Assembly: GCA_014859655.1 (NCBI GenBank)
Contig: JACUTT010000022.1
Location: forward strand, 1 to 33,359
Length of the DNA stretch: 33,359 bases
Reading direction: 5' to 3'
DNA from: Campylobacterales bacterium
GTDB lineage: Bacteria > Campylobacterota > Campylobacteria > Campylobacterales > Sulfurimonadaceae
Under the pieces are notes generated by a model. It saw only the letters and a program-made list of their open reading frames with translations. It made no database searches and was not told the DNA's origin. Shown here one piece after another: positions 1-33,359 of this stretch. The position numbers were made by a program, and so were the translations under genes. The first letter of the stretch is position 1, and each line of letters opens with the position of its first letter.

Positions 1-92
1 CTTGCCTTAGCTATGGCTAGGGCTTCAAAGGGTCGCCTTGATTGTGAACATCTCTTTATCGCTGAAGGCAACTGGGATTTTTAGAGGTGCCC
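1..92. mobile_element. MITE-like element, right part (copy A), cut by window start
   Basis: Positions 1-92 match 9404-9495 with only about three mismatches and end in the same terminal sequence ttttagaggtgccc. The left part lies outside the window. The base run after the terminus is TTTA, compatible with the 4-bp target duplications seen at the other copies, but the left duplicate cannot be seen. No coding potential. The element ends about 60 bp upstream of the lytic transglycosylase start at 153. Confidence 0.8.
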
Positions 93-152
93 TTTAAATT
101 ATATTTCCAGGTGCAGGACTGAGTTTTGTTTATCTGATATCCCGAGGTTCCT

Positions 153-1373
153 TTGAAATTATACCTATTGCTCTTTTCTCTTCTGCTTTCAACAACGCTG
201 TCTGCTGTTTTAAATTTTGAAACCAACCATTCAAAAGAGGTAGGACTTCTAAGAAGCTTCGATATCAGCCCCTCGTTTTTAAATGATCCCGTGCTCAATC
301 AGATAAAAGCACAGAAACAGGCCCACTATAAGAACCAGTATTTTTTCAAAACAATGAGCGATGCCTATATCTTTATTCCCTTGGTCAAAAAACTGATAGC
401 AGACTCGAATGTGCCAAGCGAGATCCTTTATCTTGCGATGGCGGAGTCGAATTTTTCAACACGGGCCTACTCGAAAAAGAAGGCGTCGGGAATGTGGCAG
501 TTTATGCCCAATACAGGCCGCATGTACGGTCTTAAAGTAGACGAGTATGTAGACGAACGCCGAGATCTGGTCAAGTCCACTGAGGCTGCCGTCAAATACC
601 TCTCTTACCTGCATGGCAGATTTGGTAAATGGTATCTGGCTGCTATAGCCTATAACTGCGGTGAGGGAAGGCTGCAAAAGGCGATCGACCAGGCGCAAAG
701 CGATGATCTCGATGTATTGCTCGATCCGCAAAAAAAATACATTCCCGCCGAAAGCCGCCGATACATACGCAAGATCATAGCCCTGGCTCTTTTGGGCTAT
801 GATGAGACCTATATGATCGACAATGAATGTGATTACCTTCTCAACCGCGGCAATGCCTATTCGCTAGCCACAGTGGAAGTCCCCGCCGGTGAGAGTCTGG
901 CGTATATTGCCAAGTTGATCTCCATGCCAATTGCCGATTTGAAGAAGCTGAATCTGCATCTGAAATATGATTTTGTTCCCCCCTACGGGAAGAGCTATCA
1001 TGTCTATATCCCCTACATCAAGCTTTCAGAATTCAAGACTCAGTACACGCCCGGAAATCTGCAGACAATGTATGTTGTTCATACAGTGAGCGCGGGAGAC
1101 AACCTTTCGTATCTGGGCAAGAAATACAAGATCCCCTATCAGCGAATCAAAGATTTCAACAAGCTTAGCTCTGAAAGGCTCTCGCTTAAGCAAAAACTTA
1201 TCATACCGATCAACAAGCTCTCGTCCGGCAGCGATACCCATTATGTCGTCAAAAATGGCGACACGCTTGACTCGATCTCGAAACACTTCAAGGTCTCTAT
1301 ATCTGATCTTAAAAAGAGAAACAGTCTGCGCACAGACATGATTAAAATAGGGGAGAAGATTAGTGTCTATTAG
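153..1373 (+). CDS. mltD: Membrane-bound lytic murein transglycosylase, MltD type, with LysM repeats
   Basis: This is a periplasmic enzyme that cleaves the MurNAc-GlcNAc bond of peptidoglycan non-hydrolytically. The 406-aa product begins with a signal peptide (residues 1-18). The SLT/goose-lysozyme-like domain spans about 85-190, with the catalytic glutamate at E98 in MAESNFSTRAYS, followed by SGMWQFMP and the AIAYNCGEGR motif. Three C-terminal LysM-like peptidoglycan-binding modules follow at about 240-288 (degenerate), 306-352 and 361-406. The start is TTG at 153, chosen because it opens a good signal peptide and has GAGG 5 bp upstream. First gene of the envelope operon; rlpA starts inside its last codons. 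No lipobox is seen, unlike enterobacterial MltD. Confidence 0.9.
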   Translation: MKLYLLLFSLLLSTTLSAVLNFETNHSKEVGLLRSFDISPSFLNDPVLNQIKAQKQAHYKNQYFFKTMSDAYIFIPLVKKLIADSNVPSEILYLAMAESNFSTRAYSKKKASGMWQFMPNTGRMYGLKVDEYVDERRDLVKSTEAAVKYLSYLHGRFGKWYLAAIAYNCGEGRLQKAIDQAQSDDLDVLLDPQKKYIPAESRRYIRKIIALALLGYDETYMIDNECDYLLNRGNAYSLATVEVPAGESLAYIAKLISMPIADLKKLNLHLKYDFVPPYGKSYHVYIPYIKLSEFKTQYTPGNLQTMYVVHTVSAGDNLSYLGKKYKIPYQRIKDFNKLSSERLSLKQKLIIPINKLSSGSDTHYVVKNGDTLDSISKHFKVSISDLKKRNSLRTDMIKIGEKISVY

Positions 1374-2151
1374 AGTTCTTTTCAGCTTTGTTCTTCTTTT
1401 AGTTTTGCTAAGTGCCTGCAGCCGCAGACCGATAGACCGCACCAGTTCTTCCTATCGCGCTCCTGTTGCCAACTCCTCCACACCCGGCAAGCTGCATCAC
1501 CCTACCATGCGTCCCTATACGGTAATGGGAAAGCGCTACTACCCTACCGTCGTGCATGTGGGTGAGAATTTTGATGGGATTGCCAGCTGGTACGGACCCA
1601 ATTTTCACGGCAAAAAGACCTCAAACGGCGAAGACTATAATATGTGGCAGATGACGGCCGCGCACAAGACGCTTCCGATGAATACCGTGGTGCGTGTGAC
1701 TAACAAGAACAATGGCAAGAGTATTGTTGTGCGCATCAATGACAGAGGCCCCTTTGTCGGCACGCGCATCATCGACCTCTCTAAGAAAGCTGCTTCCGAG
1801 CTTGATATGCTCGCCGCAGGAACAGCACCGGTAAAACTTGAGATTCTCGGCTTTAATAAAAAAGGGCAGACAAGCATCACTAAGACCTCCATACAAAAAA
1901 ATGTCAAAGAGCAGGTCATGGGAGAATATGCCCTTCAAATCGGCTCTTTCAGCAAAATCGAGGGTGCAATTTCTTACCAAGAACGCTATAATAACGCATC
2001 TGGTCGCTACAAGACGATCATCAAAGATGTCGAAGGTGAGAATCAGCGACTTTTTAAGGTGCTGTTGACCGGTTTTCAGGGCGAAGAAGAGGCCCGTGAC
2101 TACAAGGCAAACCACTTTGAAAATGCTTTTATAGTAAGGGAATCATTATGA
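1363..2151 (+). CDS. rlpA: RlpA-like septal-ring lytic transglycosylase lipoprotein with SPOR domain
   Basis: The 262-aa product starts with a lipoprotein signal (LLSAC, lipidated cysteine C19). A double-psi beta-barrel RlpA domain follows at about 70-163, with GIASWYGPNFHGKKTSNGE, TAAHKTLPM and the conserved VRINDRGPF and IIDLSKKAA segments. A C-terminal SPOR domain (about 188-260) would bind denuded glycan at septa. In other bacteria RlpA digests glycans lacking stem peptides. GTG start at 1363 overlaps the mltD stop by 11 bp, and GGGGAGAAG just upstream serves as ribosome binding site, so translational coupling is likely. Confidence 0.9.
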   Translation: MSIRVLFSFVLLLVLLSACSRRPIDRTSSSYRAPVANSSTPGKLHHPTMRPYTVMGKRYYPTVVHVGENFDGIASWYGPNFHGKKTSNGEDYNMWQMTAAHKTLPMNTVVRVTNKNNGKSIVVRINDRGPFVGTRIIDLSKKAASELDMLAAGTAPVKLEILGFNKKGQTSITKTSIQKNVKEQVMGEYALQIGSFSKIEGAISYQERYNNASGRYKTIIKDVEGENQRLFKVLLTGFQGEEEARDYKANHFENAFIVRESL

Positions 2152-2720
2152 TAAAAATCGAACGAAAAACAAAAGAGACGCAGATCAAGGTTGAACTCAA
2201 GCTCTATGGCGAAGGCAAAAGTAGCATCTCAACGGGAGTGGGCTTTTTTGACCATATGCTCGAAAGTTTTGCCAAGCATGCCCTGATCGACTTGAATGTC
2301 GGCTGTGCAGGGGATACGCACATTGACGATCACCACAGCGTAGAAGATGTCGGTATTGCCATCGGCCAGGCGCTGAAAAGTGCCATCTATCCCGTCTCAA
2401 AAGTAGAGCGTTTCGGTTCAGCTGCTATTGTCATGGATGAGGCCTGCGTGGAGTGCGATCTTGACCTGAGCAATCGGCCCTTTTTAATCTACCAGATCGA
2501 CATAGAAGGCAAGGTGGGACAGTTTGATGTCGAGCTTGCAGAAGAGTTCTTTCGTGCGATCGTCTTTAACTGCGGCATGACGGCGCATATCATTTTGAAA
2601 CGCGGCAAAAACAAGCATCACATCATCGAAGCGGCATTCAAATCTCTCGCAGTCGCACTGCGACGCGCGACGACTGTAAACGAACGTGTATCCGTTCCCA
2701 GCACCAAAGGTGTTCTGTGA
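2148..2720 (+). CDS. hisB: Imidazoleglycerol-phosphate dehydratase (histidine biosynthesis)
   Basis: This enzyme converts imidazoleglycerol phosphate to imidazoleacetol phosphate in histidine synthesis, in the cytoplasm. The 190-aa protein is the monofunctional type, without the HAD phosphatase domain of the bifunctional enterobacterial enzyme. The two Mn-binding histidine-rich motifs are visible: DDHHSVEDVGIAIGQAL in the first half and KNKHHIIEAAFKSLA near the C-terminus; GFFDHML lies near residue 33. ATG at 2148 overlaps the rlpA stop (ATGA). It is a metabolic gene embedded in an otherwise envelope-directed operon. Confidence 0.96.
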   Translation: MIKIERKTKETQIKVELKLYGEGKSSISTGVGFFDHMLESFAKHALIDLNVGCAGDTHIDDHHSVEDVGIAIGQALKSAIYPVSKVERFGSAAIVMDEACVECDLDLSNRPFLIYQIDIEGKVGQFDVELAEEFFRAIVFNCGMTAHIILKRGKNKHHIIEAAFKSLAVALRRATTVNERVSVPSTKGVL

Positions 2721-3211
2721 TCGAACTTCTGGTCTTTGACGTAGACGGTTGCCTGACAAACGGGAAGATCACCTACACGCAAAAGGGTGACGAGATCAAA
2801 TCCTTTGATGTCAAAGACGGCCTGGCCATCAGCTCCTGGGTACGTCTGGGCAAAAAAGCGGCCATCATTACCGGCAGAAAAAGCAAGATCGTCGAGCGTC
2901 GTGCCAAAGAACTTGGCATCAGCTACCTTTTTCAAGGGGTAAAAAACAAGTTTGCAACCCTGGAAGCTCTGCGAATGAAGCTTGGTCTCGAGTTTGAGCA
3001 GATCGCAGCCATCGGAGATGATCTGAATGATTATCGCATGCTTGAAGCCGTGGGAAAGAGCTATATGCCCGCAGACGGCTCACGCTATGTCAAAGAGGTT
3101 TGCGACAGTGTGCTACACAACAGAGGCGGAAACGGTGCGGTACGAGAGATGATTGAAGACATTGTTATACGTGATGGCTTAGAAGAGGAATTTCTAAAGA
3201 TCTGGAAATGA
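2717..3211 (+). CDS. kdsC: 3-deoxy-D-manno-octulosonate 8-phosphate phosphatase (HAD family)
   Basis: KdsC removes phosphate from KDO-8-phosphate to give KDO for the LPS inner core. The 164-aa HAD protein lacks a cap domain, as is normal for KdsC tetramers. Visible motifs are the nucleophile motif VFDVDGCLTNG (D8, D10), the ITGRKS motif II and the GDDLND motif IV. GTG start at 2717 overlaps the hisB stop by 4 bp. The downstream genes lptC and lptA deliver the finished LPS, which supports the assignment over other C0-type HAD phosphatases. Confidence 0.93.
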   Translation: MIELLVFDVDGCLTNGKITYTQKGDEIKSFDVKDGLAISSWVRLGKKAAIITGRKSKIVERRAKELGISYLFQGVKNKFATLEALRMKLGLEFEQIAAIGDDLNDYRMLEAVGKSYMPADGSRYVKEVCDSVLHNRGGNGAVREMIEDIVIRDGLEEEFLKIWK

Positions 3212-3726
3212 AAATAACGCACTTCTTTGTACTTCTCTTTCTCTTTAGTGCTTCGCTCCTGATCATGCTTAAGCCTCAGCAGTATCAAAAGGCTGACAGC
3301 GAAAAGATCCCCCAAATGGAGATCGAGGATTTTACACTCTACGAGATAAACACAGAGGGCGTAAAAAGTGTTGTCAGCGGCACGGTCGGGCGTCAGTATG
3401 ATCTCTACTATGAGGTTGAAAATGCCCACTATGTCGAGAACAAAAACAGAATGGGCGAGCACCTTTATGCCGACAAGGGGAAGTTTGAAAAGGATATTGC
3501 CTATCTGGATGAGAATGTGCGCTATTTTCGTGATGACGGCCTCTCTTTTGAAAGCGACCATGCTGTATATGATACAAAAAAAGAGCTTTTGTATGTGCCA
3601 AAAAGCTTTGTTTTGACACAAAATAAAAATGTAATCTATGGCAACGAGCTGCATTACAATGCAAAAAGCGGTGAAATTGATGCAAAACAGATTAATGCCA
3701 GCTACTATATGAAGGATAAAAAATGA
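3208..3726 (+). CDS. lptC: LPS export protein LptC-like
   Basis: The 172-aa protein has a single N-terminal membrane anchor (about 5-22) and a beta-rich periplasmic part containing EDFTLYEINTEG, YADKGKFEKD and GNELHYNAKSGEIDA, typical of LptC/YrbK-type beta-jellyroll repeats. In the Lpt machine LptC sits on the LptBFG transporter and passes LPS to LptA. It starts in an ATGA overlap with kdsC and ends in an ATGA overlap with lptA. Sequence identity in this family is low, so position between kdsC and lptA carries much of the weight. Confidence 0.85.
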   Translation: MKITHFFVLLFLFSASLLIMLKPQQYQKADSEKIPQMEIEDFTLYEINTEGVKSVVSGTVGRQYDLYYEVENAHYVENKNRMGEHLYADKGKFEKDIAYLDENVRYFRDDGLSFESDHAVYDTKKELLYVPKSFVLTQNKNVIYGNELHYNAKSGEIDAKQINASYYMKDKK

Positions 3727-4205
3727 GAAAAATAGTAAGTTTTATAATACTGTGCGCGCTCTCCTTGTCGGCTGAGCAGGTTGTGATCACGGCCGATGCT
3801 TTTGAGGGAAATGAGAAGAAAGGGATTACGACCTTTATCGGCAACGTCAAGATAAAAAAAGGAAATGACGAACTCAATGCCTCCAAGGTGACGGTACTAA
3901 CGGACAAAGACCGAAATCCCTATCAATATGAAGCACAGGGAAGTGTCTCTTTTTATATTGATCTTAGCGAGCAGAATGCGACCTATAAGGGCGATGCCCA
4001 AAAAGTGCTCTACCTTCCGCTCAAGCAGGAGTACCAGTTTTATACCAACGTGCATCTTTACCAACTCAAAACCGACCGTAAAGTCTTCGGTGAGGAGGTC
4101 ATTTTGAATGCAAAAGACGGAAATGCAAAGGCGATCGGAAAAGAGAAGAGCCCGGTGATCATGATCTTTAACATAGACGAAAAAAATAAAAATGAGAAGA
4201 AATAA
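3723..4205 (+). CDS. lptA: LPS transport periplasmic protein LptA
   Basis: The 160-aa product has a signal peptide (1-17, cleavage after LSLSA) and an OstA/LptA-type beta-jellyroll, with VVITADAFEGNEKKG, FIGNVKIKKGNDELNASKV and the ATYKGDAQKV repeat. LptA oligomers are thought to form the periplasmic bridge carrying LPS from LptC to LptD. It is translationally coupled to lptC by ATGA and is 3 bp from engB. The C-terminus is a lysine/glutamate/asparagine-rich tail (about 148-160), not part of the fold. Confidence 0.87.
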   Translation: MRKIVSFIILCALSLSAEQVVITADAFEGNEKKGITTFIGNVKIKKGNDELNASKVTVLTDKDRNPYQYEAQGSVSFYIDLSEQNATYKGDAQKVLYLPLKQEYQFYTNVHLYQLKTDRKVFGEEVILNAKDGNAKAIGKEKSPVIMIFNIDEKNKNEKK

Positions 4206-4208
4206 AAT

Positions 4209-4835
4209 ATGATTGATATCATCAACACAAAGTTCGTCACATCAGCACCTTCTATAGCTCTGGCTCCGCCTGAAGAACTTCCTGAAGTGGCCTTTCTCGC
4301 GCGCTCAAATGTCGGAAAAAGCTCACTTTTAAACTCTCTTGTCAACCACAAAGGAATGGCAAAAGTCTCTGCTACACCGGGAAAAACACAGCTTATAAAC
4401 TTCTTTAACATCGAGTTCAGAGACACTGAAAACGATGAGCGCTATAGCGCACGTTTTGTAGATCTGCCGGGGTTTGGTTATGCCAAAGTCTCTAAAAGCA
4501 TAAAGGCGCAGTGGCAGAAAAACCTGACCCAGTTTATCGCTGAGCGTGAGCAGATCAAGCTTTTTGTCCATCTTATCGATGCCCGCCATCCCGACCTTGA
4601 TATTGACGCCGAAGTCGATGCCTATCTGGCCGAGATAATAGAAGAGGACCAGGTGCTGCTTCATGTCTTCACCAAGATGGACAAGCTTAATCAAAAAGAG
4701 CTGGGTGTACTGCGAAACAAATATCCGGGTGCTCTGATGGTCTCCAATACAAAAAAACGCGGGATAGACAAGTTAACGCAGGTGATTTATGAGATACTAT
4801 TTGACATAGAGGCAAAAGATGATTCGCTACGCTAA
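4209..4835 (+). CDS. engB: Ribosome biogenesis GTPase YihA/YsxC/EngB
   Basis: This is a cytoplasmic GTPase involved in 50S ribosomal subunit assembly. The 208-aa TrmE-Era-EngA-YihA-like G domain is complete: G1 ARSNVGKSS (31-39), G2 threonine in SATPGKTQ (T56), G3 DLPGFGYAKV, G4 FTKMDK and a G5-like MVSNTKKRG. Length is normal. Its presence between LPS and cell-wall genes recurs in Campylobacter. Its last 17 bp overlap the following GNAT gene. Confidence 0.95.
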   Translation: MIDIINTKFVTSAPSIALAPPEELPEVAFLARSNVGKSSLLNSLVNHKGMAKVSATPGKTQLINFFNIEFRDTENDERYSARFVDLPGFGYAKVSKSIKAQWQKNLTQFIAEREQIKLFVHLIDARHPDLDIDAEVDAYLAEIIEEDQVLLHVFTKMDKLNQKELGVLRNKYPGALMVSNTKKRGIDKLTQVIYEILFDIEAKDDSLR

Positions 4836-5277
4836 GGCCAAACTCTCTCACGTGTTGCAGATGCAGGCTTTGGTCCAGCCTTATGTGGATGACGGCACGA
4901 TTTTATTGCGCTCGGCTGACGAGATCGCTACCAATATCCGCTCCTATATACTTGCTTTTGATGATGAAAAGCTCATCGGTTTCACGGCACTGCACATTCA
5001 TACTGTTAAGCTGGCTGAGATAAGAAGTCTGATCGTACACGATGCTTACCGAGACAAGGGTGTGGGCAAAGAGCTCGTTTCGCTTGCTCTGGCTGAGGGT
5101 GAGAAACTCGAGCTGCAGGAGGTCCTGGTACTGACCTACAAGCAGGCCTTTTTTGAAAAGTTGGGATTTGTCGAGATCCCCAAAGAGTCTCTTCCTGAAC
5201 ACAAGATCTGGGCAGACTGCATCAAATGCAAACACTTTCCTTTATGCAACGAAGTCTCACTTATCAAAAAATATTAA
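4819..5277 (+). CDS. argA: Short GNAT-type N-acetylglutamate synthase-like acetyltransferase
   Basis: The 152-aa GNAT fold has IRSLIVHDAYRDKGVGKEL (acetyl-CoA pyrophosphate loop R-x-x-G-x-G/A region) and VLTYKQAFFEKLGF, characteristic of the short ArgA-like enzymes that make N-acetylglutamate in bacteria without classic ArgA. If so, it starts arginine synthesis. The C-terminal tail carries CIKCKHFPLC, a Cys-x2-Cys-x5-Cys motif that looks metal-binding. It overlaps engB by 17 bp at the start and the next membrane-protein ORF by about 50 bp at the end. GNAT membership is firm; the substrate is inferred from family resemblance. Confidence 0.75.
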   Translation: MIRYAKAKLSHVLQMQALVQPYVDDGTILLRSADEIATNIRSYILAFDDEKLIGFTALHIHTVKLAEIRSLIVHDAYRDKGVGKELVSLALAEGEKLELQEVLVLTYKQAFFEKLGFVEIPKESLPEHKIWADCIKCKHFPLCNEVSLIKKY

Positions 5278-5696
5278 AGAGCTTAGGCATTGTCATTGCC
5301 TTTGTTCTTTATCAAAGCCTAAGCAGCATCTACCTGTTTCTGCCTCCACTTCTGGGCGTTCTCTTTTTCTGTTTTATAAACGCGCTTAAAAAAGAGGATC
5401 CGAGGCAGCTCTCATTGATTGTTATTCTACTTTTTGTTTTTGAAGCAGAGAAAGATTTTTTGCTTTTCAGTACGCTAGTCTATTTTACCTTTGTCTACCG
5501 CTTTGTCATCCCCTGGCTCTATGTTGTGATCAACAACAAGCTCTACTTGAAGGCAATCTTTTTGCTCTTGGCCTACATCGGATTTCTGCTCTTTTCATAT
5601 ATCTTAAACCAGGTATTGTGGGTTGAACCGCCAAGTTTTGACTGGCATATCTTTTATTATATTATCTTGGAATTTTTTATGGTGCTCTCCTTATGA
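5226..5696 (+). CDS. Small integral membrane protein preceding PBP2 (MreD-position protein)
   Basis: The 156-aa protein is strongly hydrophobic with about five predicted membrane segments (roughly 15-32, 34-50, 63-80, 84-103, 108-128) and no soluble domain. I do not recognise a definite family. Its place directly in front of mrdA (ATGA overlap at 5693) matches that of an unnamed membrane protein in Campylobacter and is reminiscent of MreD, which precedes PBP2 in rod-shape operons; that analogy is inference. The start is uncertain: ATG 5226 and ATG 5244 both lie inside the upstream gene and neither has a strong ribosome binding site. Confidence 0.7.
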   Translation: MQTLSFMQRSLTYQKILKSLGIVIAFVLYQSLSSIYLFLPPLLGVLFFCFINALKKEDPRQLSLIVILLFVFEAEKDFLLFSTLVYFTFVYRFVIPWLYVVINNKLYLKAIFLLLAYIGFLLFSYILNQVLWVEPPSFDWHIFYYIILEFFMVLSL

Positions 5697-7477
5697 GAAT
5701 GAAAGTTCTGCTCAGTATCTTTATCCTGGTCTGGATCTCACTGCTTGTGCGAATCTACTATATCAGCATTCAGTCCAACAACTATTACGAGACTCTGGCA
5801 AGCAGAAATACAATTAAATTTGAGTACATTCCGCCTATACGCGGTGAGATACTTGACCGGAACAACCAGCCCCTGGCCATTAACAAGCTTGGCTTTATGC
5901 TTCAGATCGCACCACACCTTTCTGCAGCAGACGGATCATTGCAGAAGGAGCTTGAAACCGTTGTCTCTGTGTTTCCGTTCATGAGCCTTGAAGAGCTGAA
6001 AAAAAGCTATATAAAAAAAGACTCCTACTACAATCACCATGATATTACTGTCGTTGATTTTATCACGTACGAGGATGCTATTCCTGTTTATTCAAAGATA
6101 AATCTAAATGAGAATATCAAGCTTCTTCCCTCTCCTAAACGCTACTATCCAAATGGAAAACTGGCTGCGCATGTCATCGGGTATGTTGCCAAGGCTAACA
6201 AAAGAGATTTTGAAGACAATCTGGTCGCCAAACTGACCTCTACGACGGGAAAAAGCGGTCTTGAGAAGTATTACAATGAATTTTTGCAGGGCGAAGCGGG
6301 TGAGCGGGAGATAAAGGTAAGTGCCTATAACGAAGAGATGGAACAGCTCAGTTTCACGCCCCCCAAAGAGTATCAAAAACTGGTGCTTTCTCTGGACCTG
6401 CGGATGCAAACTCATCTTGAAAAACTCTTCAAAGATATCTCCGGCGCCGTTGTCATTATGGATGTAAACGGCGAGATTGTGGCGGCAGGCTCTTACCCCG
6501 AGTATGATCTCAACACCTTTGTTTCGGGCATCTCTACCTCTCGATGGTCTGAGCTGATCCTGGACCTGGATAAACCCTTTACCAACAAGCTTGTACATGG
6601 TCTTTACCCGCCCGGATCGATCATTAAGCCCGGACTCGGTCTTGCCTATGTCAGCACAACAAAAATGAGCCCTTGGACAAAGTTTGACTGCGAAGGGAGT
6701 ATGACCCTGGGCAAAAATGACAGAAAATTTCGCTGCTGGAAGCATGATGGACATAAAGAGACTGATCTGATCCAGGCGATCCGCGAAAGCTGCGATATCT
6801 ACTTCTACAAAGGAAGCCTTCGTGTGGGGATTGCGGAGATGTCCGAACAGTTCAAAAGCTTTGGCTTGGGAAAAAAGACGGGCGTCGATCTTCCGAATGA
6901 GTATTTTGGAACAGTACCTGATCCTGAGTGGAAGATGCAGAAATATGGAAAGCCCTGGTATATAGGCGAGACGCTTAACTCCTCCATCGGCCAAGGCGAT
7001 TTTCTTACTACACCGATGCAGATGGCTCAATTTACCGCCTTGCTGGCAATAGGAAAACTTCCTCGTCCGCATTTTGCCAAGATGATCGGAGATAAGGAAT
7101 ATGTCCCCGTTTTTGACGATGTCTTTAACGACACGCAGAAGAAACTGCTGCCGATCATTCAGCGCTCTATGCGGGAGGTGTGTAGCCATCCCAAAGGAAC
7201 CGCAACCCACTATCTAAGCACAAAGGTGCCTATTGCAGGAAAAACAGGGACAGCCCAGGTCGTCGGAATCCCGCAAGAGACGATCAAACGTCTAAAAGAG
7301 CATGAGCTGGCCTACGTCAAACGCTCGCATGCCTGGCTTACAACCTATGGACCCTACAAGAATCCTCAGTATGTGGTCACTGTTTTGATCGAGCATGGCG
7401 GGCATGGCGGTCAGGCCGCGGGCCCGATCGTCTCTTCCATCTATGATAAACTTTCAGAACTCGGATATATAAAATAA
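5693..7477 (+). CDS. mrdA: Penicillin-binding protein 2 (peptidoglycan D,D-transpeptidase MrdA)
   Basis: This class B PBP cross-links peptidoglycan in the elongasome. The 594-aa protein has one N-terminal membrane anchor (about 5-22), a PBP dimer/pedestal domain with PPIRGEILDRN, and a transpeptidase domain. The catalytic triad motifs are all present: S309-x-x-K312 in PPGSIIKPG, SCD at 366-368 (SxN-equivalent, with D instead of N as in some MrdA proteins), and K517-T-G in AGKTGTAQV. Late PEWKMQKYGKPWYIGETLN and SIGQGD are typical of PBP2. Start ATG 5693 overlaps the upstream stop. Its stop is 3 bp from the convergent exchanger gene. Confidence 0.95.
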   Translation: MRMKVLLSIFILVWISLLVRIYYISIQSNNYYETLASRNTIKFEYIPPIRGEILDRNNQPLAINKLGFMLQIAPHLSAADGSLQKELETVVSVFPFMSLEELKKSYIKKDSYYNHHDITVVDFITYEDAIPVYSKINLNENIKLLPSPKRYYPNGKLAAHVIGYVAKANKRDFEDNLVAKLTSTTGKSGLEKYYNEFLQGEAGEREIKVSAYNEEMEQLSFTPPKEYQKLVLSLDLRMQTHLEKLFKDISGAVVIMDVNGEIVAAGSYPEYDLNTFVSGISTSRWSELILDLDKPFTNKLVHGLYPPGSIIKPGLGLAYVSTTKMSPWTKFDCEGSMTLGKNDRKFRCWKHDGHKETDLIQAIRESCDIYFYKGSLRVGIAEMSEQFKSFGLGKKTGVDLPNEYFGTVPDPEWKMQKYGKPWYIGETLNSSIGQGDFLTTPMQMAQFTALLAIGKLPRPHFAKMIGDKEYVPVFDDVFNDTQKKLLPIIQRSMREVCSHPKGTATHYLSTKVPIAGKTGTAQVVGIPQETIKRLKEHELAYVKRSHAWLTTYGPYKNPQYVVTVLIEHGGHGGQAAGPIVSSIYDKLSELGYIK

Positions 7478-7480
7478 GGG

Positions 7481-8416
7481 CTAGAGTGTTTGAAGGGTGT
7501 TGTTTAAAAACAGTGCAAGAATAAGCAGTAAAATAGTAGCGCCGGCCTTGTTGTAAAGTCTGTTGGCCAGAATAAGCAACAGTGCGGCAGAGGCAGCAAT
7601 CATGATAGCAATATCAAAATAGTTCTCTTTCAGGTTGACTGCCAGCGGTGAAAGCAGTGCCGCACCGCCTAGGGCGACAGAGAGATTTGCGACGTTAGAA
7701 CCTATGATATTGCCGATGCTCATGTCAGCATTTCCCTTTTTTATGGCTACCAAAGAGACTACGAGTTCGGGAAGAGAAGTTCCCAAAGAGATTAAAAAGA
7801 GGCCGATCACCCATTCGCTTACACCGAACATTCGTGCGATATTGCTGCCGCTCTCTATGACAAAATTGGCGCCGCCGATGGTTAAGACAAAACCGATCAG
7901 CAACAAAGGAATGCTTCTGCCCCAGTTGAACTTCTCTTTGGCCAGAGTAAGGTCTATCTCCTGTTCGATATCCTCTTTTGCGTCGCTAAACAAGAAAATA
8001 AGATAACCCGCCATCAAGAAAAGATAGAGAAACCCCTCCGTTCGCGAGATCGTTCCGTCAATGCTCATCAGTACGAATATAATGATAGGAACTATTATCC
8101 ATGCGCTGTCTTTGGCAAAAAGATCACGTTTTGGACGCACCTTTTTTGCAATCAAAAAGACCAGGCCAAGAATAAGCACGATGTTGAAACTGACACTTCC
8201 TACGATATTGGCAACAGCAAGATCGCTTTTGCCTTGATAGCTTGCAAACATGGATGCGGCCATCTCGGGAAGAGAGGTGCCCAAAGCAACGAGTGTCGCT
8301 CCTATAACAAAGTGGGAGATGTCAAAATGAAGGGCTATGCGCTCAGACTCTTTGATAATAAAGTCGGCACCATAGATCAAAGCTGCCATTGCTGCTAAAA
8401 ATATCAAAAAATCCAT
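7481..8416 (-). CDS. Calcium/sodium antiporter (CaCA family, YrbG-like)
   Basis: The 311-aa inner-membrane protein has about ten membrane segments and two inverted alpha repeats. The first is GATLVALGTSLPEMAASMFA (about 39-58) with AVANIVGSVSFN, and the second is LFLISLGTSLPELVVS with SIGNIIGSNVANL near 210-250. These are the ion-coordinating motifs of K-independent Na/Ca exchangers. An acidic loop (DAKEDIEQEIDL) separates the halves. It starts one base after the ybeY stop, so the two are co-transcribed on the minus strand. The transported ion is inferred from family. Confidence 0.9.
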   Translation of the reverse strand: MDFLIFLAAMAALIYGADFIIKESERIALHFDISHFVIGATLVALGTSLPEMAASMFASYQGKSDLAVANIVGSVSFNIVLILGLVFLIAKKVRPKRDLFAKDSAWIIVPIIIFVLMSIDGTISRTEGFLYLFLMAGYLIFLFSDAKEDIEQEIDLTLAKEKFNWGRSIPLLLIGFVLTIGGANFVIESGSNIARMFGVSEWVIGLFLISLGTSLPELVVSLVAIKKGNADMSIGNIIGSNVANLSVALGGAALLSPLAVNLKENYFDIAIMIAASAALLLILANRLYNKAGATILLLILALFLNNTLQTL

Positions 8417-8417
8417 C

Positions 8418-8840
8418 TTATATCTCCTGTGTACGAATAATCAGGCTCTCTGGCAAACCGAAGGCTTCTATCAAGGCTTTTTCTTTTTCGCGCATTTCGC
8501 CCTTGTCCGTTTCATGGTCATAGCCCAAAAGATGCAGAAGACCATGGATGAAGAGAAGGCAAAATTCGTCTTCTTGCGAGTGTTTGAGCTCTAAGGAGAG
8601 CTCTTTGACATAATCAGCTGAAATAGCCAGCGTGCCAAGAGGTGCCATAGGGCTCTCTTCAAAAGGAAAACTGAGCACATCGGTAGCCTTGTCTATGCCT
8701 CTGAACTCGGCATTGATCTGGCGCATCTGCGTGTTGTCTGTGACCAAAAGATCAATGTCTTTATCTGTCAGACTCTGGGCAATTTTTTCAATTTTTTCAA
8801 TAGGGATGTTTAGGCCGCTTGGGTTGTCAATATCAATCAT
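8418..8840 (-). CDS. ybeY: Endoribonuclease YbeY, rRNA maturation factor
   Basis: YbeY is a zinc-dependent RNase used in 16S rRNA 3' processing and ribosome quality control. The zinc motif HGLLHLLGYDH (H-x3-H-x5-H) is intact, with ATDVLSFPFEE and PLGTLAIS upstream. I place the start at ATG 8840 (MIDIDNPSG), which matches the usual N-terminus; in-frame ATG 8849 and TTG 8858 would add 3 or 6 residues and have no better ribosome binding site. The gene precedes the exchanger by a single base. Confidence 0.93.
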   Translation of the reverse strand: MIDIDNPSGLNIPIEKIEKIAQSLTDKDIDLLVTDNTQMRQINAEFRGIDKATDVLSFPFEESPMAPLGTLAISADYVKELSLELKHSQEDEFCLLFIHGLLHLLGYDHETDKGEMREKEKALIEAFGLPESLIIRTQEI

Positions 8841-8925
8841 AAGTGGCATTTTATCCAAGGAAGGTAAAAATAATGTTATAGAAGGTACAAATAGCTAAGA
8901 TGCTATTTGTACAGGGGAGTTTTAA

Positions 8926-9129
8926 CTAGGCCGTGATGTCCAAGCCCACGCCAAGTCCTGTCAAGGCTGCGCTGGAAACACTCTCTTGCGCCTTGGCCGT
9001 GTTGCGTTGCTCATCAAGCTGCTGAGAACTGTCATCTAGAAGTCTAGAGATCATCTGTTCCTGAACAACCTCGGCTTTTTTCATGACTTGAATCTGTGTC
9101 TGTACTGCAGATCCGCTGCTGATTTCCAT
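8926..9129 (-). CDS. YjfB-like putative motility protein
   Basis: The 67-aa protein (MEISSGSAVQTQIQVMKKAE..., ending GLGVGLDITA) resembles the small YjfB/DUF-type proteins annotated as putative motility proteins; their function is not established. The start is fixed at ATG 9129 by a strong GGAGG 5 bases upstream, rather than the in-frame codon 12 residues earlier. It is a polar, helix-rich, soluble protein without cysteine. It is a single gene on the minus strand, 85 bp upstream of ybeY and 100 bp from mobile element copy B. Confidence 0.65.
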   Translation of the reverse strand: MEISSGSAVQTQIQVMKKAEVVQEQMISRLLDDSSQQLDEQRNTAKAQESVSSAALTGLGVGLDITA

Positions 9130-9212
9130 TGTTGCCTCCTTTTTCACTGTTTTATATCTTATCATAAATTTTCTTTGAGCGGCATCTTAAATTTAGGTCC
9201 ACTGTACTTTAG

Positions 9213-9218
9213 TATGAT
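9213..9218 (+). promoter_or_regulatory. -10-like hexamer upstream of element copy B
   Basis: TATGAT at 9213-9218 (in agTATGATaaaataac) sits 12 bp before the left terminus of mobile element copy B. Campylobacterota sigma-70 promoters often lack a clear -35 box, so the hexamer alone is weak evidence. If it serves the GMC pair, the 265-bp element would be transcribed as leader. Confidence 0.35.
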
Positions 9219-9230
9219 AAAATAACTAAG

Positions 9231-9495
9231 GGGCACCTCTAAAAACCCCAACTGCCTTCAGAGGGAAAAAGAGAGAAATCTTGCACACAATTTTCTATCA
9301 CCATAGCTACGGCTATGATTCAAGAAAAGTTCTGCACAATCTCATCTCTCTTTTCCCCTCCCTGCGGGCGATAGACAGATGCCCACACTCTGCGTTGCCC
9401 CTTCTTGCCTTAGCTATGGCTAGGGCTTCAAAGGGTCGCCTTGATTGTGAGCATCTCTCTATCGCTGAAGGCAACTGGGGTTTTTAGAGGTGCCC
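9231..9495. mobile_element. MITE-like element, long form (copy B, 265 bp)
   Basis: Terminal inverted repeats of 30 bp are seen: the left end reads gggcacctctaaaaacccc then aactgccttca, the right end is its complement with two mismatches. The element is flanked by a perfect 4-bp target duplication TAAG (9227-9230 and 9496-9499). It is made of a left unit (9231-9383, homologous to copy C) and a right unit (9384-9495, homologous to copy A). Inside lies a hairpin CATAGC-tacg-GCTATG (9303-9318). There is no transposase ORF, so mobilisation in trans is inferred. It ends 25 bp before the GTG start at 9521. Confidence 0.85.
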
Positions 9496-9520
9496 TAAGA
9501 TTTAAGCCCAAGGAGATTGT

Positions 9521-10057
9521 GTGCACAAAAGAGCTCTGTCACGCCGCACTGTGCTCGGCGGTTCTGTTGCTGTGGGTATTTCTCTGGCCTTGTGGCTAAG
9601 CGAGAAAAACACAAGCCCCCGCCTTTACGCAAAGGATGTACAGGTCTTGCTGCACGCTGCCTACCAGCTTTTTCCGCATTCAAAACTCGGCCCCGGCGCG
9701 GTCGATCTTCATATATCTGCTTATTTGAGTTATGTCCTTCAAGACGAGAGAATCATGGAAGAAGAGAGGCATTATCTCTTAAAAGGCGCCAGCTGGCTTG
9801 AGGAGAGCGCCTTTGAGAACTACGGCAAAAGCTTTTTGAGTCTTGCTATAGATGAGAAAGAGAGTCTTCTGCATAAAGTCTCGCGGGATAGATGGGGAGA
9901 AAACTTTGTCTATAGAGTTCTGAACTATATACTTGAGGCTCTTTTGTCTGCTCCTGTTTACGGTTCAAATGCCAAGGAGATAGGATGGAAGTGGCTTGAG
10001 CACAATCCCGGTTTCCCCCAGCCATCGACAAAGAAGGAGATTAACTATGATCTATGA
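9521..10057 (+). CDS. Gluconate 2-dehydrogenase subunit 3-like Tat-exported protein
   Basis: The 178-aa protein starts with a twin-arginine signal (LSRRTVLGG, then a hydrophobic stretch to about residue 26) and the rest matches the small subunit 3 family that accompanies membrane-associated GMC dehydrogenases, with ending WLEHNPGFPQP. It likely helps export or fold the partner oxidoreductase, which itself has no signal peptide and would be carried as a hitchhiker. GTG start at 9521 is supported by AAGGAG 5 bases upstream. Its last 11 bp overlap the GMC gene. Function is inferred from family and neighbour. Confidence 0.8.
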   Translation: MHKRALSRRTVLGGSVAVGISLALWLSEKNTSPRLYAKDVQVLLHAAYQLFPHSKLGPGAVDLHISAYLSYVLQDERIMEEERHYLLKGASWLEESAFENYGKSFLSLAIDEKESLLHKVSRDRWGENFVYRVLNYILEALLSAPVYGSNAKEIGWKWLEHNPGFPQPSTKKEINYDL

Positions 10058-11708
10058 CATCTGCATTGTCGGCAGCGGAGCAGGGGCCGGGCCGGTGGCC
10101 TATGAGTTGTCAAAAGCCGGCTATAAGGTCTTGATCCTCGAAAAAGGGGGATGGTATGAGAGAGAGGAATTTTTCAAAGACGAGATCGGTGTCTGCCGCC
10201 GCTCAAGCTTTACCCCGCGTCTGGATGAAGAGCAGCACGTTATCGAAGAAAAAGAAGAGGGGAAGTGGAGCGCCACGCCGACCTCAGCGTCCGGATGGGA
10301 CTTTTGGAACGGAAATATTGTCGGGGGTTCATCGAACTTTATGAGCGGCTATTTTCATCGCCTCAAGCCCAAGGATTTTCGTCTAAAAAGCGAATATCTG
10401 AAGATCGAGGGTTCAAACATCGTGGACTGGCCGATTGGTTACGAAGAGCTTGAGCCTTACTATGCAAAAGTCGAATCGATTGTCGGTATCTCAGGCAAAG
10501 TCGAACCGCACCCCTTTTTGGAGCCGCGCTCGACGCCGGATTTCCCCTATCCGCCTACGCATGAGCATATCATCTCCTCCTGGTTTGACAAGAGCTGTCA
10601 AAAGCAGGGAGTGCACGCTTTGCGAACGCCAAGAGCTATCCTGCCTTATAGCGTAGGCGAGCGCAGAGGCTGCGAATATGCCGGGTATTGCGGAAGCTAC
10701 GGATGTTCAAGCGGAGCTAAGGGAAGTGCCCGCGAAGCGCTTTTACATACGGCGTTAAAAACGGGCAACTGTACGATAGAGGCCAATGCCTTTGTGCGCC
10801 GTCTGCTCAGTGAGGACGGCCGTGTAAGCGCGGCTGAATATGTCGACAAAGACGACAAGGTTCAGCTGGCAAGGGCGAAGATATTTGTGCTTGCGGCGCA
10901 GGCGATAGAGAGCTCCCGACTGCTGCTCAACTCTGCTAACGACGCCTTTCCTCATGGCCTGGCAAACAACTCGGGTCAGGTCGGCAAAAATCTGATCTTC
11001 TCCGCCGGCGGGGCAGGGACGGGAGCTTTTTATTATGAGGATTTCAACGAGGACGAGGTCTTAGCGCTCAAAAGCATCGGACCCTTCGTCAACCGCTCTT
11101 TGCAGGAGTGGTATGAGCTTCCAGAAAGCAAAGAAAAAGGCGGTACGATAGACTTCCTTTTTGAACACCCTAACGCCGTTTCGCGTGCCAAACGTGCGAT
11201 GTATGAGGGAAAGCTGGTCTGGGGAGACAAACTCAAGGCGAAGATCTTACACCACTTCAAGGCAAGGCGGATATTTACCTTTGAGGTCTTCTGCGACTGG
11301 ACGCCCAATGATGACTGCTATGTAAGCCTGGATGAGACGATAAAGGACAGGTACGGAATGCGTGTCGCCAAGGTACGCATCGGCGCGCATCAACATGACC
11401 TGCGTGTCGGCGAAATCTTGGCTGCCAAGGCCGAAGAGATGCTGCGAGAGATGGGGGCAAGAGAGATCAGTTCCTCTATCTCACCATCACCTCCTTCAAA
11501 CCTCCAAGCCGGAGGGTGTCGGTTCGGAGATGACCCGGCCTCTTCGGTGCTGAACAAAGAGTGCAGGGCACACGAGCTGAGCAATCTCTATGTCAGCGAC
11601 GGAAGCTTTATGCCCACGGGAGGAAGCGTTCCCTTTACCTGGACGATCTATGCGAACTCTTTTCGCGTAGCCGATGCGATACTCGCCGTTCTAAAAAAGA
11701 AGATTTAA
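10047..11708 (+). CDS. GMC family oxidoreductase (FAD-dependent dehydrogenase)
   Basis: The 553-aa protein opens with a Rossmann FAD motif CIVGSGAGAGPVAYELSKAGY and continues with VGGSSNFMSGYFHR (GMC signature 1 region), DWPIGYEELEPYYAKVE and a C-terminal DPASSVLNKECRAHELSNLYVSDGS block typical of the family. ATG 10047 is chosen for its AAGGAGA ribosome binding site and because the FAD fold starts immediately. The usual H-x-x-G-T motif is replaced by LQAGGCRFG, and the C-terminal NPTLT segment by PFTWT, so active-site residues look non-canonical. A cluster CEYAGYCGSYGCSSG (four cysteines within about 215-235) is notable. Substrate unknown; no cytochrome subunit is adjacent. Confidence 0.85.
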   Translation: MIYDICIVGSGAGAGPVAYELSKAGYKVLILEKGGWYEREEFFKDEIGVCRRSSFTPRLDEEQHVIEEKEEGKWSATPTSASGWDFWNGNIVGGSSNFMSGYFHRLKPKDFRLKSEYLKIEGSNIVDWPIGYEELEPYYAKVESIVGISGKVEPHPFLEPRSTPDFPYPPTHEHIISSWFDKSCQKQGVHALRTPRAILPYSVGERRGCEYAGYCGSYGCSSGAKGSAREALLHTALKTGNCTIEANAFVRRLLSEDGRVSAAEYVDKDDKVQLARAKIFVLAAQAIESSRLLLNSANDAFPHGLANNSGQVGKNLIFSAGGAGTGAFYYEDFNEDEVLALKSIGPFVNRSLQEWYELPESKEKGGTIDFLFEHPNAVSRAKRAMYEGKLVWGDKLKAKILHHFKARRIFTFEVFCDWTPNDDCYVSLDETIKDRYGMRVAKVRIGAHQHDLRVGEILAAKAEEMLREMGAREISSSISPSPPSNLQAGGCRFGDDPASSVLNKECRAHELSNLYVSDGSFMPTGGSVPFTWTIYANSFRVADAILAVLKKKI

Positions 11709-11761
11709 CCCCGACAAAAAGATAGATGAGCTAAAATTGTGCAAAGTAAACAAGGATCAGG

Positions 11762-12439
11762 ATGACGAGCAAAAGCGCAAAAAAAGCCGTATGTATTATG
11801 AGCGGCGGGATGGATTCTACCTTGGCGGCCTACATGATGAGAGATGAGGGGTATGCGCTTATAGGGCTTCATTTCAACTATCGCCAGCGTACCCAGAAAA
11901 AAGAGCTCGAGGCGTTTAAAGCCCTTTGCCATGAGCTTGACATCCAAGATCCCTATATTGTTGATCTTGATTTCTTCAGCCAGATCGGCGCTTCGGCGCT
12001 GACGGACAGCACTCTGGAGGTGCCCGTTTCGGGAGTTGAAGAGGGTGTGCCGATAACCTACGTCCCTTTTCGCAACGGCATATTTATCAGCATAGCCACC
12101 GCAATCGCTGAAAAAGAGGGGGCAAGTGTACTGAGTATCGGCGTTGTCGAGGAGGACAGCAGCGGTTATCCTGACTGTACGCAGGAGTATATACTCTCCA
12201 TGCAAAAGAGCATCAACCTCGGAACGAAGAAAGAGACTTCTCTTGAGATCACGATGCCGCTGGTGCATCTTAAAAAGTCTCAGATCGTTATAGAGGCACT
12301 CAAAAGGGATGTTCCTCTGGAGCTGACCTGGAGCTGCTACAAAAACGAAGAGAAAGCCTGCGGTCTGTGCGACAGTTGCAGACTTCGGCTGAATGGGTTT
12401 AAGCAGGCCGGTGTTGCCGACCCCATTCCCTATGATTAA
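11762..12439 (+). CDS. queC: 7-cyano-7-deazaguanine synthase
   Basis: QueC converts 7-carboxy-7-deazaguanine to preQ0 with ammonia and ATP, in queuosine synthesis. The 225-aa protein has the PP-loop ATP motif SGGMDS (14-19), PFRNGIF and the C-terminal zinc site with four cysteines, WSC(x)8C-G-L-C-D-S-C. All are at normal positions for the family. An AAGGATCAGG stretch precedes ATG 11762, with TAAAAT about 30 bp upstream as a possible -10. It overlaps the next gene by 8 bp. Confidence 0.95.
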   Translation: MTSKSAKKAVCIMSGGMDSTLAAYMMRDEGYALIGLHFNYRQRTQKKELEAFKALCHELDIQDPYIVDLDFFSQIGASALTDSTLEVPVSGVEEGVPITYVPFRNGIFISIATAIAEKEGASVLSIGVVEEDSSGYPDCTQEYILSMQKSINLGTKKETSLEITMPLVHLKKSQIVIEALKRDVPLELTWSCYKNEEKACGLCDSCRLRLNGFKQAGVADPIPYD

Positions 12440-13118
12440 AGCTCTTTTTACGTCCAAAAGACTTGAGCATATCGTGCTGGAGGGCATAAAGTTTTCGATT
12501 AGACATACGGTGCGCAATAACATGAAACGCATAATCCTGCGCGTGAGAAAAAAGCATCAGATAGAGCTCAGCTCTTCACAACTCTCAAACAAAAAACTTG
12601 AAGATTTTATCCTAAGTCAAAAAGAGTGGATTGTGAAGCAGCACCTCGCTGTGAAAGAACCCTTTTTGGAAGGCGCCAGTTTCTACTACCTCTGTTGCGC
12701 CTACACCATTCGCCACCACACTCTCCCGTTAAAGATAAGAGGCGACACGGTCTATCTGAATCCCTCAAATGCCAAACATCAAAGCGACAGGTTTTACAAA
12801 AAAAAGGCGCAGGAGTTTCTTCCCTCGCGTGTCGAATTTTGGAAGAATACAATGGGCTTGGAGTTCAAGAGCCTGCGTTTTTACTGTGCAAGAAGACGGT
12901 GGGGAAGCTGCAACTCCAATGGGGTGATCACGCTAAACCCCTATACCATGAAGCTTTCGCAGGAGATGATCGATTATGTGGTGGTGCATGAGCTGGCGCA
13001 TCTGAAGCAGATGAACCACTCTGCAGCCTTTTATTCGATCGTACAGACTTATATTCCGGAGTACAAGCGCATACAAAAAGAGATCACGGCGCTGAGTGCA
13101 AAAATGATCACTGAATAA
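12432..13118 (+). CDS. YgjP-type M48-family zinc metallopeptidase-like protein
   Basis: The 228-aa protein carries the YgjP/DUF45 signature: RRRWGSCNSNGVITLNPY in the middle, then VVHELAHLKQMNHSAAFY with an HExxH zinc motif and a third histidine six residues on. The physiological substrate of this family is not settled. I choose ATG 12432 (MIKALFTSKR), inside the end of queC, over the in-frame ATG 12393, which would add 13 proline-rich residues from the queC reading region. The 3' end overlaps the convergent DUF4015 gene by 11 bp. Confidence 0.85.
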   Translation: MIKALFTSKRLEHIVLEGIKFSIRHTVRNNMKRIILRVRKKHQIELSSSQLSNKKLEDFILSQKEWIVKQHLAVKEPFLEGASFYYLCCAYTIRHHTLPLKIRGDTVYLNPSNAKHQSDRFYKKKAQEFLPSRVEFWKNTMGLEFKSLRFYCARRRWGSCNSNGVITLNPYTMKLSQEMIDYVVVHELAHLKQMNHSAAFYSIVQTYIPEYKRIQKEITALSAKMITE

Positions 13119-14412
13119 GCTTCTCGTCCTCGTTTCTAAAACAGTAGGCCTGTTTTGAGACATCTTTGTAGCTAGGCAGAACCGGATAGACGGAGGTGCT
13201 GTCTTGAAGACCCTGGGCTGTGAAGCGGCTAGATGGATTCCAGAGCATCCAGCCGCTGCACAGGGCGTCTTGCGCCCCTTTTATCTGTTCAGAGATCTCT
13301 TTTGAGCGAAAAAACTTTCTGTCAAAGCCATAATCTTTAAATGACTGCAGCCATGGCCTAAAACGTGCGGCAGAAATATCTGATTTTTTCACGGCCTCTT
13401 TGATGCTTTCGTTGATGATCGCATAAGAGTGGTCCGTCGGGTCTTTAAAGCCCATAATACCAGGTCCGAAACCCGAAGGGTAAAGCATGGGCGCGATATA
13501 GTCGCAGTGCTTCGAGAGGCTGCTGATCGTGTGGCCGATATTGGTGTCGTTGTCATTCCAGCAGACATAACCGTAGGTGTCGACTGAGATGTAGACATTG
13601 TGGGGACGAAGAACTCCGTTGGCGCTTTTTAGAAATTGGGTAATCGCATTGACGCGGTTTGTCTGGTTGAGCTTTTTTTGATAGAGAAGCTCTCTTTTAA
13701 GCGGAAAACGGACATAGTCGAAATTGATCTCGTCAAATCCTCTCGACGCCGCGTCGGCAGCTATAGCAGAGACGTATTCGTGCACTTCACTCTCAAAAGG
13801 ATCGACCCAGGCTAGTTTTTCATGATTTCGCCAGACTGATCCGTTTATGTCTTTGAGAGCAAGATCGTTTCTGTGTTGTGCCAATCTTTCATCTTTAAAG
13901 ACGACAATCCGGCCGATGACATAAAGGTTTTTCTTCTTAAGCTGGGCGATAAATTTTTCAATATCATACACCGTTCGGTTTTTGTGCGCACCTATCTTTT
14001 CTGCCTGTTCGACTCTGCTTTTATACAAAAGATCACCGTACTCATTTTTGACATCGACGATCACTGTGTTGATCTCAGTGTTTTCAGCCAGATCCAAGAT
14101 GCGCGTTAGCCTTTTTTCCGAGCTTGCCGCCCAAAAAGAGAGATAAAGCGCCTTAGGCATAAAGGGCTCCATAAAAACTGTTTCTGTCCGGGGGTCAATA
14201 CTCTGCTGTCTGTATCCGCATGCCTTTACGAAAAGCTTTTCTTCCAGGGTATCAACGGTGACACTGCCTCCAGCATCGCTGGTAAATGTTCCGAACTTGT
14301 CGCTTATCATCGCCTGCGCTACGGGTTGGTGCGTCTCTTTGTCCAAGATGCGGATGGAATGCGTTGAAGCAAAAAGTTCAAAAGTAATTAAAAAAAGTAT
14401 TAAAAATTTCAT
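13108..14412 (-). CDS. Secreted DUF4015 putative glycoside hydrolase
   Basis: The 434-aa product has a signal peptide (1-16), a small Ig-like/carboxypeptidase-regulatory domain (about 18-80) and a TIM-barrel of the DUF4015 glycoside-hydrolase-like family. The latter shows KALYLSFWAASSEKR, TVIVDVKNEYGDL, FDEINFDYVRFP, VYISVDTYGY and DYIAPMLYPSGF. Acidic residues in the DYVRFP and DVKNEYGD motifs are candidate catalytic residues. Exported to the periplasm or beyond; polysaccharide substrate unknown, peptidoglycan being one possibility. It is divergently arranged from the M15 peptidase with a 90-bp shared upstream region. Confidence 0.82.
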   Translation of the reverse strand: MKFLILFLITFELFASTHSIRILDKETHQPVAQAMISDKFGTFTSDAGGSVTVDTLEEKLFVKACGYRQQSIDPRTETVFMEPFMPKALYLSFWAASSEKRLTRILDLAENTEINTVIVDVKNEYGDLLYKSRVEQAEKIGAHKNRTVYDIEKFIAQLKKKNLYVIGRIVVFKDERLAQHRNDLALKDINGSVWRNHEKLAWVDPFESEVHEYVSAIAADAASRGFDEINFDYVRFPLKRELLYQKKLNQTNRVNAITQFLKSANGVLRPHNVYISVDTYGYVCWNDNDTNIGHTISSLSKHCDYIAPMLYPSGFGPGIMGFKDPTDHSYAIINESIKEAVKKSDISAARFRPWLQSFKDYGFDRKFFRSKEISEQIKGAQDALCSGWMLWNPSSRFTAQGLQDSTSVYPVLPSYKDVSKQAYCFRNEDEKLIQ

Positions 14413-14471
14413 AGAAAGCTCATTTTATAATTGTTTAATAATCAGTTAGCAATATTTATGCCGAAAATAGA

Positions 14472-14477
14472 TATAAT
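14472..14477 (+). promoter_or_regulatory. Likely -10 box of the M15 peptidase gene
   Basis: TATAAT at 14472-14477, in agATATAATtcacg, is a consensus sigma-70 -10 element 25 bp before the GTG start at 14503, with AGGAT as ribosome binding site between. No clear -35 box is visible, as is usual in this group. Confidence 0.6.
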
Positions 14478-14502
14478 TCACGAAATTGTAGCAGGATAAT
14501 TC

Positions 14503-15333
14503 GTGAACCGCAGAGATTTTTTTAAATTTAGCTCATCTACTGTTTTGCTTAGTTCTTCTCAAATGCTGTATGCAAAGAGCGAGCCTAATTTAGACACCTA
14601 CATCCAGGACCAGCTTGTTTTGGATCACAAACAGTGCCGGGATTTTGCGGAGGATGCTCTGCACAAAAATCCGGTCATCGCACACAGGGATGAGAAACGC
14701 CTGCTCTGTGGCATCTCCTTAAAACTCAAGCAGACACAAAAACTGATCGGCTTTGGAAACTTCAATCTTTTGGGCTTTGACGAGTTGCTCAAAATCGCCA
14801 GAGCATACCCGAAAATTGGTGCCTTTAGCAAAGATGAGCTTGACTACATCGAAAAAGTCTTTTACATAGAAGCGACAAAATACGGCTTTTACGGGAAAAA
14901 AGTCACCCATGAGCTCAGCGACAATATCAGGAAAAAAGAGACGATTAAGATTGCCCATAGCGGCCACTATCTTTACCAGGGTGCGCCAAATGAGCTCTAT
15001 GAACGCCTGCAAAAAGAGGTAGGTCCCTCCATCGTGCTTACCTCGGGAGTACGTTCGGTCGTGAAGCAGCTGGACCTTTTTTTATATAAGACTCAAAAGC
15101 TCGAGGGGAACTACTCCGTAGCCGCACACTCGCTGGCTCCTCCGGGCTACTCTTTTCACGGAATAGGCGATTTTGATGTCGGAAAAGTCGGTTTTGGATA
15201 CAAGAACTTTACCTCGGCATTTGCCCATACCGCAGAGTACCAATCCTTGCAGAAACTAGGCTATATCTCTATCCGCTATCCGCAGGACAACCCTTTTGGG
15301 GTGCGTTTTGAACCTTGGCACATAAAAGTCTAG
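14503..15333 (+). CDS. Tat-exported M15-family D-Ala-D-Ala carboxypeptidase-like protein
   Basis: The 276-aa protein has a twin-arginine signal (NRRDFFKFSS, hydrophobic to about residue 24). The C-terminal half is an M15/VanY-like peptidase: LTSGVRSVVKQLDL, AAHSLAPPGYSFHGIGDFDVG with the S-x-H-x6-D zinc-binding arrangement, and EPWHIKV with the last zinc histidine. The N-terminal 150 residues are helix-rich and match no domain I know. Likely trims peptidoglycan stem peptides in the periplasm, possibly shaping cell form. GTG start is set by AGGAT and the Tat motif. It converges with the TRAP protein gene with a 4-bp overlap. Confidence 0.82.
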   Translation: MNRRDFFKFSSSTVLLSSSQMLYAKSEPNLDTYIQDQLVLDHKQCRDFAEDALHKNPVIAHRDEKRLLCGISLKLKQTQKLIGFGNFNLLGFDELLKIARAYPKIGAFSKDELDYIEKVFYIEATKYGFYGKKVTHELSDNIRKKETIKIAHSGHYLYQGAPNELYERLQKEVGPSIVLTSGVRSVVKQLDLFLYKTQKLEGNYSVAAHSLAPPGYSFHGIGDFDVGKVGFGYKNFTSAFAHTAEYQSLQKLGYISIRYPQDNPFGVRFEPWHIKV

Positions 15334-16463
15334 CGTGTATTGAGAAACTTCTTTAAGGAGACGTCACAATAGGATTTTGAAGCACTCAGAAAGTCTGCGG
15401 CGCTTTGATACACCTCTTTGAAGTCGCTGTTCAGTCCGCTTTGTACCGTGACCACCTCTTGCATTCCTTCTTTGGCGGCACGGATGACATCATCAGGAAA
15501 AGACCTAAATCCAACGCCCAGCGCTTCAAGCTTCTTCATTGTCATGGCATTTTGAGCCTGAAAATTGTAGAGCATCTTGGAATTCATCTGTGAAGAGGCC
15601 ATCTCTATGATCATCTTGTGTTCACTTGAGAGCTTCATCCAGCTTTGGTGGTTGAAAGTAAGCTCCAGGATACTGCCAGGCTCATGCCAGCCCGAATAGT
15701 AGTAGGGCGCAACCTTATAAAACCCCATCTTCAAATCCAAAGCAGGGCCGACCCATTCGGTCGCATCGATAACGCCGCGCTCCAGCGCCGCATAGATCTC
15801 TCCGGCGGGAAGCAGGATGGGGTTTACGCCCAGAGTTGAGAAGACCTCGCCGCCAAGTCCCGGAACACGCATCTTGAGCCCTTTCAGGTCGCTAAGCGAG
15901 TTGATCTCTTTTCTGAACCATCCGCCCATCTGAATATTCGTATTTCCGCCCAGGAAGGGGTAGAGGTTTTGCTTTTTGTAGAGTTTTCGCCACAGCTCAT
16001 ACCCGCCGCCATAGTGCATCCACGCATTGATCTCTTCGGCTGTCATCCCAAAAGGCATGCCGCTAAAGAGCGCAAAGGCCGAGTTCTTGCCTTTCCAGTA
16101 GTAGGGGCCGGAATGGAAGATGTCGATCTCGCCGCTGCTTGCCGCATCAAAAACGGCCAGGGCGGGGATCAGGGTATTCTTGGGGTAGAGCTTGATCTCT
16201 ATGCTGCCTGCGCTGGCGATATGAACATGTTCCACAAACTCTTCGACACCTGTGCCCATAATGGGAAAATGCGCCGGCCAGCTTGTTGCCAGTTTGAGCG
16301 TGACCTTCTTGGTTTTATTGATGTTGACAGAGCTTAGTTTGGCCTCTTTTTTCTCTTTTACTTTCGAGTAGTCAATGGCCTGTCTGTCGCTGTCGTTGCA
16401 GGCTGAGAAGAGTGTTCCTGCCGCAACCGCGGCACCGGTTTTCATAAAATCTCTTCTTTTCAT
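15330..16463 (-). CDS. TRAP transporter solute-binding protein, DctP/TakP-like, Tat-lipoprotein
   Basis: The 377-aa protein begins MKRRDFMKTGAAVAAGTLFSAC: a twin-arginine motif followed by a lipobox ending in C22, so it is probably Tat-exported and lipid-anchored. The DctP fold follows, with LKLATSWPAHFP, MRVPGLGGEVF (including the ligand-binding arginine), ALERGVIDATEWVGP and YYYSGWHEPG. The last two resemble the TakP/lactate-binding branch that takes 2-oxo or hydroxy monocarboxylates. No DctQ or DctM membrane genes are in the window, so the permease must be elsewhere. It lies 15 bp downstream of the Mur-ligase-like gene. Confidence 0.88.
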   Translation of the reverse strand: MKRRDFMKTGAAVAAGTLFSACNDSDRQAIDYSKVKEKKEAKLSSVNINKTKKVTLKLATSWPAHFPIMGTGVEEFVEHVHIASAGSIEIKLYPKNTLIPALAVFDAASSGEIDIFHSGPYYWKGKNSAFALFSGMPFGMTAEEINAWMHYGGGYELWRKLYKKQNLYPFLGGNTNIQMGGWFRKEINSLSDLKGLKMRVPGLGGEVFSTLGVNPILLPAGEIYAALERGVIDATEWVGPALDLKMGFYKVAPYYYSGWHEPGSILELTFNHQSWMKLSSEHKMIIEMASSQMNSKMLYNFQAQNAMTMKKLEALGVGFRSFPDDVIRAAKEGMQEVVTVQSGLNSDFKEVYQSAADFLSASKSYCDVSLKKFLNTR

Positions 16464-16478
16464 GAGGGCAGGTTCCTT

Positions 16479-17483
16479 TTAAAAAAGACTGGGCTGTTTG
16501 ATCCTGAGATCAAACACATTTGAATTTAAAATATCTGCGGTCTGCTCCGCGATCAAGGCAAAGTGGTACTGTTTCTCTTTGAGCAGCTGCATGATGTCCC
16601 ACGCTGACTCATAGACGAAGACATCTTCACTCTCCTGGAGTTCGTCTCTTCTGGACGCGGGGATAAGATAGACGAGTTTCGCCCAGTTGGCCTGCTGTTT
16701 GAGGAACTTTATCTGCGCCTTTATAAGATCAAAGTCGGGTTCAAATATCAAGACCTTGTCGCTTTTTCCAAACTCTTTTACCTGAAAATGGATATTGGTG
16801 AAAACGGCTTGAAAATGCTCGATGGGCGCAAAGTTGCGCAGCTGATAGCCGATGTTGTTTTGCTTGAAAAACTGCAGGACGCCTTCGAGATAGGGGATAA
16901 AAAAAGGCGAAAGAAGTTGCCGTTCATAATAGGTGTCGTCATAGATAAAGGAGGTCTCGAAAAGCGTCTGCTCGACAATATTCATGCTGCTGCTCTGCAC
17001 TGCGCTGATCGCCTTTGCATCGACAAAAAGCGAAGCGTCTATAAGCTTTGGCGAGAAAAGAATAAACTGCTTCTCTTCAAGTTTCCACAGCTCCTGGATA
17101 TGCTCTTTGAGCGGTTTGTCCAAAACAAGAAGCGTGTTTGGCGTAAGGATCTGGGAAGCCAGTTTCAGCGAGATCTGGTCACAGCTGAAGACCTGTGGCG
17201 ATTTTTCAATGATGTGAAAACGAAGAAGGCGGAGAAGGGCCCTGTCGATAGAGGCGACCTTGATCCAGGCGATCTCCTGGTCGGTGATCTGCGTGGGTTT
17301 TTCAAAGAGGATGCCATAGGCACCGTTGAGGATCGCAAGAGAAATGTCCTCGTGTTTCAGGGCAACAAAAAGATTGCCCCGCCTGACCTTCGACGCTTCA
17401 AAACTAACATCGTCAAAAGCAGTGATGCTGGGAGAATTAGTGAGGTTCCCCTCGACTAAAGCGGTCAGGTTTTGTAGATTCAT
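16479..17483 (-). CDS. Mur-ligase-like protein of Campylobacterota, function unknown
   Basis: The 334-aa cytoplasmic protein opens with a segment resembling the MurF/MurE N-terminal domain (SITAFDDVSFEASKVRRGNLFVAL, then NGAYGILFEKP), but I cannot find the ATP-binding GTNGKT motif of a working Mur ligase. The remaining two thirds look like Rossmann-type alpha/beta stretches (KVLIFEPDFD, KLVYLIPASRRD). It begins in an ATGA overlap with metG and is therefore translationally coupled to it. I recall an unnamed gene in the same place after metG in Helicobacter. Role unknown. Confidence 0.7.
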   Translation of the reverse strand: MNLQNLTALVEGNLTNSPSITAFDDVSFEASKVRRGNLFVALKHEDISLAILNGAYGILFEKPTQITDQEIAWIKVASIDRALLRLLRFHIIEKSPQVFSCDQISLKLASQILTPNTLLVLDKPLKEHIQELWKLEEKQFILFSPKLIDASLFVDAKAISAVQSSSMNIVEQTLFETSFIYDDTYYERQLLSPFFIPYLEGVLQFFKQNNIGYQLRNFAPIEHFQAVFTNIHFQVKEFGKSDKVLIFEPDFDLIKAQIKFLKQQANWAKLVYLIPASRRDELQESEDVFVYESAWDIMQLLKEKQYHFALIAEQTADILNSNVFDLRIKQPSLF

Positions 17484-19420
17484 CCGACTGAACTGCCCGC
17501 CTTGCGTGGGGATTCCGGGCGGACAAGGCAGAGACCCTCTTCATCTTTGGCCGCAAGTAGCATCCCCTCGGAGAGCATTCCCATCAGTTTTGCGGGCTTG
17601 AGGTTGGAAACGACACATACCTGCGTGTTGAGAAGGGATTCGGCTGAATAGTACTCTCTGATTCCGGCGACGACCTGGCGCAGTTTTCCCTCGCCGACAT
17701 CGACCTGAAGTTTGAGCAGTTTCTTGCTTTTAGGCACCTCTTCGGCCTCAAGGATCGTACCGATCTTCAAAGATGTCTGAAAGAACTGATCGATCGTGAT
17801 GAGATTGTCCTCTTCGACCTTTTCAGGCTCTGCCGCACAGGCTGTTTCCGGCTCCGGCTTCTTGGCTTCGGGGGCTTGTTCAAGCAGAGTTTGCTCGACG
17901 CGCGGGAAGAGCGGCGGGACCTGGGCAATGACAAAAGGTTTAAGAAGTTCTTTGTCCAGTATCAGCGATCTGTAGGCTTGTGTGTTGATCGAAAAGCCCA
18001 GGGCCTGGGAGATCGTCGTGGTCGTGCTGGGCATGATACAGTTGAGCATAACCGAGGCTTTGGCCAGGATATTAGCGACGAGAGCGACGGTGGCCAGAGC
18101 CTCGTCTTTTTTGCCCTCTTTCATTTTTACCCACGGCGCATGCTCTTCGATCGCCTTGTTGCCGATGGAGAAGAGTTTCCACAGCTCCTCAAGATAGCGA
18201 TGCGTCTGCAGTTCGTTTAAAAACTTCTCCAGATTGCCCAGCACGCTGTTCATATCGTCGAGCTCTTTGTGGTGCAGGCGCGTTACATCTTTGGAGTCGA
18301 TGTAAAACTCCGAGTACTTGCCGCTCATGCCGATAATGCGGTTGAGCAGGTTTCCAAGATCGTTACTCAGGTCAGAGTTGATGCGGTCGATAAAGGCACG
18401 CTGGGAGAAGTCGCCGTCCTGGCCGAAAGGGACCTCGCGAAGCATGAAATAGCGGAGGTTTTCCAGCCCGTAGGTATCGGCTACCTCTCTGGGCAGTACA
18501 ACATTCCCTTTTGACTTGCTCATCTTTTCACCGTCTCTTGTCCACCAGCCATGCGCACCGATATGCTTGGGCAGAGGAAGATCCAGGCTCATCAAAAACG
18601 CCGGCCAGTAGATCGCGTGAAAACGGAGGATATCTTTACCGACCATGTGGATATTTGCCGGCCAGAACTCCATCTTCTTCTCATCATTGCCGTAGCCCAG
18701 CGCGGTCACGTAGTTAAGCAGGGCGTCGAGCCAGACATACAGGACATGTTTGTCGTCATGGAGCTCTTCGGGAAGCTTTACACCCCAGTTGAAGGTCGTG
18801 CGTGTGATGGAGAGGTCATTCAGGCCGCCCTTGACGAAGTTGATGACCTCGTTTCTGCGTGACTTCGGAAGGATAAAATCGGTGTGTTCGTCGTAATACT
18901 TAAGAAGCTTATCTTCGTAGGCAGAGAGCTTGAAAAAGTAGCTCTCTTCTTTGACGATACTGGTTGGCTTGCCGCAGTCGGGGCAGAACTCGCCGTCAAT
19001 GAGCTGCGACTCGGGGAAGAAGGTCTCGCAGGAGATGCAGTAGTGTCCCTCGTAGTTGCCCTTGTAGATGTCGCCGTTGTTGTACATAGTCATAAAGGCT
19101 TTTTGTACGCCTATTTTGTGGTCTTCATCGGTTGTGCGGATAAAATAGTCGTAGGAGATGTTAAACTCGTCCCAGAGGTCTTTGAAGCCCTTGGAGATCT
19201 CATCGGCAAACTGCTGGGTCGGTTTGTTGGCTTTTTTGGCCGACTCTTCGATCTTCTGGCCGTGTTCGTCGGTGCCGGTAAGGAAAAAAGTTTTGATGCC
19301 CTTGAGTCTGGAATGACGGGCAACGGAGTCTGCGATAAAGGTGGTATAGGCATGACCGATGTGGGCCTCTCCGTTGACATAATAAATGGGCGTCGTTATA
19401 TAATTCGTAGGTTCTTGCAT
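17480..19420 (-). CDS. metG: Methionyl-tRNA synthetase
   Basis: The 646-aa enzyme charges tRNA-Met. The class I motifs are HIGH (20-23) and KMSKS at about 297-301 in GEKMSKSKGN. A four-cysteine zinc knuckle (CISCETFFPESQ...CPDCGKPT, about 127-150) marks the zinc-containing type. An acidic linker (about 510-545, rich in E, A and P) joins to a C-terminal OB-fold tRNA-binding domain, with FFQTSLKIGTILEAE and VVSNLKPAKLMGM, that promotes dimerisation. It lies about 50 bp after a small Cys-rich ORF and is coupled to the Mur-ligase-like gene. Confidence 0.96.
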   Translation of the reverse strand: MQEPTNYITTPIYYVNGEAHIGHAYTTFIADSVARHSRLKGIKTFFLTGTDEHGQKIEESAKKANKPTQQFADEISKGFKDLWDEFNISYDYFIRTTDEDHKIGVQKAFMTMYNNGDIYKGNYEGHYCISCETFFPESQLIDGEFCPDCGKPTSIVKEESYFFKLSAYEDKLLKYYDEHTDFILPKSRRNEVINFVKGGLNDLSITRTTFNWGVKLPEELHDDKHVLYVWLDALLNYVTALGYGNDEKKMEFWPANIHMVGKDILRFHAIYWPAFLMSLDLPLPKHIGAHGWWTRDGEKMSKSKGNVVLPREVADTYGLENLRYFMLREVPFGQDGDFSQRAFIDRINSDLSNDLGNLLNRIIGMSGKYSEFYIDSKDVTRLHHKELDDMNSVLGNLEKFLNELQTHRYLEELWKLFSIGNKAIEEHAPWVKMKEGKKDEALATVALVANILAKASVMLNCIMPSTTTTISQALGFSINTQAYRSLILDKELLKPFVIAQVPPLFPRVEQTLLEQAPEAKKPEPETACAAEPEKVEEDNLITIDQFFQTSLKIGTILEAEEVPKSKKLLKLQVDVGEGKLRQVVAGIREYYSAESLLNTQVCVVSNLKPAKLMGMLSEGMLLAAKDEEGLCLVRPESPRKAGSSVG

Positions 19421-19470
19421 GGTCTCTCTCCCTGTCCTGAGTATTTTTTGGCTCTACTGATGTTTTTTGT

Positions 19471-19662
19471 TTAGAATTCAAATCCGCCGATTTCGCCCTT
19501 GGACATACTCTCGTAGGTGATCTGAACGTACGCTTTTCGCAATTCACAGCCGATAAGCTTCTCGCACTGCATGCACGAGTCGTGCGCTCTCTCTCTTTGG
19601 CAGGCCTGCACCTCGGCTATCTTCTGTGTCAGCCTCTGCTCAAAAACGCTAGACGCTTGCAT
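19471..19662 (-). CDS. Small Cys-rich conserved-looking protein
   Basis: The 63-aa protein is helix-forming at first and has four cysteines, C21, C30, C33 and C39, in the pattern C-x8-C-x2-C-x5-C, suggesting a small zinc-binding or Fe-S site. Ending [10 protein letters not shown] do not recognise a named family. It starts inside the last 14 bp of the fbp gene and precedes metG, so it is in the same operon, which supports it being a real gene. The C-x2-C-x5-C motif also appears at the end of the NAGS-like protein. Confidence 0.65.
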
Positions 19663-20491
19663 AGGTCGATTTTACTCTTTCGATCTCATAGTTTGAACCG
19701 AAAAAGCAGGGGCTCGTGTCATGGACATGCTTGGGCGTCTGCAAGAGAAGATTCTCTTTTCCGTCTATAGCGCCGCCGCCAGCGAGTTCAAATATGAAGG
19801 CAAAAGGGAAGACCTCAAAGACCTGGCGCAGTTTACCCTCAGGTTTGTCTGATGTACACGGGTAGGAGAAGAGACCGCCCCCTTTGAGAAGGATCTGGTG
19901 CAAATCAGGCACCATCCCCCCCGAATAGCGCAATCGGTAACCCTCTTGAAAAAGTCCGTCTACCATGGTTTTGTGGTAGGGCTCCCAATTCTGCTGGGTT
20001 CCGCCGGGTGCGTTGATCTTTCCTTTTTCTTCTAGTCGCAATTCTTTGACATATTCAAACTCGCCTGATTGGAGAAGGTAGAGCTTGACCTTTCCCTCGT
20101 AGGCGAAGACAAGCTCTACGCGCGGCCCATAGACGACGTAACATGAAGCGATCAGGTTCTTGCCTGAAAACGAGCCCGAGTAGATGCCGAAGATCGAGCC
20201 TACACTGAGGTTGACATCAACCAGCGAAGAGCCGTCCAGCGGGTCAAAGCCTATAAGATATTTGCCTTCTTTGTTTACAAGCAGGGCGTCCTCTTTCTCT
20301 TCAGAAGCCAGGGTGTGCACAGAGAAAACATGGCTCAGCTCCTCTTCGATGATAAGGTCGCACTGGATGTCGAGCTGGAGTTGGGTTTCGCCGGAGCTGT
20401 TTTGTTCTTGCGAGTAGCCTATGTCTTTAACGTCGATCGCTTTTTTTATGCGGATTGCAGACTTTTGAATCGCTGATAAAATCTCTGTCAT
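19649..20491 (-). CDS. fbp: Fructose-1,6-bisphosphatase, class I
   Basis: FBPase removes the 1-phosphate of fructose-1,6-bisphosphate in gluconeogenesis and, in autotrophs, sugar formation from fixed carbon. The 280-aa protein has the metal-binding [18 protein letters not shown] (D83, D86 and neighbours), [13 protein letters not shown] (sugar-phosphate binding) and [16 protein letters not shown]. It is shorter than the roughly 330-residue enterobacterial form, mostly in the allosteric N-terminus, as usual for this phylum. It starts 3 bp after the mobB stop and overlaps the small Cys-rich gene. Confidence 0.92.
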
Positions 20492-20494
20492 TGT

Positions 20495-20995
20495 TTATAC
20501 TTCCTTGGCATTTTTTAAGATCCACCCGATGACCTCTTCGGTGTTGTTCAGATCAAGAACATCAACATCATCAGGTACATTACTGTTGTTTAGCGCAATT
20601 GAGTCGTCTATAGCCAGAGCATCCATACACGAAAAATACTCCTCGTCTACGGTGTTTCTGAAGATGCTGATGCGCGGCAGGGGAAGCGTCTTTAGTCCTT
20701 CTACAAGCAAAAAATCAAAGTCACCGAAGAGAGAGATAATCTCGCCGAGCTCTTTGTGCGCTTGAGAAAAATAAGTTGTCCTGTCTGGGGAGGTCACAAC
20801 GACATCGGCGCCTGTTTGAGAGAAGAGGTAACTGTCCTTACCCTCGACATCAAAGACCGCCTTGTCTTTAGGATCGTTCTTGATGATGCAGACCTTGTTC
20901 CCGCTCTTTATCAGAGCCGCCGCTATTTTTGTAATAAGCGTGGTCTTGCCGCTATTTGAGGGGCCGGTAAATGCAACAGCTAGCCTTTTGCTCAC
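20495..20995 (-). CDS. mobB: Molybdopterin-guanine dinucleotide biosynthesis protein MobB
   Basis: The 166-aa P-loop protein has Walker A TGPSNSGKTTL (10-20), FDVEGKDSYLFSQTGADVVV and LLVEGLKTLPLPRI, the MobB signatures. It binds GTP and assists MobA in making Mo-bis-MGD for enzymes such as formate dehydrogenase or nitrate reductase; none of these is in the window. It is the first gene of the minus-strand run that includes fbp and metG, and its upstream region faces a lipoprotein gene. Confidence 0.9.
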   Translation of the reverse strand: MSKRLAVAFTGPSNSGKTTLITKIAAALIKSGNKVCIIKNDPKDKAVFDVEGKDSYLFSQTGADVVVTSPDRTTYFSQAHKELGEIISLFGDFDFLLVEGLKTLPLPRISIFRNTVDEEYFSCMDALAIDDSIALNNSNVPDDVDVLDLNNTEEVIGWILKNAKEV

Positions 20996-21012
20996 AGAGA
21001 AAAACCTTTAAG

Positions 21013-21054
21013 ACACCTTTGCAAATCCCCGGAAGGTTTTTTAGCGGCGCCCTT
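21013..21054. repeat. Degenerate solo inverted repeat resembling the mobile element termini
   Basis: An imperfect palindrome runs from agacacctttgcaaatcccc to ggttttttagcggcgccc. Its right arm, reversed, matches the element terminus gggcacctctaaaaaccc at about 15 of 19 positions, the left arm at about 13 of 19. No target duplication is convincing. It may be an old, internally deleted copy, or an unrelated hairpin. It lies in the 195-bp gap between mobB and the lipoprotein gene. Confidence 0.35.
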
Positions 21055-21161
21055 ATATAAATTGCAGAAATTATATCAGACCAAACTTATAAAAACTCAA
21101 AAGAGTCTCTCGCTGCAGTAAATGCCAGAGCACCTTTTATCCCGAGCTTAAAATTTTAAAG

Positions 21162-21167
21162 TATAAT
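21162..21167 (+). promoter_or_regulatory. -10 box for the lipoprotein gene
   Basis: TATAAT at 21162-21167 in aaagTATAATgtgcgg is a perfect -10 element about 30 bp before the start codon at 21194. A/T-rich DNA lies upstream instead of a -35 box. Confidence 0.65.
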
Positions 21168-21193
21168 GTGCGGATGAAAACAGAGGATATATG

Positions 21194-21784
21194 ATGAACA
21201 GACTTTTAGCCACCTCGGCACTTGGTGCGGCGCTTCTTTTTAGCGGCTGTGCGAAAACAACTGCCTTTGACTTTTTTTCCACAGATACCTACTACGAAAA
21301 AGCAATTTCCAATATGCAAAAAGTCTCTTTGATGAGTAATATGGAGACCAAAGCGCTTTTGCATGCGATCTATCTGAACAACGTCGATCCGCAGACCTAC
21401 TCAGGAGATGAATACTTTTTTGTTGCCGTGCATATTATGGCAGATGCCTATGATCCGAAAAAGCGCGGACTGATGAATTCGGACTACAGACTGAAAATAC
21501 TGGAAAGAATGAAGGTGGAGAGTGACGATATCACGAAAGCAGCAGAGTATAAGGCTGATGTGCCCGCTAAAGCAGAAGAGAAAGAGGTCTTAGTCTACAC
21601 CGACCCCGTCGAAGTCAAAGAACTCGACGAAAATGACAAACTGCGCCTTACCATGCCGATACGCAGCCAATGGAACTACTACTATCTGGTACGCTATAGC
21701 GAGGTCAATTCGTCGACGCTAAAGCTTTCGTTCGAAAGCGATCAGTACGGGAAGGCTGGGTTAAAGTTTCAAAAAGAGAAGTGA
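21194..21784 (+). CDS. Lipoprotein of unknown function
   Basis: The 196-aa protein has a lipobox LLFSGC with the lipidated cysteine about residue 19, then a soluble domain with FFSTDTYYEKAISNMQKVSLM, YSGDEYFFVAVHIMADAYD and RLTMPIRSQWNYYYLVRY. I do not recognise a family name, but the pattern suggests a conserved small envelope lipoprotein. ATG 21194 has AGAGG 7 bp upstream and is preferred to ATG 21191 directly before it. The last 80 bp are antisense to the end of the convergent slt gene, an unusually long overlap between two apparently intact genes. Confidence 0.75.
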   Translation: MNRLLATSALGAALLFSGCAKTTAFDFFSTDTYYEKAISNMQKVSLMSNMETKALLHAIYLNNVDPQTYSGDEYFFVAVHIMADAYDPKKRGLMNSDYRLKILERMKVESDDITKAAEYKADVPAKAEEKEVLVYTDPVEVKELDENDKLRLTMPIRSQWNYYYLVRYSEVNSSTLKLSFESDQYGKAGLKFQKEK

Positions 21785-23342
21785 TCTTCACCTCCTCGCC
21801 TAGTATTTTCTTATAGATCACATAATTTGCCAGTACTTTTTTCCCATATTCTCTGCTCTGCGTGTTCGCCATCAGCTCCATACTCAAATAGGGCTCATAG
21901 CTTCCTTTCGAGAATGTTCCCTGAAGGAGATGTCTTTTGGTGAAACCGATGCCTCCGTTGTAGGCGTAAGCGATAAAAAGAGGGTGGTAAAGGTGTTTTT
22001 GAAGATAGTTTAGATGCGTAGTGGCATAGGCGATGTTTTTAGAAGGATCAAACATCTCATTGAGGGTGATCTCTTCCTTTTTCTCCTTAGCTAAAGCCTT
22101 GACCAAAAAAGGCATAATTTGCATCACGCCGAGCGCATAGGAGTGGGAGATGGCCGTAGGGATAAAATAGCTCTCCTGGCGTGCGAGTGCATAAAGCAGT
22201 GCTTTGTCGTCATTGCTCAGGGTGTTGGTGGCTTTTTGGTAAGGCATGATAAAGTTGTGGGTTTTGTAATTTTTAGCTTTTGCATAGATGAAAGCCTGCA
22301 GGACCATGTCCTCTTTGCCGGAGTAGCGTTCAAGCAGAGCTCCAAGCTCCTTTTCATCCGCATTTCGTATCTCATTCAGGGCTGCTTCCCAGGCATAAGG
22401 ATCTTTTTGCTCATGCTGCGATGCTTTTTTCTGTGCCGGAAGCGCCGTGAAATAGTTCTCTACTTTGATCTGAAGCTTTTCCTTGGCATAAAGAGTATAG
22501 ATGTTTATAGAACTGCTCTGCGTCAGCTCCTTCAAAAAAGTCTCGTCTTTGGACACAAGATATTTCCAGAAGAGGGCCTTGTCGCTGTCTATGGATGTGG
22601 TGGCTTTTTTCTGTGCCAGCTCTAGATAGAAGAGAGCCTTGTTGATCGCTTTGAAGCCAAGTGCGTTAAGTGCCAGAAAAAAGTAGGACTGCGCACTCAG
22701 CTCTTGGGGGCTCAGGGCCAAGAGGGACGTTTGCATCTGGACCATCTGCGCATCGGTTACGATGTATTTGAGGGCCTGCTCAAAGCTTTTTTCTTGCGCA
22801 AGGGCATTTACCTGCTCCGGGGTAAGACTGAGATCAAAGTACTTGTGTCTGGATGCATAGTCCAATTCATTGAAGAGTGTCAGGAATTTACCCGCTCCGC
22901 TTTGCAAGGCGTTCAAGCCAAACTGCTCACTGTTCATCAGTAAAAGCATCTCGCTCTTGGAAGGGTAGGCCTCCTTCAGCACGGAAGAAAGCTTTTCTCT
23001 TTCGGCATGGCTGAGTTTTACGGCCTGCCCAAGAGTGAGGGCAACGTTGACACAGGAGGCATTCTGCTCCTCAAGCAGCGCTTTTGGATCAAGTTGAGAG
23101 CATCTGTACTGCTCTTTTACGGATTGCTTTTGCGTTTTTTTGGCATAGGCGGTAAATAGCTTTTGGCTGTACCCATTGACAAGCGAATAGGCCTGATCGG
23201 CCTGGCTGGCGTTGATATCGCCTTGCAGATATTGCCAGATATTAAAATCACGCACAAGCCCGCCCGGACTTTGTTTGAGCTCTAGCAAAGAGGGCGAGGC
23301 GGCTAAAAGCAGAGGGAATAGAAGTGCTGTAAGAAGTCTCAT
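21705..23342 (-). CDS. slt: Soluble lytic murein transglycosylase
   Basis: This is the second peptidoglycan lytic transglycosylase of the window. The 545-aa protein has a signal peptide (1-15), a long alpha-superhelical N-terminal region and a C-terminal SLT domain with ALARQESYFIPTAISHSYALG (catalytic glutamate in RQES), VMQIMP and IAYAYNGG. It is cytoplasm-made and acts in the periplasm, cutting glycan strands. Its GTG/ATG-region start at 23342 overlaps the YggT gene by 4 bp and it ends antisense within the lipoprotein gene. The final dozen residues (RFRTKALASTN) may be an extension. Confidence 0.9.
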   Translation of the reverse strand: MRLLTALLFPLLLAASPSLLELKQSPGGLVRDFNIWQYLQGDINASQADQAYSLVNGYSQKLFTAYAKKTQKQSVKEQYRCSQLDPKALLEEQNASCVNVALTLGQAVKLSHAEREKLSSVLKEAYPSKSEMLLLMNSEQFGLNALQSGAGKFLTLFNELDYASRHKYFDLSLTPEQVNALAQEKSFEQALKYIVTDAQMVQMQTSLLALSPQELSAQSYFFLALNALGFKAINKALFYLELAQKKATTSIDSDKALFWKYLVSKDETFLKELTQSSSINIYTLYAKEKLQIKVENYFTALPAQKKASQHEQKDPYAWEAALNEIRNADEKELGALLERYSGKEDMVLQAFIYAKAKNYKTHNFIMPYQKATNTLSNDDKALLYALARQESYFIPTAISHSYALGVMQIMPFLVKALAKEKKEEITLNEMFDPSKNIAYATTHLNYLQKHLYHPLFIAYAYNGGIGFTKRHLLQGTFSKGSYEPYLSMELMANTQSREYGKKVLANYVIYKKILGEEVKITSLFETLTQPSRTDRFRTKALASTN

Positions 23343-23623
23343 AAAGAACGGATTAAGGTTGTGATGAGAACCTGAACGACCTGCAGGAAAATGATGATGA
23401 TCAGCGGACTCAGATCGATACCGTTAAAGGTGGTAGGCATAAAGCGTTGCACAAGGGCATAGGCTGGCTGCGTCAAGCGGTAAAGCAGTTGAACGACCGG
23501 GTTATAGGGATCAGGACGCACCCAGGTCAGTACGGCTGCGATGATGAAGACCCACATATATAGAAATATAAGATTATTTAATATCAAGAGCAGTCCCGTG
23601 AATAATTCCATTAATAGCGTCAT
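23339..23623 (-). CDS. YggT-family integral membrane protein
   Basis: The 94-aa protein has two membrane segments (about 4-32 and 65-90) separated by the YggT signature [28 protein letters not shown] region. YggT proteins are found near cell-division and envelope genes and have been linked to osmotic tolerance, but the mechanism is unknown. It overlaps gltX by 4 bp at its start and slt by 4 bp at its end, making gltX-yggT-slt a coupled operon. Confidence 0.88.
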
Positions 23624-24918
23624 TTTACAATCTCCGTCAGATAGTTTTTAATAAGCGGATAGGTGAGGGCGAGGTCAGGGCCGTGCTCTTCTCCGCTAAG
23701 CAGGATACGAAAGGGTTTGAAGAAGTTCTTCCCCTTCAGGCCACTCTCTTTCATCGCATAGTCCTTAAAAGCTTCATACTCTTCAAAAAATGGCGCTGCC
23801 TGAAGTACCTCTTTGAGCTTTTCACCCCCCTCTTGAAACTCCTGGGGCATCACTTTTGCCGCAAATATCGCTGCTATTTTCTCGCGTAGCTCTTTTGTGG
23901 TGGAGGTCTCTTCTAGATATATCTTTGCCAACTGCCCGATCTCTTTGTCTGCGAAACCGACATAACGCGACAACTCGACATCATCAAGGCTTTTCAGGTG
24001 TTCGCGGTTGATGAAACGAAGCTTGGTGATGTCAAACTTGGCCGGGGCCTTGGAAATCTTGCTCAGATCGAACCATTTCAGAGCATCTTGTAAGGAGAAT
24101 ATCTCCTGCGGCACCTTGTTGCCGATGAGGATAAGGTAGTTGATGATCGCATCGGGAATAAAGCCCTCTTCAAGCAGCCATTTCACGCTTGAGGCATCGT
24201 CACGCTTGCTCATCTTTTTGCCGCTGTCGTTCAAGATGACAGGTAGGTGCGCGTACTGTATCTCTTTGGTGTAGTTCAGCGCGGCACGCACGGCGATCTG
24301 TTTTGGGGTGTTGGAGACATGGTCTTCTCCGCGGATCACCATAGAGATATCTGCGAGCATATCGTCTATGGCGCAGGCGAAGTTGTAGGTCGGGTACTTA
24401 TCCGCTCGCAAGATAATAAAGCTGTCGATATCATCGGGTTCAAAGGACATCTCGCCTTTGATGAGATCGGTAAAGGTGATGGCAATTCCCGGCTTTCGAA
24501 GGCGAACGGTAAAGGGGGCGGTGTTGTCTATCGTCTCCTCAGCCGGCAGGCCGAGGCAGGCATCGTCGTAGCGGTAGGCTTTGCGCTCGCTCTTTGCCGT
24601 GTCGCGTTTGGTGTCGAGATCCTCTGGGGAACAAAAACAGTTGAAGGCGAGTTTGGAGTGAAGCAGCTGCAGTGCCATAGCACGGTGATATTTGAGGTTG
24701 TCACTTTGGTAGATGACATCTTGGTATTTGATGCCGAAAAGATCCAGAAGACCGATGATCTCCTTATCCTTGCCCTCGATATTTCGCTCTTTGTCAGTAT
24801 CTTCGATACGGATTATCAGAGGCTCGTTGTTTTGAACAGAAAGTATGTAGTTGAAAAGAGCAACTCGGAGATTGCCTATATGCATATCACCGGTCGGGCT
24901 GGGCGCAAAACGTAACAT
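23620..24918 (-). CDS. gltX: Glutamyl-tRNA synthetase, GluRS2-like
   Basis: The 432-aa class I synthetase has [16 protein letters not shown] at the N-terminus (HIGH-type motif HIGN), [13 protein letters not shown] and [11 protein letters not shown] (KMSKS motif). I start it at ATG 24918, with AGGA upstream, because the catalytic fold begins immediately; the longer ORF reading adds 37 residues unlike the family. Campylobacterota usually carry two GluRS genes. The details here ([11 protein letters not shown], the ending [20 protein letters not shown]) resemble Helicobacter pylori GluRS2, which charges tRNA-Gln with Glu for later amidation. That specificity is inference. Confidence 0.92.
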
Positions 24919-25057
24919 TAAAATTCCTAAAAAGCTTTTTTGCAATTTTAACATAAATAAAGAGGAAAGCCCTGAAAAGAAGCGGCCAAAGACGAAATCG
25001 GACAAAAATACTACAGCAGCTGCTTCCAAGAGAGTGGAGGGCTTTTGGAAGCGTTTA

Positions 25058-26263
25058 TCAGTCGATAAATATCTTTTTGCACCCCTTGCATGAATGCATG
25101 TCGAGTCTTTTTGCGTAGACTCTCTCCACGATCTTTTTTATGACAAAGGCGAAATAACCGCTGACATAGATGCCGTAAACTTTTCCAACGGCATAGTTTC
25201 TTCCCAGTGCGATCAGCACGCCGCGGGACTTTATCGCGTGGGCTATCAGCGGCTTCTTGTGTATCAGGTTGGCGATGTTTCTGGCGCATATCTCTGCTGT
25301 CTGCTCTGCGGTGTCAGCAGTCGGTGCGACTATGCTGTTTTTGTTGTAGATCGTGGTGCAGTCTCCTATGGCAAAGACCTCCTCGTGGTGCGACACTTGC
25401 AGATGGCTGTTGGTGATGATGTAACCCCTCTCGTTTTTTTCCAGCTGCAGATCGCAGACAAGAGCATTTGGTTCTATCCCGCCTGCAAATACCATAAAGT
25501 CCATCGGCAAGACTTCTGCCGACGACAGGGTCACGCTGTGTTCGTTGATCTCGGCAACTCGGCATTTGTGGCGTATCGAAACTCCCAGCTCCTGTAACCT
25601 TTCGTCTGACTTTGTCACCAGTTTCTCATCCAGACCTTGCAAGATCTTCTCGCCGCTGTTGATGAGGATGATGCTGAGTTTTCTGCAGATGAAGTTGTTT
25701 TTTCTGTAAAATCTTTTGGCAAAAGAGGCCATCTGCGCCGCTATCTCGACACCGCTCAGACCGCCGCCGGCAACGACTATGTTGATGGCGCTGCATGTCG
25801 TTCCGCTCTGCTCCACCCTTTTGAAAAGCGCCATTTCGAACTTCTGCTTAAAATGCATCGCGCGGTGGAGGACCTTGATCCCGTGCGCATGCGTGCGAAG
25901 CCCGACAACATCGGTGACAAACTTCGTACGCGCACCCACGGCGATCACAAGATAGTCATACTTATGCCTCTGTGCACTTGTGATTACCTTTTTGTTGCTG
26001 AAATCAACAGTGCACACCTCCTGCTTCGTAAAGACCACATTTCCATCAAAACCCATGCAGAAGGTAAAAAGATCAACGCTCACCTGTGCAAAATCTTCCT
26101 CGTTGGCGATAAGGTCATATACCTCCGTCTGCATAAAATGGTAGGAGTTCTTGTCAAAAAGCCTTATCTCGTTGTGAGGGTTTTTCGCCAGTTTCTCAAC
26201 CACACGAAGACCGGCATAGCCGCCCCCGATGACAATGATCTTATTGGTGCCTGTCTCTGCCAT
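25058..26263 (-). CDS. NDH-2-type NADH dehydrogenase (FAD/NAD(P)-dependent oxidoreductase)
   Basis: The 401-aa flavoprotein has two dinucleotide-binding folds: [18 protein letters not shown] (FAD, about 8-25) and [16 protein letters not shown] (NAD, about 163-178). FAIGDC (late) and [18 protein letters not shown], an amphipathic membrane-contact segment, are typical of type II NADH:quinone oxidoreductases. The last residues hold SCKGCKK, a CxxC-like pair of unknown use. It would feed electrons from NADH to the quinone pool without pumping protons. Single gene on the minus strand; 170 bp upstream lies element copy C. Confidence 0.85.
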
Positions 26264-26433
26264 GTCAAAAGCCTCTTAGTTTCTGCGGTGATTATAACAC
26301 TTATTGGACTTGATTTTAAAATGATGGCGGGGATTGCTTGCGTAGTATTAAAGAGCAGAAGATTTAGCCGATGTTTTTTGATTGATTATTTAAACGTTAT
26401 GCTATACAATGCCTTAAATCCGTTAACAAATAA

Positions 26434-26620
26434 GGGCACCTCTAAAAACCCCAACTGCCTTCAGAAGGAAAAAGAGAGATGAGATTGTGCAGAACTTTTC
26501 TTGCACCCCAAGGGTATTTGTCCCTTCGGTCGGGCAAATCATAGCCGTAGCTATGGTGATAGAAAATTGTGTGCAAGATTTCTCTTTTTTTCCCTCCCTT
26601 CGGGCGATAAAGAGATGCCC
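26434..26620. mobile_element. MITE-like element, short form with inverted core (copy C, 187 bp)
   Basis: The left arm 26434-26479 matches copy B 9231-9276 at 45 of 46 positions. The right arm (26580-26620) is collinear with 9346-9383. The element is flanked by perfect 4-bp duplications ATAA (26430-26433 and 26621-26624). Between the arms the core 26479-26580 matches copy B only when reverse-complemented, with an extra 33 bp. Its right terminus gataaagagatgccc differs from that of copies A and B but shares the reverse-complement end GGGCATCTCT. The terminal inverted match is therefore short (GGGCAYCTCT). No ORF. It ends 19 bp before the nitroreductase start. Confidence 0.85.
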
Positions 26621-26639
26621 ATAAGTGAAAGGAACGCTG

Positions 26640-27305
26640 ATGAATGTATTAGAAGCATTGCGAAAACGAAAATCTGTCAGATCGTTTTTAGACAAAGAAG
26701 TGGAAAAAGAGAAAATCAAAACTATTTTGGACAATGCGAAGCGTGCTCCTTCTGCTGCTAATACACAGCCATGGATGGTCTGTGTTGTCAGCGGAGATAA
26801 AAAAAAGAAGATAGAAGCTAGAGTCATCGAAGCATTCGAACGTGGTAAAAAAACAACTATGGACTACCAATACTATCCGCTTCAATGGGATGAGCCCTAC
26901 AAAAGCAGAAGAAAAGAGACAGGTCTTTTGATGTATCGGACTTTGGGGATCGGCAGAGAAGACAAAGAGAAGCAGATCGAACAGTGGAAGGCTAACTACA
27001 GAGCATTTGACGCACCGGTGGTATTGTACTTTTTCATCGATTCCACCTTAGAAAAAGGCTCCTACCTCGATTATGGAATGTTTTTACACTCCATAACGTT
27101 AGCGGCAACGGAGTTGGGACTGGGGAACTGTCCTCAAGCTGCTTTAGCTGAGTTTCCCTGTATCGTCAAAGAGGAACTGGACATCGGACGAGACAAAGTG
27201 CTGCTTTGCGGTATAGCTTTGGGCTATGAAGACACAAGCGCTCCGATCAACAGTTATCGTACAGAGCGGGTTTCACTCGAAGAGTTTGTTTCTTTTTACG
27301 AATAA
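26640..27305 (+). CDS. Nitroreductase-family flavoprotein
   Basis: The 221-aa protein has the FMN-binding pattern RKRKSVRSFLDKEV, DNAKRAPSAANTQPW and LGLGNCPQAALAEFP, then GIALGYEDTSAPINSYRTER. These proteins reduce nitroaromatics, quinones or flavins with NAD(P)H in vitro; the natural substrate here is unknown. I use ATG 26640, with GAAAGGA 8 bp upstream, over GTG 26625, which would put the ribosome binding site inside the gene. Element copy C separates this start from the nearest -10-like sequence, TATACA at 26403-26408, so the transcript may carry the element as leader. Confidence 0.87.
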   Translation: MNVLEALRKRKSVRSFLDKEVEKEKIKTILDNAKRAPSAANTQPWMVCVVSGDKKKKIEARVIEAFERGKKTTMDYQYYPLQWDEPYKSRRKETGLLMYRTLGIGREDKEKQIEQWKANYRAFDAPVVLYFFIDSTLEKGSYLDYGMFLHSITLAATELGLGNCPQAALAEFPCIVKEELDIGRDKVLLCGIALGYEDTSAPINSYRTERVSLEEFVSFYE

Positions 27306-27416
27306 CAGGTGACAGCAGGCTTGGTTCCAACGATAGCAAAGGCAAAAATTGAATTTTGGTTCGCCGCTCTACCCTTTTGGTTGATCGCAACATGGGGTTT
27401 GAGGCGTTCCATCTTC

Positions 27417-27611
27417 TTAGCTGCATTCTGAAGCATTTGAGTTGCAGCATCCCGTCGTGCCGTCACATCCGCCGAGATGTTTTTCCAATGGGCACCAGTT
27501 TATGATACCAAAAAAGAGGGGAATTGCCCCCAGATAAAACCATTCGATTCCACTGTATGTACCATACGCAATCAATCCTGCTACAAGAGCTATTCTAAAC
27601 AATCTGCCCAT
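27417..27611 (-). CDS. DUF2892/YgaP-like small membrane protein
   Basis: The 64-aa protein has two short membrane segments (about 5-20 and 24-38) and the DUF2892 pattern YLGAIPLFFGIINWCPL. Its tail GGCDGTTGCC...CS has five cysteines after the CPL motif and could bind metal or take part in sulfur transfer; YgaP-type domains often pair with rhodaneses, but none is adjacent. An AAGGAG site 8 bp before ATG 27611 is strong, so it is probably expressed. Upstream lies a degenerate region resembling ynfA. Confidence 0.72.
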   Translation of the reverse strand: MGRLFRIALVAGLIAYGTYSGIEWFYLGAIPLFFGIINWCPLEKHLGGCDGTTGCCNSNASECS

Positions 27612-27714
27612 ATTTTATTCTCCTTTTTTGTTTCGCCATTAAGACACTCCTGTATCATCGGCGCAAGGCTCTGTGCATCTAGGTCACCCATAATCGTAAT
27701 CGTTAGAAGCCCTA

Positions 27715-27955
27715 GAATTAAAAAAGATAGAGGATATGAATCCCCCATAGACAGTATACGCTTTTCCGGCAAATTCAACTTCGATTTTGGCTAATGCCCA
27801 TGCAAAAAAGAATCGGTGAGATGACCCCAAGGCAAATCACACATTCCCTTTGTTTATTTTGATCCCCACCCAGAATGCATAACATCCAAATCAATCTTAT
27901 AAGAGTGCTCAGCACACCAATTCAAGCGCCAAAAGTGCAACACTAAAAAAAGACA
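27715..27955 (-). pseudogene. Probable remnant of a YnfA-type (UPF0060) membrane protein gene
   Basis: Read on the minus strand, three pieces in different frames resemble successive parts of YnfA: VALLALELVC near 27915-27945, GVISPILF near 27803-27828, and FAWALAKIEVEFAGKAYTVY then GGFISS across 27720-27810, where YnfA has AAAGRVYAAYGG-like sequence. Stops and frame changes separate them. This is by-eye recognition of a short, low-complexity family, so certainty is limited. It may explain the 460 bp without an intact gene before the tRNA. Confidence 0.4.
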
Positions 27956-28073
27956 GGTGGTAGAAAACAGGGTGTTGAAAGTTAGTCGTGTGTGACAGAT
28001 TTGTGCACCAATTGCTTTTTGTATGGATGATCTGTTTTGAAAGCTCTTAAAATAGGGGGTTGTAGAGGAAAAG

Positions 28074-28148
28074 TGGTGACCCCAAGGAGATTTGAACTCC
28101 TATGGCATGGATGAAAACCATGAATCCTAACCATTAGATGATGGGGCC
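28074..28148 (-). tRNA. tRNA-Glu (anticodon UUC)
   Basis: On the minus strand the cloverleaf folds cleanly. The acceptor stem is GGCCCCA pairing with UGGGGUC. The anticodon stem CAUGG/CCAUG holds the loop UUUUCAU with anticodon UUC. The T-arm is AGGAG-UUCAAAU-CUCCU. A genomically encoded CCA end lies at 28074-28076. Length is 75 nt. A TATAAT -10 box lies at 28177-28182 (minus strand), about 29 bp upstream of the mature 5' end. Confidence 0.95.
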
Positions 28149-28176
28149 ATTCGTACAACTGAATTGTTGTGGCGGA

Positions 28177-28205
28177 ATTATATTGTTTAAATACTTAAGT
28201 ATTTA
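28177..28205 (-). promoter_or_regulatory. tRNA-Glu promoter with palindrome at the -35 region
   Basis: The minus strand carries TATAAT at 28177-28182. Immediately upstream lies an 18-bp perfect palindrome TAAATACTTAAGTATTTA at 28188-28205, overlapping where a -35 element would be. Such symmetry can be an operator or just A/T-rich chance. Confidence 0.5.
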
Positions 28206-28275
28206 TAAATCTAATTTTTTTAAAACAAGATAGCAAATTGCGGTTTTTATAATTATTTTTAGTTATAATTATCAC

Positions 28276-28549
28276 ATGAAACAACTAGATTTTTTTATAT
28301 ACCGGTCCAGAAGAGTTAAAAGTATTTATGTGGGCGAATGCGTTGAGCGGTCCCGTCATGGTCCAGCTCTTCTCTTGTGATAATTTTGATGCGCGCAGGA
28401 TCTCGCATGAGATTAAGTCGATGAACAAAGACGCGAACGTCGTAGCACAGGTGCAGCTGCTGGAATTTTATTTTTTTCATTCCAGTCCGGTGGCTGTTTT
28501 CAACTATGTCTTGCATGGTGACAATTGGAGCATTACCGAAGCGACATAA
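28276..28549 (+). pseudogene. Frameshifted FIST-like sensor domain fragment
   Basis: ATG 28276 opens MKQLDFF, but a run of seven T at 28270s-28280s puts the rest out of frame. If one T is dropped, the reading continues YTGPEELKVFMWANALSG and PVMVQLFSCDNFDARR as one roughly 90-residue protein to the TAA at 28547-28549. MVQLFSCDNFDARRISHEIK resembles the start of FIST N-terminal sensor domains (LIQIFSG-type strand then helix). The rest of the domain is missing. Since a histidine-kinase remnant follows, this is probably the 5' piece of one eroded FIST/kinase gene. A sequencing error in the homopolymer is possible. Confidence 0.45.
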
Positions 28550-28886
28550 AGCGTTTCGCAATAGGGGTATCTGTGGGAGTGTTTTATAAAAAACAAGCAG
28601 GCAATCAAAAAGACCATTTATGAAGACCAGCTCTGAAGTATTAAATCCTTTGCTTTTATTGCAAACATATCAAAACAGAAGCAGTTTGAAGAGTGCCTCA
28701 TGCAACAAAAAAGAGAGTATCAGAAAGCTCAATAATGCTTTGGAGGACAGGATAGCGCTTGAGGTTCAAAAAAACCGCAAAAAAGACGAAGAATCCTACG
28801 AAAAAGCATACAACACCCTTCGATTCATGTCACAAACGATAGATGACTTTAGATACTTCTTCAGACAAAAGAGCCAAGAAGATGAG

Positions 28887-28903
28887 TTTAGAGGTGCCCT
28901 TTA
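28887..28903. mobile_element. Footprint of the MITE-like element (TTTA-gaggtgccc-TTTA)
   Basis: TTTA at 28887-28890, gaggtgccc at 28891-28899 (the last nine bases of the element's right terminus) and TTTA at 28900-28903. Removing 13 bp restores DEF-SIKEAID, the expected kinase sequence. The 4-bp duplication length equals that of the two complete copies. It is read here as an element that inserted and was then lost or collapsed, leaving a scar. Confidence 0.6.
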
Positions 28904-29095
28904 GTATCAAGGAGGCCATTGACTCAGTGTGTGCTCTTTTGGGCACTACCTTGGCTTACAATCATGTTGCATGCAAGCTTGATATTCAGCGCGACAGTGT
29001 TGTCAGCGGGAGCCTCAATGAGTTCAAACAGGTCTTTATAACAACTTGAACAACGCGCAAGAAGCGATACTCAGCAGCCGTAAAAACAAAAAAAA

Positions 29096-29118
29096 GAGAT
29101 AGAGATAGAGATAGAGAT
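29096..29118 (+). repeat. Hexamer tandem repeat gagata
   Basis: Almost four copies of gagata lie within the kinase remnant, encoding an EI-EI-EI stretch in frame. Being 6 bp long, slippage would not change the frame. Confidence 0.7.
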
Positions 29119-29388
29119 TTCACAGGAGGACCGTTATGCGGTCATTAGGGTTAGGGATGCAGGCGAAGGAATTGCAGAGGAGGCGATAGGCAAGATCTTT
29201 GATCCCTATTTTACAACGAAAGAAAAAACGCAGGGAACCGGGCTAGGGCTATGTATGTCAAAACAGATTATTGAAAACTTGATGCTGGGCTCATTGGACG
29301 TAAGAAACACGCAAGAGGGCGCAGAGTTTACGATCACTTTGCGGTTAAAAAAAATGATTAGATGTTGAAAGAAGAAGGGTGCTGAAAG

Positions 29389-29410
29389 CAGGGCAGTGCG
29401 CCCTGTTTTT
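29389..29410 (+). terminator. Rho-independent terminator
   Basis: CAGGGC-agtgc-GCCCTG (29389-29405) is followed by five T. It lies 20 bp after the kinase remnant stop and touches the stop codon of the convergent response regulator. Confidence 0.7.
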
Positions 29411-29957
29411 ACTCTTCGTAGAAAGCGCGAAGTGCGCGAATGATGACAGCATTTTTAGAGATACTCTCTGTTTTTGCATTTTCATCAACAAGCTCGTAGA
29501 GGTTTAAAGGAAGTGAAATAGAGAATGTTTTTGTCTCGATCTTTTTCTTCTTGCTGATCAGTGCTGTTACATTGCTGAGAAGTTCGATGATCTTTTTTGT
29601 GTCGATAGGTTTTTGAATAAAGCTGTTAACGCCGATATCAATAGACTCAGAGATCTTTTGAATGTCATTGCTTGCTGAAATAACAATAATGATTTGGTTT
29701 GGATCGATTTCACGAAGTTTTCGTGAAAGTTCAATACCGTCCATTTCCGGCATTATGATATCTACAAATACGATGTCTGGTCTAAGGCGATCGTACATCT
29801 CCAGTGCCTCTTTGCCGTTAAAAGCAGATGAAACTTCTGAAAAGAAGTTCTTGAAGGTTGAACTTAAAAGTTCATTTGCAACACCCTCGTCCTCAACTAC
29901 CATTGCAGTGAGTTTTTTGGTTTGTTCTGTTAATTGGACTAAGTCTACGTTTGCCAT
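29409..29957 (-). CDS. Response regulator with ribbon-helix-helix output domain
   Basis: The 182-aa protein has a CheY-like receiver (about 16-135): acidic pair E22-D23, phospho-acceptor D66 in FVDIIMPEMDG, the conserved serine in VISASND and lysine in QKPID. After a lysine-rich linker the last 40 residues (about 143-182) read KTFSISLPLNLYELVDENAK then SISKNAVIIRALRAFYEE. This is a beta strand and two helices typical of CopG/Arc/MetJ ribbon-helix-helix DNA-binding domains, where the S/N turn begins helix 2. This is an uncommon output fold for response regulators. ATG 29957 has GGAGA 7 bp upstream. It converges on the broken kinase gene and may once have been paired with it. Confidence 0.85.
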   Translation of the reverse strand: MANVDLVQLTEQTKKLTAMVVEDEGVANELLSSTFKNFFSEVSSAFNGKEALEMYDRLRPDIVFVDIIMPEMDGIELSRKLREIDPNQIIIVISASNDIQKISESIDIGVNSFIQKPIDTKKIIELLSNVTALISKKKKIETKTFSISLPLNLYELVDENAKTESISKNAVIIRALRAFYEE

Positions 29958-30032
29958 ACAGTCTCCTATGAAATATATATATAATTTATTACACTTTGGC
30001 CACGTTTTTTCTACATTAGCGGCAGGTAAGTC

Positions 30033-30048
30033 TTAGAGGTGTCCTAAA
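30033..30048. repeat. Short solo match to the element terminus
   Basis: cttagaggtgtccta at 30033-30047 differs from the right terminus ttagaggtgccc by a single base. It lies in the 205-bp gap upstream of the response regulator. Flanking taag and taaa are only partly alike, so a scar is possible but unproven. Confidence 0.3.
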
Positions 30049-30162
30049 GTTTGCGTTTAATGTAAAACTAAGTGATGTGATAAAACGTTGGTATTATATT
30101 TTGTTACAGCTTAAATAGCGGTAAATATTTTTCTGTTTGCAGATTCAAATAAGAATAAATGA

Positions 30163-30357
30163 TTATTCCTCTTTTTTAAACTGCTGCAGCCACTCTTTGT
30201 CATCAAGATGATGCTTCTTGCTTTCCACTAAAGAGGCTTTTATTCCCTCCAGATCACTCAGGGACAAAAATTCCAGTACGCTGGGGCTGATGCTTGAAGA
30301 ATCACCGTATTCATTCAGAAGCAGCATGATCTCGTTTAAAATCTCTTCTTTGCTCAT
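30163..30357 (-). CDS. Small acidic protein co-transcribed with gltA
   Basis: The 64-aa protein MSKEEILNEIMLLLNEYG..., ending DDKEWLQQFKKEE, is acidic and helical, without cysteines or a membrane segment. I do not recognise it. Its ATG overlaps the gltA stop by 4 bp (ATGA), which argues for a real, translationally coupled gene. No function can be proposed. Confidence 0.6.
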   Translation of the reverse strand: MSKEEILNEIMLLLNEYGDSSSISPSVLEFLSLSDLEGIKASLVESKKHHLDDKEWLQQFKKEE

Positions 30358-31628
30358 TGCAGTATCTCTCTCTTTTGCGGTCCCGTGTATCGCTGTCTGG
30401 GACGTGCTATTTTCATCTCTTTGTCATGTTTGAGCTCAATCCACTGGGCTATCCAGCCGACAGAACGTCCGATAACGAAGATTATCGTAAACATGCTTTT
30501 GGGGATTTTAAGTGCGGTCAAGATCAGACCGGAGTAGAAATCGATGTTCGGGTAGAGCCTGCGCTGAACAAAATATTCATCACCCAAGGCAACCTCTTCG
30601 ATTTCCTTAGCTATCTCAAGAAGTTCGCTGTTTACGCCCAGTTCATCTTTGAGTTCATCAAGAAGAGTTTTGAGGATTTTCGCGCGTGGATCAAAGTTCT
30701 TATAGACGCGGTGCCCAAATCCCATCAGCTTGAAAGGATCTTCAGGGTCTTTGGCCTTTTTGATAAACTCGTCGACCCGCTCTACGCTGCCGATCATCTC
30801 CAGCTGGGCGATAACCGACTCGTTGGCTCCGCCGTGCGCGCGTCCCCAGAGGGCATTGATACCCGCAGAGATCGCTGCATAGGGGTGCGCTCCGGTTGAG
30901 GCCACACTGCGCACGGTGGCGGTCGAAGCATTTTGCTCATGATCGGCATGCAGGGTAAAGATCGTGTCAAGTGCCTTTATCTCAACATCTCGGACGGAAA
31001 GATCCACAGAGGGGTAGGCGCGCATCATATACAAAAAATTCTCCGTGTAGGAGCGCTCAATATCAGGATAGATAAAAGGTATTCCAAGGCTTCGGCGGTA
31101 GGAGAGGGCGGCCAGAGTAGGGATCTTGGCAATGATGCGACGCGCCATCACCTGGTACTCTTTTTCCGTGTTGATGTTAAGATGCTCGTAATGAAAGGCC
31201 GAAAGAGCAGAGACGGCAGACGCCATCATCGCCATGGGATGCGCGCTGTCCGGAAACGCATAAAAGAGGTTTTTCAGACCTTCATGGACGAACGAGCGCT
31301 TGCGTATTTCCACGTCAAAAGCCGCAAGCTCTGTGCGCGAGGGGAGTTTCTTCATCAACAGAAGATAGCATACATCAAGATGACTTTTCTTAGTCGCCAG
31401 GTCGCTGATGTCATATCCACGGTAGCGCAGCTCGCCTTTTTCACCGTTGATATAGGTGATGTCGGAGCTACAGTTTGCGGTGGAGGTAAACCCCGGATCA
31501 TAAGTGAACATTCCGGTTGTCTGGTACAAAGAACGTATATCGATCACATCCGGACCGACGCTGGGAGTCAAGATCTTAAACTCATACTTTTTTCCGTCTC
31601 TGTTGTCAATTAGACTTATCGTATCCAT
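30354..31628 (-). CDS. gltA: Citrate synthase, type II
   Basis: Citrate synthase condenses acetyl-CoA with oxaloacetate in the TCA cycle. The 424-aa protein is the hexameric gram-negative type with an N-terminal beta domain (ending DPGFTSTANCSSDITYING), the active-site blocks ALDTIFTLHADHEQNASTATVRSVAST and MGFGHRVYKNFDPRA (histidine about residue 303), and SIGWIAQW-like SVGWIAQWIE near the end. Members using the reductive TCA cycle also carry this gene. A TATAGT -10 candidate (31661-31666, minus strand) is about 33 bp before the ATG. Confidence 0.96.
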   Translation of the reverse strand: MDTISLIDNRDGKKYEFKILTPSVGPDVIDIRSLYQTTGMFTYDPGFTSTANCSSDITYINGEKGELRYRGYDISDLATKKSHLDVCYLLLMKKLPSRTELAAFDVEIRKRSFVHEGLKNLFYAFPDSAHPMAMMASAVSALSAFHYEHLNINTEKEYQVMARRIIAKIPTLAALSYRRSLGIPFIYPDIERSYTENFLYMMRAYPSVDLSVRDVEIKALDTIFTLHADHEQNASTATVRSVASTGAHPYAAISAGINALWGRAHGGANESVIAQLEMIGSVERVDEFIKKAKDPEDPFKLMGFGHRVYKNFDPRAKILKTLLDELKDELGVNSELLEIAKEIEEVALGDEYFVQRRLYPNIDFYSGLILTALKIPKSMFTIIFVIGRSVGWIAQWIELKHDKEMKIARPRQRYTGPQKREILQ

Positions 31629-31660
31629 GCTGGCCTCGATTTTAGGATTGTTGTGCTGTC

Positions 31661-31666
31661 ACTATA
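31661..31666 (-). promoter_or_regulatory. Candidate -10 box of gltA
   Basis: The minus strand reads acaTATAGTgacagc, giving a -10-like TATAGT about 33 bp upstream of the gltA start. No -35 box is clear. The rest of the 200-bp gap to the porin gene shows no convincing gene. Confidence 0.45.
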
Positions 31667-31828
31667 TGTTGTTTAACTTTAATTCGGTATTAAAGAGGCC
31701 CGAGGGATACAAAAGTGCGAGTACTTTAGTCCTCTGCGGCTGCCCACGTCTTTTTAAAGAGAATTTACATTATGTTAACCAATGGCAGTTATGCGGGAAA
31801 CCGTGTACCTGATTGGCCTGACAAAGGG

Positions 31829-32938
31829 CTATTTTAGGTTTTGTGAAAACTTGAGAGCTATTGATGCGCCGATAAAAACATTGTCGTTGCTCAAGGCACC
31901 CTCTTTTGGGAAAATATCATCCCTGCTTCTCAACCACCTGGCCTCAAGGCGTACGGCGAGATTCGGTGCCGGCGTGTAGTCAAGGTTGCTTGATATGCCC
32001 ATAGTTTGAAACCCATTGGGTGTTTGGGTCGCTATGATCACTCCGTCTTTGTCATGGTACTTTTCCACTCTCAGTGCCGTTGCCCAGTTCTTGTCAATGG
32101 TGTACTTGGTGATGAGAATGGGAGCGAACCAGCTGTTGTAGGCAGAACTCCCCTTCTCTTTTTGCTCATAACCGATATCGCAGCCGACGATAAGCCCAAT
32201 CTTTTCGCTGAGCTGAAACTTGCCGTAAATGTTGTTAAAATAGCGCATCTTTCGCGTCTCGTCCGGCTCGTCTGTTCCTACAAAAGTACTCCAGTTCCAG
32301 CTTACTTTTTCATTGGGCGTGTAGCTGATCTGTGTTCCGAAGGATGGTGTTGAACTGCCTTCTACTCTTTGGATGCGCTGCCATCCGTTGAGTGCGGCTG
32401 CCAAGAAAAACCACTCTTTATTCGGGCGGTAGCTCAAGGTCGCACCGCTCAAAAAGTAAGGGGAGTTCTCCGCCAGCAAGGAGCGTGTCAGCGTCCAGTT
32501 TTCGGTCGATATGGCGCTTTCAAAGCCTATAAACGAGGGGAAGATCCCCGCATCCAGCCATAGCGTGCTTGTCTCGTTCAAAGCGAAACCTACACTCGCT
32601 TCATAAATGTTTTTTGCCGCACCCTCTTCGTTTGCGTAGTTGTCATCGGCATAAGTTCCGACCTGGAGCGCTATGGAGGATCTGTACTTTGGATGTTCAA
32701 GACGCATCTGCAATAGCGCCAGATTGACATTGGCTTCGTTGTGCCTGTTGTGATTGTACAAAAATGGCTGGCGCTGCTGCGCATCGGGCTGGTTGAAATC
32801 ATAGACATAAAAGGTGTCGACAAAACCAAAGAGGCTTATCGCAGGTTTCTCTGCCCACATCGTCTTATCGCTCGCATAAAGACTTGTCATAGATAGGCAC
32901 CACAGCAACAATGCACCCGCTCTCTTTGCTATCATCAT
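31829..32938 (-). CDS. Outer-membrane beta-barrel porin (OmpL-like, putative beta-barrel porin-2 type)
   Basis: The 369-aa protein has a signal peptide (1-23, cleavage after LYASD region) and alternating hydrophobic/aromatic strands throughout. SLFGFVDTFYVYDFNQPDA near the start, FALNETSTLWLDAGIFPSFIG, GATLSYRPNKEWFF and a final strand NVFIGASIALKFSQNL fit the 'putative beta-barrel porin-2' family. It probably forms a pore of unknown solute preference. The start could be either of two adjacent ATGs (32938 or 32935). It is downstream of nothing obvious on the minus strand and faces the small RHH gene. Confidence 0.82.
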   Translation of the reverse strand: MMIAKRAGALLLWCLSMTSLYASDKTMWAEKPAISLFGFVDTFYVYDFNQPDAQQRQPFLYNHNRHNEANVNLALLQMRLEHPKYRSSIALQVGTYADDNYANEEGAAKNIYEASVGFALNETSTLWLDAGIFPSFIGFESAISTENWTLTRSLLAENSPYFLSGATLSYRPNKEWFFLAAALNGWQRIQRVEGSSTPSFGTQISYTPNEKVSWNWSTFVGTDEPDETRKMRYFNNIYGKFQLSEKIGLIVGCDIGYEQKEKGSSAYNSWFAPILITKYTIDKNWATALRVEKYHDKDGVIIATQTPNGFQTMGISSNLDYTPAPNLAVRLEARWLRSRDDIFPKEGALSNDNVFIGASIALKFSQNLK

Positions 32939-33047
32939 TTTAAGTCCGTCTGTGAATTTTGTAAAAATACTACCATAAATAGGATAACACCCCGTATAAA
33001 ACAGCCAAAAAAGGCAGGCGAAAGTAAACTCTCAGGCGGCTTTTATT

Positions 33048-33069
33048 ACTATATAGTTTATTATATAGT
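33048..33069. promoter_or_regulatory. Operator-like site upstream of the RHH gene
   Basis: ACTATATAGT (33048-33057) is a perfect 10-bp palindrome, and TATATAGT recurs 12 bp further on (33062-33069). Repeats spaced about one helical turn are typical of ribbon-helix-helix operators. The site lies 18 bp before ATG 33088 and overlaps probable -10 sequence. Confidence 0.5.
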
Positions 33070-33087
33070 GAAAAGAGAAGGTAAAAA

Positions 33088-33276
33088 ATGAAGCCAAAAA
33101 ATGAAGTGACGCGATCATTAGTTGTGGATAGAGAGGTGTGGGACGAGTCAATGAAATACGCCCGCGCACGCTACAAGATGAGCCTTAGTAAAGTTGTTGA
33201 GAAACTGCTGCAGGAGTGGCTGGCAAAAGAAAAACGCCGCCCCCTAGAGAATGAAAACCAAGGAAGTTTTTTCTAA
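33088..33276 (+). CDS. Small ribbon-helix-helix (CopG-like) DNA-binding protein
   Basis: The 62-aa protein reads TRSLVVDREVWDESMKYARA then KMSLSKVVEKLLQEWLAKEK, a strand followed by two helices with a polar S-L-S turn, matching CopG/Arc-type repressors. A charged C-terminal tail (KRRPLENENQGSFF) follows. GAAGGT precedes ATG 33088. A palindromic site directly upstream suggests autoregulation. Such proteins act as antitoxins or plasmid/phage regulators, but no toxin gene is seen before the window ends. Confidence 0.65.
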   Translation: MKPKNEVTRSLVVDREVWDESMKYARARYKMSLSKVVEKLLQEWLAKEKRRPLENENQGSFF

Positions 33277-33343
33277 AACTTCATAGAGTGCGCTTAGCAC
33301 GACGTGGTTTCTTCAGAAAACCAAGGTAGCTTCTTTTAGAAGC
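33253..33343. repeat. Direct repeat with successive hairpins at window end
   Basis: gaaaaccaagg occurs at 33253-33263 and 33316-33326, 63 bp apart, each followed by a hairpin: GAAGTTTT-ttct-AAAACTTC (33263-33282) and GCTTCT-ttt-AGAAGC (33329-33343). A third small hairpin GTGC-gctta-GCAC lies between (33288-33300). The first hairpin covers the stop codon of the RHH gene and may end transcription. The pattern may continue past the window. Confidence 0.5.
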
Positions 33344-33359
33344 GAAAAGCACGTCTAGT

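Follow-up and report, generated by a model that had tools for sequence, protein, structure and literature searches.

Copies of the repeat in the window

The window, that is, the whole 33,359-nt stretch of DNA analyzed here, carries copies of a repeat that we designate A, B and C. Their features are listed below (TIR, terminal inverted repeat; TSD, target-site duplication).

1–92, + strand: copy A, the right end (arm 2 and TIR) of a further copy, at the contig edge and followed by TTTA
9227–9230, no strand: TSD TAAG on the left of B (right copy at 9496–9499)
9231–9495, + strand: copy B, a full-length element of 265 bp (filed below as a MITE) with ends GGGCACCTCT...AGAGGTGCCC; covariance model score of 229.9 bits; the sole copy found with arm 1 inverted
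9262–9276, + strand: left partner of the basal inverted repeat of arm 1 in B, AGGGAAAAAGAGAGA; its innermost 10 bp pair perfectly with the right partner
9277–9344, − strand: core of arm 1 in B, whose orientation is opposite to that in all other copies (68/68 reverse-complement identity to the core of C minus its insert; orientation test)
9345–9361, + strand: right partner of the basal inverted repeat of arm 1 in B, TCTCTCTTTTCCCCTCC
9366–9464 (approximate limits), + strand: arm 2 of B, the second long hairpin, in standard orientation
9496–9499, no strand: TSD TAAG on the right of B
26430–26433, no strand: TSD ATAA on the left of C (right copy at 26621–26624)
26434–26620, + strand: copy C, a 187-bp short form made of the left TIR, arm 1 and the junction hairpin; on the right it stops at a cryptic internal terminus, AGAGATGCCC
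26480–26580, + strand: arm-1 core of C, in standard orientation
26504–26536, + strand: 33-nt apical insert in arm 1 of C, CACCCCAAGGGTATTTGTCCCTTCGGTCGGGCA

A gene starts at about position 9521, immediately downstream of copy B. The orthologous intergenic site in a congeneric genome (G004) is devoid of the element, which indicates that B is recent. Neither B nor C contains a transposase gene or, in the list of open reading frames, any frame of at least 90 aa.

The left 46 nt of B and C are collinear and identical at 45 positions, as the initial annotation had reported. Its claim that the cores of the two copies match solely as reverse complements was likewise borne out: after removal of the 33-nt insert from the 101-nt core of C (26480–26580), the reverse complement of the 68-nt core of B (9277–9344) is identical to it at 68 of 68 positions. 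Read in the same orientation, the cores agree at 16 of 68 positions, the maximum over 2000 shuffles being 32 of 68. The core coordinates proposed initially were correct to within one or two bases. An inverted repeat, AGAGGGAAAAAGAGAGA versus GGAGGGGAAAAGAGAGA, surrounds the core; it is complementary at 15 of 17 positions, with 10 perfect base pairs adjoining the core. The 33-nt apical insert recurs in the majority of the arm-1 copies that this genome contains, and some relatives have it in a varied form. Since a copy in standard orientation that lacks this insert exists (L011), B can be read as a simple single flip of the ancestral form of ~266 nt.

Element family and candidate autonomous partner

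We analyzed the stretches around element copies in the genome that contains the window (2.17 Mb, 85 contigs); the named records in which the element occurs are Campylobacterales MAGs. Full-length copies measure ~266 bp and end in TIRs of 10 to 31 bp (GGGCACCTCT...AGAGGTGCCC). Most of them are flanked by a TSD of exactly 4 bp, never longer, that is A/T-rich and mainly TTAA, TTTA, TAAA or TATA. The end sequence GGGCACCTCTAAAAA, allowing at most one mismatch, has 63 matches per strand in this genome.

A candidate for the autonomous partner was located through transposase loci placed using Pfam. Among the PF01609 loci of related genomes, one relative (G049) carries a 1252-bp IS on its contig C9 (L164 1016–2267) whose ends, GGGCATCTCTAAAAAC... 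and ...GTTTTTAGAGATGCCC, are the same as those of the repeat. Its 342-aa transposase matches PF01609 and PF05598, as well as the NCBIfam model NF033581 (IS5 family) with an E-value of 4.8e-82. Related IS copies with the same ends are found in three other genomes (G109, G034 and G010), and a decayed, internally deleted IS copy with stops in the transposase lies in this genome (C63, about 14.4–14.9 kb; L396 1444–1883). A pattern search of this genome for a pair of identical ends at IS length returned none. Given that the G049 IS, its relatives and the decayed copy share the ends of the repeat, the latter fits best among the MITEs of IS5-family elements, the G049 IS being its probable autonomous partner; transposition of the MITE would take place in trans through the IS5-type enzyme of that partner.

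Several abridged forms accompany the full-length copies. A second short form ending at AGAGATGCCC, like copy C, is located on contig C46 of this genome (L057; 184 bp, TSD ATAA). Miniatures of 39 to 56 bp consist of the two ends alone, several of them with intact 4-bp duplications (C23:26306-26357, C41:7625-7679, C74:19158-19209 and C70:25075-25113, among others, in this genome). Their existence suggests that ~10 bp of end sequence is enough for mobilization. We also observed solo tips of 13 to 15 bp (GGGCACCTCTAAA...) that stand after TTTA/TAAA-like target sequence and have no partner end in the vicinity (for example, L036, L041, L052, L076, L077, L081 and L121-L129). A second, divergent subfamily of the element is present in this genome as well (C54:5490-5755, C51:29430-29718 and C85:23549-23837). 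Finally, the contig pairs C34/C35 and C39/C40 of this genome share the same element junctions, perhaps reflecting strain variation or duplicated haplotypes.

Fold, distribution and orientation of arm 1

The inverted core corresponds to hairpin arm 1 of a three-way-junction fold. In the consensus structure, the TIR stem carries two long hairpins (arms 1 and 2) and a small junction hairpin. Across the fold alignment, which comprises 55 distinct full-length copies, standard pairs occupy 96.2% of the cells, two-sided changes occur in 62 of 96 pairs, and the covariation score reaches 0.346, as compared to 0.130 for shuffles and no more than 0.10 for slid controls. Folded as single-stranded DNA, copy B yields a z-score of −12.4. 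Of 298 Campylobacterota genomes, 46 contain the element according to the covariance model; they belong to several families of the order, and the length is nearly constant at 265–270 nt.

An RNA-gene reading of the element is not backed by Rfam: scanning the window recovered a tRNA alone and no family match to the element, and scanning five copies returned nothing but weak miRNA-like noise below the gathering score. Testing wobble pairs for signs that one strand is transcribed, we counted 51 G-U and 39 A-C occurrences (p = 0.25), which gives no clear indication of selection on a transcribed strand; arm 1 alone leans to G-U (23 versus 9, p = 0.02). Our literature search found nothing on this repeat in Sulfurovum, Sulfurimonas or Campylobacter. 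We suggest, tentatively and as a possibility short of a probable one, that this structured mobile element is wide in Campylobacterota and that its three-way-junction fold is itself selected, template switching maintaining the stems and occasionally flipping an arm, as in copy B. The selected role may be, for example, that of an extruded DNA structure aiding transposition or of a processed RNA.

To establish the orientation of the arms, each arm was compared, as is and reverse complemented, with those of the other copies in a set drawn from many genera that comprised 130 full-length copies, 129 of them distinct. Arm 1 is flipped in a single one of the 130, copy B, and arm 2 in none. No flip was seen either at 16 further loci of the same genus, five of which repeat copies already counted; two of the 16 (L440 and L446) came out of the automatic comparison with hardly any margin, solely because they had been entered from the other end, and visual inspection classed both as standard. 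Counting orientation among the copies of this genome, a check proposed in the initial annotation, gave 21 standard copies versus 1 flipped for the left ends readable into arm 1. A pattern scan of ~85,000 genomes, this genome excluded, produced 51 matches to the standard pattern and 0 to the matched flipped-junction pattern. The queries used for sampling were in standard orientation; nonetheless, the same model found B with a score of 229.9 bits, which argues that flipped copies were not missed wholesale. Since B alone is flipped, the orientation of C, the copy flagged by the initial annotation, is the standard one, and B is the derived, flipped copy.

These counts bear directly on the proposal that the element acts as a small switch or undergoes enzyme-driven inversion. 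That a site-specific recombinase flips arm 1 in a programmed ON/OFF manner could be argued from the inverted repeats that flank the segment and from the location of B immediately before the start of a gene (about 9521). However, flipped copies amount to just 1 of 130, and the flanking repeats are a hairpin stem whose sequence varies among genera with pairing kept, not a conserved recombination site. Ten proteins of the window, including the neighbors of B and C, were scanned for recombinase domains and have none. A switch needs repeated flips, and none were seen. We thus rejected this very improbable reading on the basis of the orientation census and the neighboring genes.

The divergent subfamilies present side by side in this genome (L432, L440 and L446) also bring to mind two ancient subfamilies with opposite arm-1 orientations, a scenario to which we give practically no credence. 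All other subfamilies and genera, every divergent subfamily included, are in standard orientation, and the core of B shows no divergence from standard copies (68/68), which refutes two such subfamilies for the sampled genomes. The outcome comes near to the one that the initial annotation had named as refuting repeated inversion, a single ancient rearrangement: the rearrangement is single, but recent instead of ancient.

Origin of the inversion and known systems

We hold with good confidence that B and C are non-autonomous IS5-type MITEs with hairpin arms and that arm 1 of B was inverted once, most likely by a template switch in an extruded hairpin. The family would have spread first; in B, the stretch enclosed by the short perfect basal repeats of arm 1 would then have inverted once, the insertion of B having taken place before or after this event. 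A template switch during replication, or an equivalent RecA-independent exchange, inside the extruded hairpin would flip the spacer and leave both stem repeats intact. After the flip the arm still pairs into a hairpin, so that the overall fold was kept.

The inverted repeats that form the base of arm 1 are perfect over 10 bp, and the breakpoints of the flip fall inside this perfect portion, a placement broadly compatible with the recombination across internal inverted repeats envisaged in the initial annotation. Template switching is reported to homogenize the arms of inverted repeats and to invert spacers, inversions having been seen only with arms of more than 9 bp (PMC8604942), a length that the repeats of B exceed. 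It has also been proposed as the origin and upkeep of hairpin stems (PMC8794818), and hairpin-flanked inversions are well known from chloroplast spacers (PMC2903610). In arm 2 of another copy (L230, G031:C307), 11 changes cluster within 24 nt and match the opposite strand of the same hairpin with perfect complementarity; L005, on contig C10 of this genome, has a similar, smaller tract in its arm 2; such tracts look as expected from template-switch homogenization. Speaking against a template switch, the 68-nt spacer far exceeds the 2-5-nt spacers of PMC8604942, a study that selected for coding sequence. From the breakpoints and tracts, we infer template switching over other short-repeat inversion routes as the cause of the flip.

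One such route is gene conversion, or homologous exchange, with an oppositely oriented copy, the crossovers lying inside the stem repeats of arm 1. Dozens of near-identical arm-1 copies occur in both orientations along the genome, the inverted repeat at the arm base provides short homology, and an inverted arm transferred from another copy would be identical in sequence. We nevertheless regard this route as unlikely: homology in the wrong orientation at the switch points spans ~10–17 bp, which is short for RecA-dependent exchange, and the sole other insert-free copy known here (L011) is truncated. Rather more doubtful still is an assembly artifact in which the assembler joined the core of B the wrong way round, as might be suspected of a fragmented, short-read-like assembly with near-duplicate contigs and contigs that often end in this element. 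B lies inside a 33-kb contig with its TSDs intact, its junction repeats are merely 10 bp perfect, below usual assembly k-mers, and its junction sequences are absent from other copies. The flip of B is best read as a one-off event in which a hairpin arm of a single MITE copy was inverted, probably during replication.

Copy B offers a clean natural example of the inversion of a hairpin arm without loss of the fold, in a multi-copy family with a clear ancestral state. We judge the family itself more valuable than the flip, as it is order-wide, ~265–270 nt long, covarying, absent from Rfam and has an identified IS5-type partner. It also offers a direct test of whether covariation in mobile repeats results from selection on structure or is a by-product of template-switch mutation.

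The closest likeness to the flip is the template-switch spacer inversion described in PMC8604942, where Schofield et al. 1992 is cited for spacer inversion in E. coli. In both cases, the segment is bounded by perfect inverted repeats of ~10 bp, the stem repeats are unchanged and arms are homogenized, here in sister copies. The segment here differs in measuring 68 nt and lying inside a mobile element, and its mechanism is read from sequence. In the minute inversions of the chloroplast trnH-psbA spacer (PMC2903610, which cites Kelchner and Wendel 1996 for hairpin-associated minute inversions), the loop between stem repeats is likewise found in both orientations among related sequences; flips recur often among species there, whereas they concern one copy in about 130 here. 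As for the element, it resembles the bacterial MITEs Correia/NEMIS, RUP, ERIC and CIR (PMC2229807) in being small, non-coding and strongly folded, with TIRs and target duplications, and CIR elements have two arms as well. Unlike these, it is longer (~266 bp), with a 4-bp TSD, IS5-type ends and a fold that covaries strongly throughout an order. Its terminal ~10–15 bp and target preference match those of IS5-family IS (NF033581), of which the decayed copy in this genome has the same ends; the MITE, by contrast, lacks a transposase and has an interior that bears no relation to the IS.
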